Origin: Methylomonas aurea | Lineage (GTDB): Bacteria > Pseudomonadota > Gammaproteobacteria > Methylococcales > Methylomonadaceae | Direction of reading: 5' to 3' | DNA: 64,000 nucleotides | Assembly (NCBI RefSeq): GCF_024505045.1 | Contig: NZ_JANIBM010000004.1 | Span: 124,001-188,000 of the forward strand | Shown: in pieces, positions 1 to 64,000 of the stretch | How the letters are laid out: every line of letters starts with the position of its first letter | Numbering within the stretch: the first letter of the stretch is position 1 | Notes under the pieces: generated by a model | What the model was told of the DNA's origin: nothing | Database searches by the model: none | What the model saw: the letters and a program-made list of their open reading frames with translations, nothing else | Made by a program: the position numbers and the translations under genes

Positions 1-352
1 ACTGGCCTGTCTTTCTGGTCCCTTTGTTACCGCCTCTCCTCCAACACTCTTCAAAAAATACTGTCCCAAAATTTTCTTTTCGGGTGTTTTTTAGGCCAAA
101 TTGCCCCATAAAAGTCCCATTCGTAAAGGGTTGCCTTGTATTGTATTTGTTATTCAATATCTTAATTTTTTGGGTCGGGTGATTACTTATCATCCGTTGT
201 CAATTCTCAGGCTTTGTTGTAGTATTTTGATGCAGCAAAAAAACGGGCCTGGAAGTGCTACCAACACAGCCAAGCCCTGACCATCCACTTAACAAGACGG
301 GTTAAGCAGTGGCTATGTTCAATTATACCGGCCATTGCCCCAAGGGGTTTAC
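1..352. other. Non-coding left flank ahead of the integrase
   Basis: I see no gene here. The stretch is AT-rich. An imperfect inverted repeat at 285-312 (CCACTTAAC, 7-base spacer, GTTAAG-C-AGTGG) lies about 40 bases before the integrase start. It could be an operator or an integrase arm site, which is only a guess from position. Confidence 0.4.
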
Positions 353-1420
353 ATGGCGACCATCGAAACACGCACCAGCGACAACGGCGAAAAGTCCTAT
401 CGGGTTAAGGTTCGGCTGAAAGGCTACCCGGCACAATCCGCCACCTTTGACCGACTGACCGATGCCAAGAAATGGGCATCCGCTACAGAATCGGCAATTC
501 GTGAAGGCCGCCATTTCAAAACAGCCGAAGCCAAAAAGCACACCATGGCCGAAATGGTGGACAGATACATTAAAGATGTATTGCCCACCAAGCCCAAACA
601 AGCCAAAAAGCAACAGCAACAGCTTGAGTGGTGGAAAGTCAAAATAGGCGCATACGCCTTGGCCGATGTAACCCCTGCCATGATTGTGCAATATCGGGAT
701 GAACTCGCAAGCGGCGAAACATATCGAGGTGGACAACGTAGCCCGGCCACAGTTGTTCGTTATATGGCCGCCTTATCCCACGCCTTCACTATTGCCGTGA
801 ACGAATGGCAATGGCTTGAAGATTCGCCTATGCGGAAAGTTAAAAAACCGAAAGAGTCACGCGGCCGGGTTCGCTTCTTGGACGATGGCGAGCGCGAGCG
901 TTTTTTGTCTGCCTGCCAACAGTCAAGCAACCAGTGGCTTTATTTATGCGTCATTCTGGCGCTATCTACCGGCATGCGGCAAGGTGAATTGATGGGCCTG
1001 AAATGGCAAGACGTAAACCTTAAAGACGGCTTCATCATCTTGCACGAAACCAAAAACGGCGAGCGGCGGCGGGTTCCTTTAGCCGGTCATGGGTTGGAAC
1101 TGTTACGGGAACATGCCAAGGTAAGGCGCCTCGATACCGATTTGCTTTTTCCGGGCAACATCCACAAAGACAAGCCGATTGACCTTAGAAAACCTTTCGA
1201 AAATGCCCTAAAAGCGGCGGAAATTTGCGACTTCCACTGGCACGACTTGAGGCATTGCACTGCTTCTTATCTCGCCATGAACGGCGCCAGCTTGGCCGAA
1301 ATCGCTGAAGTCTTGGGGCACAAAACCTTGGCGATGGTCAAACGCTACGCGCATCTATCAGACGGCCATGTTAGCAATGTGGTTGCCAGTATGAACGCCA
1401 AGATTTTCGGGGGTGTGTAA
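353..1420 (+). CDS. Tyrosine recombinase (integrase) of the element
   Basis: Site-specific recombinase that would integrate and excise the element at tRNA-Asn. In the 355-aa protein the catalytic set is visible: R209 (in TGMRQGEL), H297 and R300 (HDLRH), H323 (LGHKT) and nucleophile Y332 (KRYAHLS). An N-terminal arm-binding-like region (residues 1-60) and a SAM-like core-binding domain (about 65-165) precede it. I choose ATG 353 because AAGGGG lies 5-6 bases upstream; an in-frame TTG at 335 is possible but has no such site. The stop TAA shares one base with the ATG of the next gene, so the two are probably translated together. Confidence 0.93.
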   Translation: MATIETRTSDNGEKSYRVKVRLKGYPAQSATFDRLTDAKKWASATESAIREGRHFKTAEAKKHTMAEMVDRYIKDVLPTKPKQAKKQQQQLEWWKVKIGAYALADVTPAMIVQYRDELASGETYRGGQRSPATVVRYMAALSHAFTIAVNEWQWLEDSPMRKVKKPKESRGRVRFLDDGERERFLSACQQSSNQWLYLCVILALSTGMRQGELMGLKWQDVNLKDGFIILHETKNGERRRVPLAGHGLELLREHAKVRRLDTDLLFPGNIHKDKPIDLRKPFENALKAAEICDFHWHDLRHCTASYLAMNGASLAEIAEVLGHKTLAMVKRYAHLSDGHVSNVVASMNAKIFGGV

Positions 1421-2934
1421 TGGATGCGAGATTTTTAGAGCGTACGGGCTTTACTCATTCTTGGAGTGAAGAAATGCATTACCTAGTAGTAGAAAATGCT
1501 TGGAATGGTGAGTCTATTGATTGGGGATTTTGGGGGAGCCTTCCGAATATCACTCCGATACAGGCGGCAAAGCTTTATTGGTGCATTGACCCACTTAGAT
1601 GGCCTGATAGTAATTATGCTCTAGGTGTTTTGCCGGATGAATGGCGAATCAAAATTGAGCAGCTAACCCAATTCTTAAAAGGTCGCTCCAATGCTTGGTC
1701 TTTAAGTGATTTGCTTTCAGTTTTAGGCTTTGAGAACGCACCTTTTGGGATGATACAGGTAGTAAAACAGCATCGGCTTGATGAAGCTAAAAAGCGCTCT
1801 TCTATTGCTCAGCCGTTAGATTTACTCTCTGATGAAGCGACGCAGAACTACTACAAGCAAGCAGCTTGGTCTTGGATTGATGCGATTTATATTTTGCAAG
1901 GTTATAGGCCTGTCTTTCAATTAGATACGGAACAGGTTAGGGCTCACTTTCCGAGCCTAGTAACGTTTTTTACGCAATCAATACAGCTAGGAAAGATTGG
2001 TAAGGAAATAATTCAGGCAGGAGAAAAGACTTTTATTGATTCCCCAGCGAATTGGCGCGTGTTTTGGGATTCCGTTAACCAAGCTAAGCCAATAGAGCAA
2101 CCGGAAGTCTTTGAAGATATTGAAATCGACTATAGAGATGAACCGCTTAACGAAAATGCTCTGAATGAAATTAATGTTGAATACTGGACCGAGCAGGCGG
2201 CGGCAATAGTGCCAAGGGTGAAATGGCTGGAGAAGCTTAAACTTGATGAAGAAAAAGTAAAAGAAATTGAGAAAGCGTGCAAATTCGCTGATTCGCGCGG
2301 ATTGCATGCGGAGCAAGTGAACGCCTACGCTAACTTAGCGGCGCTAACATCCAGGGCGGAGAAGTACTTTGAGGGTGTAGACACGATACTTAGAACCGAA
2401 TTGAAAAAACCAACCTGTATGGACGAAAGGACCAAACTTTTTGTTTGGCGGCACGTTTTGAAGGCTAACGAGTTTGACTCTACCGCGGAAGAGTTTCAGA
2501 TTATTCGAAATCAGCAATTACTTAGTAAAATCGCTGAAATAGATGGTTTATTGGAAATCGAATCTGTAAGTCTGGAGACGGAAACTAATGCCACAAAGTC
2601 AGAGGCGGACACCGAAACGATTAGCAGTGTTAGCCAGACAAAACGGGGGAATGATATTGCAATATCAAACCTTTTAAATGCGCCAACTCGCCAGGATGAT
2701 TGGTTTGAAGTAATCAATGATATGACTAAAGACTTTTATCTTAAATTTGGTCAAGTTCCAAACGCCATTCAAGCATGGGGGTGGTTATGTACAACTCCAC
2801 CGGCGGGATATTCCATAACAACCGGAAAAGACAAAGGTGGTGAAGATTGCTTGATGATGCCGGGTGTTAAGTCATTGGGTAAACGAAGTTTTGATGAAAG
2901 ATGGAAAAAATACACAGCCCCGACTTCGGAATAA
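1420..2934 (+). CDS. Unknown 504-aa protein coupled to the integrase
   Basis: I do not recognise a characterised family. The ATG overlaps the integrase stop by one base, so it is probably co-translated. The N-terminus carries LPNITPIQAAKLYWCIDP, a pattern reminiscent of uncharacterised proteins of phage satellites and islands. The middle is charged and helical-looking, with acidic stretches around residues 225-300. The C-terminus (about 430-504) has a compact segment with FGQVPNAIQAWGWL that may be a small domain. There is no signal peptide or membrane segment. Base use is visibly more AT-rich than in the primase or hsd genes, which suggests separate acquisition. A cargo or defence role is possible from its place next to the integrase, but nothing in the protein proves it. 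Confidence 0.7.
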   Translation: MDARFLERTGFTHSWSEEMHYLVVENAWNGESIDWGFWGSLPNITPIQAAKLYWCIDPLRWPDSNYALGVLPDEWRIKIEQLTQFLKGRSNAWSLSDLLSVLGFENAPFGMIQVVKQHRLDEAKKRSSIAQPLDLLSDEATQNYYKQAAWSWIDAIYILQGYRPVFQLDTEQVRAHFPSLVTFFTQSIQLGKIGKEIIQAGEKTFIDSPANWRVFWDSVNQAKPIEQPEVFEDIEIDYRDEPLNENALNEINVEYWTEQAAAIVPRVKWLEKLKLDEEKVKEIEKACKFADSRGLHAEQVNAYANLAALTSRAEKYFEGVDTILRTELKKPTCMDERTKLFVWRHVLKANEFDSTAEEFQIIRNQQLLSKIAEIDGLLEIESVSLETETNATKSEADTETISSVSQTKRGNDIAISNLLNAPTRQDDWFEVINDMTKDFYLKFGQVPNAIQAWGWLCTTPPAGYSITTGKDKGGEDCLMMPGVKSLGKRSFDERWKKYTAPTSE

Positions 2935-3067
2935 AACAGAATAAATCAATTTAGTACATTTTAAGCCAAACCACCGTTTAATCGACCCTATAAGCAGAAA
3001 AATTGCCTCAGCCGCAAGCGACAACAGTTAGCGGCGATTCACTAAATCTGAATCTAAGAGGTAATTT

Positions 3068-3295
3068 ATGACCAATGCAGCAACACAAACCGCCCAAACC
3101 GCAAACCGTTTAATTCCCGTTCCAGACTGGAATAAACACCATTCCTGGCCGCCACAAGGCGGATTGCGGCATTTAATCTTCAACGAAAAAACTAACGGCT
3201 TTGCCAGTGCGTTTAAACGGGTTGGCCGCCGGGTGTTAATCGATGAAGCGGAGTTTTTCGCTTGCGTCGAACGTCAAAACCAAGGGGGTAAATAA
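3068..3295 (+). CDS. Excisionase/AlpA-like DNA-binding protein
   Basis: A 75-aa protein with the pattern WPPQGGLRHLIFNEKTNGF followed by RRVGRRVLIDEAEFFACVE. This is typical of small winged-helix excisionase-like proteins of integrative elements, which bind attachment sites or promoters. GAGG lies upstream of the ATG at 3068. Its TAA overlaps the next ATG by one base, starting a chain of four coupled genes. It probably directs excision or activates element genes; which of the two is not visible. Confidence 0.72.
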   Translation: MTNAATQTAQTANRLIPVPDWNKHHSWPPQGGLRHLIFNEKTNGFASAFKRVGRRVLIDEAEFFACVERQNQGGK

Positions 3296-3630
3296 TGAAA
3301 GCCCCCAATCTACCCAGAACCGATACCCTGACAGGCCGCGCCCTGATGCGTTTAATGGCTGGTCGCAAATTCACCCACCGCGATTTTCAAAACGAAACGG
3401 CAAGCTATCGGCTTTCAGGCTATATCGAACAGTTACGCAACCGCCACGGGTGGCCGATTGAATCCGCCGAGGAAACCGCACCGACCAAAGACCCAACCGG
3501 CAGAAAGGCCACCTATGCCCGTTACAGCTTAGACCCAGCGTTTTTACAAAGCGCCAGGGCTGAAATGGGGGAGAGGTTCGATAACTTTATCGAGGCAGTT
3601 AAACGGTTTGAAGCCAAGGCGGAGAAATGA
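3295..3630 (+). CDS. Small HTH-like element protein
   Basis: A 111-aa basic protein coupled to the excisionase-like gene by a TAATG overlap and to the next gene by an ATGA overlap. The segment TGRALMRLMAGRKFTHRDFQ, with SGYIEQLRNRHGWPIES after it, looks like a winged helix of the kind found in small regulatory proteins of phages and islands. It ends in a charged helix (residues 90-111). The probable role is element regulation or replication control; I cannot name a family with certainty. Confidence 0.6.
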   Translation: MKAPNLPRTDTLTGRALMRLMAGRKFTHRDFQNETASYRLSGYIEQLRNRHGWPIESAEETAPTKDPTGRKATYARYSLDPAFLQSARAEMGERFDNFIEAVKRFEAKAEK

Positions 3631-3782
3631 CCCGACAAAGACAAGCCGCCACCGGACGCAACCGGGAAGCGGCCTTCTTCAGAATATTGCAGCGCAATTT
3701 TACCGGAACCATCAAACGCATAAAGCTGGAATTTATCCGCTTGCCGGTGTGGTGGCGGATAGCGTGGGGTGTTTTACTATGA
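3627..3782 (+). CDS. Small basic 51-aa protein in the replication operon
   Basis: A short open frame (ATG 3627 to TGA 3782) bridges the gap between its neighbours with ATGA overlaps on both sides: its ATG overlaps the preceding stop, and its TGA overlaps the ATG at 3779 of the primase gene. The product is strongly basic at first (TRQRQAATGRNREAAFFRI) and then hydrophobic and tryptophan-rich (LPVWWRIAWGVLL), so it could insert in a membrane or pack against a partner. Exact double overlap is strong evidence that it is a real translated unit, or at least a coupling device for the primase. No family recognised. Confidence 0.6.
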   Translation: MTRQRQAATGRNREAAFFRILQRNFTGTIKRIKLEFIRLPVWWRIAWGVLL

Positions 3783-5932
3783 ACGGTAGCAACCTTGCGT
3801 CATTCACTGGCGCGGGGTTGGCTTTAGTGCCAATCCCACCAATAAACGGCAGGCCCACCAAAGCGCCACGCGTCAAAGGCTGGAATATGCCGAAAAGCGC
3901 GGAAAATCCCAACGGCTACAGCGCAAACCTTGACGACTTCGGCAACACCAGCGGCTTTAACTTCGGTCTGTACCATGGTGCATCGAATACGCTGGCGCTC
4001 GACCTGGATGATGTGGAACGGGCGCGAAAGGTGTTCGAAGAGCTGACCGACTTCCAGCTTTTTGACTGGCTAGAAAGCGAACAGCGGGCCGAAGTCAAAA
4101 GCCCGAAGCCGAACCGGGCGAAGTTGCTGTTCAAACTGCCGGCAGGGTTCCAAGCCCCTGGCGTTAAGCAGTGCAAGAAACCCAAAGCCGGCAAGCCGAA
4201 AGAATACGATGTGATTTTCGAGCTTCGATGCGGCGACGGGGCGCAAGATGTCATTGTCGGCGAGCATCCAGATTACCCCGGCCAGCGGTATCAATTTATC
4301 GGCAACCCAGCAGCGATACCGGAAGCGCCGCCGGTCTTGCTGGATATGCTGCAACACTGGGACGCCTGGAAGCCTTGTTTTGATTCTGCCTTGGGTATCG
4401 AGCCAAAACCGCCGGACATCGCACCACGACAGCCACAGCCAGCCGAACAGTTAGCCGGCAGACGTGACCCTATCCAAGCGTTTAACCAGTCTTTTACGCT
4501 GGCCGATGTTTTGACCCGGAACGGCTACCAGCAGAAAGGCCGGGATAGATTCATCCGACCGGGCAGCGCATCCAAAGCGCCGGGCGTTGCCATCATGCGG
4601 CATTGTGCCGACGGTATCGAGCGGATTTATTCGCATGGCGGCGACCTGTTGAACGACGGCTTCGCGCACGACGCCTTCGATTGCTTCCGCTTGCTGGAAT
4701 GTGGCGGCGACTTTGCCGCGGCGCTTAACTGGAACCCTGAAATCACGCAACACAATCAGCGGCTACACAGGCAGGAACAGGCCGGAATCGCGCCAGAATT
4801 GCCACAGAGCGGCGGCGAGCGACCTGGACAAGCCGAGCCAAGGCAATCGGCAGCCTGGCAGCCATTCCCACTCATTCCGGCGCATCGTTTGACTGCGGAG
4901 CCGGTCGCGATTGATTGGCTACTGGAAAACATCATCGAGCGCGGCAGCCTGAATCTGTTGTTTGGCGAACCGGGCGCGGGCAAGTCGTTATTCGCCTTGG
5001 ATTGGGCGTTTTGCATGGCGGCGGGTATAGCCTGGCATGGCTGCCGCACCAAACCGGTTGATGTCGTTGTCGTGGCCGGCGAAGGGCATGCAGGCATGGC
5101 GCGGCGGCTTAAGGCGTTAGAGTCAAAATATCAACGGCAAGCGCCGGAACGGTTATTTATCAGCCAACGACCGGCCAACCTGATTGACGAGACAAACGCG
5201 CAATGGATAGCCGACACCATCAAGGCCAGTTGTGCCAATCCTGGCTTGGTGATTGTCGACACCTTGCACCGCAACATGGACGGCGACGAGAACAGCAGCC
5301 AAGACATAGGCCGGTTTATCGCCAACCTGGACGGCTTTTTTAAGCCTTTGGGCGCGGCGGTCTTGGTCGTTCACCATAGCGGGCATGGTGATAAGCAGCG
5401 GAGCCGAGGCAGTTCCAGCATACGCGCGGCCATGGACGGCGAATTTTCCGCCACCAAGGACGGCGGCGCGATTGTCCTGGCTTGCCACAAGGCCAAAGAC
5501 TTCGAAGCCTTCAAGCCGCTGCAATTCAGCCTAAAACCGATTGATTTGGAATGGTGCGACGATGACGGCGAACCGCTGACCAGCGTTTATCTAGTGCATG
5601 ACGGCGAAGCCAAGCCCACCGCCAAAAAGCGGAAATTATCGGCGCGGGACGATGCCATTTTAACCAGTCTAAGCGAAGCCATCGCGGCGCATGGGGTAGA
5701 GCCGACCGCCGAGATAAAAGCCAAGTTTGGCGGTTTTGATTCCTTGCGCGGCAATCAGCAAAAAATCGTCAATATCGAGCATTGGCGGGAACTAGCCTAC
5801 AAGGCCATCGTGGTTGATACCAATACCGAGGATGCCAAGCGTAAAGCGTTCAAGCGATGCCGCGACAAGCTGCTAAATCAGGGCTTTACCGTTGAATACG
5901 ATGCTTATGCTTGGCGGATTTTCGAATGGTAG
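3779..5932 (+). CDS. Primase-polymerase/helicase replication protein
   Basis: A 717-aa replication protein. The N-terminal third looks like a bifunctional primase-polymerase domain: FGLYHGASNTLALDLDD carries the acidic pair D75/D77 expected to bind metal. The C-terminal half is a RepA/DnaB-like ATPase with Walker A GEPGAGKS (K402), a Walker B-like VIVDTLHRN and a later HHSGHGDKQRSRGSSSI segment. It would open and prime the element's origin. I start it at ATG 3779, which overlaps the stop of the 51-aa gene; the open frame continues upstream to about 3608, but that part overlaps the two preceding coupled genes and would not be a natural start. Confidence 0.85.
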   Translation: MNGSNLASFTGAGLALVPIPPINGRPTKAPRVKGWNMPKSAENPNGYSANLDDFGNTSGFNFGLYHGASNTLALDLDDVERARKVFEELTDFQLFDWLESEQRAEVKSPKPNRAKLLFKLPAGFQAPGVKQCKKPKAGKPKEYDVIFELRCGDGAQDVIVGEHPDYPGQRYQFIGNPAAIPEAPPVLLDMLQHWDAWKPCFDSALGIEPKPPDIAPRQPQPAEQLAGRRDPIQAFNQSFTLADVLTRNGYQQKGRDRFIRPGSASKAPGVAIMRHCADGIERIYSHGGDLLNDGFAHDAFDCFRLLECGGDFAAALNWNPEITQHNQRLHRQEQAGIAPELPQSGGERPGQAEPRQSAAWQPFPLIPAHRLTAEPVAIDWLLENIIERGSLNLLFGEPGAGKSLFALDWAFCMAAGIAWHGCRTKPVDVVVVAGEGHAGMARRLKALESKYQRQAPERLFISQRPANLIDETNAQWIADTIKASCANPGLVIVDTLHRNMDGDENSSQDIGRFIANLDGFFKPLGAAVLVVHHSGHGDKQRSRGSSSIRAAMDGEFSATKDGGAIVLACHKAKDFEAFKPLQFSLKPIDLEWCDDDGEPLTSVYLVHDGEAKPTAKKRKLSARDDAILTSLSEAIAAHGVEPTAEIKAKFGGFDSLRGNQQKIVNIEHWRELAYKAIVVDTNTEDAKRKAFKRCRDKLLNQGFTVEYDAYAWRIFEW

Positions 5933-5937
5933 CGGAC

Positions 5938-6055
5938 GGACAACGGACAGGACCGGACAAAATTAAAAGTTGTCCGGGGTTAATAGCCGGACGGACACGG
6001 ACACACTTCTATAGAAGTGTCCGGTTGTCCGGTAACCTGTCCAACCCCGCAGACT
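5938..6055. repeat. Block of GGAC/GTCC repeats and palindromes, possible origin
   Basis: Just after the primase stop there is a dense set of short repeats built on CCGGAC and its complement GTCCGG. Two clear structures are a stem at 5953-5977 (CCGGACAA, 9-base loop, TTGTCCGG) and a perfect 18-bp palindrome at 6003-6020 (ACACTTCTATAGAAGTGT). The position next to the replication gene fits an origin or single-strand initiation site recognised by the primase-helicase. A transcription attenuator is the alternative. Neither hairpin is followed by a T-run. Confidence 0.5.
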
Positions 6056-6093
6056 GGTTAAAACATCACTGAAACATGCAGAGATAGAACACT

Positions 6094-6501
6094 ATGCCCA
6101 CGCCAAAATTCAAACCCGGCCAAAGTGGAAACCCGGCAGGCCGGCCGAAAGACAAAACCCCGGCGACATTGCTCAGGAAAGCGATTGCCGACGATATGCC
6201 GGACGTTGTTAGAAAGCTGGTCGAATTAGCGAAGGAAGGCGATGTGCAGGCCGCTAAAGTGCTATTAGACCGAATATGCCCACCGCTTAGGCCGCAAGCC
6301 TTGCCGGTCAATATCGAAACCGGCGCCACCCTGCCGGAAACCGGCGGCAATGTCGTTAATGCCACACTAAACGGCAGTATTGCGCCTGACGTTGGTTCGA
6401 TGCTGATTCGAGCCTTGGCCGAGCAAGGCAAGCTAATCGAATTGCAGGAAATGGCCGACCGTTTGCAACGGCTTGAAAAGTTATTGGAGGCCAGACCATG
6501 A
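6094..6501 (+). CDS. DUF5681-domain protein
   Basis: A 135-aa protein that opens with KFKPGQSGNPAGRPK, the hallmark of DUF5681 proteins, which often lie near phage packaging genes. The rest is helical and ends in a probable coiled coil (LIELQEMADRLQRLEKLLEA). Its function is not known; the basic GRPK start suggests nucleic-acid binding. It overlaps the next gene by ATGA, so the two form a pair. It is separated from the primase by the repeat block and probably has its own promoter there. Confidence 0.75.
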   Translation: MPTPKFKPGQSGNPAGRPKDKTPATLLRKAIADDMPDVVRKLVELAKEGDVQAAKVLLDRICPPLRPQALPVNIETGATLPETGGNVVNATLNGSIAPDVGSMLIRALAEQGKLIELQEMADRLQRLEKLLEARP

Positions 6502-6980
6502 AGCCCGCCCAAGTGAACAAACTTTATGCCAAGCTGACCCCGCATGAACAAGCGGCGCTAGTCATGGAAGCCGTTGCAAGGCTTGATGAAAGCGAGGCTG
6601 ATGCGATTATGGAGCAAGTCGAGCGAAAGCATTACATCGCCACCCATGCGGATTACACGCAGCGCATTCACGCCCTAACGGCGCTTATCGGGCAATATGG
6701 AATCGAGTATTGGAAAAATCGGGCGCTGATGCTGATAGCTTGCGACTATGCAGAGCAAGGCAATCCGCAAGCCGAAGCCCCGGCCTTACGGTTCCTGGCG
6801 AAATGCGTGGCGCTGGAAGCGGCGATAGTCCAAGTCTGCGAGCTGGCGAAGGTCGATATTAAGGCCATCAAGAGCATGGCCGGCTGTCCTGACGAGGAAG
6901 TTAAGCCGGAAGAGCTGGAAAAAGCGGATGCCGAGCTGGTCAAACAATATGCCGGAATGTTTGCGTCGTTGGTTTGTTAA
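6498..6980 (+). CDS. Unknown 160-aa helical protein
   Basis: It starts inside the DUF5681 gene (ATGA overlap), so co-translation is likely. The product is helical and acidic with KLTPHEQAALVMEAVARLDE near the start and a C-terminal acidic helix (EEVKPEELEKADAELVKQY). No catalytic motif, signal peptide or membrane segment is visible and no family is recognised. Its position suggests a partner of the DUF5681 protein, perhaps in packaging or regulation of the element. Confidence 0.6.
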   Translation: MKPAQVNKLYAKLTPHEQAALVMEAVARLDESEADAIMEQVERKHYIATHADYTQRIHALTALIGQYGIEYWKNRALMLIACDYAEQGNPQAEAPALRFLAKCVALEAAIVQVCELAKVDIKAIKSMAGCPDEEVKPEELEKADAELVKQYAGMFASLVC

Positions 6981-7141
6981 GCCCTCGCTTGTGAAGTCGT
7001 AATAAACTTAAAATTGTGGTGCCAAAGAGCCAAATTGATGGCGTTGGCAACGTCCCCGTCATTAACTGCCCACACGGCTAGTTTAGGGTTCTTAAGGTAA
7101 AGCCCTTGTCGTTATAAGCGAATGTAAGTCATGAACTAGGC

Positions 7142-7176
7142 AAAAAAAACGGCCGAACCCTTGCGAGTTCAGCCGG
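7142..7176 (-). terminator. Intrinsic terminator, minus strand
   Basis: Read on the minus strand, a 9-bp stem (CGGCTGAAC paired with GTTCGGCCG, one G-T pair) is followed by a run of eight T. It would end transcription of the small minus-strand frame at 7249-7443 and supports that this frame is transcribed. Confidence 0.7.
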
Positions 7177-7248
7177 TGCTAAACCAGCATGAAAAAATTA
7201 ATTGCGCGTCAAAATATAGACAAGTCCGGCAATAATGCAAGCTAGATT

Positions 7249-7443
7249 CTATTGGGCTGGGCCGAATGCCTTTAACTCGTTTGGAGCGGTTTTTTTGCTC
7301 AGAGTTATACCCTTTGGGTTAACTGTCCGACTCAGCCAACTAGGCTTGCTGATTAAATCTATTTCGTAGAGATAGTTTGAACTTAATCTGTAAGGCCCGC
7401 GGGTTGTCTTGAATGCGGTTGGTTTAATGTTTTCGCTAAACAT
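7249..7443 (-). CDS. Possible small protein of 64 aa
   Basis: A minus-strand frame from ATG 7443, with an upstream extension to 7533 that lacks an obvious ribosome site. The product is basic, begins MFSENIKPTAFKTTRGPYRL and has no recognised domain. The main support is the strong minus-strand terminator shortly after its stop. It would be the only gene of the element pointing left, as expected for a regulator, but that is a guess. Confidence 0.35.
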   Translation of the reverse strand: MFSENIKPTAFKTTRGPYRLSSNYLYEIDLISKPSWLSRTVNPKGITLSKKTAPNELKAFGPAQ

Positions 7444-7810
7444 ATTGATACCCCGTCTATTCCGTATAAATGGCGCCAACCGGCAATTTTTTAACCGGGT
7501 AGGGCAATAACTCCAACGCATAGAGTGTGCCAATCCCGCTAACCATTGATTGCGTGTACAGATAGCGCGCTCGAATCATGCCTTAATCGAATCTGACACC
7601 AAAAAGCTGTCATTTGCGTCAGTCAAGTGACACTTATTGGCGGCGGCGATGTAACCAAGTGCTTTTGGCGTGTCCCATGGGGCACTGGTGGGACAATTGC
7701 GGATAAATCAAGGCGAAATGTGACAACAAACGGCAAGAAACAAAACAGGCTAACAAATTGATTTAATTGTTTTTGTTTGTTGTGGTTTTTTGTAAGATAT
7801 TGATTTCAAC

Positions 7811-7858
7811 GGACTGTTAATCACTAGGTCGGCGGTTCGAGCCCGTCCGGGGGAGCCA
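7811..7858 (+). other. attR: 3' fragment of tRNA-Asn
   Basis: The sequence reads as the 3' half of tRNA-Asn: anticodon loop CTGTTAA (anticodon GTT), variable loop, a T-arm with TTCGAGC, the acceptor strand and CCA at 7856-7858. The 5' half is missing: the bases before the loop do not pair with the 3' side of the anticodon stem (TCACT), and no matching acceptor strand lies upstream. It is therefore not a functional tRNA but the attachment-site copy left by integration. Confidence 0.85.
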
Positions 7859-7867
7859 AATAAATCA

Positions 7868-7901
7868 AGGGCTTACGAGAAATCGGTAAGCCCTTTTTTT
7901 T
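7868..7901 (+). terminator. Intrinsic terminator, originally of tRNA-Asn
   Basis: Perfect 9-bp stem AGGGCTTAC / GTAAGCCCT with a 9-base loop and a run of eight T. It sits 10 bases after the tRNA CCA end, the normal place for a tRNA terminator. This suggests the right junction lies at the original chromosomal tRNA locus. It also shields hsdR from read-through. Confidence 0.85.
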
Positions 7902-8204
7902 GCTACATGGCCTAGTGTAGGCAATTTGTAGGCATTTTGAGTCAATAATTCATAGTGTCGGCCAACGCTTTCGAACCCGGCATTATCGGTTTGCATCAAC
8001 TCAGGACCGATTTTCTTGTTTAATCTCCCCGCTCGATCCGGATGCCTCGCTGATGATCACCGAGCGACTTTCGGGCAACGCCAAAAGCGTTCTGTACAAA
8101 TCAAATCTCTAGCAGTTTTGATACGGCTTGATTTTGTTCGGTAGTTGATTGACCATTGCGGCAATTGAACGTCATATTTCCCGTAATCGACTCGCAAAAT
8201 CAGG
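7902..8204. other. Intergenic stretch before hsdR
   Basis: No gene is convincing. A short plus-strand reading (about 8037-8110, DPDASLMITERLSGN then stop) looks like a piece of a lost gene. A weak promoter-like pair (TTGACC at 8149, TCATAT at 8172, 17-base spacer) could drive hsdR, but the second box is poor. Confidence 0.35.
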
Positions 8205-10673
8205 ATGATCAAGAAAGGACTCAGCGAAGCTGACATCTGCGCTAAGTACATCACTCCGTATCTGATCCAAGCCGGTTGGGACGAACTAACTCAGATTCGC
8301 CGAGAGGTTTCGTTTACCAAAGGCCGTATTATCGTCCGCGGCAAACTGGTCACCCGCGGCAAGGCCAAGCGTGCTGACTACGTACTCTATTTTCAGCACT
8401 TTCCCATCGCCGTTATCGAAGCCAAGGACAATAGCCATGGCGTCGGGGATGGCATGCAGCAGGCTCTGGATTACGCCAAAATTTTGAATGTGCCTTTCGT
8501 GTTCTCCAGCAATGGCGACGGTTTTCTGTTCCACGATAAAACCGGTCAATCCAACCCCATAGAACGAGAGTTAGCCCCGGAGCAATTTCCGAGTCCTGCT
8601 CAACTTTGGCAACGTTATCGTCAATGGAAACAGCTCGATAACGACCAGGAAGGCATTGTCCTGGAACCCTATTACAACGACGGTAGCGGCAAGGAACCAC
8701 GGTACTACCAACGCAACGCCATCAATGCCACCATCGAAGCCATCGCCAAAGGGCAGGAGCGCATTTTACTGGTCATGGCGACCGGCACCGGCAAAACCTA
8801 TACCGCGTTCCAGATTATTTGGCGATTGTGGAAATCAAACTGGCGGCAACATCGGCAGAAGCGGGTATTGTTTCTTGCCGACCGCAACGTACTAGTCAAT
8901 CAAACCATGGTTAACGACTTTCGTCCGTTCGGTCCTGCCATGGCCAAACTTAGCACCAACGCCAAAACCATCGAACGCGACGATGGCACTTTCGTTGATT
9001 TAACTACTGCCATCGACAGTAAACGCCGCATCGATACCGCTTACGAAATCTATCTCGGACTTTACCAAGCCCTGACCGGCCCTGAAGAGCGGCAAAAAAT
9101 ATACCGCGAGCTATCGGCCGATTTTTTCGACCTGATCATCGTCGACGAATGCCACCGCGGCAGTGCCGCCGAGGATTCGGCCTGGCGCGAAATCCTCGAG
9201 CATTTCAAACCGGCTACTCAAATCGGTTTGACCGCTACACCCAAGGAAACCGCCTACGTCTCCAACATCCATTACTTCGGCGAGCCGGTTTATACCTACT
9301 CGCTGAAACAGGGCATTAGCGACGGCTTTCTAGCCCCCTACAAAGTCATTAAAGTCCATCTGGACATCGATGTCGAAGGCTTCCGTCCGAAAAAAGGCGA
9401 AACCGACCAGCAAGGGCTCCTGATCGATGACCGTATCTACAATATTAAGGATTTCGATCGCACCATCATCATCGACAGCCGAACCCAGCGCGTCGCCAAA
9501 TGGATTTCCGACTATCTTAAGCAAAGCGGCGACCGCTTCCAAAAAACCATTGTCTTCTGTGTCGATACCGAGCATGCCGCCCTGATGCGCCAAGCCCTGA
9601 TCCTGGAAAATCAGGACGAGGTACTGAAAAACGACCGGTACATCATGCGTATCACCGGCGACGATGCAACCGGCATCAAACAACTCGATAACTTTATCGA
9701 TCCAGAATCCACGTACCCGGTCATCGTCACCACCTCGCGCCTGTTATCCACCGGCGTCGATGCCCAAACCTGCAAACTCATCGTGATCGACCGACCGGTA
9801 GGTTCGATGACCGAGTTCAAGCAAATCCTCGGTCGCGGCACTCGAGTGTATGAAGATCTGAAAAAATTTTATTTCACCTTGGTCGATTTCCGCCAGGCCA
9901 GCGCCCACTTTGCCGACAAGGCTTTCGACGGCGAGCCGGTGCAAATCTACGAACCCGAGGAAGACGACCCGGTCTTGCCGCCCGATGACCTGCCACCCAC
10001 CAGCGATCCCGACGAGCCGATTCCGGAACAGCCCGGCGACGACGAGGAGGTGCTGGTCGATCCGCCCGGACCGGAAACGGACCTGCCCGGCATCACCGAG
10101 CCGCCGCCCAAATACCGCGTCAAAGGCAAGCCGGTCAGCGTACTGAAAGAGCGCATCGAATACCTCGACGAAAACGGCAAGTTGATTACCGAATCCCTGC
10201 GCGACTTTTCTCGCAAAGCGATTCGAGCCCACTTTGCCAGTCTGGATCAGTTCTTGAAGCGTTGGAAATCTGCCGAACGCAAAGAAGCCATCATCGAAGA
10301 ACTGGCGGAAGAAGGCTTGTTGCTTGAGCCGTTGTTGGAAGAAGTCGGCAAAGACCTCGACCCGTTCGATCTGATTTGCCATATCGCCTTTGATCAACCG
10401 GCCTTGACCCGCCGCGAGCGCGCCAACAACGTCAAAAAGCGCGACATCTTTACCAAATACGGCGATCAAGCCCGCGCCGTGCTGGAAGCCTTGTTGGATA
10501 AATACCAGGATGAAGGCGTCGTTGCCGGCCTGGATAATGTCAAAATACTGGAAATCGCGCCGTTCAATACCATGGGGATGCCGATTCAACTCATCAAACA
10601 ATTTGGCGGCAAAGCCAACTTTGAAAACGCCGTTCACGAACTCCAAGCCGCCCTCTACGACGAAACCGCTTAA
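8205..10673 (+). CDS. hsdR: Type I restriction enzyme R subunit
   Basis: The 822-aa motor and nuclease subunit of a type I system; it translocates DNA and cuts far from the recognition site. The N-terminal nuclease motif is D58...E72-x-K74 (IAVIEAKD). Walker A is MATGTGKT (K197) and the DEAD-box motif is DECH (314-317), with SF2 motifs further on (GLTATP, ILGRGTR). A proline/acidic linker near residues 585-640 separates the motor from a helical C-terminus like that of EcoEI-type R subunits, which points to type IB. The stop is 3 bases before hsdM. Confidence 0.95.
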   Translation: MIKKGLSEADICAKYITPYLIQAGWDELTQIRREVSFTKGRIIVRGKLVTRGKAKRADYVLYFQHFPIAVIEAKDNSHGVGDGMQQALDYAKILNVPFVFSSNGDGFLFHDKTGQSNPIERELAPEQFPSPAQLWQRYRQWKQLDNDQEGIVLEPYYNDGSGKEPRYYQRNAINATIEAIAKGQERILLVMATGTGKTYTAFQIIWRLWKSNWRQHRQKRVLFLADRNVLVNQTMVNDFRPFGPAMAKLSTNAKTIERDDGTFVDLTTAIDSKRRIDTAYEIYLGLYQALTGPEERQKIYRELSADFFDLIIVDECHRGSAAEDSAWREILEHFKPATQIGLTATPKETAYVSNIHYFGEPVYTYSLKQGISDGFLAPYKVIKVHLDIDVEGFRPKKGETDQQGLLIDDRIYNIKDFDRTIIIDSRTQRVAKWISDYLKQSGDRFQKTIVFCVDTEHAALMRQALILENQDEVLKNDRYIMRITGDDATGIKQLDNFIDPESTYPVIVTTSRLLSTGVDAQTCKLIVIDRPVGSMTEFKQILGRGTRVYEDLKKFYFTLVDFRQASAHFADKAFDGEPVQIYEPEEDDPVLPPDDLPPTSDPDEPIPEQPGDDEEVLVDPPGPETDLPGITEPPPKYRVKGKPVSVLKERIEYLDENGKLITESLRDFSRKAIRAHFASLDQFLKRWKSAERKEAIIEELAEEGLLLEPLLEEVGKDLDPFDLICHIAFDQPALTRRERANNVKKRDIFTKYGDQARAVLEALLDKYQDEGVVAGLDNVKILEIAPFNTMGMPIQLIKQFGGKANFENAVHELQAALYDETA

Positions 10674-10676
10674 TTC

Positions 10677-12134
10677 ATGTCAGCTCGCAATACCGTTAAA
10701 TCCATCCAAGACATCATGCGCCAGGATGTCGGCGTCGATGGCGACGCCCAGCGCCTCTCGCAACTGTGCTGGATGTTCTTTTTAAAAATCATCGACGATC
10801 AGGATCAACAACTGGAATTGATGCAGGACGATTACCAGTCGCCGATTCCGGAAAAATACCAGTGGCGTAATTGGGCCGCCGATCCGGAAGGCATTACCGG
10901 CGATGCCTTGATGGCCTTTATCAATACCGAACTGTTCCCGGCTCTGAAAGATTTGCTGGTGTTCGGCAAACAAGCCAATCGCATCCGCGTCGTCAAAAGC
11001 GTGTTCGAGGATGCCTACAACTATATGAAATCCGGCCAGTTGATGCGCCAGGTCATCAACAAAATCAGCAGCGTCGATTTCAACGACTTGGCCGAGCGCA
11101 AACACTTCGGCGACATCTACGAACAACTGCTCAATGACCTGCAAAGCGCCGGTAATGCCGGTGAATACTACACGCCGCGCGCCGTCACCGCCTTCATGGT
11201 CGACCGTATTGATCCCAAACCCGGCGAAATCCTGTTTGATCCATCTTGCGGTACCGGCGGCTTTCTGACCTGCGCCATTCGCCACATGCGCGACCGTTAC
11301 GTTAAAAAGGTAGAAGATGAACAAGCCCTGCAAGCCAGTCTGCGCGCCGTCGAGAAAAAGCAGTTGCCGCACATGCTCTGCGTCACCAACATGCTGCTGC
11401 ATGGCATCGAAGACCCCAGCTTTGTGCGCCACGACAATACCCTGGCCAAGCCTTACATCAGTTGGGGCCAAGCCGACCGTGTCGATATTATTCTGACCAA
11501 TCCGCCCTTCGGTGGTCGTGAGGAAGATGGTATCGAATCCAATTTCCCGGCCCAGTTCCGCACCAAAGAGACTGCCGACCTGTTCTTGGCCTTGTTCATT
11601 CGTTTGCTAAAGCCCGGTGGCCGTGCTGCCATCGTCTTGCCGGACGGCTCGCTATTCGGCGAAGGTGTCAAAACCCGCCTCAAGGAACATCTGCTGCAAG
11701 AGTGCAACCTGCACACCATCGTCCGTCTGCCCAACAGCGTATTCAAGCCTTACGCCAGCATCGGCACCAACTTGCTGTTCTTTGAGAAAGGCCAGCCGAC
11801 TCAGGACGTCTGGTTTTACGAGCATCAAGTACCGGCCACGCAAAAAGCCTATTCCATGACCAAACCCATCCGCGTCGAACATCTGCAAGGCTGCGTCGAT
11901 TGGTGGGGCGGTGCAGAACGCCAAGGCCGTCAGGAAACCGAGCAAGCCTGGAAAGTCGGCATCGAGGACATCAAAGCCCGCAACTACAACCTGGATTACA
12001 AAAACCCGCACAGCGTTGCCGCTGATCATGGCGATCCGGCGGAACTGTTAGCCAAGCTGGAACAAGACGAACAAACTGTTGCCCGATTGCGGGATCAATT
12101 GAAAAGCATTCTGGCCGAGGCATTGCTGCGATGA
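10677..12134 (+). CDS. hsdM: Type I DNA methyltransferase M subunit
   Basis: Adenine-N6 methyltransferase subunit (485 aa). The SAM-binding motif DPSCGTGGFL starts at D188 and the catalytic NPPF is at 275-278. An N-terminal helical HsdM_N domain (about 8-140) precedes it, and the C-terminus ends in a helix suited to bind HsdS. It overlaps the next gene by ATGA, so hsdM, the DUF1016 gene and hsdS are translationally linked. Confidence 0.95.
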   Translation: MSARNTVKSIQDIMRQDVGVDGDAQRLSQLCWMFFLKIIDDQDQQLELMQDDYQSPIPEKYQWRNWAADPEGITGDALMAFINTELFPALKDLLVFGKQANRIRVVKSVFEDAYNYMKSGQLMRQVINKISSVDFNDLAERKHFGDIYEQLLNDLQSAGNAGEYYTPRAVTAFMVDRIDPKPGEILFDPSCGTGGFLTCAIRHMRDRYVKKVEDEQALQASLRAVEKKQLPHMLCVTNMLLHGIEDPSFVRHDNTLAKPYISWGQADRVDIILTNPPFGGREEDGIESNFPAQFRTKETADLFLALFIRLLKPGGRAAIVLPDGSLFGEGVKTRLKEHLLQECNLHTIVRLPNSVFKPYASIGTNLLFFEKGQPTQDVWFYEHQVPATQKAYSMTKPIRVEHLQGCVDWWGGAERQGRQETEQAWKVGIEDIKARNYNLDYKNPHSVAADHGDPAELLAKLEQDEQTVARLRDQLKSILAEALLR

Positions 12135-13156
12135 ACCAGCTTGCTACCAGCGATTTTACGGAAATTACCCAACTGATCGTCAGCGCCCGCCAACGTGCCG
12201 TGCAGGCGGTCAACACCGCGTTGATTGATTTGTATTGGCAAGTTGGCCAAGTCATCAGCCACAAGATTGCCGCTGCCGAATGGGGTGATGGCGTGGTGTC
12301 TCAGCTAGCCGCCCATCTGGCCCAGACCCAGCCTGGCTTGCGCGGGTTCACCCGTTCCAATCTATTCCGTATGCGGCAGTTTTACGAAACGTACCGGGAT
12401 GACGAAAAAGTCGCACCACTGGCGCGACAATTGCCGTGGACCCATAACCTGATCATTCTCAACCAAAGCAAGCGCCCGGAAGAACGCGAGTTTTACCTGC
12501 GGCTGGCGATTGAGGAACAATGGAGCAAGCGCGAACTGGAGCGCCAACTCAAAACGGCCTTGTTCGAGCGCACCGTCCTTAATCCGCCAAAAGTGTCACC
12601 ACTGGTGACACAAATTCACCCGGAAGCCCTGAGCATCTTCAAAGACAGCTATCTGGTCGAATTCCTCGACCTGCCGCACGGTCACGCCGAAGCCGATTTG
12701 CATCAAGGCTTGCTGCAACAGCTCAAGCAATTTCTGATAGAACTGGGCCGGGATTTTTGTTTTGTCGGCAGCCAATACCCGCTACAGGTCGGGGGCCGCG
12801 ATTTTGCCCTGGATTTGCTGTTTTTCCATCGTGGCCTAAATTGTCTGGTGGCTATCGAACTCAAAGTCGGCCGCTTCGAGCCGGAATACCTCGGCAAGCT
12901 GGATTTTTATCTGGAAGCCCTGGACCGCGACGCCAAAAAGCCCCACGAACACCCCAGCATCGGCGTGCTGCTCTGTGCCAGCAAAGACAGCGAAGTGGTG
13001 GAATACGCCCTCAGCCGCAGCCTGTCGCCGGCGCTGATCGCCGAATACCAAACCCAATTGCCGGACAAAGCCCTGCTGCAAGCCAAGCTGCATGAATTCT
13101 ACCGATTGAATTCGCCGGACGATGACGCGGCAGACGACAGCGGAGCCAGCGCATGA
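12131..13156 (+). CDS. DUF1016 (YhcG-type) PD-(D/E)xK nuclease
   Basis: A 341-aa protein with an N-terminal DUF1016 helical domain (IVSARQRAVQAVNTALIDLYWQVG) and a C-terminal PD-(D/E)xK nuclease core: D224/D228 (DFALDLLFF) and E243-L-K245 (VAIELK), followed by the conserved FEPEYLGKLDFYLEALD. It overlaps hsdM by 4 bases and hsdS by 4 bases, so it is part of the hsd operon rather than a nearby insertion. Family members often accompany type I systems; the biochemical role is not settled. It may add a second nuclease to the complex or act alone in defence. Confidence 0.85.
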   Translation: MNQLATSDFTEITQLIVSARQRAVQAVNTALIDLYWQVGQVISHKIAAAEWGDGVVSQLAAHLAQTQPGLRGFTRSNLFRMRQFYETYRDDEKVAPLARQLPWTHNLIILNQSKRPEEREFYLRLAIEEQWSKRELERQLKTALFERTVLNPPKVSPLVTQIHPEALSIFKDSYLVEFLDLPHGHAEADLHQGLLQQLKQFLIELGRDFCFVGSQYPLQVGGRDFALDLLFFHRGLNCLVAIELKVGRFEPEYLGKLDFYLEALDRDAKKPHEHPSIGVLLCASKDSEVVEYALSRSLSPALIAEYQTQLPDKALLQAKLHEFYRLNSPDDDAADDSGASA

Positions 13157-14943
13157 ACCCGGAACAGCTACTACAACACTTCGACCGCATCAGCGAGGCG
13201 CCGGATGCCATTCCAAGGTTACGGCGCTTTATTCTGGATTTGGCGGTGCGGGGGAAATTGGTTGAGCAAGACCCGAATGATGAGCCTGTAGTTTGTTTGC
13301 TGGCAATCAATGATAGAGAACGACAAGATAAATCAAAATTGGATCATCGTGCTGATTTGGAGCAACAGGAGTTATTAGCGGAAGAACACCGTTGGGCGGT
13401 TCCATCATCCTGGGCTTGGCGCGGCTTGGCAGACATTGTTTTATTCATCGACTATCGCGGCAAAACTCCCACGAAAACTGCAGCAGGTGTAAGGCTTATA
13501 ACCGCTAAAAATGTTAAACAAGGCTATATAAATTTGTCGCCAGATGAATTCCTTGCTGAACCCGATTACCAAAAATGGATGACACGAGGGGTTCCGAAAA
13601 TAGGTGACGTTTTATTTACTACTGAAGCGCCGATGGGTAACGCGGCTGTAGTCCGGTTATCCGATAAATTTGCGTTAGCGCAACGTGTTATTTGTTTTCA
13701 CCCTTACACTCAACTGAATTCTGATTTTTTAGTTTTGCAATTGCTTGCCCAACCATTTCAGTTCATCTTAGATAAGACAGCAACTGGATTAACTGCAAAA
13801 GGCATCAAGGCGGCCAAACTCAAACGTTTACCAATCGCCATTCCGCCTCTTGCCGAACAAAACCGCATCGTCGCCAAAGTCGATGAGTTGATGGCGCTGT
13901 GCGACCAGTTGCAGGCGGCGCAAACCGAGCGCGAACAAAGCCGCGACCGACTGGTAGCCGCCAGCCTGCAAAGCCTCAACCCACCGGCCGACGACGAAGC
14001 CGCCAACGCTCCGGAAACCCAGCGCGAACAAGCCCGCTTCCTCTTCAACCACCTGCCGCGCCTCACCACCCGCCCGGCCCACATCAAACAACTGCGCCAA
14101 ACCATCCTCAACCTCGCCGTGCGCGGCAAGCTGGTTGCTCAAGACCCGAATGATGAGCCAGTCAGCATTACGCTTGAAAAATCGCGCGCTCAAAATTTTA
14201 AACGATGGAATGAAGATCTACTGAATAGGGGTATAGATGGAAGTAAGAAATGCCCTTCCCGATACAAAGAACTGACCGAGCCAAATACCAAGGTTTTATT
14301 CGCATTACCAATGCTCTGGAATTGGGTTTGTTGGGAAAGTATTTTAGCCTTTGGAGAGGGAACGTTTAAACGAGGCCCTTTTGGTAGCGCGTTGACGAAA
14401 TCAATATTTGTTTCATCTGGCTATAAAGTCTATGAACAGTATTGTCCTATAAATGACGATTGTTCTTTCGCTCGCTATTACATTACGCCTGAAAAATTCA
14501 AAGAGCTGGAGGGGTTTGCAGTTAAAGCGGGCGATTTTTTAATTAGTTGTTCTGGCGTTACGTTGGGTCGTATAACGCAAGTACCAAACGACTACGAAGA
14601 AGGTGTAATTAACCAAGCTTTGCTGCGCGTTAGGACAGATAAAACACTTGTCGATGATGCATTTTTTAAAATGTTATTTCGGTCCCCATATTTTCAAACA
14701 CAGATATTTAGTAATTCAATGGGAATGGCAATTCCTAATGTGAAAGGGGTTGCGGAGTTAAAAGCTATACCGTTACCTCTCCCCCCACTAGCCGAACAAC
14801 ACCGCATCGTCGCCAAAGTCGATGAACTGATGGCGCTGTGCGACCAACTGGAAACCCAGCTCGCCGACACCGCCAATGACAGCCGCCGCCTGCTGGAAGC
14901 GGTGTTGCACGACGCCTTATTACCCGCCGACGTTGCCGCATGA
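13153..14943 (+). CDS. hsdS: Type I specificity subunit S
   Basis: Recognises the DNA target and docks two M subunits. The 596-aa length fits EcoEI/EcoAI-type S subunits. Two variable target-recognition regions (about 13300-13830 and 14150-14780, both visibly more AT-rich) alternate with conserved helical spacers. Each spacer copy contains RIVAKVDELMALCDQL, and LVAQDPNDEPV or LVEQDPNDEPV occurs near the start of each half. These internal repeats allow exchange of recognition domains. It ends with an ATGA overlap into the next frame. Confidence 0.93.
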   Translation: MNPEQLLQHFDRISEAPDAIPRLRRFILDLAVRGKLVEQDPNDEPVVCLLAINDRERQDKSKLDHRADLEQQELLAEEHRWAVPSSWAWRGLADIVLFIDYRGKTPTKTAAGVRLITAKNVKQGYINLSPDEFLAEPDYQKWMTRGVPKIGDVLFTTEAPMGNAAVVRLSDKFALAQRVICFHPYTQLNSDFLVLQLLAQPFQFILDKTATGLTAKGIKAAKLKRLPIAIPPLAEQNRIVAKVDELMALCDQLQAAQTEREQSRDRLVAASLQSLNPPADDEAANAPETQREQARFLFNHLPRLTTRPAHIKQLRQTILNLAVRGKLVAQDPNDEPVSITLEKSRAQNFKRWNEDLLNRGIDGSKKCPSRYKELTEPNTKVLFALPMLWNWVCWESILAFGEGTFKRGPFGSALTKSIFVSSGYKVYEQYCPINDDCSFARYYITPEKFKELEGFAVKAGDFLISCSGVTLGRITQVPNDYEEGVINQALLRVRTDKTLVDDAFFKMLFRSPYFQTQIFSNSMGMAIPNVKGVAELKAIPLPLPPLAEQHRIVAKVDELMALCDQLETQLADTANDSRRLLEAVLHDALLPADVAA

Positions 14944-15718
14944 CTGGCACGCCCGCTTTTCAACGCTACATGGGTATCGATTATTCCGGCGCGGAAACCG
15001 CCGATTCCAGTTTGAAGGGCTTGCGGGTTTATCTGGCCGGTACGGACGGCGATGCCGAGGAAATGCAGCCGTCGCCCGGTCCGAAAAAGTATTGGACGCG
15101 GCGCGGTATTGCCGAATGGTTGCTGGAGCAGTTGCGGCAGGATACTCCTAGCTTGGTCGGTATCGACCACGGTTTCTCCTTTCCGTTGCGCTATTTTGAA
15201 GCGCATCATCTGCCGCCGGATTGGCCGAATTTTTTGGACGATTTCCAGCGCCACTGGCCGACCGACGCGCCGCACACCTATGTCGATTGCGTTCGCCACG
15301 GCTCGGTCGGCGACGGTGCGGCAGCGCACGCTGGTGGCGGATTTGCGAGGAGCGCTGCAAGGCCAAGTCGGTGTTTCATTTCGACGTGCAAGGTTCGGTA
15401 GCCAAATCCACGCATGCCGGCATTCCCTGGCTGCGCTATTTACGTCGCGAGTTGGGTGAGTCCGTACATTTTTGGCCGTTCGACGGCTGGTTTATTCAAA
15501 CCGGCCAGTCCGCCATCGTTGAAGCCTATCCCTCGCTGTATAAGCAGCAATTCCCGCTCGAAAACCGCACTGGCGATCAGCACGACGCCTACAGCATTGC
15601 CGCCTGGATGCGCCAAAAAGACCGAAGCGGGCAATTATCCAGTTACCTGTCGCCCGAATTGCCGGGCAACATCAAAGGCATTGCCGGCGTGGAAGGCTGG
15701 ATATTGGGTGTGACCTAA
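14940..15718 (+). pseudogene. Frameshifted RNase H-fold-like gene behind hsdS
   Basis: The frame starts in the hsdS stop (ATGA), reads MGIDYSGAETADSSLKGLRV and LVGIDHGFSFPLRYFEAHHL, and breaks near 15295-15345. The continuation is in another frame: KSVFHFDVQGSVAKSTHAG, then IVEAYPSLYKQ and DQHDAYSIAAWMR, ending at 15718. Both halves make sense as one protein of about 258 aa with an actin/RNase H-like beginning, similar to DUF429-like proteins. One missing base would explain the break. It is either a recent inactivation or a sequencing error. The gene would be the last member of the hsd operon. Confidence 0.65.
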
Positions 15719-15741
15719 GCTTTATTGGGACAGAGTAGACG

Positions 15742-16015
15742 ATGGATGACCGTGCTTTGTTTTGCTCGCTGGATACCGATGGTGTCGCGCACCTTATTTC
15801 GCAAGCCCAGTCAGCGGTTTGTTATGCGGCGCCGGGCATCCGTTTACCGGTCGCACAGTGCGGGCCGGCTGGGGCCGAAACTGATCACGGTCTGTCTGGA
15901 CTTTGACGAGCGGGTGATCCGCATGGGTTATGGCGATTTTACCGCCGTGGAATTGTTGCGCGACACCGGAGTCGCCAGTGAAAAACAGCAGTTTTGGGGC
16001 TATCTTGGTGTTAAG
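15742..16015 (+). pseudogene. Remnant of a phospholipase D-like gene
   Basis: From ATG 15742 the reading ALFCSLDTDGVAHLISQAQ then SAVCYAAPGI is followed, after a shift near 15850-15870, by RLGPKLITVCLDFDERVIRM and GYGDFTAVELLRDTGV. This resembles the N-terminal part of PLD-like proteins that accompany restriction loci. The rest of the gene, including any HKD motif, is missing, so it should be inactive. Confidence 0.5.
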
Positions 16016-16352
16016 AGCGGAAGTTTTTACACTACATTTGGCCTATTAACCCCCTTTCTATGTTTTTTCACGACCTACTTGTTGGGTTGGGCGATACCAA
16101 CCCGATTTATTTAATTAGTCCAACCATTGAACACACCCGACAAACCAACCGTAATTCCGGACGCCTCCGCCATGCTGGAATGCCTGTGCCAAACCGCCGA
16201 GCAGACTTTGGAACGCCAAACGCCGTTTGGGCCATTACGCGGTGATTTGGCAGGATGGCCGGACGGTGTTGGTTGGGGACGACGTTCCTGAGGCCGAAGC
16301 CAATGGCGGTTCGAGCCCGTAGTATTGCCGGCGGATTTCGCTAACGATCCGT
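16016..16352. other. Decayed stretch with gene fragments
   Basis: No intact gene. Short readings such as IPDASAMLECLCQTAEQTLE and HYAVIWQDGRTVLVGDD lie in different frames and look like the broken remains of a small gene. A local inverted repeat (GTTGGGTTGGG ... CCAACCC, about 16081-16103) is also present. The area fits an eroded edge of the defence island. Confidence 0.4.
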
Positions 16353-17072
16353 TCAATTCACCGCGTCATCTGCAATGCCAAAATGATCGGATAAGCGTCC
16401 GGCCATATCCGCTTTGCGGGCGATCATTTTTGCCGCCAGATTAGGCGTGCCGCCGTGGTCGAGGACGGTTCGGCGAATCGATTCGTCTGAAATCCCCGTG
16501 ACGACCCGAATCGCTGCGGCGATGTCGGCTGGCGTCATGCCGCCGAATAGGGTGACGGCGTGCGGGTTGCCGGCGTTCAGCCGTAATTGATCGAGTTCGT
16601 CGACCCGGTCGGCGAAGGCTTTGCCTTTCGGGTCGCCTTGGGCGCGGAAGGCTAGGGCACCGCCCAGGTCCAACGTCAGTACCTGGCCGCCGGCCACGCC
16701 CTGGTTGTCGCCGTGGTAGCCGGCGGCGTCCCAGTTGGCGGTCCAGGCGTGGACGCCGAACCAGCGTTGCGCCTGCCGGCGTTCGCCGGCGTCGAGATGG
16801 GCGACGCAGGTCTTGTCGAGTGCGATCCACTCGGTGGCAATCTGGTCCGGCGCCCGTGTGGCGACGTAAGTCAAGGTCGGAGCGCCGGCCAGTTGATAGA
16901 GCTGGGCGGCGAGCCATTCGTTGCGGGCATGGGCCGGGGATTCCAGCGTCTTGACGTAATAACGCTTGCCGGATGGGTCTTGAAAGATGCCGGCCGGGTT
17001 GCTGCCCAGTTGTCCGCCCACCCGTTGCAGCGCGGCGGTGTCGATGGCCGGCAAATCCCTGCTAATCGCCAT
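16353..17072 (-). CDS. Predicted protein kinase-like protein
   Basis: A 239-aa protein with features of an atypical (HipA/actin-fragmin-like) kinase fold: a glycine-rich GGQLGSNPAGIF (19-30), RYYVK with K41 as possible ATP lysine, RNEW with E52 as a helix-C glutamate candidate, NWDAAGYHGDNQGV (113-126) as a catalytic-loop candidate and LDLGGAL (134-140) in the place of a DFG-type metal loop. The AFRAQGDPKGKAF segment follows. I recall this layout from kinase-like proteins near ADP-ribosyltransferase or phage genes; substrate unknown. It starts 8 bases after the phosphatase stop, so the two genes are co-transcribed. The fold call is an inference. Confidence 0.55.
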   Translation of the reverse strand: MAISRDLPAIDTAALQRVGGQLGSNPAGIFQDPSGKRYYVKTLESPAHARNEWLAAQLYQLAGAPTLTYVATRAPDQIATEWIALDKTCVAHLDAGERRQAQRWFGVHAWTANWDAAGYHGDNQGVAGGQVLTLDLGGALAFRAQGDPKGKAFADRVDELDQLRLNAGNPHAVTLFGGMTPADIAAAIRVVTGISDESIRRTVLDHGGTPNLAAKMIARKADMAGRLSDHFGIADDAVN

Positions 17073-17080
17073 GCGCCGGC

Positions 17081-17635
17081 TCAGGGCATGGGCTGGGTAC
17101 GGCGGACCACGGCCAGTTGCGCCGGGGTTTCGATCGCGCCTTTACGCGCGCCGCGCACGGTTTGAATCGCATCGTCCGGCGGCATGCCCAGTTCCGCCAG
17201 CAGGCGGGCAGCGATCATGCCGGCCCGGCCCAAGCCGCCCTTGCAATGCACCAGCACGTCGCCGCCGCTGCGCAACAGGTCGCGGATGTCTCGGCCGTGG
17301 CTTGCCCATTGCTGTTCGAAATCGTGGCCAGGTATCGAAAAGTCGGCAATCGGCAGATGCCGCCAGTCGATGCCGCGCCGTTTAATTTCGTGGCCCAGTT
17401 GCGGCACCTTGAGTGCGACCAGTTCCGCCGGTTCGACCAGCGTCAACACCAGTTTGGCACCCCAGGCGGCGATGGCATCAAGATCGATGCCCAGGTCGCG
17501 CTCCCAGGCTCCGGTATGGGCGAAACGGTCGTGTTTGCCGGGACAAAAGGTAATGCCGATCCTGCCGTGGGCCGGGCTGGCCCGCACTTCGGCGATTTGC
17601 AAAGGGTGGTTATGGCTGGTGCGTACGGTGGCCAT
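17081..17635 (-). CDS. Dual-specificity/tyrosine phosphatase
   Basis: A 184-aa cysteine phosphatase of the CDKN3-like dual-specificity type. The P-loop HCKGGLGRAG carries nucleophile C131 and R137, and D98 (LPIADFSIPG) is the likely general acid. I choose ATG 17635 because AGGATC lies just upstream and the protein then starts MATVRTSHNHP; the open frame extends 19 codons further without support. The first gene of a pair with the kinase-like protein. Opposing activities on one target are the obvious hypothesis. Confidence 0.8.
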   Translation of the reverse strand: MATVRTSHNHPLQIAEVRASPAHGRIGITFCPGKHDRFAHTGAWERDLGIDLDAIAAWGAKLVLTLVEPAELVALKVPQLGHEIKRRGIDWRHLPIADFSIPGHDFEQQWASHGRDIRDLLRSGGDVLVHCKGGLGRAGMIAARLLAELGMPPDDAIQTVRGARKGAIETPAQLAVVRRTQPMP

Positions 17636-17729
17636 GTTCGATCCTGACGAGTTAACAACGCTCGGGCTGCGAGTGTAGCATGGCGCTAGCAACCGACGGC
17701 CGAGAATACCGAGCGCCAGGATTGCGCGT

Positions 17730-18992
17730 TTAACGCCGGGTCGGGTAGCACAGACGCAGCGTGCAGCGGGCTTGGGCCAGCTTGCCGTCCTGGACGTTGA
17801 TGGTGCCGTTGCCGTCCAGGTCGCGGACGTCGTTGGCGGTCGCCTGCGGGCTTTTACTGGCCGCGGCCAGAATCAGCGCGATGTCGATCCGATCGATATC
17901 GCCGTCCAGATCGATGTCGCCCAAGGCCGGCACGCTGAAGGTGACTTCGTCATAGCCGGGATTGGCGCCGTCGCTTACCGTCAGTTTGAAGGTGTAATTG
18001 CCGGTTTTAAGCGGCAGGAAGCTCGGCGTCGCGGTCGCGGCACCGACCAGGGTCACGGCCGGGCCTTGAGTTTGCTGCCAGGCGTAGCTGAGCGGACTCG
18101 GGCCGGGTTGCGGATCGCTGCTGGCGCTGCCGTTCAGGCCGACGCTGCTGTTCAGGCGGATCACCCGATCGGCGCCGGCATTGGCTTTTGGCAGTAATTG
18201 CGGCGGCGGAGGCGGTGGCAGAGTGTCTACCAGATCGAGCAGGGCGGCGGAATAATCGGCGGCGCTCAGGCCGGCGTTGAACAGCACGTAAAACGGGTTG
18301 GAGGCCTGGCTGCGCTGGTTGGAGGTGACTTGTAGCTCCACCAAATAGGCACCGACCGGGCCGCCGGCCACGCCGATCGCGCTTTCCAGAAAGAAGTTTA
18401 AATGGGTGTGCAGGCTGCCCTGGTTATTGGCGGCGTCGACGATCATTTCGGCTTTGCCGCCGATGCCGCTACCGGTAAAGAAGGTGAAGCTTTCCTGGCC
18501 GCTGCCGGGCGCGAAACAGAACAGTTGGCCGCCGCATTGGTTGTAATCGGTGATTACCGTGGCCGGATCGATGCCGCCGGCCAATTTGATGCGGACGTTG
18601 CCGGGCGCGTCGGCCCAGGCGCCGGCGGCACTGCTCCAGTAGCGCAATTTGCCGATGGCCCGGTAGCGCACCAGTTCGGCGGGATTCAGCATGTTTTGCA
18701 CGGCTTGGAAGCCGGGATTGGGGGTTTTGTTCGGGCCGCCGGAAAAGTCGCGGAAATCGCTCAAAAACACCATTTTGCCGGTGGCGCCTTCGATCGGCAG
18801 CGTATTCGGCGGCAAGTTCAGGCCGGCGACCAGTTGCCCCAGATCGCAGCCGACTGCGCCCGGCGTGCGGCAGAAGCCGGCCTGCATCGCATTGCCGCCG
18901 CCCCAGATTTCCACGTCCAGATGCACCGCTTGCGCCGGAGCGGACAAACCGAGCAGCAAGGCCAGGGTGTACAGCGATTGATCGGCTGCCAT
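17730..18992 (-). CDS. Secreted PKD/dockerin-like protein of the zinc cluster
   Basis: From ATG 18992 the product (about 420 aa) begins with a signal-like stretch (YTLALLLGLSAPAQA). An N-terminal domain of about 240 residues (HLDVEIWGGGNAM ... HTHLNFFLES ... GAYLVELQVTSN) recalls the protein encoded at 21609-22322. A PKD domain follows (PKANAGADRVIRLN ... YTFKLTVSDGANPGYDEVTF). The C-terminus has two calcium-loop motifs (DLDGDIDRIDI and DLDGNGTINVQD), a dockerin-like arrangement. The open frame continues upstream through an interspersed repeat, so the start is uncertain. It lies behind a TonB receptor; an outer-surface metal-binding role is an inference. Confidence 0.65.
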   Translation of the reverse strand: MAADQSLYTLALLLGLSAPAQAVHLDVEIWGGGNAMQAGFCRTPGAVGCDLGQLVAGLNLPPNTLPIEGATGKMVFLSDFRDFSGGPNKTPNPGFQAVQNMLNPAELVRYRAIGKLRYWSSAAGAWADAPGNVRIKLAGGIDPATVITDYNQCGGQLFCFAPGSGQESFTFFTGSGIGGKAEMIVDAANNQGSLHTHLNFFLESAIGVAGGPVGAYLVELQVTSNQRSQASNPFYVLFNAGLSAADYSAALLDLVDTLPPPPPPQLLPKANAGADRVIRLNSSVGLNGSASSDPQPGPSPLSYAWQQTQGPAVTLVGAATATPSFLPLKTGNYTFKLTVSDGANPGYDEVTFSVPALGDIDLDGDIDRIDIALILAAASKSPQATANDVRDLDGNGTINVQDGKLAQARCTLRLCYPTRR

Positions 18993-19081
18993 TCCGCCTG
19001 GGGCGGACTTGGGCGCCGGGGCGGTAACGGTTGAAGAGGCTGAGCAGATTGTTTTGTTCCTATTAACCCGACTGTTAAATA

Positions 19082-19145
19082 CCGTTCGCCCTGAGTGCGT
19101 CGAAGGGCGCGCCACCTTGGGCTTCGACAAGCTCAGCCCGAACGG
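19082..19145. repeat. REP-like inverted repeat
   Basis: Starts CCGTTCGCCCTGAGTGCG and ends GCTCAGCCCGAACGG; the arms (CCGTTCG, CTGAG, TCGAAG and their complements) form a long hairpin with a short centre. This type of extragenic palindrome is common in gammaproteobacteria. It lies between the TonB receptor and the PKD gene and is read into the open frame upstream of the latter. Confidence 0.75.
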
Positions 19146-19300
19146 AATACCGGTAACGAATCCCTCGTTGGATTTCCGCTGTTGCGGAGTTGAAGGCACC
19201 AGGAAATCTGAGAGTCGGGTTAAGAATGATCGCGGAATCGAAGAACACATCGGTTTAACTCCTGGATGGCGGTAGGGTTGAAGGAAAGGCGGCGAAACGG

Positions 19301-21526
19301 TTAGAACGTGGCGCGGAAACCGAGCACGACGCTGCGGCCCGGCTCCGGCGCGAAATTGCGTAGAAACGAAACCGAGCTGCGGATTTCCTCGTTGAGCAGA
19401 TTGTTGGCCTTGGCGAACAGCCAAAGATCCAGCGGCTCCAGGCCGCGCCAGTGGTAGTCGGCGGAGGCGCTGAGCAAGTGGTAGCCTGGGGTGGCGGTTT
19501 CGTCGTTGCCCGGTCGGTTTTGCATTTGGCCCCTGGTGTAACGTAGCGCGGCGTTCCAGCGCTGGCCGCCGAAGCCGATTTCCGCGCCCAGCCGCAGCGG
19601 CGGCAGGCGCGGCACGTCATCATCGATAAATCGGCCACGGACGAAATCGGAGAACACGGTCAGCTTCAATTGGCCGAAACGGGTATCGGCCAGAGTGGTC
19701 TGGGCCTCGGCTTCGTAACCCAGGAATAAGGCGTCGCGCTGGCTGTAGGCGTAGACCGGCAGACACTCGATCAGGTTGACGCAGGCCGGGTAGAACTGGG
19801 CTTCGTGGTAATTGTAAAAAGCCTCGGGCTGGCGCTTTTGGTAAATATAATTTTCGGTCCAGTTGGCGTAGGCGTTGATTTTCGCCGCCAGCCTTTCGCT
19901 GTGCCAATCCAAGCCGAGGTCGGCCAGATTGGCGGTCTCGTTGCCGAGACGAACATTGCCGATCTCGAAACTGCGGGTCGACAGGTGCGGACCCAGCGCC
20001 AGCAATTCCTGAATGTCCGGCGAACGCTTGGCCCGGCTCAGCGACAGGCTCAGCGTGGCGGCCTTTGAAGCCTGCCAGTTGGCCGCCAACGAGATCGAGT
20101 CGGCGCGGAAATTCAACGAGTCCGGCAAGGCTACGTCCGGGTAGATCGAAGCCTGTCCGGGTGGCGCCGGAAAGGCCAGTTGCGCGGCGGTCGGGTCGAT
20201 ACGGCTGCGTTCGGTACGCAAACCCAGTTCGAATTGCCACTGGCCGAATTTCAGTTTTTGCAGGCTGAACAGGCCCAGCGTATCGCCGTTGGTGGGCGGC
20301 ACGAAACTCTCCACGCCCAGCGCCGAAAAGTAGCGGTCCTGCCATTGGGCGCCGAGGGTGCCGGACCAGGGTTCCAGAACATGGTGTTCGATCTCGAAGC
20401 GGCCCTCGCCGACCTGATTGTTGAAGGTGGTAAACGGCAGCCGGCCTTCCAGCTCGGTGTGGGTGTAATCGACCAGGCCGTAGCGGAACGCGGCTTTGTC
20501 GATGCCGCGTAGCGGTGCGTACCATTCGCTTTTGAAGTCGTAGCGGGTCTGGCGCATGTCGATCCGAATGTCGGGATTCAGCGCTTCCAGGCTCAGAATG
20601 TCGGCGAACTGCTCCAGCAAGGCCGGGTCGATGTCCGGCAGGATCAGTTCCAGGCCGTCCAGGCTGCTCGGGTCGACGCCGTGGCTGCTTTTCGGAATGC
20701 CGTAGCGGTTGGTGAAATGGCCGACCGACATGCCGGCCATGCCGTGATCGCCCAGCCAGGAGGCACCGAGAAAACCGCCGACGCTCTCGCTGTCGGTATT
20801 GGGGATGGTGCCGCGGGCGTTTAATACATTGCTCAGGCCGAATTGTTCGCGGACCGCGTCGGCGGCGATGGCTTCGCCGGGAATTTCGGTGTCGTTGCGG
20901 TTGCGGTGAAAACCGCCGATTTTGAACGCGAGCTGGTCCCGACCCAAATCCAGTTTGAAGCCGGCGTTGGTGCCGTCGGCGTTGGTATCGAAGCGCTGTT
21001 CCAGCGCGCCTTGCAGCAAGCGTTCCGGTACCCGTTCGGGGATGCGGTTGTCCTTGACGTTGACCATGCCGCCGATGGCGTTGCCGCCGTAGCGGATGGT
21101 GTCGGCGCCGCGCGCCACCTCGATTTGCTCGGCAAACAGCGGCTCGATGGCGCTGGCGTGGTCGGGGCTCAAAAATGACGCGTCGTGGCTGCCGATACCG
21201 TCCTGCATGATTCTGACCCGCGAACCGGTTAGGCCGCGAATCACCGGCAGGCCGACGCCGGGGCCGAAGGAGGCGTTGGCCACGCCCATTTGGTTTTGCA
21301 GGGTTTGGCCCAGATTGTCGGCTTGCTGCAACTTGAGCGCGTCGCCTTTGATCGAGTTGAAACTGGGCGTGATGCGCTGGGCCGGCGCGTCGGCAGTGAC
21401 TTCCACGGCATCCAATTCGGTTTCGGGCTCCGGCGCAGCGGTCGAGACCGGATCCGGCGTGTCCGCTGCTGCGGCCGGTAATGCAGCGGATGCCGCCAGC
21501 ATTATCCAAAATGCGTATGGGTTCAT
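19301..21526 (-). CDS. TonB-dependent outer-membrane receptor
   Basis: A 741-aa receptor with a signal peptide (MNPYAFWIMLAASAALPAAA), a plug domain with FGPGVGLPVIRGLTGSRVRI and GGNAIGGMVNVKDNRIP, and a beta-barrel ending in a C-terminal phenylalanine (VVLGFRATF). It is clearly paralogous to the receptor at 30251-32323, sharing for example FGPGVG, SPDH, DNRIP and ALEQRFD. It follows a PEP-CTERM gene that has a Zur-type box upstream, so the probable substrate is zinc or a zinc carrier. The HRNRNDTEIPG-type loops are not histidine-rich, in contrast to the paralogue. Confidence 0.88.
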   Translation of the reverse strand: MNPYAFWIMLAASAALPAAAADTPDPVSTAAPEPETELDAVEVTADAPAQRITPSFNSIKGDALKLQQADNLGQTLQNQMGVANASFGPGVGLPVIRGLTGSRVRIMQDGIGSHDASFLSPDHASAIEPLFAEQIEVARGADTIRYGGNAIGGMVNVKDNRIPERVPERLLQGALEQRFDTNADGTNAGFKLDLGRDQLAFKIGGFHRNRNDTEIPGEAIAADAVREQFGLSNVLNARGTIPNTDSESVGGFLGASWLGDHGMAGMSVGHFTNRYGIPKSSHGVDPSSLDGLELILPDIDPALLEQFADILSLEALNPDIRIDMRQTRYDFKSEWYAPLRGIDKAAFRYGLVDYTHTELEGRLPFTTFNNQVGEGRFEIEHHVLEPWSGTLGAQWQDRYFSALGVESFVPPTNGDTLGLFSLQKLKFGQWQFELGLRTERSRIDPTAAQLAFPAPPGQASIYPDVALPDSLNFRADSISLAANWQASKAATLSLSLSRAKRSPDIQELLALGPHLSTRSFEIGNVRLGNETANLADLGLDWHSERLAAKINAYANWTENYIYQKRQPEAFYNYHEAQFYPACVNLIECLPVYAYSQRDALFLGYEAEAQTTLADTRFGQLKLTVFSDFVRGRFIDDDVPRLPPLRLGAEIGFGGQRWNAALRYTRGQMQNRPGNDETATPGYHLLSASADYHWRGLEPLDLWLFAKANNLLNEEIRSSVSFLRNFAPEPGRSVVLGFRATF

Positions 21527-21557
21527 CGAAATTTATGCAAATTTTCGTGCCGCAATA

Positions 21558-21588
21558 GCGTTGCCGGGCTGGTTCAGCCCGGCAACGC
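21558..21588 (-). other. Perfect 13-bp hairpin between two genes
   Basis: GCGTTGCCGGGCT and its exact complement AGCCCGGCAACGC enclose a 5-base loop between the PEP-CTERM gene and the TonB receptor. There is no T-run, so it is more likely an mRNA-stabilising or partial-termination structure than a full terminator. Confidence 0.65.
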
Positions 21589-21608
21589 TCGAGCGTTTGG
21601 TGCCTTTC

Positions 21609-22322
21609 TCACGCGGCCGGTTTGCGGCGGCCGAAACCCAACAGGCCGGCCATGGCCGGCGCGAACAGCCAAACCGCGCCGGGCAGAGGTACCGGTGCGG
21701 CGCTGGCCGCTTCGACAGCCAGTTCGAAGTCGGCGTGAGCCAGACCGCGGTTGAACAGGATGTGGAACGGCGTGGATGCGGTTGAGACCGGTGTGGTGCT
21801 GTCCGGCAGCGTTTCGAACAAGTGCAGGGTGATCCAGTAGGCCCCCACCGTACCGCCCAATGCATTTGACTCGTTGCGGATGGCCATGTCCAGGTGTTCA
21901 TGGATGTCGCCGGCATCGTCGAACTGGCCGATCACACCGGACGCGTTTTGTACGCCGGAAGTGTTGAACGTCGTCACGTTGCCCAAAGCATCCGTCAGCT
22001 CGATGTGTTCGCCGTTAGGCACGGTGTTCGACCAGACACTGCCGTTCCAGAATTGCAAGCTATTCAAACCTGAGAACCACAGCCAATTGCCGGCACCGAA
22101 GGCGCCAGAAGCGGTGTTGGCGTCGTAGCCGGGATCATCGGTTCGGTACAAGCCGCCCGATAAGTCGCCGAAATCGGCTTCGAACCACTCGCCGTTGACG
22201 AGGACTTGGCCGTTAGCTTTCCAGGGCTGAATGTCGCCGGCGTGCTGGTCGGCTGCCGAGGCTGCCGATACGGTTAAGCTCAAACCCACTGCCAGAATGG
22301 GTGCTATCCATTGATTGCGCAT
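21609..22322 (-). CDS. PEP-CTERM protein of the zinc cluster
   Basis: A 237-aa exported protein: signal peptide (AVGLSLTVSAASAADQHAGD), a beta-rich body with DIHEHLDMAI and GAYWITLHLFE, and a C-terminal PEP-CTERM sorting signal (VPLPGAVWLFAPAMAGLLG, then RRK). The tag directs processing by exosortase and release to the surface or matrix. A Zur-type box lies 71 bases before the start. The body resembles the N-terminal domain of the protein at 17730-18992. Families of this kind are described as Zur-repressed (All3515 type); that assignment is from memory and may fit the protein at 28041-28868 better. Confidence 0.75.
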   Translation of the reverse strand: MRNQWIAPILAVGLSLTVSAASAADQHAGDIQPWKANGQVLVNGEWFEADFGDLSGGLYRTDDPGYDANTASGAFGAGNWLWFSGLNSLQFWNGSVWSNTVPNGEHIELTDALGNVTTFNTSGVQNASGVIGQFDDAGDIHEHLDMAIRNESNALGGTVGAYWITLHLFETLPDSTTPVSTASTPFHILFNRGLAHADFELAVEAASAAPVPLPGAVWLFAPAMAGLLGFGRRKPAA

Positions 22323-22393
22323 GAAAAAATCTCCTTAATTATTTAAAAGTACGACGACTGAATTCGTCGGTCAGTTTGTGAACGAAGTCACGA

Positions 22394-22408
22394 TGCAACA
22401 ATATAACA
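22394..22408. promoter_or_regulatory. Zur-type box ahead of the PEP-CTERM/TonB operon
   Basis: TGCAACAATATAACA, with one perfect half-site (TATAACA) and one degenerate half. The same 15 bases recur exactly at 32380-32394. It lies 71 bases upstream of the gene starting at 22322, where a repressor would block transcription when zinc is plentiful. Confidence 0.6.
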
Positions 22409-22463
22409 TCGTGCGCGATCGTTGCAATCGTTTTGCGCACGGCTGCAGCGGAAAGGCATGGAT

Positions 22464-23468
22464 TTAAGCCGTTTCCGGGGCTAGTCGGCAGGATTCCAGA
22501 GCGTCCAGCATGTCTTGCTTGGGCAGGTTGCGACCGATGAATACCAGATTCGATTCTCTAGTCGCGCCGTCCTGCCAAGGGCTGCCGAAGTCCTGGGTCA
22601 TCAACATGTGTACGCCTTGATAGATCACTCGCTTGTCGCAGCCGGCTATATTCAGAATGCCTTTGTAGCGCAACAAATCGTTGCCGTAGTCGCGCACCAT
22701 GATGTCCAGAAAAGCCAAGATGCGAGCCGCATCGAGTGCCCGCTCGGTACGAAAGACGAACGAGCCGATGTCGTCCTCGTGTTCGTGGCTGACGTCTTGC
22801 AGAAAATCCGGCTCGATTTTCAGGATGTCGTCCAGGTTGAAACCGTCGATGTCCAGTATGTCGTGCAACTCGGTGGCGCCGAAATGCACGCGCTTGATCG
22901 GCGCCCTGGGGTTCATCGCCCGCAAGCGGGTTTCCAGGTCGGCAACCACTTCGGCTTCCTGCAAATCGGTTTTCGATAGCAAAATCCGGTCGGCAAAACC
23001 GACTTGTTCTTGCGCTTCGTGATGCTCTTGCAATTGCATGTGGGCATGCACCGCGTCGACCACGGTGACGATGGCGTCGAGTTTGTAATTTTCGGCGATG
23101 TCGGGTTCGATGAAAAAGGTTTGCGCCACCGGCGCCGGATCGGCCAGGCCGGTGGTTTCGATGATCACCCGCTCAAAATGCACCTCGCCGGTTTCGCGGC
23201 GCTGCGATAATTCGCCGAGGATGCGCACCAAGTCGCTGCGTACCGTGCAGCAGATGCAGCCGTTGTTCATCGTGACGATTTGCTCGTCGGCTTGCACCAG
23301 CAGTTCGTTGTCGATGCCGGTCTCGCCGAATTCGTTTTCGATCACGGCGATGCGGCGGCCGTGCTGTTCGGTCAAGATACGGTTGAGCAAGGTGGTTTTG
23401 CCGGCGCCGAGAAAGCCGGTCAAAATAGTGACCGGCACCGGGTAGTTCAATTTCAGGTCGGTTTGCAT
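22464..23468 (-). CDS. COG0523 (CobW-type) GTPase, putative zinc chaperone
   Basis: A 334-aa G3E GTPase with Walker [12 protein letters not shown], the switch region ENEFGETGIDNELL, the metal-binding CXCC motif in NNGCICCTVR and Walker B/G-loops (ETTGLADPAP, SKTD). The C-terminal CobW_C domain ends the protein. Family members deliver metal to client enzymes, and those in Zur regulons handle zinc. It starts 13 bases after the folE2 stop, so it is co-transcribed with folE2 and fhcA. Client proteins are not known; the adjacent FhcA, a binuclear metal amidohydrolase, is a candidate. Confidence 0.88.
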   Translation of the reverse strand: MQTDLKLNYPVPVTILTGFLGAGKTTLLNRILTEQHGRRIAVIENEFGETGIDNELLVQADEQIVTMNNGCICCTVRSDLVRILGELSQRRETGEVHFERVIIETTGLADPAPVAQTFFIEPDIAENYKLDAIVTVVDAVHAHMQLQEHHEAQEQVGFADRILLSKTDLQEAEVVADLETRLRAMNPRAPIKRVHFGATELHDILDIDGFNLDDILKIEPDFLQDVSHEHEDDIGSFVFRTERALDAARILAFLDIMVRDYGNDLLRYKGILNIAGCDKRVIYQGVHMLMTQDFGSPWQDGATRESNLVFIGRNLPKQDMLDALESCRLAPETA

Positions 23469-23481
23469 GGGAAGTCCTGGG

Positions 23482-24312
23482 CTAGGATTGCGGTTTGCGG
23501 CGTTCGATCAAGGCGTAAGCCGAATGGTTATGGATGGACTCGAAGTTTTCCGATTCCACCGTGTAGGCGCCGATGCGTGGGTCGGCGTCCAGCCGGGCGG
23601 CGACGTCGCGCACCATGTCCTCGACGAATTTGGGATTATCGTAGGCGTATTCGGTGACGTATTTTTCGTCCGGACGCTTCAACAGGCCGTAAATCGGCGA
23701 CGAGGCCTCGGCCTCGACCAGCGCGATCAGGTCCTCCAGCCAGATGAATTGCCGGGTCGCAACGGTGACGCTGACATGGGAGCGCTGGTTGTGGGCGCCG
23801 CGTTCCGAGATTTCCTTGGAACACGGGCACAAGCTGGTCACCGGCACCACGATTTTGACTTTGGCGCGGCAACCCTGGGCGTCGATTTCGCCGATGAAGC
23901 TGACCTGATAGTCCAGCAGACTGCATACGCCGCTGACCGGCGCGGCCTTCTCGACGAAGTACGGAAAGCGCATGTCGATGTAGCCGGATTCGGCTTCCAG
24001 CCGCGTCAGCATTTCCCGCAACATCAGCGGGAACGAAGCAATGCTGATCTCCCGGTCGTGGCCGTTCAAGATTTCCACGAAGCGCGACATGTGGGTGCCC
24101 TTGAAGTCGTGCGGCAGATTCACGTACATATCAAAACGAGCCACGGTATGTTGTTCGCCGCCGTTTTTATCCTGCACCCGCACCGGATGCAGAATGTCCT
24201 TGATGCCGACTTTGTCGATGGCGATACGGCGGCTGTCGGCGCGGGCCTGGATGTCTTCGATGGGGTTCATGGTGTGCCTTAAGTTTGCGGTTTGTCGGAC
24301 GTTGTCATTCAT
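23482..24312 (-). CDS. folE2: GTP cyclohydrolase IB (zinc-independent)
   Basis: Converts GTP to 7,8-dihydroneopterin triphosphate, the first step to folate and other pterins. The family signature [20 protein letters not shown] is present with the catalytic cysteine and histidine, and [17 protein letters not shown] lies near the start. FolE2 replaces zinc-dependent FolE when zinc is scarce and is a classic Zur target. ATG 24312 overlaps the fhcA stop; the in-frame ATG at 24270 (MNPIEDIQ) has a good TTAAGG and may be the real start. FolE2 is also related to archaeal MptA of methanopterin synthesis, which matters in an organism that uses tetrahydromethanopterin. Confidence 0.93.
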
Positions 24313-25969
24313 GTACCTTAAACCTGGGCCGTTCGCCGAAGTCGGCGTCGTTGACCGCGTATTGGCCGAGTTTCAGTCTGTAGAAACGGTCAAAGTGTTG
24401 TTTGACGGTGCGGGCGATGCCGGCGTCGTAAACCGGGGTGACGGTTTGCGCCAAACCGAGCGGCCGTTCGATCACGACGCCGTCTTGCACCACCAGCCGG
24501 CCGTTTTTGAACACTAGCGCCGCGTTCGCGAACATGGCTTGGTAATCGGGACGAGGGCCAGCGGCTGGGCCGGATCGCTGGTCGGGATCGTAAACGGCGA
24601 TGTCGGCCAGCGCGCCGGGGGCGAGATGGCCGCGGTCATTTAGGCCCAACAATTTGGCGGCGGCGGAGCGGGTCATCGTGGCTATCTCGCTCAGGGTCAA
24701 TTCGCGTTTCAGGCCCGGCAACAAGGTCAGGGCCAGCGCTTCCTGATTCAAGTGCGCCATGCATTCTTGCCGGTAGTCGGCGTCCATCAGCAAGCGCAGC
24801 AGTTCCGGGTAAGCGGTGAACGGCGCGCCGTTGGGATGGTCGGTGGTGAAGAATAGGCGCTCCGGCGCCTCGGCCAGTAAAAACAGTTCCAAACCAATCG
24901 CCCATTGCAGGGTGTTGACGAAGCTAGCTTGGCGGTAGCGGTAAGGCACCACGCCGCCCGAGCCTTCGCATTCGGCGTCCCACATCACGTATTTACCGGG
25001 GCTGGCGTCGCTGTGGCGACTGTATTGGGCAATCACATCGCCGGAGATCGTCACCGTCTGCCCGAACAGCACCTGGCCGACGTCCATGGTGATGTTGGGG
25101 TGGCGGTTGAAGGCTTCCAGCAGCTTGGCCGCCGCCGAGGAAAAGCCTTTGGCGCCTTCCGTGCCGTAAGCGTAGAACTGGACGTGGGCCAGGTGCATCG
25201 GCAAGCCTTGCGCAGCCTCCATGGTGGCGACGATAGTCTCGACGTTGCCGGGAACGCCGAGATTGTTGCAATGCACGTGCGGAGGATGCGGCACGCCGAG
25301 CTGATGGACCGCCGTTTGCAGGGTTTGCAAAATCTGCCGCGAGCTGACGCCGTATTCCGGCACCACGTCGTCCAGGCCGAATTGGCGGACGTTGCTTTTA
25401 AAGGCGTTGGCGCCGCCGGCGTTGATGATTTTCAGGCCCAGAGCGCGGGTGGCGTTCAAGGTCCAGGCCACGTAATCGTTGATTTGGTTTTGGCCGGCCT
25501 TGGCCCGCATCAATCGCAGCAGTAAATCGTCATTACCGAGTATCGCCAGCGCGGCGGTGTCCAGAATCGGAATATCGGCCATTTGCAGGTGTACGTCCAA
25601 GGCGCCGACCGGCAGCATCGCCGGCTCGACCACGGTGGTGTAGCCCATGCCGGCGTAGCGGTAGCCGGTGTCGGTGCTGGACCATTTGGCGGTGGAAAAC
25701 GGATGATTAAGCCGCCGTGCCATATGGTTGCGGTGCTGCTCAGGCAGCAACAGCCGGGCGGTGTTGACGTTGCCGCCGGCGATGTGGCTGTGGATGTCGA
25801 TCGCGCCGGCCATCACGATCTTGCCGGTCAAGTCGTATATCGCGTCGAAGCGTGCGTCCGGTCCGGGGTCGGCGACGATCGCGCCGTCGCGGATAAACAG
25901 GTCGCCGGTTTGGCCGAGCAGGTTTTGGCTGGGATCGTAAATCGCGCCGTTGTGGAGTTTAATCAGCAT
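24305..25969 (-). CDS. fhcA: Formylmethanofuran dehydrogenase/FhcA-type subunit A
   Basis: A 554-aa amidohydrolase-fold protein of the FwdA/FhcA family. In methylotrophs FhcA belongs to the formyltransferase/hydrolase complex that releases formate from the formyl-carrier cofactor. The metal site looks intact: H60 and H62 ([14 protein letters not shown]), K180 ([10 protein letters not shown], the carbamylated-lysine position), H231 or H233 (HVHCNN) and D377 (FTTDHPNG). Unusually it is not next to fhcB, C and D but between DUF1826 and folE2 in a zinc-starvation cluster. A 175-base gap with a repeat hairpin separates it from DUF1826; its stop overlaps folE2. No strong ribosome site is visible before ATG 25969. 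It may be a second copy. Confidence 0.88.
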
Positions 25970-26011
25970 GTTGAATTTTGTTGGGGATAGGGGTACGCAC
26001 CCGTGCCACTC

Positions 26012-26057
26012 AGTTAAGGCTTAGCCGTTCGTCCTGCGCTTGTCGAACGGCTTAACT
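26012..26057. repeat. Hairpin repeat before fhcA
   Basis: AGTTAA ... AGCCGTTCG, a 12-base loop, then CGAACGGCT and TTAACT: a nested inverted repeat related by its CCGTTCG/CGAACGG core to the repeat at 19082-19145. There is no T-run. It lies in the gap between DUF1826 and fhcA and could affect read-through or mRNA stability. Confidence 0.65.
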
Positions 26058-26144
26058 TAACGATATTGGGGGACGTAGCGAGTACCAGATTGAAAGCTTC
26101 CGATGAATCGCTCGCCAAAAGGTGGGCGCTGCGTAGCCGGCGCC

Positions 26145-26861
26145 TCACAACATGTCCAAAGTCAACAACAGCCGGCGCGGCTGTACCGCAGTAGGAGCGG
26201 GAGAGCGATGCACCAGGCCGCGGCCTTCGTTGCCTTCCCAGTGTTCGCCCTTCATCAGGCCTACCGCGTAAGCCGGCATTTGCCGGACTGCGGTCGGATC
26301 CAGGATCAATCCGGAGTGCTCGTCGGGCTGGCCGCAAGCCCCCATGCCCAACTTGCTGCGGTCCAGCGCGTATTCCGGTAGCCACTCGGTACCGATGCCG
26401 CCGTAGCTGCATACCAACCGGGCCGTTACCCGATCGACGTGAAAGCGCGGGCACATGGCTTTGTCCAGAGTTCTGATGCGTAACCCGGTTTCGCGCAATC
26501 CGAACAACTCGCAATAGGCGGCGGTCAGCCAGGCTACATCGGCGGTCCAGGCATCGTAACCCGGTAGGTTGGCCGCTTGCGGCCATAATTCGGCGAAGTC
26601 GTAGCTTTGCGGATCGGCGGCTTGGCTGATCTCCAGACGGGTTTTCGCTTGCAGCGCGCTTTGCACGAACAGTTCGATGGTATTGGGGCGAGGCCTCTCG
26701 ATCAGGCACAGATTGACCGGGTCTTCGTAAATTCTGGCCAAATCGCCGAAGTTTTCCGAAACAACGGTCAAAGTCTCTTGGCGGCCTTGCAGCGGCTGGA
26801 ACTCAGCGATCGAGTCGAGCGGCAGCAATTGGGTTTGGGCGATAGGTACGCGAGCGAACAT
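26145..26861 (-). CDS. DUF1826 family protein
   Basis: A 238-aa protein of the DUF1826 type, recognised from CPRFHVDRVTARLVCSYGG and the GTEWLPE segment, then MKGEHWEGNEGRGLVHRSP. The conserved histidines, aspartates and cysteine suggest an iron- or metal-binding fold like small oxygenases, though no activity is known to me. DUF1826 genes recur beside COG0523 GTPases in zinc regulons. It starts 9 bases after the ZIP transporter stop (strong GGAGG before the ATG), so it is in the same operon. Confidence 0.78.
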   Translation of the reverse strand: MFARVPIAQTQLLPLDSIAEFQPLQGRQETLTVVSENFGDLARIYEDPVNLCLIERPRPNTIELFVQSALQAKTRLEISQAADPQSYDFAELWPQAANLPGYDAWTADVAWLTAAYCELFGLRETGLRIRTLDKAMCPRFHVDRVTARLVCSYGGIGTEWLPEYALDRSKLGMGACGQPDEHSGLILDPTAVRQMPAYAVGLMKGEHWEGNEGRGLVHRSPAPTAVQPRRLLLTLDML

Positions 26862-26870
26862 CGTTCCTCC

Positions 26871-27641
26871 TTAGGGGGTTAACAGGGTTTGTTCGAGCAT
26901 GACGATGCCTTGCATGAAGGCGATGCCGAGCGCGAACGAAGCGCTTTGACCGCCGAGATGGCGCAGAGTGGAGCGCTCGTGCAGCACCGGAATCAAGTCG
27001 GAGGCGGCGATATAGATAAAGCCGCCGGCGGCAATCGGCAGCAGCACCAGCAACGACGATTCGGCCAACTGGCTGAGCAGCAGGGTAAACAGCGCGCCGG
27101 GCACGACGCTCAGCGAGCAATAAAAATTGTTCAGCACCGCTTGCCTGGGCGAGTAACCGCCGCGCAGCAAGGCGCCGACGTCGCCCAGTTCCTGCGGCAC
27201 TTCGTGGGCGACGATGGCTAGCGTGGTGGTCCATCCCAATATCGGGTCGGCCAGAAAGCTGCCGGCGATCAAAATGCCGTCCACAAAGTTATGGATGGCG
27301 TCGCCGATCAGGTTCATTTTCGCCAGCGGCAAAATCTCGGCGCCGGGCCGGGTATCGACGTTGTGGTCGTGGCGCCAGCGCACCAGTTTTTCCAGCACGA
27401 AAAAGCCGAACACGCCGACCAGCACGGTCAAACATACGTCGCTGACCGAGCCTCGGCGTTCCACCGCGTCCGGTATCAGGTGAATGAAGGCATCGCCGAG
27501 CAGCACGCCGACGGCCAGGGCGACCAAAAACGGCACGACCCTTTTCAGCGTTGCCGCTGGCATCCATAAGGCGAAAGCGCTGGACAGCGAACACAGGCTG
27601 ACTGCGAGACTGGCGGCGATGGTGGCGAGATAAATAGTCAT
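26871..27641 (-). CDS. ZIP-family metal transporter
   Basis: A 256-aa inner-membrane protein with about eight hydrophobic segments. The ZIP metal-transport helices are visible: LIGDAIHNFVDGILIAGSF and AIVAHEVPQELGDVG, carrying the H-N-x-x-D and H-E-x-x-x-E metal ligands. It would import zinc to the cytoplasm. ATG 27641 is chosen from the hydrophobic start MTIYLATIAASLAV; the open frame upstream overlaps the preceding small gene. It lies 7 bases after that gene and 9 before DUF1826. Confidence 0.9.
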   Translation of the reverse strand: MTIYLATIAASLAVSLCSLSSAFALWMPAATLKRVVPFLVALAVGVLLGDAFIHLIPDAVERRGSVSDVCLTVLVGVFGFFVLEKLVRWRHDHNVDTRPGAEILPLAKMNLIGDAIHNFVDGILIAGSFLADPILGWTTTLAIVAHEVPQELGDVGALLRGGYSPRQAVLNNFYCSLSVVPGALFTLLLSQLAESSLLVLLPIAAGGFIYIAASDLIPVLHERSTLRHLGGQSASFALGIAFMQGIVMLEQTLLTP

Positions 27642-27648
27642 GGCGGCG

Positions 27649-27882
27649 TTAATCCTGGCGCGGCAAGGATCGGTATTCGCGATGCGTGCCGTAGACGAAA
27701 CGGGCGAAATGGTCAGGCAGGATATGCGAAACGACGTGGGCCAATAGCATGCCGAGCACGAGCAGAAATGCCCCGGACAGTGCGCGTTTAGGCGGACGTT
27801 CACCTTGTATGATCATGACAATGCCCAGAATGGCCAAGATTTGAAGACCTATCAGATGTAGGTAAGTATCGGTGTCGGCCAT
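27649..27882 (-). CDS. Small membrane protein before the ZIP gene
   Basis: A 77-aa protein with two hydrophobic helices (LIGLQILAILGIVMIIQG and ALSGAFLLVLGMLLAHVVSH) and a C-terminal tail with histidines (SHILPDHFARFVYGTHR). No family recognised. The tight spacing to the ZIP gene suggests a transporter accessory protein. A GTCGGC/ATG start at 27882 without a strong ribosome site makes the exact start uncertain. Confidence 0.6.
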   Translation of the reverse strand: MADTDTYLHLIGLQILAILGIVMIIQGERPPKRALSGAFLLVLGMLLAHVVSHILPDHFARFVYGTHREYRSLPRQD

Positions 27883-27921
27883 GCTCTAATCCATCGCGTG
27901 GCGTGCAAATCACTAGGGAAT

Positions 27922-27946
27922 GCCGCCGTCGCAATGCGACGGCGGC
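27922..27946 (-). other. 12-bp GC hairpin
   Basis: GCCGCCGTCGCA, one base, TGCGACGGCGGC: a perfect inverted repeat between the PEP-CTERM gene and the small membrane protein. It has no T-run on either side. Possibly an mRNA 3'-end stabiliser or weak terminator after the PEP-CTERM gene. Confidence 0.6.
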
Positions 27947-28040
27947 AAATCGGTGGCAGCCGAACCGGGGAATAGGCCATCGCTGCTGGCCGACGCCGCA
28001 ATTTTGCCTTGCGGGATGCTAAGACGGCATTGCATCGGGA

Positions 28041-28868
28041 CTATGCCGACAGCGGCGTAGCTTTGCGTTTCAATCCCAGCAATCCGAGCAGGCCGGAACC
28101 GAACAACCAGGCTGCCGCCGGCACCGGCACTGCTACCGGGGCGAAGTCGAAATAGAAACGGCCGGAATTGATGTTGGCGTCATTCAGGCCGACCAGACGA
28201 AATTCGGCCGTGTAAGTGCCCGCCGGAACGTTGGCGGCAGTCCAGAAGATCGGCGCGAAGCCATCGTCGAGAAAGCTATCCAGGCTGATAGTGTCGCCGT
28301 TGGCAAACAGGTTGGCGGTTTGATGGTCGCCGACGAACAAACCGGTGGTGGCGGAAATCAATTGCAGGCCGATAGCGGTATTGCCTAACAAGGTCGACCA
28401 GCGGTTGTTGCTGCTATTGAACAGAATCTGCTCTTCGCTGCCGGTTTCGTGTCCGGCCAAGCTGTCTACCTTGGCGAAGGTCAGGTTGCCGTAATCTTCC
28501 GACGAATTGTTTTGGGAAGTGAGTTTGCCGCTATACAGGCTGCCGCTGCCCCAATTGAGCGCCAAAGGCGCATCCAGCGAGGAAATTTCCGGAATGCGGT
28601 TGTTGCCGTTGGTATCGTTGGCGGTGGGCGCAGCCGCAGGGCCGCTGTAGCTATAGGCCCCTATGCCGTGGTAATGGTTGCCGTGGTTGAGAAGTAAGGT
28701 CAGATTTCCGGCATTGGGGTTTGCTAAGCCGTTGTAAGTGCCGGAAGTAAAGGTGTTGGTACCGTCGATGCCGATGTAATAGCCGGCCAAACCGCCCTCG
28801 TGAGCGTGGGCTGATGCGCTCATCCCCATGACAATCAGGGTGACCGATAATAGTTGGTTTTTTTTCAT
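28041..28868 (-). CDS. PEP-CTERM protein, probably All3515-type
   Basis: A 275-aa exported protein: signal peptide (MKKNQLLSVTLIVMGMSASA), then a mature start rich in histidine (HAHEGG ... LNHGNHYHGIGAY) and a C-terminal PEP-CTERM signal (VPVPAAAWLFGSGLLGLLG, then LKRK). The histidine-rich N-terminus and the zinc cluster around it suggest a surface zinc-binding role. A strong GGAGGG precedes the ATG. It follows the COG0523 GTPase gene by 85 bases, so it is probably in the operon driven from the Zur-type box at 30178. Confidence 0.78.
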   Translation of the reverse strand: MKKNQLLSVTLIVMGMSASAHAHEGGLAGYYIGIDGTNTFTSGTYNGLANPNAGNLTLLLNHGNHYHGIGAYSYSGPAAAPTANDTNGNNRIPEISSLDAPLALNWGSGSLYSGKLTSQNNSSEDYGNLTFAKVDSLAGHETGSEEQILFNSSNNRWSTLLGNTAIGLQLISATTGLFVGDHQTANLFANGDTISLDSFLDDGFAPIFWTAANVPAGTYTAEFRLVGLNDANINSGRFYFDFAPVAVPVPAAAWLFGSGLLGLLGLKRKATPLSA

Positions 28869-28953
28869 AGTATTGCCCTCCTAGGCAAAGGTTGGAAAAG
28901 TACGCCGGCGAAACGCCGTGCATCGACGGCGGGGCGAGCCGTTCGGTTACGCG

Positions 28954-30168
28954 TCATTCTGCGAACCAAAGCGGAAACGGGTCTGCATACTGGCGCCAAG
29001 CGTTCGGTCCTGCCGCCAATTCCGCGTCGTTTAGCAGGCAGGCGTCGAGTTCCCGACAGACTTGTTCGGCATCGAGGTTTTGGCCGATGAACACCAGTTC
29101 CTGGCGGCAATCGCCGTAGGGTTCTTGCCAATGTTCGCGAATGTCTTCTAGGTACTCTTCCGGCCATTGATCCTCCGGCACCGACGCCCACCAGCGTCCG
29201 GCCAGACCGTGGCGCATGATGCCGCCGGCCTGCGACCAACTGCCGGCGTGGTCGGGGCGAGAAGCCAGCCAGAAAAAGCCTTTGGAACGCAGCAACGTGC
29301 CGTTTTCCCACTCGTCTTCGTGCAAATGCCGATAGAACCGATCCGGGTGGAAGGGGCGGCGGGCAGAGTACACAAAACTGCTGATGCCGTATTCTTCTGT
29401 CTCCGGCGTGTGCTCTCCGCGCAATTCCTTCAGCCAGCCGGGTGCCTGTTCGGCTTTTTCGAAATCGAATAACCCGGTATCCAACACTTTGCCGAGATCG
29501 ACTTGGCCCATGACTATCGGCACGATTTCGGCGTCGGCGTTCAGGCTGCGCAAAATGGCTTTGAGGTTGGCGATTTCGTCGCTGGCGATCAGATCGATTT
29601 TGGAAATCAGAATCACGTTGGCGAATTCGATTTGATCGACCAGCAGGTCGGCAACATTGCGTTCGTCGTCTTCGCCCAAAGCCTCGCCGGCTTCCTTCAG
29701 ACTCAGCGCTTCCTGGTAATTGCGCATGAAGTTGACCGCGTCTACCACGGTTACCATGGTATCCAGTCGGGCGATGTCGGCCAGGCTGGCGCCGGTTTCG
29801 TCGCGAAAGGTGAAGGTTTCGGCGATCGGCAGCGGCTCGGCGATGCCGGTGGATTCGATCACCAGATAATCGAAGTGGCCGTCCCTGGCCAGGTTGCCGA
29901 CCTCGATCAGCAAGTCCTCTCGTAGGGTGCAGCAAATGCACCCGTTACTCATTTCGACCAGTTTTTCCTGGCCGCGATTCAGCTGTACCTCGTTCTTGAC
30001 CAGCGCGGCGTCGATGTTGACTTCGCTCATGTCGTTGACGATCACCGCCACCCGCCGGTTTTCGCGGTTATTGAGAATATGATTCAGCAGCGTGGTTTTG
30101 CCGGCACCGAGAAAGCCGGATAACACGGTAACAGGTAGTTTGGGTGAGGAGGATGAAATCGGTGTCAT
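28954..30168 (-). CDS. COG0523 GTPase, ZigA-like zinc chaperone
   Basis: A 404-aa G3E GTPase, longer than the one at 22464. It has Walker [14 protein letters not shown], the CXCC motif [34 protein letters not shown], and a long C-terminal CobW_C domain with [19 protein letters not shown], the hallmark of the ZigA/YciC-like branch. Such proteins move zinc to essential enzymes under scarcity. A perfect palindromic Zur-type box ends 9 bases before the start codon, so this gene should be tightly repressed by zinc. Confidence 0.9.
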
Positions 30169-30177
30169 GGATGTGTA

Positions 30178-30192
30178 TGTTATATTATAACA
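30178..30192. promoter_or_regulatory. Zur-type box, perfect palindrome
   Basis: TGTTATATTATAACA: two perfect 7-base halves around one base, matching the known gammaproteobacterial Zur pattern GTTATANTATAAC. It lies 9 bases upstream of ATG 30168, over the expected ribosome site and promoter region. Confidence 0.8.
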
Positions 30193-30203
30193 ATCAAGAT
30201 TTC

Positions 30204-30230
30204 AAAAAAAGGCGCATCGAAGGACGCGCC
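30204..30230 (-). terminator. Intrinsic terminator after the TonB receptor
   Basis: On the minus strand GGCGCGTC, a short loop and GATGCGCC are followed by TTTTTTT. It ends the receptor transcript and isolates it from the Zur-controlled promoter of the next gene. Confidence 0.75.
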
Positions 30231-30250
30231 CTTGTGTCTGTATAGTCGGA

Positions 30251-32323
30251 TCAATAACTCAATCTAAACCCTACTTCCGCCCCGCGCCCGGCTTCCGGCG
30301 CGAAGTTGCGCAAGTAAGAGGTGGCGTTGCGGATGTTTTGGTCCAGCAAGTTGTTACCTTTGGCGAACACCATCAGCTTGGCATCGCTGGCGGCTTTGAT
30401 CTGGTAATTGACGCCGACGTTCAGCAGGTAGTAGCCGGCGGTCGAGGTCTCGAACTCGCCGACGCGGGTTTGGTCGTCGGCCCGAGTCAGCCGCAGGTAA
30501 CTGGACAGTTTGTCCTGGTTGTAATCCAGTTGCAGGCCGTAACGCAGCGGCGGCATGCGCGGTACGTCGCCGCCGTTGACAAATTCGCCGCGGGTGTAGT
30601 CGCTGAACAAGCTCAGTTCCAGCAGACCGAGGTGGTTTTCCATCATAGGAAAAATCAGCTTCGCTTCGTAGCCTTTGAAAATGGCGTCCTGCTGGCTGCT
30701 TTGCAGGACCGGTACGCAGTGCTCGGTGCCGCAGTGGTCGCTGTCGCCTTCTTCGTCGAGAAATTCGCCGGTGCGGCGCTGGTAGATGTAATCGCTGGCC
30801 CAGTTATGAAATAAATCCAGTTCGGCGCGCATCCAGTCGGTTCTGAAGCGGTAGCCCAAGTCCAGGTTGTACGAAGTTTCCTCTTTCAAGGCGGTGCTGC
30901 CGCGCTCCCAGCTCCGGGTGGCGTGGTGAAAGCCGTCGGAAAGCAATTCCTGCACTTGCGGCGCTCGCGAGGAACGGGTCACCGCAATATTGAGACTGTT
31001 ACGTTGGTCCAGTTTCCATACCGCCGACGCCGAAGCGCTAACCGGCGTATAGCTGAAGCTATCCATACCGTCCGGGCGAATGTCGGTTTGTTCGACGCGT
31101 GTGCCCAACTGGTAAGTGACCGGGCCGGTGTCGAAGGATTCCACGGCAAATACGCCGTAACTCTGGATATTCGAGCGGGGGACGATGGCTTCGACTTCCG
31201 GTTCGCCGCCGGCGTGTCCGTGGCCGTGCATGTGCAGGCCGAGAAAGTCGCTGGACTGGGCTTGAAAGCCGACCACGCCGCGCAACGGGCCGATGTCTTC
31301 GTGCGCCAGTTCCAGCCGGCCTTCGTAGCTTTGGTTGCTGAAATGGGCGCCGACCTCGCCATTGGCGATTTCATAATGTTCGTAGTCGGTGTAACCCAAA
31401 CGGGTGCGCAAGGATTTGGCGAACGCGAACGGCTTGATCACTTCGCTTTTGAAGTCGTACTTATTCTGCCGCATCGCAATCCGCACGCTTTCCTCGCCGG
31501 TACCGTCCGGAGCGATGCCGTAGTTGTTGTTCAGATTATTGATCGATACCCCGGCGAAGCCGAAGTCGTCGATCCAGGACAGGCCGGCCGAGCCGCTGAT
31601 GGCTTCGGCACCGGTGTTGTTTAAATAACCGCGCGGGTTGTCGACGATTTCCTCGGCCAGCTCCGCATCGTTGAGAGCGATTTTTGCGGTATCGATGGCT
31701 TGGCCGCCGATGTCCATGTTGTTGCGGTGGCGATAAAAGCCGTCAAGGTGGTAGGCGATATGGTCCTTGCTACCTTCGACCTTCATCGTCGTGCTGGTTT
31801 CGTCGCTGGTCGAGTCGAAACGTTGTTCCAGCGCCGCGTTCAGGGCTTTGTCGAAGGCTATACCCGGAATCCGGTTGTCGATGACGTTGACGACGCCGCC
31901 GATCGCGCCGCTACCGTATAGCAAGGTCGCCGGGCCGCGCAAGACTTCGATGCGTTCCGCTAACAGCGGTTCGACGCTGGTAGGGTGGTCGGGGCTGATC
32001 GCGGATACGTCGTTGGCGCCGATGCCGTTGTTCAACACTCGCACCCTGGGGCCGGCCTGACCGCGAATCACCGGCGTACCGACGCCGGGGCCGAAGGATT
32101 GGCTGGAAATACCCAACTCGTTTTTCAAAGTGTCGCCGATGCTGTGTCCGGTTTTCAGGCGCAATTCGTCGTCGCTCAACACGGTAACCGGAGAACTCGC
32201 ATCGGCTTTGCTGACCGGCAGTGGCGCCGTGACAATGATTTCATCCAGCCTGTTGTCCTTTTGGGGTTCCGCATGCAGCAGGCTGGCGGGTAACATCAAT
32301 ACAAAGGGCGACAATTTATTCAT
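30251..32323 (-). CDS. znuD: TonB-dependent zinc receptor, ZnuD-like
   Basis: A 690-aa outer-membrane receptor. The signal peptide is MNKLSPFVLMLPASLLHAEP, so I start at ATG 32323 although the frame is open to 32395. The plug carries FGPGVGTPVIRGQAGPRVRV and the barrel ends in VGFRLSY. An extracellular loop has the histidine-rich HMHGHGHAGG, as in ZnuD-type zinc receptors. Paralogous to the receptor at 19301-21526. Two Zur-type boxes face each other 33 bases upstream, and a terminator follows it, so it is an independent zinc-controlled unit. Confidence 0.88.
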   Translation of the reverse strand: MNKLSPFVLMLPASLLHAEPQKDNRLDEIIVTAPLPVSKADASSPVTVLSDDELRLKTGHSIGDTLKNELGISSQSFGPGVGTPVIRGQAGPRVRVLNNGIGANDVSAISPDHPTSVEPLLAERIEVLRGPATLLYGSGAIGGVVNVIDNRIPGIAFDKALNAALEQRFDSTSDETSTTMKVEGSKDHIAYHLDGFYRHRNNMDIGGQAIDTAKIALNDAELAEEIVDNPRGYLNNTGAEAISGSAGLSWIDDFGFAGVSINNLNNNYGIAPDGTGEESVRIAMRQNKYDFKSEVIKPFAFAKSLRTRLGYTDYEHYEIANGEVGAHFSNQSYEGRLELAHEDIGPLRGVVGFQAQSSDFLGLHMHGHGHAGGEPEVEAIVPRSNIQSYGVFAVESFDTGPVTYQLGTRVEQTDIRPDGMDSFSYTPVSASASAVWKLDQRNSLNIAVTRSSRAPQVQELLSDGFHHATRSWERGSTALKEETSYNLDLGYRFRTDWMRAELDLFHNWASDYIYQRRTGEFLDEEGDSDHCGTEHCVPVLQSSQQDAIFKGYEAKLIFPMMENHLGLLELSLFSDYTRGEFVNGGDVPRMPPLRYGLQLDYNQDKLSSYLRLTRADDQTRVGEFETSTAGYYLLNVGVNYQIKAASDAKLMVFAKGNNLLDQNIRNATSYLRNFAPEAGRGAEVGFRLSY

Positions 32324-32356
32324 AGCGAGAGTTGGACCAGGAAAGCGGGCCGAAAA

Positions 32357-32394
32357 TGTTATATTGTTGCCATCAATTTTGCAACAATATAACA
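32357..32394. promoter_or_regulatory. Pair of inverted Zur-type boxes
   Basis: TGTTATATTGTTGCC (32357-32371) and TGCAACAATATAACA (32380-32394) form an inverted pair with 14 exactly complementary bases on each side. Each has one perfect half-site (TATAACA or its complement) and one degenerate half. Two repressor dimers could bind cooperatively in front of the receptor gene. Confidence 0.72.
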
Positions 32395-32584
32395 AAGCTG
32401 ATTGCTGCCAATGCTCCGCTTGCGGATTTTTCGGCCCGCAAAGACGACTATCGTATCGGGATTCGGTCGGCGGAGTTGGGTGGCGGCAGCAGTCAGCTGA
32501 ATTTGGACGGCGGGGAGCCCCGGAGTATCCAGCGATTTAGTGAAATGAGGTTGATGCTGCCTGCGCAGTCGGTTTATTCAATGG

Positions 32585-33835
32585 TTATTCCGTTATCGGC
32601 GCTGCGGAGCATGGCGATTTGGCGGCGTCGCCCGCCGTACTGGCTCCTCTAGTCAAACACTCAGCCGTTTGGGTGGCGATTTCCAGCTCTTCGTTGGTGG
32701 CGATTACCGTCACAGCAACCTCGGCTCCGGGCGGACTGATGGTTGCGGCGGGTTTGGCCGGTGCCGCGTTTTGCGCCGGGTCGACGGCGATGCCCAAGGC
32801 CGTTAGGCCGACGCAACAGGTCTGGCGCAGCCAGGCGTCGTTCTCGCCGATGCCGCCGGTGAATACCAGTGCATCGAGCCGGCCCAGCACCGCGTAATAA
32901 GCGCCGATGTATTTCTTGATCCGGTAGGCGTACATCGCCAGCGCCAGCCTGGCTGAATCGTCGCCTTGCTCGGCTTTGGCGTGGATCGCCCGCATGTCGT
33001 TCTCGCCGCAAACGCCGAGGCAACCGCTGGCTTTGTTGTAAAGCTTGTCTATCGCATCCAGCTCCATGCCCAGCGTGCGCGCCAGATAAAAGGCGATGGC
33101 CGGGTCGATGTCGCCGCAGCGGCTGCCCATCATCAAGCCTTCCAGCGGGGTCATCCCCATTGAGGTGTCTATGCTGACGCCGCCGGCAATTGCGGCGACA
33201 CTGGCGCCGTTGCCCAGATGCAAGGTAATTAGATTGGTTTCCGCCAATGGCTTGCCCAGGTGCTTTGCGGCCTGTTTGGCGACGTAGGCGTGCGAAGTGC
33301 CGTGAAACCCGTAGCGGCGTACGCCGTGTTCGGTGTACAAGCGGCCGGGCAACGGGTAGCGGAAGGCGTAATCGGGCAAGGTTTGGTGGAAAGCGGTATC
33401 GAACACCGCAATTTGCGGCACCGTAGGCAGCAGTCGTAACGTTTCTTCGATGCCTAACAAATTGGCCGGATTGTGCAGCGGGGCCAACGGAATGGCGGCT
33501 TCGATGTGAGCGATGACTTGGCGCTCGATCAACGCCGGTTCGCGAAAGAATTCGCCGCCGTGCACGACACGGTGGCCGACGGCGGCCAGTTCGCTCAAAT
33601 CCGGTAGTACCGTTTCGGTTAACAGAGCGAATAGTGCTTGTAGCGCATCGCGGTGGTGATCGCAGCTCAATGGCTGTTGCAGTGGATCCGATGCGCCGAT
33701 GCGATAGCGGTGTCCGGCGTCGGCTTCGCCGATGCGCTCGATCAAGCCGGATAGCAAAACCGTGTGCCCGGCGGCCATGTCGAACAGGCTGTATTTCAGC
33801 GACGAACTGCCGGCGTTTAGAATCAGAATTTTCAT
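32585..33835 (-). CDS. ackA: Acetate kinase
   Basis: Interconverts acetyl phosphate plus ADP with acetate plus ATP. The 416-aa protein has MKILILNAGSSSLKYSLFD at the start, GHRVVHGG, the YGFHGTSH motif, the HLGNGASVAAI loop and the FTGGIGEND signature. About 25 extra, low-complexity residues end the protein (TRGASTAGDAAKSPCSAAP). It overlaps the DUF2380 gene by 4 bases, which itself overlaps pta, so all three are one operon for overflow of acetyl-CoA to acetate, known in oxygen-limited methanotrophs. Confidence 0.95.
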   Translation of the reverse strand: MKILILNAGSSSLKYSLFDMAAGHTVLLSGLIERIGEADAGHRYRIGASDPLQQPLSCDHHRDALQALFALLTETVLPDLSELAAVGHRVVHGGEFFREPALIERQVIAHIEAAIPLAPLHNPANLLGIEETLRLLPTVPQIAVFDTAFHQTLPDYAFRYPLPGRLYTEHGVRRYGFHGTSHAYVAKQAAKHLGKPLAETNLITLHLGNGASVAAIAGGVSIDTSMGMTPLEGLMMGSRCGDIDPAIAFYLARTLGMELDAIDKLYNKASGCLGVCGENDMRAIHAKAEQGDDSARLALAMYAYRIKKYIGAYYAVLGRLDALVFTGGIGENDAWLRQTCCVGLTALGIAVDPAQNAAPAKPAATISPPGAEVAVTVIATNEELEIATQTAECLTRGASTAGDAAKSPCSAAPITE

Positions 33836-34368
33836 TGAGAGCCGATTACGCGTTTTTGTGGCGGAGGCGGGGAGTAGCGTTGGTCCAGATCGCGATCGAT
33901 CTTTACGGTCAGGCTTTCCACGGCTTTGCCGGTCAGGCCGACATTCGGGCCCTTGGATTCGGTGATGTAATCGCCGACCAAACGACCGTCGCTCACGCGA
34001 ACCAGATGCGCCATTAGGTAGGCGAACAGAAAGCTGGGCTTATGCAAGCGACCGACCACAATATAATCGGCATCGAAGCGCTTGCCCAACCCCGCCGCGG
34101 CATCGGCATGGTCGAACAAGTAACCGACGCCGCTGTCTGCCGCTTGTCGGGCCTCTGTCGGAATCTCGGCGATCCGGTAACCGGCCGTTGCCAGTTCCTT
34201 GACCAGTAACGGCTTGATCGACGCGGTGCGGGCGATTTCGGCCGGGATGCCGGGCGCCAGCGTCAAGTCCTTCAATTCGAAATCGAGCACGGCGATGCGG
34301 GTTTCCGCCCAGGCCGGTGCCGCGGCCAACGCCAACAATACGGCAAAACAGCCGCGAATTACGGACAT
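33832..34368 (-). CDS. DUF2380 secreted protein between pta and ackA
   Basis: A 178-aa exported protein: signal peptide CFAVLLALAAAPAWA, then IAVLDFELKDLTLAPG, and the DUF2380 core GKRFDADYIVVGRLHKPSFL followed by LVGDYITESKG. The family is uncharacterised and usually periplasmic. It overlaps pta upstream and ackA downstream, so it is translated with them. A periplasmic protein inside an acetate operon is odd; its role there is unknown. Confidence 0.8.
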   Translation of the reverse strand: MSVIRGCFAVLLALAAAPAWAETRIAVLDFELKDLTLAPGIPAEIARTASIKPLLVKELATAGYRIAEIPTEARQAADSGVGYLFDHADAAAGLGKRFDADYIVVGRLHKPSFLFAYLMAHLVRVSDGRLVGDYITESKGPNVGLTGKAVESLTVKIDRDLDQRYSPPPPQKRVIGSQ

Positions 34369-36494
34369 GGTTTACCGCCCTCTTGAGCCTGAATCGCCGT
34401 GATGACCACGGTGTTGACGATATCGGTGACGGTGCAGCCCCGGCTCAGGTCGTTGACCGGTTTGTTCAGGCCTTGCAGGATTGGGCCGACCGCAATTGCG
34501 CCGGACGAACGCTGCACGGCTTTGTAAGTATTGTTGCCGGTGTTCAGGTCCGGGAAGATGAATATCGTGGCGCGGCCGGCGACTTCGCTGTCCGGCAATT
34601 TGGTTTTGGCGACGCTGGCGTCGACGGCGGCGTCGTATTGCATCGGGCCTTCCAGCAGTAAATCCGGGCGTAGCGCCTTGGCGATTTTCACCGCTTCGCG
34701 CACCTTATCGACCGCTTCGCCTTTGCCGGATTCGCCGGTGGAATAGGACAGCATCGCGATGCGCGGTTCGATGTTGAACATGCGCGCGGTTTCGGCGGCA
34801 TTGATCGCGATGTCGGCCAGTTGTGCGGCATTCGGGTTAGGAATTACCGCGCAGTCGCCGTAGACCAGCACCCGGTCTTCCAGACACATGAAAAACACGC
34901 TGGAGACGATCGAGGCGCCGGGCTTGGTTTTAATGATCTCGAAGGCCGGTCGGATGGTGTGTTGCGTCGAATGTACGGCGCCGGAGACCATGCCGTCGGC
35001 GTAACCCAGATGGATCATCAAGGTGCCGAAATAGCTGGGGTCGGCCATCAAGTCGTAAGCGGTATCGTAGACGATGCATTTGTGTTTGCGCGCTTGGTAA
35101 TAGGTTTCGGCGAACAGCGGCCGCAGTTCGGAGTGGGCCGGGTCTACGATGTTGACGCCGTCCAGTTTCAAGGCCATGTTCTGGATTTTCTGCCGAATTT
35201 CGGCCTCGTTACCCAGCAGCGTGATTTTGACCACGTCGCGTAACAAAAGAATTTCGGCGGCTAACAGAATCCGCTCCTCGTTGCCTTCCGGCAGCACGAT
35301 GTGTTGTTTCTTGGCTTTGGCTCGCTGCAGCATGTCGTATTCGAACATCAGCGGCGTGGTTTTATGGCCGACTTTGCTGCACAGCCGCAGCCGCAGCTCC
35401 ACCATATTGATATTGCTTTCGATCAGGCCCAGTGCCGCGGCGATCTTGCGCTCATCCTGCGAATGCAAGCTGGCCGGTACCTGGCTGACCTGCATCGCTG
35501 TAGTAAATGTATCGGAATCGACCGCCAGTACCGCGAATGGCGTGCCGCCCAGGCCTTCGATCAGTTTTTGCACTTGCGGCGGCGGTTGCTGGTGGCCGGT
35601 CAGAATCAGGCCGGCGATCTGCGGATAACTGGCGGAACTGTAGGCCATGATGCTGGCCAGCAGAATGTCGGAGCGATCGCCCGGGGTGATGATCAGATCG
35701 CCGGTTTCGACGTAATCCAGAAAATCCGGAATCAGCATCGCCGCAACCTTGTAGTGGTAGACTTCGCGACTCATCGTCACGGCCTCGCCGCACAGCACTT
35801 TAGCGCCCAGGGCCTTGGCGATGTTGCCGACGCTGGGTTTTTCCAACGAGGCTTCGGCCGGGACCAGGTAAATAGGGAAATCCTTGGCGTGGTTCAGGTC
35901 GTGGCGGAGACCGGCCAATTGGTTGCCGGCAACTCCGATCACGACGCTGGCCAGCAGCTCGCAATCGTTCTCGTGCAACGAGTGTTTCAGACTGGCGATG
36001 CTGCTTAGCAGTTGTTCGTTGCTGCGGTTTTCCCCCTGGATCACCGGCATGATCAAGCAGCCCAAGTTGTTGGCGACGTCGGCGTTGAAGTCGAATTCGA
36101 ACACTGCGTTACCGTGGCTGTAGTCGGAGCCGACGCACAGCACGTGCAGGCACTGCCGTTTCAACGCCCGGAATTTGCTGAGGATGGTTTTGACCAGTTC
36201 GTCGTATTGTTCGGCGGCCAGCAGTTCGCGGGCTTCGGCACTGGTGCAGCCGTACATTGCGGCTTGCGGTACGGCGACCGGGTAGCGGTGGCTGATGAAC
36301 TGGATTAAATCGTCTTGCTCCGGCTTACTATGGATAATCGGCCGGAAAAAACCGATGTTGTCGGCCAGGCCGGACAGCATCTCCATCATCGCCAGCATCA
36401 CCAGCGTCTTGCCGTTGCCTTCGTCGACGCTGGTGATGTAAATGTCTTGGGCAAAACAGGCGGCGTCGGTTGCGGCGGAGCTTATAGAATTCAT
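34359..36494 (-). CDS. pta: Phosphate acetyltransferase
   Basis: Converts acetyl-CoA and phosphate to acetyl phosphate. The 711-aa long form has an N-terminal P-loop-like regulatory domain (YITSVDEGNGKTLVML), a DRTGG domain in the middle (ITPGDRSDILLASIMAY) and the catalytic PTA domain from about residue 385 (VLPEGNEERILLAAEILL; SGAVHSTQHTIRPAFEII; LSYSTGESGKGE). It is the first gene of the pta-DUF2380-ackA operon. Confidence 0.95.
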   Translation of the reverse strand: MNSISSAATDAACFAQDIYITSVDEGNGKTLVMLAMMEMLSGLADNIGFFRPIIHSKPEQDDLIQFISHRYPVAVPQAAMYGCTSAEARELLAAEQYDELVKTILSKFRALKRQCLHVLCVGSDYSHGNAVFEFDFNADVANNLGCLIMPVIQGENRSNEQLLSSIASLKHSLHENDCELLASVVIGVAGNQLAGLRHDLNHAKDFPIYLVPAEASLEKPSVGNIAKALGAKVLCGEAVTMSREVYHYKVAAMLIPDFLDYVETGDLIITPGDRSDILLASIMAYSSASYPQIAGLILTGHQQPPPQVQKLIEGLGGTPFAVLAVDSDTFTTAMQVSQVPASLHSQDERKIAAALGLIESNINMVELRLRLCSKVGHKTTPLMFEYDMLQRAKAKKQHIVLPEGNEERILLAAEILLLRDVVKITLLGNEAEIRQKIQNMALKLDGVNIVDPAHSELRPLFAETYYQARKHKCIVYDTAYDLMADPSYFGTLMIHLGYADGMVSGAVHSTQHTIRPAFEIIKTKPGASIVSSVFFMCLEDRVLVYGDCAVIPNPNAAQLADIAINAAETARMFNIEPRIAMLSYSTGESGKGEAVDKVREAVKIAKALRPDLLLEGPMQYDAAVDASVAKTKLPDSEVAGRATIFIFPDLNTGNNTYKAVQRSSGAIAVGPILQGLNKPVNDLSRGCTVTDIVNTVVITAIQAQEGGKPCP

Positions 36495-36714
36495 GGTCGT
36501 TGCGGGTGTCTGTTTGCGCTAAATTCTAAACCAGGACGGCGATAGTGCCAGTAACTTTACCGCGCTATTTTAATGTCGGAACGATGCCGACTGTGCGGTG
36601 GCGCGCGGTTTCGCCGATGTGGCGGGCGCTGGAAATTAATATCGATTAATCTGCAACCTTGGCTTTAGTAGCTATACTACTAGCCGGGCGCAGGGGATTA
36701 CCAACACAACAGCG

Positions 36715-37359
36715 ATGGCGAAATTTACCGTTTACTTCAAAGATAAAGCAATCCATACAGGTGTTTTTGATTCCGGGATCGTGCGTATCGGCCGCGACGA
36801 CACCAATGATTTGGTGGTGGACAGCTTGGCCGTGGCGCCGGCGCATGCCGTAGTCGTGATCAAGGACGGCAGCTGCGTGATGAAGCAAATGAACGAAAAA
36901 TTTCCGCTGCTGGTGAACAACCAGCCGACCAAGGAGTGCCATCTGCAAAACAACGATATCATCAATATCGGCAAGCACTATATCGTTTACAACACGACCG
37001 ACGAGTTTTCCGAAAAGGTGCTGGTCAATACGCTGGGTAAGTCGGTCGACGCCGACGTCCAGGCCCTGAACGAAAAACTCGAAGAAACGGTAAAAACTCC
37101 CGACGCCAGTCTGCAAGTGTTGAACGGCGTTCACATCGGCCGCATCCTGCCTTTGAAAAAAGCCATGACCCGGCTCGGCCACGAAGGCGCCGGCATCATC
37201 GTCATTGCCCGGCGCAAGGACGGATACTACTTGTCGGCCTTGCAGGGCCACGACGGGCTTTCGGTGAATAATGAGCCGTTGGGCGACCGAACCGTACAGT
37301 TGCAAAACAACGATGTGGTCGTGGTCGACCGCACTTCCATGCAATTTTTCCTGGATTGA
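36715..37359 (+). CDS. Double FHA-domain protein
   Basis: A 214-aa protein with two FHA-type phosphopeptide-binding domains. The first (about 1-95) has VRIGRDDTNDLVVDSLAVAP and an internal LVNNQPTKECHLQNNDIINI; the second (about 112-214) has LNGVHIGRILPLKKAMTRLG and SVNNEPLGDRTVQLQNNDVV. The second domain lacks a clear histidine for phosphothreonine packing, so it may bind without phosphate. Coupled to the PilZ gene 4 bases downstream. Possible scaffold of a signalling system; partner kinase not seen nearby. Confidence 0.82.
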   Translation: MAKFTVYFKDKAIHTGVFDSGIVRIGRDDTNDLVVDSLAVAPAHAVVVIKDGSCVMKQMNEKFPLLVNNQPTKECHLQNNDIINIGKHYIVYNTTDEFSEKVLVNTLGKSVDADVQALNEKLEETVKTPDASLQVLNGVHIGRILPLKKAMTRLGHEGAGIIVIARRKDGYYLSALQGHDGLSVNNEPLGDRTVQLQNNDVVVVDRTSMQFFLD

Positions 37360-37363
37360 GCGC

Positions 37364-37741
37364 ATGAGCGAAAAAAGCGAAGAAAAACGCCGTTTTCACC
37401 GGATTTTTTATCATGCCGATGCGCAACTGGCTCTAGCCGGCGGCGGCGAGCCGCAGCGTTGCAAGATCGTCGACCTGTCGTTGCGCGGCTGTTTATTGGA
37501 ATTGACCGAGCCGCTGACCGAGATCGGCAACCAGCCTTACGAGCTGAAGTTCGAATTGTCGGCCGAAGCGGCGATTCGGATGGAAATCGTCGCCACCCAC
37601 ATCCAGGACAATCAAGCCGGATTCCGTTGCGCCCATATCGATATCGACAGCATTTCCTTATTGCGGCGTCTGGTGGAATTGAATCTGGGCGATAGCGAGC
37701 TGCTGGAACGCGAGCTGTCGGCGCTGGGCAATTTTTCCTGA
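37364..37741 (+). CDS. PilZ-domain c-di-GMP-binding protein
   Basis: A 125-aa protein starting MSEKSEEKRRFHRIFYHADA. The PilZ signature is present as RRFHR (RxxxR) and, further on, VDLSLRGCLLEL, the D-x-S-x-x-G motif that binds cyclic di-GMP. ATG 37364 follows the FHA stop by 4 bases; the open frame upstream lies within the FHA gene. It links the FHA protein to c-di-GMP signalling, like the lapD-lapG pair on the other strand. Confidence 0.85.
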   Translation: MSEKSEEKRRFHRIFYHADAQLALAGGGEPQRCKIVDLSLRGCLLELTEPLTEIGNQPYELKFELSAEAAIRMEIVATHIQDNQAGFRCAHIDIDSISLLRRLVELNLGDSELLERELSALGNFS

Positions 37742-37763
37742 ACTTCTCTGCTGTTAATCCAAG

Positions 37764-38246
37764 CTAAAACCAACCCGCCAGCCACAAACGGGCTCTGATG
37801 CCCCATTCCGAGGTATAGCCGGCCGTGGCGAACAAGATACTGCCGTTCCGGTCGGTGAAAAACAGGGCCGGCACGGCTTTGACGCCGTAACGCTGGCCGA
37901 TTTCGCCGCCGTTGTCGTTGACGACCGGCCAATCTAAATTCTTGTCCCGCAGATAGCTTTGCAGTTTGGCGTCGTCGCCGGACCGTATCGCGACGGTCGC
38001 CAACGGATGGTCTTTACCGACCTGCGTCACCGAATTTTGCATGCTGCGGCAGACTCCGCACCATTCCGCCCAGAAATAGATCAAGGCCGGCCGTGTGCCC
38101 AGTGGGTGCAGGGCCGTTTCGCCGGCCAACGTGGTTTGCACGATCGGCGGCGGCGTGCCGGTCACTAAATCCCGATGCGCCAGAAATTGGCCGCCGAAAA
38201 TAAACAGCGCGGCGAACAGATAAAACGCCCATTCCTTTTTGCGCAT
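37764..38246 (-). CDS. Membrane-anchored thioredoxin-like protein
   Basis: A 160-aa protein with an N-terminal membrane anchor (WAFYLFAALFIFGGQFLAH) and a periplasmic thioredoxin fold carrying W-C63-G-V-C66 (WAEWCGVCR) and a cis-proline (VKAVPALFF). It resembles TlpA/ScsD-type thiol reductants or oxidants of the periplasm. The start ATG 38246 overlaps the stop of the SprT-like gene by one base; the open frame upstream belongs to that gene's shadow. The substrate is unknown. Confidence 0.85.
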   Translation of the reverse strand: MRKKEWAFYLFAALFIFGGQFLAHRDLVTGTPPPIVQTTLAGETALHPLGTRPALIYFWAEWCGVCRSMQNSVTQVGKDHPLATVAIRSGDDAKLQSYLRDKNLDWPVVNDNGGEIGQRYGVKAVPALFFTDRNGSILFATAGYTSEWGIRARLWLAGWF

Positions 38247-38965
38247 CACAAGCCCTGCATCAGGCTGGCGCCGTGCTGCTTCAACCACAAGCGGCGCTGG
38301 CGGTAATCCGGCACATGTTCGGCCACCAATTCCCAAAACGCGGCGGAATGGTTTCTGTGGCGGATATGGCACAACTCGTGAACCACCACGTATTCCAAAG
38401 CCGCCGGCGGTGCCAGCAGCAACAGCCAATTCAGGTTGATGTCGTTGTCCGGGCCGCAACTGCCCCAGCGGCTTTTCTGGGTTTTGATGCGAATGCTGCG
38501 CGGGAACAGGCCGTGGCGCGGTGCGTGCCGGTCGACGAAGTGTTGCACTTGCTGGCGGGCCTGGCTTTTCATCCAGCGGATCAAGGCTTGGCGGACCAGT
38601 TCGGAATGCTGGTCGGGTTCGATGCCGGCCGGCACTTTGGCGCAAAACCAGGCGTCGTCGCGCAAATCCAAACGCGGGGTTTTGTTGCGGCTGGTTTCGA
38701 TGCGCAGCGGCAGCTGCCGGCCGAGATAGGGAATGGCCACGCCGTCGCGGTAATTGGGCGGCGCCAGCGTCGGTACCTCGCGGGTTTTGGCGGCGACCCG
38801 GCGCAACGCCGACTCGATCCAGTCCTGTTGCGCCAGCACGAAGCTGTGAATGTTGCGTTCCGAAACCTTGGGCGGAGCCACCACTTCGATTTGGCCGGCT
38901 TTGACGACGATACGGGTATGTTTGGCGCGGCTACTGCGGCGCAGGGTATAACTTGGGGCGTTCAA
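38246..38965 (-). CDS. YgjP/SprT-like zinc metallopeptidase
   Basis: A 239-aa protein of the DUF45/YgjP family. The zinc-binding site is H196-E197-L-C-H200 with H206 (HELCHIRHRNHSAAFW), preceded by the family motif KTQKSRWGSCGPDNDINLNW. It is cytoplasmic, with no signal peptide. It overlaps lapG by 4 bases and the thioredoxin-like gene by one, so the minus-strand genes from lapD to here form one operon. Its physiological substrate is not known. Confidence 0.88.
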   Translation of the reverse strand: MNAPSYTLRRSSRAKHTRIVVKAGQIEVVAPPKVSERNIHSFVLAQQDWIESALRRVAAKTREVPTLAPPNYRDGVAIPYLGRQLPLRIETSRNKTPRLDLRDDAWFCAKVPAGIEPDQHSELVRQALIRWMKSQARQQVQHFVDRHAPRHGLFPRSIRIKTQKSRWGSCGPDNDINLNWLLLLAPPAALEYVVVHELCHIRHRNHSAAFWELVAEHVPDYRQRRLWLKQHGASLMQGL

Positions 38966-39633
38966 AAAGGCGATTCCAACATTCTAGACTTGAGTTCGGT
39001 CCACAGGCTTAACCGGTCCGAACCGCCGACATGTTGCCCGGAACCCCGGCTTTTGGCAAGCCATAAACCGGTACCGTTGAAGCTGTAGACCGGCTGCAGG
39101 TCGCTGCGTTGCGTCGCCGGCAGAATCGCCGGTTTCAGATTGTCCAGTACCAATGGCGGCGAGCGCATCGATTCGAAGTAGGTCAGCACCATGTGGGCTT
39201 GGTTCAGTTCCAAGGCCTTGACGTAGGTGATACGCAGTTTGCTTTCGTCGACGCCCATTTCCACCAACGTGAAATATTTGGCGATCGAGTAATCCTCGCA
39301 ATCGCCGGCGCCCTTGGCCAGAAATTCGGTCGGCGTCGCCCAATAATCGACTTTATTCCACAGCGCGATATCATCGACGAAGTCGACGTTCCGGTTGAAG
39401 AAATCGTTGACCCGGCGCAGCTTGTCGGCGTCCGTCAAATCTTTGCCGGTTTCGATCAGATTTTGCCAATCGACGAAGCGCTGCCGGGCCGCCGCGCCGT
39501 ACTTATTGTCGACTTTGTCCAGCAGCTCTCGGTCGAAGAACAGGCTGCCGGCCAGAGCGATGCCGCAGCATAGGCTGGCGGCAAAAACGGCGATTGCGGC
39601 GAGGTGGGAGCGGCCGATGTTAACGGCTGGCAC
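38962..39633 (-). CDS. lapG: LapG-type periplasmic cysteine protease
   Basis: A 223-aa transglutaminase-like protease that cleaves a surface adhesin when not sequestered by LapD. A signal peptide covers the first 29 residues, and the catalytic triad is C112 (GAGDCEDYSIAK), H147 (NQAHMVLTYF) and D164 (PLVLDNLKPA). It overlaps lapD by 14 bases. No large LapA-type adhesin or its type I exporter lies in the window. Confidence 0.9.
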   Translation of the reverse strand: MPAVNIGRSHLAAIAVFAASLCCGIALAGSLFFDRELLDKVDNKYGAAARQRFVDWQNLIETGKDLTDADKLRRVNDFFNRNVDFVDDIALWNKVDYWATPTEFLAKGAGDCEDYSIAKYFTLVEMGVDESKLRITYVKALELNQAHMVLTYFESMRSPPLVLDNLKPAILPATQRSDLQPVYSFNGTGLWLAKSRGSGQHVGGSDRLSLWTELKSRMLESPF

Positions 39634-41524
39634 CGGCGATGCCTATGCCGCGCAGGGCGGCAAAGTCGGAATCGGCTTGCACGTTTTCCGCCAGCACCGA
39701 AATATCCAGCAAAGCCGCCATTTCGGCGATGGTTTGCACGAAGGCGTAGGTTTGCTGCGAGTCGGCGATACCGTTGCCGATATCGCGCGCCAGACGGATG
39801 TAGTCGGGTTTCAATTGCTTAACCAACTCGGCCGACATCGATTGGGTTTCGAAGCGTTTGATCATGACTCTGGCGCCGCATTGGTGCACGACCTCGATGA
39901 AGGCCTTGTAAGCCTCGATATCCTTGACTACTGCGTAGGCCGACAAGCTGAACACCAGATATTTGGCCGCGCCGGCATTGCGCTGAATCAAGCGTTCCAG
40001 CCAGACCCGGAAGTCGCCGTTCTTGATGGTGCGGGTCGAGACGTTGACGGCAATCGCGTGTTCGACGTGGTTATGCACAATATGGTCGATCACCATGCCG
40101 ATCACGCCTTTGTCCAGGTCGACAATTTTGGCGAATTTTTCGGCAATCGAAATGAACGGGCCGATCGCCACCAGCTCGCCTTGCTTGTCGTGGACCTGAA
40201 TGAAGGCTTCCTCCATCATCAGCTCGCCGTGTTTCATGCCGTGGATCGGACCGATGTACCAGATCGAATAAGCGTTGTTGTCCACGCAATCGAATACCAG
40301 TTCCTTCCAGGTGGCGATGTCGCGGGCGAAATTGTCGCTGCTGCGGATGAAATAGCTGTTGGCGCCGATCAAATGGGCTTGTTCGTAGGCTTCGTGCGCG
40401 GCCTCCAACATGCTGTCGCTGGTGGTCAGCGGATTGAACGGTACCACGCCTAGGTGGGCCAGATCGGCTTTTTGATATTGCTCGCCCAATTCGCTAAAGC
40501 GATTGCTCAGGGTTTTTGCCAGCAATTCGATTTGGTTGCGGTCGCCGGTTTTCACCAGCAGCGCGAATTCGGCGCCGTAGAAACGGTAGGCCTTGCCGGC
40601 TTCGCTGCCGGCTGCGGCGGCGACTTGCTCCAGCGTGGCGGCGAAGGCTTTGATGAAGCTGTCGATGGCATCGCTATCCAGTTCCTTGACCAGTTCCAGC
40701 AAGCCGTCGATTTTGGCCAGTACGATAAACGCCTCGGCTTCTTCCAGCGCCAGTTGCTTGATGTCGGTCTCGAACACCGACTTTTTGTAGAGGCAGGTCA
40801 GGTCGTCGCGCAACAGGCTGGCGCCCATGCCGTCCAGTTTGCCGTGCAACCCGGCGATCGTGGTTTTGATTTTTTGCGACATCGCGTTCATCGATATCGC
40901 CACGTTACGCACCTCGCGGGTCCAGGGCAGTTCGGCTATGCTCTGGAACTGGCCGTCGCTGATCTGCCGGGCCAGTTGGTCGATCCGCGACAGCGACGCC
41001 AACGTAAAGCGCAAGGTCAGCGCCAGCAGGCCGATCGAAACGATGAACGCCGCCAGCGAGTAATAAAAGCCGGATTTGGCCTGTTCGTACAGTTTTAAAT
41101 AGCCGTAGCCCGAATTGACGGTGACGTAGATCACTCCGCTCAGATTCCAGCCGGAGCTGATTTCGCTTTCGGCGGTCGCCGAGGTCATCGGCAGCAGATC
41201 CACAAACCAGTCCGGCACGCCGGCCACCGCCTTGTCGCTGACCAGCGCCACCAGTTCCTTGTTGTCGGCGTCGACCAAACGAATTTCCTTGTAATAGCCC
41301 ATGTCGAAAATCGCTTTCATCATGGTTTCGATGACCGGATCCTTGTCGTTGGCCATGTAGGGGCTCAGCGACAGGCCCAGCGAGGTCGCGGTATCCTGGG
41401 CGTGATTCTTGGCCTCGCCTTCCAGATAATCCTTGATGTTATTGACGCTGAGCGCGAAATTGACGCTGAAAATCATCAGGAACAGCGCCGAGATCAGAAT
41501 TAGCAGTTGTTTGGATAACGACAT
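39620..41524 (-). CDS. lapD: LapD-type c-di-GMP receptor
   Basis: A 634-aa inner-membrane receptor that binds c-di-GMP and holds LapG to keep adhesins on the surface. Order: membrane helix 1 (LLILISALFLMIFSVNFALS), periplasmic LapD_MoxY domain (to about 155), helix 2 and HAMP (to about 235), degenerate GGDEF (RFYGAEFALLVK instead of GGDEF) and degenerate EAL (HGELMMEEAF where the EAL motif should be). Both enzymatic signatures are lost, as expected for a receptor. It is the first gene of the lapD-lapG operon behind the haemoglobin gene. Confidence 0.9.
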   Translation of the reverse strand: MSLSKQLLILISALFLMIFSVNFALSVNNIKDYLEGEAKNHAQDTATSLGLSLSPYMANDKDPVIETMMKAIFDMGYYKEIRLVDADNKELVALVSDKAVAGVPDWFVDLLPMTSATAESEISSGWNLSGVIYVTVNSGYGYLKLYEQAKSGFYYSLAAFIVSIGLLALTLRFTLASLSRIDQLARQISDGQFQSIAELPWTREVRNVAISMNAMSQKIKTTIAGLHGKLDGMGASLLRDDLTCLYKKSVFETDIKQLALEEAEAFIVLAKIDGLLELVKELDSDAIDSFIKAFAATLEQVAAAAGSEAGKAYRFYGAEFALLVKTGDRNQIELLAKTLSNRFSELGEQYQKADLAHLGVVPFNPLTTSDSMLEAAHEAYEQAHLIGANSYFIRSSDNFARDIATWKELVFDCVDNNAYSIWYIGPIHGMKHGELMMEEAFIQVHDKQGELVAIGPFISIAEKFAKIVDLDKGVIGMVIDHIVHNHVEHAIAVNVSTRTIKNGDFRVWLERLIQRNAGAAKYLVFSLSAYAVVKDIEAYKAFIEVVHQCGARVMIKRFETQSMSAELVKQLKPDYIRLARDIGNGIADSQQTYAFVQTIAEMAALLDISVLAENVQADSDFAALRGIGIAGASR

Positions 41525-41529
41525 GGCGT

Positions 41530-41922
41530 TCAGTTTTCCGTGGTTTCTTGGTTGATCATGTGCGTGGCCAATTGCTGCAAGGCGCTGCGGATGTTTTCGC
41601 GCAGCCGGGAATCCATCGTGATTTCGTCCAGCGCCTTATTCATGCACAGCATCCATTGGTCGCGTTCTGATTCGCCGATCGCAAACGGGAAATGGCGGGC
41701 GCGCAGCATCGGATGGCCGAATTCCTCGATAAACAGATTGGGGCCGCCCAGCCAGCCCGACATGAATTTGAATAGTTTGTCTTTCGCGGAAGCCAAATTG
41801 GGTGCGTGCATCGCCCGGATGCCCTTGGCCTGCGGCAGGATGTCCATGTAGAAGTAAAATTTGTCCACCAGCCGTCTGATGCCGGTTTCGCCGCCGATCA
41901 AATCGTAAGGCGTCGTACTCAT
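41530..41922 (-). CDS. Group II truncated haemoglobin
   Basis: A 130-aa haem protein of the 2-on-2 fold. The N-terminus YDLIGGETGIRRLVDKFY is typical, the proximal histidine is in MLRARHFPFAIG, and WMLCMNKAL provides the conserved tryptophan of group II. It may bind oxygen or detoxify nitric oxide. It lies 5 bases upstream of lapD, so the two are probably co-transcribed; a link between oxygen or NO sensing and adhesion is possible but not shown. Confidence 0.88.
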   Translation of the reverse strand: MSTTPYDLIGGETGIRRLVDKFYFYMDILPQAKGIRAMHAPNLASAKDKLFKFMSGWLGGPNLFIEEFGHPMLRARHFPFAIGESERDQWMLCMNKALDEITMDSRLRENIRSALQQLATHMINQETTEN

Positions 41923-42048
41923 GCTTGAATTAACCTCTTAGCTGCATTTTGTTTGGGTATACTAGCAGACGACGCCGACAATGGCTGGAAACTCCGGCCC
42001 ATTTGCGCGGTCACAGCTTCGTTCGTAACTTTCAAAGGACAATTGACC

Positions 42049-42717
42049 ATGAGATTATCAACTGCAACCACCCGATCGGAAGCCGGCGTACTGGCGACCA
42101 ATAAGGTCTTGAAAAACACTTACTTGTTGTTGGCGATGACGCTGCTGTTCAGCGCGGCGACGGCCGGCTTGGCTATGGCAATGAATCTGCCGCATCCAGG
42201 CATGATCGTCAGCATGGTGGGCTATTTCGGTTTGCTGTTTTTGACCACCCGTTTCAGCAACAGTGCCTGGGGCTTGGTGTGGGTATTCGCCCTGACCGGC
42301 TTTATGGGCATGACCCTGGGTCCGATTTTGAACATGTACGTCAACGCTTTCAGCAACGGCCACCAATTGATCATGACCGCGTTGGGCGGTACCGGTGTGA
42401 TCTTTTTGGGCTTGTCCGGCTACGCCTTGACCACCCGTAAGGATTTCAGCTTTATGGCCGGATTCCTGGTGGTTGGCGTGCTGGTCGCGTTTTTCGCCGG
42501 TTTGGCCGCGGTCCTGTTCTCGGTACCGGCCTTGTCGTTGGCGGTTTCGGCCATGTTCATCCTGTTGATGTCTGGCATGATTTTGTTCCAAACCAGTGAA
42601 ATCATCCACGGCGGCGAAACCAACTACATTTTGGCGACGGTATCGTTGTACGTATCGATCTACAACCTGTTCGTCAGCTTGCTGCAATTGTTGGGCGTAT
42701 TCGGCGGCGACGATTGA
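42049..42717 (+). CDS. BI-1/YccA family membrane protein
   Basis: A 222-aa protein with seven hydrophobic helices of the Bax inhibitor-1/YccA family. Family members such as YccA modulate the FtsH protease or conduct ions. ATG 42049 is chosen because AAAGGA lies about 9 bases upstream; the frame is open 32 codons earlier without support. The start MRLSTATTRSEAGVLATNKVL is typical, as are the acidic residues in the last helix and tail. A strong terminator follows. Confidence 0.9.
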   Translation: MRLSTATTRSEAGVLATNKVLKNTYLLLAMTLLFSAATAGLAMAMNLPHPGMIVSMVGYFGLLFLTTRFSNSAWGLVWVFALTGFMGMTLGPILNMYVNAFSNGHQLIMTALGGTGVIFLGLSGYALTTRKDFSFMAGFLVVGVLVAFFAGLAAVLFSVPALSLAVSAMFILLMSGMILFQTSEIIHGGETNYILATVSLYVSIYNLFVSLLQLLGVFGGDD

Positions 42718-42767
42718 TTCGCTAGCACCGGACCTGCCCAGGCGGCATAGCCTGGCATAATCGGCAA

Positions 42768-42798
42768 AAGCCTCCGCCAACCGGCGGGGGCTTTTTTG
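42768..42798 (+). terminator. Intrinsic terminator after the BI-1 gene
   Basis: AAGCCTCCGCC, a 4-base loop and GGCGGGGGCTT with a T-run (TTTTTT). It lies between the BI-1 gene and the protease gene, so the latter needs its own promoter or read-through. Confidence 0.85.
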
Positions 42799-42819
42799 TT
42801 TCTGCGGAGGGTAAACACG

Positions 42820-43443
42820 ATGGGATTCGAAGATCGGGATTATTACCGGGAGCAACTGCGCAAACGGGCGAGCCGGCCGCGCGATGGCGAACCGCGCCAG
42901 CAGACTGTCGCATCCGGGCGGCGCGGTTCGGCCGGTACGTTGCGGTATCTGCTGATGCCGCTGGCGGCCCTGGCCGGACTTTGGTATGGCGCGGATGCGC
43001 TGTTGGCAAAACAGGTCGCTGCCCGCCACCCGTTACCGGAAATTGTGCTGCCGGCTACGGCGGACGGCGAGGTCGGCGGTACAGGCGCAGTTCGAATCAA
43101 GGCCGACAGCCAAGGCCATTTTCGCGGCACCTTGTTGATCAATAACGTGCCGATGCCGTTCATGATCGATACCGGCGCCACCAAAACCTCGATTCCGGAA
43201 AAATACGCGCGTGCCGCCGGTTTGCCCGTCGGCGGCGCGGTGCAAGCCGAAACCGCCGGCGGCCGGGTAACGGATTACCAAACCCGCATCGCCAGCCTGA
43301 AGCTCGGCAATCTGGAATTGCGCGACCTGGACGCCCATATCAACCGCTATCTGGACGAAGTGCTGGTCGGCATGAATACGTTGAAATATTTCCGGATCGA
43401 GCAGAAAGGGGATTCTTTGGTGTTGGCGGCCGGAGCGTCGTAA
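42820..43443 (+). CDS. Retropepsin-like aspartic protease, membrane-anchored
   Basis: A 207-aa protein with a short cytoplasmic N-terminus, a membrane helix (about 42-58, YLLMPLAALAGLWYGA) and a periplasmic single-domain aspartic protease (clan AA, TIGR02281-type): catalytic MIDTGATKTSIP, then ETAGGRVTDYQTRIASLKLG and the LVGMNTLKYF segment. It would act as a dimer. GGAGGG lies before the ATG. Substrate unknown. Confidence 0.85.
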   Translation: MGFEDRDYYREQLRKRASRPRDGEPRQQTVASGRRGSAGTLRYLLMPLAALAGLWYGADALLAKQVAARHPLPEIVLPATADGEVGGTGAVRIKADSQGHFRGTLLINNVPMPFMIDTGATKTSIPEKYARAAGLPVGGAVQAETAGGRVTDYQTRIASLKLGNLELRDLDAHINRYLDEVLVGMNTLKYFRIEQKGDSLVLAAGAS

Positions 43444-43522
43444 GGCGCGGTTGAGCTGGCGTAGGCGAAATTTGCCCGCCGTTGAAGTTTGATAGTGCTT
43501 CGCTGTCGCGACGAGTTTTTAA

Positions 43523-43620
43523 GTCGGGTCTTGGCCCGACGGCCGAGGTACTTTTCTTGGCTTATCCTCGGCAATTGCTCCTGCATTACTCTGCATCCAT
43601 GCAGGCGAAAGAAAAGTACC
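43523..43620. repeat. Interspersed repeat in a 420-bp non-coding gap
   Basis: The gap 43444-43865 has no gene. It contains a hairpin GTCGGG/CCCGAC (43523-43540) and then an inverted pair GGTACTTTTCTT (43548-43559) and AAGAAAAGTACC (43609-43620). The pattern resembles dispersed repeats I recall from gammaproteobacterial genomes. The remaining part up to 43865 shows GC-rich repeat-like bases and nothing I can assign. Confidence 0.6.
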
Positions 43621-43865
43621 CAAAATAACGATACCCCATGCCGCATGCTCACTCGGCACATCCCTGTGCTTCGCCCTTTGGGCTCGGCGCGGCATCTGGT
43701 TAAGAAAACCATCCTGATATCACGGCAGGCCGGAATAAGCGCAGTGCTTCCGGCATTTCTCGTTGTCTTTAAAAGGTAGGCAATTCGCCCATCGATCGGG
43801 GTGGGGATATTGTAAAACCTGCCATTTTTTTCCTCAGTAGCTCCGGTGGAGTGATGAGATTGGAT

Positions 43866-44705
43866 TCATGAAGGTTGCTTGGGGCCAAGATTTTCCTTTC
43901 TAATTTGTTCGAGAGATTCTTCGTCAACGTTTGTCCACCATTGAGCGCTGGCATAACAGTCGGCAAGAAATGCAGGGAACTCTTGCTTTGTTACGATGTA
44001 GACCCCAATTCTCGAGCGACCTCCCACTACATGTTTCCAATACAGGTTGCCTCTGCGAATCTCGGAGACCGCTAACTCGTTCGATTCTGAAGAAAATGAG
44101 ACAGCGAGCAACGGTACATCAATCACAATAACGGGTGTGGCAAAGATCACTGGAACATACAGCCCGAACAGCTTGCTCATGCGTTTGGTGTGGGATAGGG
44201 CTGCTTTGGTCGTACTCATCATCGCCTTGAACGGAGCGTCGCCTGCCTGTGCAAATGCTTGCGTTACACCATACCCAAGTAATGGTTCTGTGTTGAGGCG
44301 AGGGTAAAGATGGTCCAAATTACCATTGAACGTTGATTTAAGCAGCAGAGTGTCAGCTAGATTACTTGAAATGAACGCACTCTGTAATTCAATGAAATTG
44401 AATCTGTTGTCTTGAGTGAGGGAGCTTCCTAATTCGTTTGGCGTGCTAAACATCAACCAAGGTTTATCGCGACTACTCTTGCATTCAACGAAAAGATTAT
44501 AAGTAAGGCTGAAGTCGCCCTTTCGATTGTTGAGGGACAGAATCAAGTCGATTTCGCGTGGCTCTCCACCATCTGGGTCTAAGTAGTATTCGGATTGCGA
44601 AACCTCGAAGCCGGCTGCTTTGGCTATTGAGGCGACCTCCATTTCGAGAGGAAAGCCCTGTTCCTTTAGCCAGCCAAGTACGCGAGATTCAAGAGAGTCT
44701 GACAT
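43866..44705 (-). CDS. Orphan PD-(D/E)xK nuclease-like protein
   Basis: A 279-aa protein of unknown family. Near the start, GEPREIDLILSLNN followed by SLTYNLFVECKSSRDKPW fits a PD-(D/E)xK fold: an early glutamate, D in EIDLIL, then E-C-K. The remainder is mixed with no other motif. Base use is AT-richer than neighbouring housekeeping genes, and it is flanked by a repeat-rich gap and a 300-base gap, so it looks acquired. A stand-alone defence nuclease or restriction-like protein is the best guess; alternative: structural unknown. Confidence 0.55.
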   Translation of the reverse strand: MSDSLESRVLGWLKEQGFPLEMEVASIAKAAGFEVSQSEYYLDPDGGEPREIDLILSLNNRKGDFSLTYNLFVECKSSRDKPWLMFSTPNELGSSLTQDNRFNFIELQSAFISSNLADTLLLKSTFNGNLDHLYPRLNTEPLLGYGVTQAFAQAGDAPFKAMMSTTKAALSHTKRMSKLFGLYVPVIFATPVIVIDVPLLAVSFSSESNELAVSEIRRGNLYWKHVVGGRSRIGVYIVTKQEFPAFLADCYASAQWWTNVDEESLEQIRKENLGPKQPS

Positions 44706-45011
44706 ATTGTTGAAGCCCTATAGTAATACATACGACATTTGATGTTTGGAAATCCCGCACATCTGTCCATAACTCCCGTTGTGGTTAAATTTGTTGTAGC
44801 TATACAGTCCAACAACCCATGGTGGTCAGAAACTTGCGGTATTATTTAGCCTGCAATTCATCGGCGGACAGAAACTATTAGAAGATTGCGTATGGCGCAA
44901 CAAAAAGTCGGTGATATCAAGAGATCAACACTTAGGTTTTGCGGGATCAATAAATCTGTGAAAAATTGCCGGCAACCGAGCTGAATGCCAAGCGGGACAG
45001 GAGCAGCCGGT
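44706..45011. other. Non-coding stretch upstream of the orphan gene
   Basis: No gene, RNA or clear promoter is visible. The stretch is AT-rich and separates the acquired-looking gene from the yqiA operon end. Confidence 0.5.
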
Positions 45012-45656
45012 TCAATTCAATCGGGACACAGGATTTTCGTCTTCGCCAAACAACACCCGCTCAACCAGCGCCAAGGCCTCGCGCATGTGTTCGAAGCCGT
45101 GCGAGCCGCCCTCGAAGCAAACCACGCGGGCCTTGGTTTGGTACAGGTCGCGGGTGGCGGCCGAGTCCAGCAGTTCGTCGCCCAAGTCCAGCAGTAGCGT
45201 CAAGTCCAGTTTTTGCCGGTTCGCGGCCAGTTCTTGCTCGAATTTCGGGTATTGGTCGCAGTGGCTTTGCTGCCAGTCGTAAGGTTCGCCGGTTTCGAAA
45301 TTGGCGGTGACGCCGATGAACTGCGGCAGCAATGTGCTGGGGCTGACGGCGGGGTTGATCATGATTGCTCTGGCGCCGGTCTTATAAGCCAGGTATTCGC
45401 TGCTGAAACCGCCCATCGACGAGCCCATGAACACCACGTCGTAACCTTGGTCCAGCAGTTGGTTCCATTCGAACAACAGGTCTTCGATCAGGCCTTGGAA
45501 GTTGCGGTAATCCAGGTTCGGCGCGTACAGCATTACGTCGCGTTCGTTACAGAAGGCTTGCAGCACGGCCAGCTTTTCTTTGGCGGTCAAGAGATTGCCG
45601 TGCAAATCCAGCGATGCCGAGTTGAAACCGTGCAGGTAGACGATGGCCCGTTTCAT
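45012..45656 (-). CDS. yqiA: YqiA-type esterase
   Basis: A 214-aa alpha/beta hydrolase of the YqiA/UPF0227 type. The oxyanion-side motif is YLHGFNSASLDLHG, the nucleophile serine is in MGSSMGGFSSEYLA, and the catalytic histidine is in GGSHGFEH. Start ATG 45656 lies 2 bases after the stop of the isomerase gene. The frame is open much further upstream, but that part lies over the isomerase gene. It hydrolyses small esters; the natural substrate is unknown. Confidence 0.85.
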   Translation of the reverse strand: MKRAIVYLHGFNSASLDLHGNLLTAKEKLAVLQAFCNERDVMLYAPNLDYRNFQGLIEDLLFEWNQLLDQGYDVVFMGSSMGGFSSEYLAYKTGARAIMINPAVSPSTLLPQFIGVTANFETGEPYDWQQSHCDQYPKFEQELAANRQKLDLTLLLDLGDELLDSAATRDLYQTKARVVCFEGGSHGFEHMREALALVERVLFGEDENPVSRLN

Positions 45657-45658
45657 GG

Positions 45659-46519
45659 CTAATAGCGCTGCTTGATGAAGTCCAAGGCTTTGCCGGCCAG
45701 GTCGTCGGAGTCGTGCCATAGGTTGCGCCAGACGCAGAGGGTGTTGGACAGTTTGGGATCGACGATTTCCGACGAAAACGATTCGAAGGTGATCGGGCCG
45801 CGGTAATTGATTTGTTTCAAGGCGTTGAAGAAACTGGCGAAATCGACATTGCCGGTACCCAGGTAGCCGCGGTGGCTTTCGCCGATATGCACATAACCCA
45901 GCCGGTCGCCGGCGGCCAATACCGACTTGGCCATGCCGTCTTCCTCGATGTTCATATGGTAGGTGTCCAGGTGCAGGAAGGCGTTCGGCCGGTCGACTTC
46001 GTCGAGAAATGCCAGGCCTTCCAGGCCGGTGTTCATGATGTTGGTTTCGTAGCGGTTTACCACTTCCAGATCGATATTGATGCCTTTGTCGGCGGCATAG
46101 TCGGCCAGACGCTGCATCGCCGCCACCGAATTGGCGCGGTTTTCCCTGGATGCCGGGCCGGGATATTTGCCCAGCGCGCAATAGATCACGCCGCACAGTT
46201 CGCTGCCGCCCAATGCGTACAGCACGTCGGTGGCCTTGCGCAACAGTTCGTCGCCTTTGGCGACGATGGCCGGGTCGGTGCTGGTGACGTCGGTGGTGGC
46301 CGACAAGCCCAACGAGGCGTGGGCGCGCAGATTGTATTCCTGCAACAGATCTTTGGTCAGGGCGACGTCGATTTGCCACGGGTCGAGCAGGGCGATTTCG
46401 ATGTAGTCGTAACCGGCGCGGGCGGCGCCGGCGATGGCTTTGCGGGCGCCTGCCTCGGACCAGTCGCCGGACCAGACCAGGGCGTGGCCGCCGTATTCCA
46501 AACGTTTGGGAAATGCCAT
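45659..46519 (-). CDS. Sugar phosphate isomerase/epimerase (D-tagatose 3-epimerase-like)
   Basis: A 286-aa TIM-barrel protein of the AP-endonuclease-2-like sugar epimerase family. The four metal ligands are visible: E in DLEVVNRYETN, D and nearby H in LHLDTYHMN, H in VHIGESHRG and E in ITFESFSSE. These match D-tagatose/D-psicose 3-epimerases, which move a hydroxyl at C3 of ketohexoses. Linked to yqiA by a 2-base gap. In a methanotroph it may act on ribulose-derived sugars; substrate unproven. Confidence 0.85.
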   Translation of the reverse strand: MAFPKRLEYGGHALVWSGDWSEAGARKAIAGAARAGYDYIEIALLDPWQIDVALTKDLLQEYNLRAHASLGLSATTDVTSTDPAIVAKGDELLRKATDVLYALGGSELCGVIYCALGKYPGPASRENRANSVAAMQRLADYAADKGINIDLEVVNRYETNIMNTGLEGLAFLDEVDRPNAFLHLDTYHMNIEEDGMAKSVLAAGDRLGYVHIGESHRGYLGTGNVDFASFFNALKQINYRGPITFESFSSEIVDPKLSNTLCVWRNLWHDSDDLAGKALDFIKQRY

Positions 46520-46566
46520 AGTGGGTCTCCTGTGGTTATCGTTTTATGCTAGCGACGCTCGCGCGC

Positions 46567-47121
46567 TCAAAGCATAGGCACCAGATCCAACGCAAACATG
46601 ATCGCGTCTTCCTTGCCGTTCTTGGCCGGGTAGTAATTTTTGCGGATGCCGATTTCGCGGAAGCCGCTGCTGCGGTACAGATGGATCGCGCCGGGGTTGC
46701 TGGGACGGACTTCCAGATAGAGGGTTTCGGCGCGGGGGCGGGCGTATTCGATCAAATGCTCCAGCATCTTGCGGCCGACGCCCTGGCGTTGAAACGCCGG
46801 GTTGACGCTGATGTTCATGATGTGGGCTTCGCCGGCGGCGACCGAAATGATGGCGTAGCCGGCGATGGTCTCGTCCGGCGCTTCGCAAATCCAGTTGGTG
46901 TAATTCATCGCTCGGAAGCAATCCTTGAACACGCCCTCCGACCAGGGAAATTCGTAGTTGACGGTTTCGATCGCCATCACGCCGGGCAGGTCGGCGTGGT
47001 CCATTTTGCGCAAGCGCAGCAGGTCGCGCGCCTCCACCGAGTCCGGGAACACTTTGGCGTAAAACTCGCGGTCGGCGTCGTAGACCACGGCTGATTTCAG
47101 TTTATGTAACAGTTTCCACAT
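46567..47121 (-). CDS. rimI: Ribosomal protein S18-alanine N-acetyltransferase
   Basis: A GNAT acetyltransferase of 184 aa. The acetyl-CoA loop NPAFQRQGVGRKMLEHLIEY and the RimI signature LEVRPSNPGAIHLYRSSGF are clear. Compared with the usual length of about 150 aa it has roughly 35 extra residues at the start (MWKLLHKLKSAVVYDADREF). I place the start at ATG 47121, 5 bases after the UDG stop; an internal start is possible. Confidence 0.9.
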   Translation of the reverse strand: MWKLLHKLKSAVVYDADREFYAKVFPDSVEARDLLRLRKMDHADLPGVMAIETVNYEFPWSEGVFKDCFRAMNYTNWICEAPDETIAGYAIISVAAGEAHIMNISVNPAFQRQGVGRKMLEHLIEYARPRAETLYLEVRPSNPGAIHLYRSSGFREIGIRKNYYPAKNGKEDAIMFALDLVPML

Positions 47122-47126
47122 CGTTG

Positions 47127-47996
47127 TTATTGTTCTAGTGATTGGTAAACGGAGAGAGCAAATTGCAGGTCTTCCCAAGCTTTGGCTTTTTCGGGCAGCG
47201 AGCGTAACAGATAAGCCGGGTGGTGCACCACCGTCAGCGGAATGCCTTCCAGTTCGTGGCGCATGCCGCGCAGCCGCGACAGCGGTTGCTGGGTATGCAG
47301 CAGGTTTTGCGCGGCGATGCGGCCCACGGCCAAAATCAACTTGGGCCGGATCAGTTCGATTTGGCGTTTCAAAAAGCCGTGGCAGGCAGCGACCTCATCG
47401 GCCTGCGGGTCGCGGTTGTTGGGCGGCCGGCATTTCAGCATGTTGGCGATATAGACTTGCTCGCGGCGCAGGCCGATGGCGCGGATCATTTCGTTCAACA
47501 GCTGGCCGGCGCGGCCGACGAAGGGTTCGCCTTGCAGGTCTTCGTCGCGGCCGGGCGCTTCGCCGATCAGCAGCCAATCCGCGTGTTTGTTGCCGACGCC
47601 GAACACGGTCTGGGTGCGGGTCTCGCACAAGAAACAAGCGCGGCAGATCGAGACCTGGTGTTGCAGGTCTTTCCAGGCGAGGTCGTCGGTATGGGGCTTG
47701 GGGTGGTGCGGTAATGGCGCGAAGGCATCGCTTTCGAATTTATGAGACGAGTCTGATGCGGCGGTTGGCGGTGCCGGTTCAGCGTGCTGGCGATTGACGG
47801 AAGATTCGCCTATGGCCGGTTGTTGCGGTGTTGGCCCGGCTTCGTTATCGGGGGCGCCGACGCGGTCGGCTTCGCTTGGCGATGCGCACCCTATAGGGGT
47901 GGCAACCGCTTGCTCGGCGACGACGGGCGGATGCCGGGGAACCCAGACATCGATGCCCATCGCCTCCAGATATTGCAAGCGGACCGATTCTTCCAT
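47127..47996 (-). CDS. Family 4 uracil-DNA glycosylase
   Basis: A 289-aa iron-sulfur uracil-DNA glycosylase. Motifs: cluster cysteines in [10 protein letters not shown], the active site [29 protein letters not shown] and HHPAYLLR. The first about 90 residues form a proline- and alanine-rich extension of low complexity not needed for activity. It starts 9 bases after leuA and is followed by rimI within 5 bases, so it is in the leuA operon. Confidence 0.92.
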
Positions 47997-48005
47997 CGTC
48001 AGCGG

Positions 48006-49550
48006 CTAGACATCGCCTTTCTGCGGATGCTGGCGCTGCTCGGGACTTTGCAGCTTGTTGACCGCGTTGATGTAGGCCTTGGCCGAGGCGATGACGATGT
48101 CGGTATCGGCGCCGGAGCCGTTGACGATGCGGCCGGCGTTTTCCAGCCGGATGGTCACTTCGCCCTGCGAATCGGTGCCGGTGGTGATGTTGTTCACCGA
48201 ATATAAGGCAAGGGTGGCGCCGGTTTGCACCAGGCTTTCGATGGCCTTCAAGCTGGCATCGACCGCGCCGCCGCCGCTGGCGCTGCCGGTCATTTCCTTG
48301 CCGTCCACCAGGATGGTCACGGTGGCGTTCGGTACCTCGCCGGTCTCGGAGCAGACTTTCAGTGCCACCAGTTTGATGTGTTCGTCTTCGGCTTCGAAGC
48401 TTTGTTCGGAGATCAAGGCCTGCAGGTCTTCGTCGAAAATCTCGTGTTTCTTGTCGGCCAGTTGTTTGAAGCGATAAAACGCATCGTTCAAATCGGCTTC
48501 GCCGGCGAATTCCACGCCCAACTCCGCCATCCGGGTTTTGAAGGCGTTGCGGCCGGAATGCTTGCCCAGCACCATGCGGTTGGTGGTCCAACCCACATCT
48601 TCGGCGCGCATGATTTCGTAGGTCTCGCGGTTCTTGAGGACGCCGTCCTGGTGGATGCCGGACTCGTGGGCGAAGGCGTTGGCGCCGACAATCGCTTTGT
48701 TAGGCTGCACCGGGAAGCCGGTGATCGACGACACCAGTTTCGAGCAGGTGACGATCTCGCGGGTATCCAGGCGGGTATCGCATTGAAAGAAATCCTGGCG
48801 GGTGCGGATCGCCATCACTACTTCTTCCAGCGAGGCGTTGCCGGCGCGCTCGCCCAAACCGTTGATGGTGCATTCGACCTGGCGAGCGCCGTTCATCACC
48901 GCCGCCAGCGAGTTGGCCACGGCCAAACCCAAGTCGTTATGGCAATGCACCGAGAAGATGGCCTTGTCCGAGTTCGGTATCCGCTGAATCAAATTGGCGA
49001 TGGTGGCGCCGAACTGTTGCGGCATGCTGTAACCGACCGTGTCCGGGATGTTCAGAGTAGTGGCGCCGGCGTCGATCACCGCCTCCAAGATCCGGCACAG
49101 GAAATCCTCTTCCGAACGGCCGGCGTCTTCCGGCGAGAACTCGACGTTGTCGGTGTACTGGCGGGCGCGTTTGACGGCGCGGACCGCGTACTCTATGACC
49201 TGGTCCGGCTGCATGTTCAGCTTCTTCGCCATGTGGATCGGCGAAGTGGCGATGAAGGTGTGGATGCGCGAACTGTTGGCGCCTTTCAAGGCTTCGCCGG
49301 CGCGGTCGATGTCCTTGTCCAGCGCCCGCGCCAAACCGCAGACGGTGCTGTCTTTGATCGCATCGGCGACGGCCTGCACCGCCTCGAAGTCGCCCTGGCT
49401 GGCGGCCGGAAAGCCGGCTTCGATGACGTCGACCTTCATCCGCTCCAGCGCCCGCGCAATGCGGACCTTTTCGTCGCGGGTCATCGACGCGCCGGGGCTT
49501 TGTTCGCCGTCGCGCAAGGTGGTATCGAAAATAATCAATTGGTCTTTCAT
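48006..49550 (-). CDS. leuA: 2-isopropylmalate synthase
   Basis: First committed step of leucine synthesis: acetyl-CoA plus 2-oxoisovalerate to 2-isopropylmalate. The 514-aa protein starts [36 protein letters not shown] and [12 protein letters not shown] are catalytic-barrel signatures, and the C-terminal LeuA regulatory domain for leucine feedback follows. ATG 49550 has GGAG upstream. A promoter (49751-49779) and a leucine-rich short frame (49638-49742) lie in the roughly 190-base leader, so expression probably responds to leucine. Confidence 0.96.
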
Positions 49551-49637
49551 GAGGGCTCCGTTCATGAAACGTTCGGCTCTGCAGCCAAGAAAGAGGAAGG
49601 TGTTGTCGTAAATTGAAGAAGAAAGAGTGTTTGCCCG

Positions 49638-49742
49638 TCAGGGCAGCAGTCTTAATAGAAGGGGGAGCGCGAGTATCGCGGCTATGCAAAACGGCGGTCT
49701 GCGCTTAAGAGTTGGGTGCGAATTAGCGGTCCGAATGTTCAT
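49638..49742 (-). CDS. Candidate leucine-rich leader peptide of leuA
   Basis: A 34-codon frame in the leuA leader. It ends LALPLLLRLLP then TGA, so seven of the last eleven codons are leucine (CTC, CTC, CTT, CTA, TTA, CTG, CTG). The ATG lies only about 2 bases from the predicted transcription start and has no ribosome site, so it would be translated as a leaderless message. Downstream there is a pyrimidine-rich, G-poor stretch to about 49580 but no classical terminator. A leucine-sensing attenuator is an inference. Confidence 0.45.
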   Translation of the reverse strand: MNIRTANSHPTLKRRPPFCIAAILALPLLLRLLP

Positions 49743-49750
49743 GGGCCGGC

Positions 49751-49779
49751 ACTATACTGCATTGCCTGGTAGGGCTCAA
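49751..49779 (-). promoter_or_regulatory. Sigma-70-type promoter of leuA
   Basis: On the minus strand TTGAGC (49774-49779) and TATAGT (49751-49756) are separated by exactly 17 bases. Transcription would start near 49744, giving a leader of about 190 bases before leuA. It lies just behind the glycosyltransferase stop. Confidence 0.65.
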
Positions 49780-49809
49780 GCGTCAGCCAAGTATCGCTGG
49801 GCTGACGGG

Positions 49810-50799
49810 TCAATCGTCGTTGTCGCGAGGTTTGAGGAAGCGGCCGCCAGCCCAGATCAGGAAAGCGTGCAACAACATTTTCAGTTGCTTCCAGCTCGTC
49901 CCGTAACGGAAGGTGCTTAGCACGGTTTTAACTGCCGGCAAACCTTCGCGCTGATTCATGTACTGCCAACTTACCCCGAAGTTGGCGGCAATTGCTGCAC
50001 GTTTAGCGGCAGCTAACAGTGGCGAGTCGGCAGGTAAGGCTGCGACCAACGCATTTTTCATCTGCATGTTGGAAAGAGCATGGTCTAGCCTGCGCCGCGG
50101 TTGGGAAGAATAGCCCTGGCCTGCGGCGCGTTGCCGATATAGCTCTGTGGTCAGCAGGCCGCAAGGGCCATTTAAGGCAGCACGCAGCGCCCATTCGCAG
50201 TCCCAAAGCAGGCAGTCTTCCTGATAGAGGCCTATAGAGAAAAAGTTAGAGCGAGATAACACGGGCCGTTGGAATGCCATCGGAATCCGAACGAGCAGGG
50301 CGTTGAACAGCTTCATCATGTCGAACACGAGCAAATTGTCCGCAACCTTGGTTCCTGATAGTTCGGCCAGGATCTTGCCCATCGCCTCGGAATAGTATTG
50401 GCTTGTCCATTTAGAGTTGGGTCCGAACCAGATCACGCTAATGAACAGCGTATTCAGCTCCGGGTGCTGTTCAAGGATGGAGATGGCGGTTTCCAGATAG
50501 TTGGGGTCGTAGACGTCGTCATCGTCCAAAAAAGCCATATAACGTCCGCTGGCTGCCTGAATGCCGGTATTTTTGCTTGCCGCGCCGCCTTTTGCTTGAT
50601 TGTGGCGCATTACTTTAACCCGAGGGCCGTAGGTTTGGCGGATAAGTGCCGGGTCGACGCTGGGTTCAGATGCATCGTCGACGACGATGGCTTCCCAGTC
50701 AGCCAAAGTTTGTGCGGACACGCTCTGTAAGGCTTCGGCGAGCAGTTCCGGGCGGTTATGGGTGGGGATGACGACGGAGACTAACGGAGAATGGGTCAT
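49810..50799 (-). CDS. Family 2 glycosyltransferase
   Basis: A 329-aa cytoplasmic GT-A enzyme. The start MTHSPLVSVVIPTHNRPELL, the IVVDDASEPS segment, AKGGAASKNTGIQAASG and the metal-binding FLDDDDVYD (D-x-D) are typical. It transfers a sugar from a nucleotide donor to an unknown acceptor, probably a surface glycan. ATG 50799 is the first with the family-type start; the open frame extends 32 codons upstream. It stands alone, with a repeat-rich gap upstream. Confidence 0.88.
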   Translation of the reverse strand: MTHSPLVSVVIPTHNRPELLAEALQSVSAQTLADWEAIVVDDASEPSVDPALIRQTYGPRVKVMRHNQAKGGAASKNTGIQAASGRYMAFLDDDDVYDPNYLETAISILEQHPELNTLFISVIWFGPNSKWTSQYYSEAMGKILAELSGTKVADNLLVFDMMKLFNALLVRIPMAFQRPVLSRSNFFSIGLYQEDCLLWDCEWALRAALNGPCGLLTTELYRQRAAGQGYSSQPRRRLDHALSNMQMKNALVAALPADSPLLAAAKRAAIAANFGVSWQYMNQREGLPAVKTVLSTFRYGTSWKQLKMLLHAFLIWAGGRFLKPRDNDD

Positions 50800-50905
50800 G
50801 GTAGGCAGGCTGCGCGTGGTTGAGTTTTTTGGCAAGTTCGCCGTACCCCGGCTGCGGAACTTGGCGTTGCTGAACGCCGATCCGGCGATGTCCAATTATA
50901 GGTAG

Positions 50906-51624
50906 ATTGCCCAAAAGCCGCCAAGTTTGTCCACGCTGGGAAACATTTTTGTTACCGGGGTCAGTTCGCTTCATCTGCATTCGGTTTCTGCAAGATTGAT
51001 TCTTGGATTTAGGTCGCGGCAAAAGTCGAGTTATGTCGGCTAAAGCCGAGTTTGGCGCCAAGTAGCAAATTTCAATAATGGTGCTATATCGCCAGGTCAC
51101 CCTGTTCTCGCCAGATGAGCGAATCGGGGCGGCGCGCATCGGCCTGGTTGGTGCTCAACCGTCGTCTGCCATTCACGACGGTCCGGGAAGCGCGCAGTAC
51201 GAAATGCCGTAAGTCGTGACCGAATGGGACGCGGCGGTATCGAAATATCCCCCGCTTAGGTGTCGCTCGGCGCCGAATTTTGCCTGGCTACTGTGAAATA
51301 AATCACTGCCGGATAGTGGTACGAAACACCGACAGACGCGAACCGCACCGTTACTCTGGGCTCAAGCTTCAATTTTAGACTAACGTCAGTCGAGCTAAAG
51401 CCGAATCTTGCGGTGCCGCAAAATGGCAGTGGCGGCTGCTCCAGGTTGAAGTGGGAAACTGCGCCGGTACGAAATGCCGTACGCCGTGACGGCATGACGT
51501 CACGGAATGGGCCGCTGAAAATGCCAGTCAGGATCTATGATTTTGATTTTTATAGGTGTTTTTCTGCTGGTGCAACTAATGCATTTACTTGGTCGAGTTC
51601 GATCAACAGCCTCGGGAGAGTGTC
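50906..51624. repeat. Repeat-containing non-coding stretch of about 700 bp
   Basis: No gene is convincing. GTACGAAATGCCGT occurs exactly at 51197-51210 and 51467-51480, each followed by a CGTGAC-like and GAATGGG-like segment, with a worn third copy near 51317. CTAAAGCCGA occurs near 51040 and 51395. The arrangement looks like decayed copies of a dispersed unit. Confidence 0.5.
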
Positions 51625-51834
51625 ATGGAAACTATGCATCAAGCTAACGAAATCAACAATTTGCGGATTGTATTCATCGAAACCCTGAGTCGGCAATTCA
51701 TTGCCATAACCGGCTGCGGCATTTACGCCTATCTGAATCCGGTTACGGTCAACGAATTGTTTAACCACTATCTGGCTAGCAACGTGCCGATCAATGCTTA
51801 TGCCCGGCAATGCGTCAGGAACGTAGTCGCCTGA
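51625..51834 (+). CDS. Small unknown protein of 69 aa
   Basis: Starts METMHQANEINNLRIVFIET with GGGAGAG about 6 bases upstream of ATG 51625, which is a good ribosome site. The rest (LNPVTVNELFNHYLASN ...) is helical without a known motif. It runs towards the efpL gene with stops 14 bases apart. No family recognised; it could be a small regulator. Confidence 0.5.
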   Translation: METMHQANEINNLRIVFIETLSRQFIAITGCGIYAYLNPVTVNELFNHYLASNVPINAYARQCVRNVVA

Positions 51835-51848
51835 TTAGTATCAAGCGC

Positions 51849-52415
51849 TTAGGCGCGCGAGGAGAACTCGCCGGTTTCGGTATTGATTTTGATCAGTTCG
51901 CCGGACTCGATATATTCCGGAATCTGCACTTCCAGGCCGGTGGCGAGTTTGGCGGTTTTGGTCCGCTTGGTGGCGCTGGAGCCTTTCATGGCCGGAGGGG
52001 TTTCGACGATCTGCAGCGTCACCGTGGTCGGCAATTGGATGCCGAGCGGCGCGTCATCCATCAACAGCATGATGATGCCGTCCAGACCGTCGGTCAGGTA
52101 TAAGGTTTGGCCTTCCAAATCCTCGGCCGACAGCGCGTATTGGTCGTAGGTCTCGCTGTTCATGAAGTAGTAGGTGTCGCCGTCCTGGTAGGAAAACTGC
52201 ACGTTGCAGCGCGAACAATCGGCGGCTTTCAGCATATCGTCGCTTTTAAAGGTTTCGTCCAGCTTCTGCTTGGTTTTCATGTGGTTGAAGCGGATTTTAT
52301 ACAGCGTCGTCGCGCCGCGCGAGGTTGGGTTGCGCACATCGATGTGTTTGACCACATACGGTTCGCCGTTGATTTCGATCGCGGTTCCCAGTTTCAGTTC
52401 GTTGGCTTTCGGCAC
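51849..52415 (-). CDS. efpL: Elongation factor P-like protein EfpL (YeiP)
   Basis: A 188-aa three-domain EF-P paralogue of the YeiP/EfpL type, which relieves ribosomes stalled at proline-rich and other difficult motifs. The N-terminal loop reads NPTSRGATTLYKIRF, with an arginine at the tip (as in EfpL) instead of a modifiable lysine (as in EF-P). The start MPKANELKLGTAIEINGEPY and the C-terminal ATGLEVQIPEYIESGE agree. It lies 3 bases behind bpt in the aat-bpt group. Confidence 0.9.
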   Translation of the reverse strand: MPKANELKLGTAIEINGEPYVVKHIDVRNPTSRGATTLYKIRFNHMKTKQKLDETFKSDDMLKAADCSRCNVQFSYQDGDTYYFMNSETYDQYALSAEDLEGQTLYLTDGLDGIIMLLMDDAPLGIQLPTTVTLQIVETPPAMKGSSATKRTKTAKLATGLEVQIPEYIESGELIKINTETGEFSSRA

Positions 52416-52418
52416 TGC

Positions 52419-53138
52419 TTATTCCTCGTTGAATGTGTGATTTGAAAGGGGTTGCCACCGGTCGCCGACCAAGCCGAGCAGCGGCTGATATTCGATTTTG
52501 TAGCGCATTTTACGACAGTCTTCGATCCAAAAGCCCAGATAAACGTAAGGCAAGCCCCATTGCCCGGCGGTTTCGATTTGCCATAACACGGCATAAACGC
52601 CGGGGCTGAAGTCGGCGAACTCGGGATCGAAGAAGGTATAGACCGCCGACAGGCCGTCGTCGACTACGTCCACCACGGCAACGGCAGCCAGGCGGCCGCC
52701 AATCAGAAATTCGACGAAGCGGGTATCGCACCAGCGGCTGCCGAGAAAGCTCAAATAATCGTCCGCCGACACCGGCTTTTTGTGCGGATCGTCGTGGCGG
52801 GCCGCCAGGTAACGCCGGTATAAGTCGAAATGGCGGGGGTCGAACTCGGCCGGTCTGACGACGCTACGGGTATCGGCGTTACGCTTGCGGCAACGCTTTT
52901 GCCGGCGGTCGGGCGTGAACGAGGCGACCGGTAGCCGGGTCGGTATGCAAGCCTGGCAGCTTGGGCAATAGGGTTTGTAAACGTAGTTGCCGCTGCGGCG
53001 AAAGCCGAGCGCGATCAGTTGCGAATAGAGTTTCGGTGTCATTGCTACCGACGGATGCACGAAGCCGGAGCGGGCTTGGCGGTCGGGCAGGTAACCGCAT
53101 GCGCGTTCGTCGTCCAGCCAGATCGGCAAACTGCCCAT
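52419..53138 (-). CDS. bpt: Aspartate/glutamate leucyltransferase
   Basis: A 239-aa transferase of the ATE/Bpt family that adds leucine to proteins starting with Asp or Glu in the N-degron pathway. The metal/active-site region is YKPYCPSCQACIPTRLPVA; later GLPYVYLGFWIEDCRKMRYK is conserved. ATG 53138 overlaps the aat stop by one base, so the two N-degron enzymes are coupled. The open frame upstream lies over aat. Confidence 0.92.
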   Translation of the reverse strand: MGSLPIWLDDERACGYLPDRQARSGFVHPSVAMTPKLYSQLIALGFRRSGNYVYKPYCPSCQACIPTRLPVASFTPDRRQKRCRKRNADTRSVVRPAEFDPRHFDLYRRYLAARHDDPHKKPVSADDYLSFLGSRWCDTRFVEFLIGGRLAAVAVVDVVDDGLSAVYTFFDPEFADFSPGVYAVLWQIETAGQWGLPYVYLGFWIEDCRKMRYKIEYQPLLGLVGDRWQPLSNHTFNEE

Positions 53139-53827
53139 TAGCGCCAGGCCTCGGCCGCGGGGGCTTGGGTACAGAGCCGTTCCAGCAAGTCGGCGAAGCG
53201 TTGGCGCGGGATTTCCTCGGCGCCCAGGCTGAGCAGATGTTCGCTGCGCACCTGGCAATCGATCAAACGGTAACCCCAGTCGCTCAGGCTTCCGACCAGA
53301 TGGACGAACGCCACTTTCGAGGCGTCGGTTTCGCGATGGAACATCGATTCGCCGAAGAAGACTTGGCCGATGGCTAGACCGTAGAGGCCGCCGGCCAGTT
53401 TACCGTCGCACCAGGCCTCGCAGCTATGGGCGATGCCGAGATGGTGCAAGGTTTGGTAAGCCCGACGCATGTCATCGGTAATCCAGGTGCCGCCGCTGTC
53501 GCTACGCGGCGCGGCGCAGGCGGCTATGACTTCCTTGAACGCAGTATCGTAGCGGATCTCGAACCGGCCTTTGCGCAGGGTTTTGGCCAGGCTGCGCGAG
53601 ACTTGCAAATGCTCCGGAAACAGCACCAGGCGCGGGTCCGGCGACCACCACAGGATGGGCTCGCCGGGGTTGAACCACGGAAACGCGCCGTGGCGGTAGG
53701 CATTGACGATCCGTTTCGGCGACAGGCAGCCGCCGAAGGCAAGCAGGCCGTTGGGTTCTTTCAGTGCCTTATGTAGAGGCGGAAAAGCCTGTTCGGGTTG
53801 GTCGGAGTCGAGTAAGGTGAGTTGCAT
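53138..53827 (-). CDS. aat: Leucyl/phenylalanyl-tRNA-protein transferase
   Basis: A 229-aa enzyme that adds Leu or Phe from tRNA to proteins with N-terminal Lys or Arg, marking them for ClpAP. Signatures: [58 protein letters not shown] and [18 protein letters not shown]. First gene of the aat-bpt-efpL group with a TATAAT about 30 bases upstream. Confidence 0.95.
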
Positions 53828-53856
53828 GCGATAAGCCGCGGCTGTCAGGTACGCGG

Positions 53857-53862
53857 ATTATA
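53857..53862 (-). promoter_or_regulatory. Promoter -10 box of aat
   Basis: Perfect TATAAT on the minus strand, about 30 bases upstream of ATG 53827. A clear -35 is not seen; the expected place lies inside the GC hairpin at 53874-53897. Confidence 0.45.
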
Positions 53863-53873
53863 GACAATTCGGC

Positions 53874-53897
53874 CCGGCCGGTCTGCGTTCCGGCCGG
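53874..53897. other. GC-rich hairpin behind the response regulator
   Basis: CCGGCCGG, an 8-base loop and CCGGCCGG again form a very stable stem between the response regulator stop (53911) and the aat promoter. No T-run follows. It may mark the 3' end of the two-component operon. Confidence 0.55.
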
Positions 53898-53910
53898 CAC
53901 TAGGCGGGCC

Positions 53911-54639
53911 TCAGGGGGCTTCCAGTTTGTAGCCGAAACCGCGTACCGTTTTCAGCAGTTTTTGTTCGTAGTCGTCGTCGATTTTGCGGCGCAACTGGCG
54001 GATATAAACGTCGACCACATTGGTCAGCGGGTCGGCGCTGTAGCCCCAGACTTGCTCCAGTATGCGGGTACGGCTCAACACCTTGCCGGGCATGCGCATG
54101 AAACATTCCAACAGCGCGAATTCCTTCGGCGTCAGCTCGATCGGGGTATCGCCGCGCCGCACTTCGTGGGTTTCGCCGTTCAACACCAGGTCGGCAATGC
54201 GCAGTTCCTTGGCTTCCGGCTTGATTTCGCCGCCGCGGCGCCTTAGCAGCACTTCGATCCGTGCCAGCAATTCCTCGAAGGCAAACGGCTTGGTCATGTA
54301 ATCGTCGGCGCCGGCGCGCAGACCGGATACCTTGTCCTGTACCGTGTCGCGGGCGGTCAGCATCAACACCGGGGTGTCGACGCCGCTGCCGCGCAGTCGT
54401 TCGCAAATCTGGCGGCCGTTCATGTCCGGCAGGCCCAAATCCAGCACGATTACCTGGAACGAACCTTCGCCGCCCAGCGCGATGGCTTCCTGGCCGCTCC
54501 TGGCGACTTCCACGGAATAGCCTTCCGCCTTCAAACCGCGCTGGACGAAATCGACGATGCGTTCGTCGTCTTCCACCAGCAGCACGCGCATGTAACCCAT
54601 GCCGCTCAGGTTGCCGGATGCTGTGTATTTTTCGCTCAT
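53911..54639 (-). CDS. OmpR-family response regulator
   Basis: A 242-aa regulator. Receiver domain with acidic VEDDER, phosphorylation site in VLDLGLPDMNG, LTARD and the conserved K in TKPFAFEELL; DNA-binding winged helix from about residue 145 (IELTPKEFALLECFMRMPGK ... VDVYIRQLRRKID ... TVRGFGYKLE). It probably pairs with the kinase 12 bases upstream. ATG 54639 gives a 16-residue leader; MRVLLVEDD (ATG 54591) is a possible shorter start. Confidence 0.92.
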   Translation of the reverse strand: MSEKYTASGNLSGMGYMRVLLVEDDERIVDFVQRGLKAEGYSVEVARSGQEAIALGGEGSFQVIVLDLGLPDMNGRQICERLRGSGVDTPVLMLTARDTVQDKVSGLRAGADDYMTKPFAFEELLARIEVLLRRRGGEIKPEAKELRIADLVLNGETHEVRRGDTPIELTPKEFALLECFMRMPGKVLSRTRILEQVWGYSADPLTNVVDVYIRQLRRKIDDDYEQKLLKTVRGFGYKLEAP

Positions 54640-54651
54640 GTATGGTTATTC

Positions 54652-56232
54652 CTATGTGCTCGGCAGCAACGGCAAGGTCACGGTAAAGGTCGAGCCAGAG
54701 TTTTCCCGGCTCTCCACCGCGACGCGACCGCCGTGCGCCTTGGTAATCGATTTTGCCATCGGCAGGCCCAGGCCGGAGCCTTCGTCGCGCGAGCTTTGCG
54801 CGTTATCGCTGCGGAAGTGGCGTTCGAAAATGCGTTCCAAATCCCCGCTGGGAATACCGATCCCCTGGTCGGTAAGGCTGAAACTCGCTTCCTTACCCTG
54901 CACCCATAAGGCTACCGAAATATGGCCGCCGGGATTTGAGTAGCGGCACGCATTTTCCCCCAAAATAAAAAGCACCTGCCTTAAGCGCTGCTTATCGCCG
55001 CGCACCCAGACCGGGCACTCCGGCCCTGAGAACGCTACGCTTAACGAACGTTCCTCGGCCATGACCTGAAAGTCTTCGACCGCATTGCCGACCAATTCCG
55101 TTAGATCGACTTTGCCCCACTCGAATTGCAGATGGGCGGTTTCGGCGCGGGCCAGAAACAGCAAATCGTTGACGTATTTGCCCAGTTGCATCGCCAATTC
55201 GACGATGCGTTGCAGCGCATCTTTGTATTCTTCGGTATGGCGGTCTTCGCCGCGCAACGTGACTTCGGCCTCGCCGCGGATTACCGTGATCGGCGTGCGC
55301 AGTTCGTGGCTAATATCGGCCAAAAACTCGCGGCGGGCCTTGTCCATCCGCTTCAGTTCCTCGTTAAGCAGATTCAATTCCAACGTGCGTTCCGCTACCC
55401 GTTGTTCCAGTACCGAACGGCTCTCGCGCAGTTTGTTCTGCTGCACTTCGAGCTCTTGTGCCATTTGGTTGAAGTGGCTGGCCAGATAAGCGAATTCGTC
55501 GCGGGTATCGAGTTTGATCCGGTACTCCAGATTGCCGCTGGCGATTTCGTCGGTGCCTTTCATCAGGGCTTGGATCGGTCGGTGGAAGCGGCGCATCAAC
55601 AAGATACCGGACATCAGGCTAAACAGTGCGGCCGTCACGGACGCCAGGATAGCGGTCAGCCGCGACTGGCGAACCAGGCTTTCCAGCTCGCGTTTGGCTT
55701 GTTTGGCCTTCTCGCGTTCGGCGTCGATCGCGGCATCGATCAAGGGCTGAAATTTGCCGTCGATTTCTTCCTCGGTAAACTTGGTCAAGGCCTGCACGGC
55801 ATTGGCCAGCTTGCCTTGCAGGCGCAAGCGCTCAACCTCCTCGAAACGGTATTCGCTGGCTTCCAGAAATGCGGTCAAATGCGCTACGCGTTCGAGTTCG
55901 GCCGGTTTGTCGACCCAGGTTTCGCCGCCGATCACCGGTTCTTTGACCGCGGTTTCCCTGAGCGCCTGGATTGCCGCCTGCAGCCGCTGTTTCGACGATT
56001 CGACGCCGGTCTCCGAATTCGGATTCGCGGTTATCAGTCGGTCCATGCGCTGTTTGAAGTGGCGGTAGGCTTCCTGCGACAACTGTTCGTAATCGTCGAA
56101 GGTTTCGTAGGCGGTTTGGCTGTGCTGGAAGTGCAGGGCCATCTCGTCGGCGCCCAGATAGAGGGCCACGCCCAGGCTGAGGACGAAGCCGAACGAAATG
56201 AACATGACGATGGCCAGCCGAAACCGAAACAT
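54652..56232 (-). CDS. Sensor histidine kinase
   Basis: A 526-aa inner-membrane sensor. Order: membrane helix (MFRFRLAIVMFISFGFVLSL), long periplasmic helical sensor (about 30-190), second membrane helix, HAMP, coiled coil, HisKA with the phospho-histidine in DISHELRTPITVIRG, and HATPase_c with N, G1 (DQGIGIPSGDLERIF) and G2 (EGSGLGLPMAK) boxes. It starts 5 bases after a lipoprotein gene and precedes its likely partner regulator. Confidence 0.92.
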   Translation of the reverse strand: MFRFRLAIVMFISFGFVLSLGVALYLGADEMALHFQHSQTAYETFDDYEQLSQEAYRHFKQRMDRLITANPNSETGVESSKQRLQAAIQALRETAVKEPVIGGETWVDKPAELERVAHLTAFLEASEYRFEEVERLRLQGKLANAVQALTKFTEEEIDGKFQPLIDAAIDAEREKAKQAKRELESLVRQSRLTAILASVTAALFSLMSGILLMRRFHRPIQALMKGTDEIASGNLEYRIKLDTRDEFAYLASHFNQMAQELEVQQNKLRESRSVLEQRVAERTLELNLLNEELKRMDKARREFLADISHELRTPITVIRGEAEVTLRGEDRHTEEYKDALQRIVELAMQLGKYVNDLLFLARAETAHLQFEWGKVDLTELVGNAVEDFQVMAEERSLSVAFSGPECPVWVRGDKQRLRQVLFILGENACRYSNPGGHISVALWVQGKEASFSLTDQGIGIPSGDLERIFERHFRSDNAQSSRDEGSGLGLPMAKSITKAHGGRVAVESRENSGSTFTVTLPLLPST

Positions 56233-56237
56233 GGCTG

Positions 56238-56813
56238 CTATTTGGCGTCGCCGGTTTCGTCCAGCTGTTTTTCCATGGAACGGATGGCTTCCAGTTTTTC
56301 CCGCAGCAGGTGCGATTCGGTTTTTTTCGTGCCGGCGGTGTCCTTCGCGTCCAGCACGTTCTGCACCGATTTTTGCTTGCGCTCCAGCGAACTGATTTTC
56401 TTGTTCGCGCTGTTGATACGCTTCAGGGCCTCGGTATGGATCGCCACCAGCCGGCGGGTACGGTCGTCGGCGTAACTTTCCGGCGGGATGCTCGCCAATT
56501 CGTCCAGGATTTTCGGGATGTCGCCGCAGGCGTCCGACAACAGGCGGCCGGTCATCAATTGCAGGGTTATGGTTTTGTCCGGGGTTTCCTTATGCCGTTT
56601 CGCCAGGCCGCGGCAGGTTTCGCTCCTGCCCTGGGCGTTCATTGCCGCCAGATTAGCGCCGAAATCCAGCAAATCCTCGAAGTCGGAATGGACGGTGGGC
56701 TCGGCGGCGGCCACCGGCGGCCCTTGCCGTAGGTTGGAATCGACTTCGGCGCAGCCGGCGAATAACAGAATCAGCGGCGCCGGCAGCAGCAGGCGCGGAT
56801 TGAAAAACATCAT
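56238..56813 (-). CDS. Lipoprotein between two kinases, QseG-like by position
   Basis: A 191-aa lipoprotein: the lipobox ends in LLFAGC with C21 as acylation site, followed by a helical periplasmic body and a coiled-coil C-terminus (SSLERKQKSVQNVLD ... LREKLEAIRSMEKQLDE). Placement behind a GlrK-like kinase matches QseG of enterobacteria, which tunes GlrK; sequence similarity cannot be judged by eye. Spacing is 7 and 5 bases to its neighbours. Confidence 0.72.
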   Translation of the reverse strand: MMFFNPRLLLPAPLILLFAGCAEVDSNLRQGPPVAAAEPTVHSDFEDLLDFGANLAAMNAQGRSETCRGLAKRHKETPDKTITLQLMTGRLLSDACGDIPKILDELASIPPESYADDRTRRLVAIHTEALKRINSANKKISSLERKQKSVQNVLDAKDTAGTKKTESHLLREKLEAIRSMEKQLDETGDAK

Positions 56814-56820
56814 GGTTGGT

Positions 56821-58290
56821 TTAAATCTCCCCGTTCAACGGCAATTGCACCCGGATGCGGGCGCCGTGTTGGTCTTGTCGGGCGTCGATGATTTCGACAT
56901 TGCCCTGGTGGTTGGCGACGTATTCCTTGACGATGGCCAGCCCCAGGCCCGGGCCTTCCGGAATACCTTCGGCCTGGGCAGCCTTGCCGCGGTAGAACGG
57001 TTCGAAGGCGTGCGCGCGTTCGTCCAGCGGAATTCCCGGGCCTTCGTCTTCGACTTCCAGTTCCATCTGGGTACCGGTGTCGCGCAGCATGATGCGGATT
57101 TCACCTTTCGGCGGCGAAAATTTCACCGCGTTGTCCAGCAACTGCTCGACAATGCCGCGCAGTTGCTGGGCGTTGCCGGAAATATGCACCGGTCGCAACA
57201 ACATGCGCATTTCGATCGACTTGGCGGCCAGCGCCGGTTGAAACTCGGCCACCACCGTTTCCAGCAAATCCTTCATATTCAGCGCTTGCTTGCGTCTGGC
57301 TTCGCCTTGGGTGCTCAACTTGCTGTAACGCAGCAATTCGTCGGAAACGGCTTGCAGTTTGTCGATGTTGGCGCCCAGTTTGCGGACGATGTCCTGTTGG
57401 CGCAGGTTGCCGTCCAGTTCGGCCTCGTCGGCCATTTGTTCGGCGCCGTAACGGATGCCGGCCAGCGGCGCCTCGATTTCGTGGGCGACATTGTGAATGA
57501 ATTGCTGCTTCGACGACTCCAGCTCCATCAGCCGGGTACGCAACCACTCCAGGCGGTTGCCGAGAAAGGCCAGATCGGACGGGCCGCTGACACTAACCGG
57601 CTCGTCCAATTCGCCGGCGCCCAGGCGCCGGATCGACGAGTCCAATTGCCGCATCGAGCGCGAAATCACCAGCAACAGTAGCGCAATCGCCGCCGACGAT
57701 ATCGCCAACAGCGCAGCGCCTCTGATCAACAGGCCTTGCTCCAGCGACTCCGACATTTGCCGCAGCTCGTTGAATTCATGGTCGACATGGCTTTCGAATT
57801 CGCGCGACAGCGTATAGGACGATTCGCGCAAGCCTTGAAAGGCCTCGTCCAGCGGCAGTTTCAGGTTGTTGTCGCCTTCGGAACCGATGATTTGCTGGTA
57901 GATCAGGTTTTCCTTTTCCGAAAGTTCGTTGACCAGCAGCGCGATGCGGTTGTCGACTTGCAATTTCAACAAGTCGCTCAGCGCCTGTTTGAACGATGCT
58001 CGTACCGTTTCGTAGGATTGCCGTTCGTAAGGTTGGCGCAATTCGGGGTCGGACAGCAGCACGAACAGCTTGGCTTTGCGCTCGATGTCGGACGCGCGTT
58101 GCAGCACCAGACGTATGGTTTTGGTTTGTTCGAATACCTGCGAATTCACCGTGCGGCCCAAGGCCGAAGTTTCGCGCATGCCGAAGGCGGCATACATCAC
58201 GGCCAGGAACAGCGGGATAACGGCAACGACAAATCCCAGCACGATCAGGGATTTCAAAGACAGCAGATTTTTGAACTTCATCCGTGGCAC
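56821..58290 (-). CDS. GlrK/QseE-like sensor histidine kinase
   Basis: A 489-aa sensor with two membrane helices (LIVLGFVVAVIPLFLAVMYA and a second near 190-210), a periplasmic helical domain, HAMP, HisKA with HNVAHEIEAPLAGIRYG and HATPase_c with EDEGPGIPLDERAHAF and GPGLGLAIVKEY. Layout and the kinase box resemble GlrK. The usual sigma-54 activator GlrR is absent; instead a second kinase and an OmpR-type regulator follow in the same operon. Confidence 0.85.
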   Translation of the reverse strand: MPRMKFKNLLSLKSLIVLGFVVAVIPLFLAVMYAAFGMRETSALGRTVNSQVFEQTKTIRLVLQRASDIERKAKLFVLLSDPELRQPYERQSYETVRASFKQALSDLLKLQVDNRIALLVNELSEKENLIYQQIIGSEGDNNLKLPLDEAFQGLRESSYTLSREFESHVDHEFNELRQMSESLEQGLLIRGAALLAISSAAIALLLLVISRSMRQLDSSIRRLGAGELDEPVSVSGPSDLAFLGNRLEWLRTRLMELESSKQQFIHNVAHEIEAPLAGIRYGAEQMADEAELDGNLRQQDIVRKLGANIDKLQAVSDELLRYSKLSTQGEARRKQALNMKDLLETVVAEFQPALAAKSIEMRMLLRPVHISGNAQQLRGIVEQLLDNAVKFSPPKGEIRIMLRDTGTQMELEVEDEGPGIPLDERAHAFEPFYRGKAAQAEGIPEGPGLGLAIVKEYVANHQGNVEIIDARQDQHGARIRVQLPLNGEI

Positions 58291-58488
58291 GAGCGACTGT
58301 AAATCTGCAATAGTATAGCTTGGCTGGCGAAATTCGTGACGGATGCGGCAAAATTCCGCGCAGCGCGGGGGCCGGCCCAGCCGTTTGCGGCATTCGGCAA
58401 GAGCCGCGGATTGTCATATCATACCGTTGACACGGACGTTTACGGTTCCGGGCTAGGCCCCGGTATTGCTAATCGACAAGGACTTGTA

Positions 58489-61400
58489 ATGCATCGGTTT
58501 ATTTTGTCCGCTATAAACTTGGTCGGCGCCATTTTGGCTGTTCCGGTTTTGCCGAAAAAGGTTGGGTATGCCCAACCGGGCTGCCGTCCCTTCGGCGGCT
58601 CTGCTACTCCCTTCAACTACAGAACTGCTTGGCTTACGCTTTGCTGCGCTGCCTTTGCCAGTCGCGCCTCCAGGCGCCGGCGGTCGGGCTTGGGCCGGCG
58701 GCGATGGCCGCAGTTGCGCATCGCGGTTGTCTTTGCTGCCGGATTGGCCGTTTTCGGCGCTGGCGATAGCCTTGCGGCCGGGGTTAATTCGGACGGATTA
58801 CCGGTTTCGGCTACGAACGGCCAGCCCATTTTGTTACTGGAACTGGGCAGTGCGGCCAGTGCGCCGAATCGCTTAGCCGCCAATGTGCTATCCGTCTCCG
58901 GTCAGCCGCTGCAGGATTCTCAGCACGGTGTCGCTTGGCAAGTCGAACCGGACGCGGTCAACGTATTGCATCCGGATTTCGGCCAATGGCAGGCGGCGTT
59001 TCGTTTCAATTTAAATTCGCCAGTGAGCGGCCGCTTGCGGTTCTGGGCGCGCTGGCGCCAGGGCGGCGATCCGGCGGTGAGCCGACAGACCTTTGCTATA
59101 TGGGCCGGGCCGGATGTTAACCGTCTGCAACAACGCGGCAGCGTACAACTGACGCCGAAAGGCTGGGAGTACGCCTGGTTGAGCGGTCCGGAGCTGATCG
59201 AATTGCAAGCAGAAGACCGGGTTGTAGAAGTGCGCAACAGCGGCGCCGGCCACGATGCCAAGGTGTTCGATGCGTTTTTGCTGGCATCGCCGTGGGCGGG
59301 ATTGCCGGTGGCCACGACCGCCAATCAACCGGCATTACTGCTCGAACTGGGCAAGGCACCGGCTTTGCTGGATTTGCCGAAACCGGACCATTTGACGGTG
59401 GCGCAGGGCACGGCCGAGGCCGGCGCCAATACCGGTGCGTTGGCGATTGAACAAGACGAAGCCTTGTTGTTCCATTCCGGCTTCGGCGACTGGAGCGGCA
59501 GCTTCCGTTTTGCGTTGCCTCCAGACAGCAAGCCCGGCCAATACCGGTTGTGGGCGCGTTACAAAAGCGGCGGCGAGGTGTCGCAAGTCGAGCAGCGCTT
59601 TAGTGTCAAGGCCGGTGCCAAGCCCGACGAATTGGCGAGCCGCGGCGAATTTGCCCTGACCAACACCACGCCGTGGGAGTACCAATGGTTGCCCGCCGCC
59701 GAGACGGTGACTTTGTTGCCTGGCGATCGCTGGCTGAACATTGAAAACAGCGGCAAGGCCGATGGCGCCAAAGTGTTCGACGCCTTTGTGCTGCAACTGC
59801 AACAGCCGTTGGCGTTGGCGATGACCGGCGAACAGGCCGAACTGCGCAACCGCTTTCTGGCCCTGACGCGGCCAGATGCCAAAGGTCCGCGGCGTTTAGT
59901 GGTGCTGGACGGTAGCGGCGCACACGGCGAGCGTTTGTTTCTCGGTTTGGCCGCCGATGCGGCGCGGCCGTATTACCAAAACATGCCGGTGACTTATTTG
60001 ATCGGCCAAGCCGCCGAGACGATGGCTCGCGATCTGAATCTGCCGACATTTCCGGCGGCCATCGTCACCGACGATCATCACACCATGCTCGGCGTGTTGA
60101 GTCAGCCGGCCGACGCAGCAAGCGTGGCAAAATTTCTAGCCGAGCCGGACCAAATTGGTTGGATGCCGCAACTCCCGGCAATCCCGGCGCCAACGCCAGT
60201 GTTGTTAAAAAACGGCATCCCGGCCGCCTGGCTGGTCGGCGGTTTGCAGGACGGTCAAGCCGGTCTGTCGGTATTTGGTTTGGACACGGAAACTATAGCC
60301 AGGCCCAATCCCGATCAGTCCTATCTGAGTCTGGCAATGATGGGCGGCAAACTACGCAACTGGCGTGTCGCGGCGACCGATGCCAACGGTGAAACAACGA
60401 TAATGGACAGCACCGAGCACGCCTACGGCTGGTCGCGCGGCACCGGCTACGCCCAGTTGTATCTGCACGCCGACCGTCCTCTGCAGGCGCAATTGCATCT
60501 GCGCCAGTCCGGCATTAAAGCGGCAGCCTGGCTGGACGGGCAGGCATTGCCTCTGACGGACGACGCGCAACCGCCGGCGGGCTTCAAGTCCTCGTTGGGC
60601 GCTCAAGCTCAAGCACTGCTGCATGGCTTGAGCGCAGAAGGCTTGCTGGCCACCGCCCACGCCGAGCGGCCGCAAGCGCCGCAAGTGGCCGCGTTAAATT
60701 TGACGCCGGGTTGGCATAGCTTGCTGGTGAAACTGGTGATGCAACACGATCAGGGCCAGCGCTTTTACTTTGCCGGGCTGTTCAGCGACGCCGGCGGCAA
60801 ACCGCTGGACGGCTTGCGGACGCAAACCGCCGATCCCGACGCCGATTTGGCCTTGTACAAAATCGCCGCCAAACTCAGGCCGGTGATTTTCAATACTGCC
60901 CCGGCCAATCTGCCGCATCCCGGTGAGCCGATCAAGCTGAGTATCGATCTGCGCTGGCAGCCGATTTTGGAGGAAGCCAAACTGGAGACGCCGCTGCCGC
61001 GCTTCCCGGCCAAATTGCGTCTGCGGTTGGTCGATTACAGCGGTCGGCAAATCGCCGAACGGGAGATTCGCGGCCGTTTTCCCGCCCAGGTCGAAGCCGA
61101 TTTCGGCAAACTCGACCAGCCCGGTCATTACGCGGTATATCCGTCTTTGTATGGCGAAGACGGCCGGCCGATCATGCACTATCCGGCGGACGGCTTTAGC
61201 GTCGTCGCTGGCAACGCGGCTCAAAAACAACGGTTGGCTGGAAAAAAAGTCTGGAACAACGATTACTACGCATTGGCCGACGGCGACAAAAGTTTCCGCC
61301 AAACCGGCGGTTACTTCGATTGGCTGGAGCGGATGGGTATTTTCAGAAGCCTGGGCAGTTATCCGGGCTTCGATCCGCAATACCGGTCATTGTGGGAGCA

Positions 61401-62358
61401 AGCCAAACAGCGCGGTCTGGAAGTGTTTGCCGATTCATCCGGCGACAGCCATTGGCTGAACGACAAACCAGAAGACGGCCGCCGTTTTGTCGATTCGGCC
61501 GCCGGTTTTACCCGCTTTTTCAAAGCCAGCAACGAGATCGACATTCGCCACGAGCCGGAATGGCAAAAACTGCGCGAGCCGGCGCATTGGCTGGAACGGG
61601 CGAAGTCGGAATACCATATGGTCCATCAAGCCCGCAACGATGCCCATTACCTGGGCGGCAGCCTGGTGCGGCCGGGCGAGGGTGACTGGTTTGAACAAGT
61701 GTTGCAACTGGGTTTGGATAATGTCCAGGATGCCTGGGACGTACACGCCTACCCGCAGCGGCCGCCGCGTTTCGGCGGACCGATCGGCAACGGCGAGTTG
61801 GAAGACGAGCGCGGCGTATTGGCGGCTCATGCCAGCCTGGGCAAAACCAATAAATTGCCGTTCTGGCTGGGCGAAACCGGCGCCAAGGCCATGCACGGTT
61901 TCAGCGGCCGACGCTGGCAGGCGGAGCAGGTGGCAAAAATCGTGGCTTGGGTGAATAGCCGCCCTGATTATCTGGGCGTGGCGTTTTGCATCGCCCATGA
62001 ATACGACTTGGCTTATGGCCGCTTGTGGGATTATTCGCTCGGCCACAAACCCGGCGAAGCGGCGCTGTACACCGCCAGCGCCTTAATTGATGGCTTGTCG
62101 TACCGGCCGGTCGATACCCACGACGCTAATATCCAGGCCGGCTATTTCGGCGAGACCTTGATGATCTGGCGCGAGCAAGGCGAGGGCGTATGGCCGCTGC
62201 AATTGGATACCAAGCAAAACTGGTTGGCGGTGGACGTGGTTGGCAGGGTCCGGGAATTGGCGGTCGATAGTGCCGGCCGAGCCAACGTACCGATTTCCGC
62301 CAGTCCGATCTACATCTTGCCGGCTGTACGCTACCGATATCTGACGGCAGCAGGCTGA
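58489..62358 (+). CDS. Large exported glycoside hydrolase-like protein
   Basis: About 1289 aa from ATG 58489 (AAGGAC upstream). Residues about 100-370 hold two similar beta-sandwich modules; each has LLLELG, a WQA or WSG core and AKVFDAF at its end. A middle region without known motif follows, then a C-terminal TIM-barrel of the clan GH-A type: N1015-E1016 (KASNEIDI) as acid/base and E1129 (WLGETGAK) as nucleophile. Likely cuts or trims an exopolysaccharide, as PslG does. The start is odd: a repeat-like GC-rich stretch (58561-58690) lies between two hydrophobic segments, and TTG 58714 would give a neat signal peptide (RIAVVFAAGLAVFGAGDSLA). Confidence 0.75.
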   Translation: MHRFILSAINLVGAILAVPVLPKKVGYAQPGCRPFGGSATPFNYRTAWLTLCCAAFASRASRRRRSGLGRRRWPQLRIAVVFAAGLAVFGAGDSLAAGVNSDGLPVSATNGQPILLLELGSAASAPNRLAANVLSVSGQPLQDSQHGVAWQVEPDAVNVLHPDFGQWQAAFRFNLNSPVSGRLRFWARWRQGGDPAVSRQTFAIWAGPDVNRLQQRGSVQLTPKGWEYAWLSGPELIELQAEDRVVEVRNSGAGHDAKVFDAFLLASPWAGLPVATTANQPALLLELGKAPALLDLPKPDHLTVAQGTAEAGANTGALAIEQDEALLFHSGFGDWSGSFRFALPPDSKPGQYRLWARYKSGGEVSQVEQRFSVKAGAKPDELASRGEFALTNTTPWEYQWLPAAETVTLLPGDRWLNIENSGKADGAKVFDAFVLQLQQPLALAMTGEQAELRNRFLALTRPDAKGPRRLVVLDGSGAHGERLFLGLAADAARPYYQNMPVTYLIGQAAETMARDLNLPTFPAAIVTDDHHTMLGVLSQPADAASVAKFLAEPDQIGWMPQLPAIPAPTPVLLKNGIPAAWLVGGLQDGQAGLSVFGLDTETIARPNPDQSYLSLAMMGGKLRNWRVAATDANGETTIMDSTEHAYGWSRGTGYAQLYLHADRPLQAQLHLRQSGIKAAAWLDGQALPLTDDAQPPAGFKSSLGAQAQALLHGLSAEGLLATAHAERPQAPQVAALNLTPGWHSLLVKLVMQHDQGQRFYFAGLFSDAGGKPLDGLRTQTADPDADLALYKIAAKLRPVIFNTAPANLPHPGEPIKLSIDLRWQPILEEAKLETPLPRFPAKLRLRLVDYSGRQIAEREIRGRFPAQVEADFGKLDQPGHYAVYPSLYGEDGRPIMHYPADGFSVVAGNAAQKQRLAGKKVWNNDYYALADGDKSFRQTGGYFDWLERMGIFRSLGSYPGFDPQYRSLWEQAKQRGLEVFADSSGDSHWLNDKPEDGRRFVDSAAGFTRFFKASNEIDIRHEPEWQKLREPAHWLERAKSEYHMVHQARNDAHYLGGSLVRPGEGDWFEQVLQLGLDNVQDAWDVHAYPQRPPRFGGPIGNGELEDERGVLAAHASLGKTNKLPFWLGETGAKAMHGFSGRRWQAEQVAKIVAWVNSRPDYLGVAFCIAHEYDLAYGRLWDYSLGHKPGEAALYTASALIDGLSYRPVDTHDANIQAGYFGETLMIWREQGEGVWPLQLDTKQNWLAVDVVGRVRELAVDSAGRANVPISASPIYILPAVRYRYLTAAG

Positions 62359-62417
62359 AGCGCGGTAATACTGTGAGTTGGCCGTCGTTCCGGGAATCAA
62401 TGCAGACCGGTCTTGTG

Positions 62418-63152
62418 TTAATTGTTGAGCGCGCGCCGCTGGGCAAATACTACCCGGCCGCACCAGAGCAGCGCCGCCAGCATCAAAACCGCGCCGAGCA
62501 GTTGTGCCGCGTTGGCCAAGCGATGGTCTTGCGCCAGCAGGCCGGATTCGGTGAGCAAGTATTCCCAGTCGTGAAAACCGTAAGGCGCGGAATGGCCGAA
62601 GTTGCCGCCCAGCAGCGGCAGTTGGCCGGCGCGGGCGTCGTTGATATAGGGTGCAATATCCAGAAAATTTTCGCCTATCCACCACAAGCACAAGCCGGCC
62701 CCGAACGGATCGCGGGTCTTTAGCAATAAGGTCAGCATGCAAATAGTCGGCATCAGAAGTTGGCCCAGCGTTCCGCCCAGCGAGGCGATGAATTGGCCGA
62801 ACGGCCTGAAGATCACGTGGCCGGCTTCGTGAAACGGCAGGTTGACCAGATGCAAAAACGATTGCCCGGCGGCATTTCCGGAGATGCCTGGCACGATCAG
62901 TAGCCAGCTCCACAGTAGGAGCCCCGGCAGCAGCAGGCAGCGGCCCAGAAACACCGCCGAGTTGTCCCGGTAGGCGTCATCGCTCAACAGCGGCGCCGCC
63001 GGCTCCATCACGACGGTCACTTGCGGGCGTGCCGTTGCCGATTGCTGCGGCTCGCCATGGTATTTGTAATATTTGGCAAAGACGATGCCGCAATGCGGGC
63101 AGATTGCGGCGGCGGGAGTTACCTCGCCGTTACATTTGGGGCAGTGTTTCAT
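62418..63152 (-). CDS. Zinc-ribbon membrane protein with HEAGH motif
   Basis: A 244-aa protein. The N-terminus is a zinc ribbon (C4-P-K-C7 and C18-P-H-C21). The rest has about five membrane segments; one contains LPFHEAGHVIFRPFG, the HExxH zinc site of M50-like intramembrane proteases, with a possible third ligand downstream. It may be a membrane protease or an inactive relative. ATG 63152 starts MKHCPKCNGEV; the open frame upstream lacks support. Confidence 0.75.
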   Translation of the reverse strand: MKHCPKCNGEVTPAAAICPHCGIVFAKYYKYHGEPQQSATARPQVTVVMEPAAPLLSDDAYRDNSAVFLGRCLLLPGLLLWSWLLIVPGISGNAAGQSFLHLVNLPFHEAGHVIFRPFGQFIASLGGTLGQLLMPTICMLTLLLKTRDPFGAGLCLWWIGENFLDIAPYINDARAGQLPLLGGNFGHSAPYGFHDWEYLLTESGLLAQDHRLANAAQLLGAVLMLAALLWCGRVVFAQRRALNN

Positions 63153-63478
63153 CAGCAGGTTCCGAAGTTGGTAGTGGCGTTTGATTGGCCTTTGCCGAAC
63201 AACCTTAGCAGTAAGGTCGGAATTAATGAGTCGATACCGGCGATTTGTCGAAAATAGAGCCAGCGCCATCGATTGCCAGTCCAGGTCCGGCCGTTTATCC
63301 AACTCTAATTTCCCTCTCATCTCCTCTTAATTAAACCCCCCGGTTTTCTCTCATTTTGCGCCGGTAAGCTTTGTACCCAAGCCGGCACTGCTGAATCGCA
63401 AGCCCGGCAACAGGTTGAGGATGCCAAGGATGGCGTCCTTAAGTCTTCGGAACTAGACGCAACAGGGGGAACGCCGCT
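63153..63478. other. Divergent intergenic region before the exopolysaccharide gene
   Basis: No gene is visible. It should hold the promoters of the zinc-ribbon gene (minus) and the transferase gene (plus). A small hairpin AAGGA/TCCTT lies near 63427-63441. CAGGGGGA at 63463-63470 is the ribosome site of the next gene. Confidence 0.45.
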
Positions 63479-64000
63479 ATGCCACTCGGCTTCGGAAACA
63501 TCTTCAACGGACTTTTTCGTCAATACGGCCATACCGTGATTCTGCTGTTACGGATCATCGACGTGGCCATGCTGTTAACCGCCGCCTGGGCGGCGCATTT
63601 TTTCTGGCTGCGCGAATATGCGGTTGACCAGCATTATCGGATCGTAACTGCGTTGGGCGTCCTCGGCGCAATCATTTTCTTTGAAATCGGCCAAGTCTAT
63701 CGGCCCTGGCGCAACGATGCGATGCGTGGCGAAGTCGCCCGCATCGTTAGAGCCTGGCTGCTGGCGCTGCTGGCGGTGGTTTCCATCGTATTTCTGGTGC
63801 GCTTGCATGTCTGGTTCGGTTCCAGTTACCGCTGGATTGCCTCGTGGGGCGTGCTGGGTTTGGTCTGCGTATTGGCTGCGCGCTCGGTGATGTCGCAGGT
63901 TTTGCGTTGGCTGCGGTCCCGGGGTTGGTCGCAGGGCAAAATCATCATGGTCGGCCTGAATCAAATGGCGGTAGCTGTAGCGCGGCAGTTGAACCATTCG
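63479..64000 (+). CDS. Polyprenyl-phosphate sugar-1-phosphate transferase (partial)
   Basis: The first 174 codons of a gene that runs off the window. It starts MPLGFGNIFNGLFRQYGHTV after a good ribosome site (AGGGGGA). Four hydrophobic helices follow (around 20-42, 55-72, 90-110, 117-135), then SQGKIIMVGLNQMAVAVARQ, the start of the nucleotide-binding-like middle domain of WbaP/WcaJ-type enzymes. The catalytic domain lies outside. These enzymes load the first sugar phosphate on the lipid carrier for exopolysaccharide. Confidence 0.82.
   Translation, partial: MPLGFGNIFNGLFRQYGHTVILLLRIIDVAMLLTAAWAAHFFWLREYAVDQHYRIVTALGVLGAIIFFEIGQVYRPWRNDAMRGEVARIVRAWLLALLAVVSIVFLVRLHVWFGSSYRWIASWGVLGLVCVLAARSVMSQVLRWLRSRGWSQGKIIMVGLNQMAVAVARQLNHS

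Follow-up and report, generated by a model that had tools for sequence, protein, structure and literature searches.

The window, by which is meant the whole stretch of 64,000 nucleotides of Methylomonas aurea DNA that was analysed, carries on its reverse strand a gene for an FhcA-type amidohydrolase at 24305-25969 (554 aa, ATG start), here called fhcA2. Its product is identified as formylmethanofuran dehydrogenase subunit A by the NCBIfam model TIGR03121, which covers residues 3-543 with an E-value of 9e-195 and 648 bits against a cut-off of 392.75. The 3' end of fhcA2 overlaps by 8 bp with folE2 (23482-24312, reverse strand; NF010200 with 300 bits, PF02649), the gene for the GTP cyclohydrolase FolE2, and closely downstream of folE2 on the same strand lies the gene for a YjiA-like COG0523 GTPase (22464-23468; PF02492 and PF07683, with NF008578 as best NCBIfam match at 321 bits, below its cut-off of 361). 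Upstream of fhcA2, again on the same strand, are the genes for a DUF1826 protein (26145-26861; PF08856), a ZIP metal transporter (26871-27641; PF02535; the ATG start was picked by us in a reading frame open from 27803), an all3515-family PEP-CTERM protein (28041-28868; NF040463, 279 bits), which NCBIfam titles “Zur-repressed PEP-CTERM protein”, and the zinc metallochaperone GTPase ZigA (28954-30168; NF038288, 689 bits, cut-off 600). This zinc cluster is flanked by genes for two ZnuD-like TonB-dependent receptors, both on the reverse strand (30251-32395 and 19301-21526) and both under the ZnuD cut-off of NF038289 (415 and 375 bits against 950). The initial annotation had described an fhcA copy between DUF1826 and folE2 that overlaps folE2, and its coordinates and the surrounding cluster are borne out.

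A perfect Zur-type palindrome, TGTTATATTATAACA, was found by pattern match at 30178-30192, 9 bp before the start of zigA, and is the predicted counterpart of the upstream Zur binding site by which Zur-linked paralogues are recognised. It is the only match in the genome with at most one mismatch, while the reversed pattern used as a control gives five, so that rarity alone is weak proof and the argument has to rely on the recurrence of the box in relatives. A sigma-70-like promoter match (30177-30205, reverse strand) overlaps the box; promoter-like matches between 22300 and 30400 are at chance level, with two found and 3.2 expected from shuffles, and the second overlaps a weak Zur-like site at 22394-22408, before a PEP-CTERM ORF. 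This site and another at 32380-32394, near the start of a ZnuD-like receptor ORF, have three mismatches each and were dropped as evidence, being at chance level; over the whole window there are 12 such matches against 4.9 expected, and as many occur in one of 100 shuffles. Two proteins of the FUR family are encoded in the genome, and for one of them the Zur model is the best match (143 bits, below its cut-off of 167). The gap between the DUF1826 gene and fhcA2 is 176 bp long and contains an inverted repeat, which counts against the reading of FhcA2 as an alternative subunit under Zur control that is developed below; because of this gap, we infer rather than observe that a transcript from the zigA box runs into fhcA2. 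The repeat (26021-26055, CCGTTCG...CGAACGG), which we take to be REP-like, may affect such read-through.

Two FhcA types in the host and its family

Besides the window copy, the host genome (4.8 Mb, 99.98% complete) gives one further FhcA match, FhcA1, encoded on contig C56 at 9259-10884, which is 54% identical to FhcA2 in the genome search and 53% in the alignment. The gene order on C56 is fhcB-fhcA-(methyltransferase-like ORF)-fhcD-fhcC, and the genome has a single match each for fhcB and fhcD. A second fhcA with fhcB, fhcD and fhcC, for which the initial annotation had proposed to look, is hence present, and the case of a lone fhcA, which would have spoken against a spare copy, did not occur. 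All of the 23 fhcA1 loci that were picked (7-19 kb) contain fhcB, and 22 of them also fhcC and fhcD; neither zinc-cluster genes nor a Zur box of up to two mismatches occur in any of the 23.

Of the 237 host-family genomes, no fewer than 53 carry window-type FhcA, with at least 56 matches in all at 67-100% identity and at least 787 bits, the canonical type reaching no more than 631 bits. The 55 loci other than that of the window were examined with flanks of at most about 8 kb, as contigs allowed. Zinc-cluster genes are in reach at 52 of the 56 loci, COG0523 genes at 51 and FolE2 at 28; fhcB, fhcC or fhcD are in reach at none. Among the 35 loci of at least 17 kb, 31 have a Zur box that is perfect (18 loci) or deviates by one mismatch, compared with 0, 1, 0, 0 and 1 boxes, none perfect, in five rounds of dinucleotide shuffles. 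The immediate neighbour of fhcA2 is a YjiA-like COG0523 gene in 35 of 83 loci, and FolE2 stands immediately downstream in 14 of 83. Profile matches near FhcA2 in relatives include ThrRS (TIGR00418), QueD (TIGR03367), DksA (TIGR02420) and HisI (NF000768); scoring below their cut-offs, there are also a gamma-carbonic-anhydrase-like protein and, at 102-105 bits, a Zur-like regulator. By tblastn, ThrRS is found at nine, QueD at eight, HisI at ten and Zur at nine of the 56 host-family loci, and DksA at none of these and at three of nine further loci of the order; all five are absent by the same search from the 23 canonical fhcA1 loci.

Four of the 56 loci (L054, L055, L056 and L087) are without zinc context, and no upstream Zur box of up to two mismatches was found at them, which counts against the alternative-subunit reading. 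They form one FhcA2 subclade, which may have lost zinc control. The genes concerned lie at 8001-9650 in L054 and in L055, at 1034-2683 in L056 and at 7025-8737 in L087; three of the four loci adjoin ispG- and bioA-like ORFs, as read by eye, and three of the four genomes (G047, G062 and G123) also carry a zinc-cluster FhcA2.

A Methylomonas metagenome-assembled genome (MAG; G124, 2.6 Mb, 95% complete) bears on the partners of FhcA2, as its single FhcA among the matches listed is FhcA2. Of the cluster genes, this locus has just the one for ZIP, along with a Zur box of one mismatch. It has an fhcD-fhcC pair on contig C3, a lone fhcB on C1, and mch. The fhc operon of this genome (L199, L206) is split across contigs, with fhcA1 missing. 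Both sites where fhcA1 would be expected fall inside long contigs and are occupied by other genes, and tblastn gave no significant FhcA1 match at either. A genuine loss of fhcA1 would mean that FhcA2 has to serve the Fhc complex there; fhcA1 may instead lie in the unassembled part of the MAG. In three other genomes (G037, G038 and G045), FhcA2 is also the sole FhcA type among the matches listed, but these are uninformative, as they are 70-89% complete and fhcB was not found in them.

FhcA types beyond the family

With one genome searched per species, six peptides of the window protein led to 69 loci, the nearest FhcA2 matches being in Methylomonas (92-94%); Methylococcus capsulatus Texas (70%) carries window-type FhcA as well, and so does Methylophaga (61-67%). 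Among 30 genomes tested, 29 have fhcD; the one in which it was not found is a single-cell genome from an alphaproteobacterium whose FhcA belongs to a different clade, and it counts against the alternative-subunit reading. All 14 genomes of the Methylophaga type (12 of them named Methylophaga) have fhcD and both FhcA types, with FhcA1 at most 100 bp from fhcD and FhcA2 elsewhere in each. The idea of FhcA2 as a stand-alone enzyme in organisms without Fhc was rejected on the presence of fhcD in these 14. Zinc-cluster genes accompany 14 of the 16 Methylophaga-type FhcA2 loci, the other two including one 3-kb contig, and FolE2 is in reach at none of the 16.

More distant genomes hold further arrangements. 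In the gammaproteobacterial MAG G330, FhcA2 adjoins HisI behind a perfect Zur box; elsewhere in this MAG (L173, 508-11115) two complete fhcB-A-D-C operons stand side by side, one of them divergent, with an FhcA 44% identical to FhcA1. A Filomicrobium genome has both FhcA types, with COG0523 genes at its FhcA2 locus, where no Zur box of the same pattern was found. In three Sedimenticola genomes the sole FhcA is a relative of FhcA2 and adjoins an fhcB-like gene, and two Methylosinus genomes (L142, 7119-10635; L146, 7119-10587) have a tandem fhcA pair within an fhcB-A-A-D-C operon. Marine alphaproteobacteria of the HIMB59 type (L137-L141, L143, L145, L148, L150 and L153) carry an FhcA at 48-51%, near which FhcB, C and D were not found at the threshold used; fhcD is present in three of four such genomes tested.

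For the phylogeny, 160 FhcA proteins were collected, of which 133 are distinct and 131 have at least 500 aa (L057 and L147 being dropped); L083, L154, L155 and L156, for which no protein was obtained, lie outside this set. In a quick tree of 85 representatives, FhcA2 of Methylococcales, Methylophaga, Filomicrobium and G330 group together apart from FhcA1 with an SH-aLRT support of 98, although the Filomicrobium and G330 sequences join each other on long branches. In a more careful tree, built from 57 sequences with the long rows L131, L133, L149 and L173_1986 omitted and with FhcA1 and FhcA2 thinned, the support is 100/99 for FhcA2 of Methylococcales and Methylophaga and 100/100 for FhcA1. The tree of both copies that had been proposed as a check on the locus separates the two types with full support. 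Judged from both trees, FhcA1 and FhcA2 are old, separate clades, and FhcA2 as a recent duplicate is ruled out.

Metal site, constraint and fold

In an alignment of 33 FhcA sequences, H60, H62, K180, H231/H233, H259/H262 and D377 are invariant. This upholds the earlier statement that H60, H62, K180, H231/H233 and D377 are intact as metal ligands and adds the fourth histidine position left out there, H259 or H262. The invariant residues agree with the Zn-Zn site of four histidines, an aspartate and a carboxylysine described in passages of PMC11656701, and FhcA2 is accordingly predicted to have such a dinuclear site with a carboxylated lysine. The notion of a zinc-independent replacement with lost zinc ligands was discarded, all ligands being kept, though these may bind another metal; the initial annotation had put forward a high-affinity or other-metal version, which FhcA2 may be.

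The residues around the ligands distinguish the two types. FhcA2 keeps the common ligand motifs, including one ending in [VI]QFY, much as does the FhcA of M. extorquens (PDB 6s6y), and it is the housekeeping FhcA1 that deviates, with HTHIGGGK, with HVHGCNLG in 22 of 24 sequences, and with HLTHIQFHSYG in most. Eight of the 23 FhcA1-specific positions fall within the 64 metal-motif positions (hypergeometric p 0.0025). The metal-site surroundings thus differ between FhcA1 and FhcA2, with no sign of a lost metal site in the latter. The FhcA1 of gammaproteobacterial methylotrophs (L003, 9259-10923) has a lysine at alignment position 67, where FhcA2 and the other types have asparagine. Archaeal FwdA has a gatekeeper Lys64, as given in a passage of PMC11656701, of which Lys67 of FhcA1 seems to be the counterpart.

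FhcA2 is constrained much as operon-type FhcA is. At 135 positions invariant in FhcA1 and in the Sedimenticola and Methylosinus types, Methylococcales FhcA2 keeps a mean of 96%, Methylophaga FhcA2 91.5% and the HIMB59-type alphaproteobacterial FhcA 90%. At 164 positions invariant in FhcA1 and the Methylosinus type the values are 92% for Methylococcales FhcA2, 94% for the Sedimenticola type, and 85% for both the HIMB59 type and Methylophaga FhcA2, the last of which counts against the alternative-subunit reading; for these counts L173_1986 and L127 were treated separately from the groups to which they belong. Three changes of the FhcA2 clade at otherwise invariant positions also count against that reading: A314, where other groups mostly have arginine, serine or alanine at 337 in 78 of 80 sequences, where others have glycine, and, in 64 of 80, Q129 in place of the glutamate of the other groups. 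An AlphaFold2 model of FhcA2 has a mean pLDDT of 83.6 and its best match in FhcA of 6s6y (TM 0.91). As residues 309-319 and 321-339 are of low confidence, the model confirms the fold only, and the clade-specific residues are not placeable in it.

The role of FhcA2 and its relation to known systems

Fhc converts formyl-H4MPT to formate through bound methylofuran, according to sections of PMC8141765. From the gene neighbourhoods and alignments taken together, FhcA2 is probably a Zur-controlled alternative A subunit of this formyltransferase/hydrolase complex. As zinc falls, Zur would leave the box before zigA, and the zinc cluster including fhcA2, folE2 and the COG0523 gene would then be transcribed. 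Newly made FhcA2 would be metallated, perhaps by a COG0523 GTPase, a candidate for this by its adjacency (the 35 of 83 loci above), and would replace or supplement metal-poor FhcA1 with shared FhcB, C and D, whereby C1 oxidation could continue under zinc shortage. The narrower proposal that FhcA2 and the shared subunits make up an alternative holoenzyme which works on a non-zinc metal, or which is metallated preferentially by the neighbouring GTPase, is tentative and would not be our expectation. That FhcA2 is a spare FhcA for zinc shortage, as the initial annotation had suggested, gains support from the second fhcA in the fhc operon, from the separation of the clades, and from the recurrence of zinc context and Zur box.

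A quite different role outside Fhc, in which FhcA2 is an amidohydrolase of the zinc regulon that acts on some other formylated or amide substrate, by itself or with partners other than those of Fhc, would explain why fhcA2 is beside fhcB, C or D at none of the 56 host-family loci and why its clade has changes at positions otherwise invariant in operon-type FhcA. It is nevertheless unlikely, as the constraint on FhcA2 is close to that on operon-type FhcA, fhcD co-occurs in 29 of 30 genomes, the fold is closest to the A subunits of Fhc and Fwd, and G124 combines FhcA2, its sole FhcA among the matches listed, with fhcB, C, D and mch. Somewhat less probable still is an extra ordinary zinc copy, by which zinc shortage would simply raise the amount of FhcA with the same metal, affinity and loading. 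The intact ligands and the common residue pattern around them would fit this, and PMC2770081, in its treatment of ligand-keeping paralogues, offers copy number as an alternative; against it, the two types have long been different around the ligands, as the concentration of FhcA1-specific positions in the metal motifs attests, and it is difficult to see why a cell short of zinc would make more of a zinc protein.

The initial annotation had also offered a pterin link, whereby fhcA2 would travel with folE2 because both serve pterin-linked C1 transfer. FolE2 does lie immediately downstream in some loci, and the pterin enzyme QueD recurs near FhcA2, but FolE2 and QueD are themselves zinc-regulon spares (PMC2770081). 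At the 56 family loci, FolE2 is in reach at 28 and zinc-cluster genes at 52; at the 16 Methylophaga-type loci the counts are 0 and 14. On these counts, and with no separate support, the pterin link was rejected as the main reading and is very improbable.

If FhcA2 is indeed the alternative subunit, the enzyme families that Haas et al. list as zinc-sparing would grow by one, and the core pathway of methane and methanol oxidation would be shown to respond to zinc shortage, with the prediction that methane oxidation can be zinc-limited in nature. FhcA2 may then let its host keep living on methane when zinc is short. Should a non-zinc metal or preferential COG0523 loading be involved, methanotrophs and Methylophaga would have a switch that spares zinc in the pathway at the centre of their C1 energy metabolism. 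FhcA2 is itself a candidate client of the COG0523 GTPases whose genes accompany it. As FhcB, C and D would be common to FhcA1 and FhcA2, a subunit swap is directly testable.

FwdA, the archaeal relative, has a CO2-reducing tungsten or molybdenum partner. FhcA2 resembles it in fold (TM 0.88-0.89 with 5t5i and 8rja) and ligands, but is only 34% identical to it. The likeness to M. extorquens FhcA in Fhc (6s6y) is closer, extending over the fold, 47% identity, the ligands and most surrounding residues, with the difference that FhcA2 is a second copy in a Zur-type zinc cluster away from fhcB, C and D. From operon-type FhcA in general, with mostly arginine and glycine at these positions, it differs by alanine at 314 and serine at 337.

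No paper tying FhcA to Zur was found in open-licence PMC among the matches listed; in the part of PMC13300288 where “zur” stands alongside “fhcA”, it is the German word. The relevant sections of Haas et al. (2009, PMC2770081) name nine Zur-linked paralogue families (HisI, PyrC, Cam, HemB, CysRS, ThrRS, amidase, QueD and DksA) and draw DUF1826 within Zur clusters; FhcA, which belongs to a C1 oxidation pathway, is not among the nine, and the words “FhcA”, “formylmethanofuran” and “amidohydrolase” are absent from that text. The PyrC paralogue is described in those sections as having lost its zinc ligands, and the HemB and DksA paralogues are likewise zinc-independent replacements. FhcA2 is like Zur-linked PyrC in being an amidohydrolase-type paralogue in a zinc regulon, but unlike it in keeping all ligands. 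In common with the Zur-linked paralogues and FolE2, it is the second version of a zinc enzyme in its genome and lies in a cluster that combines COG0523 and DUF1826 genes with a Zur box, and in relatives it adjoins several of those very genes. FhcA2 is thus best read as a putative Zur-linked spare of a zinc enzyme, in this case a subunit of a C1 oxidation complex.
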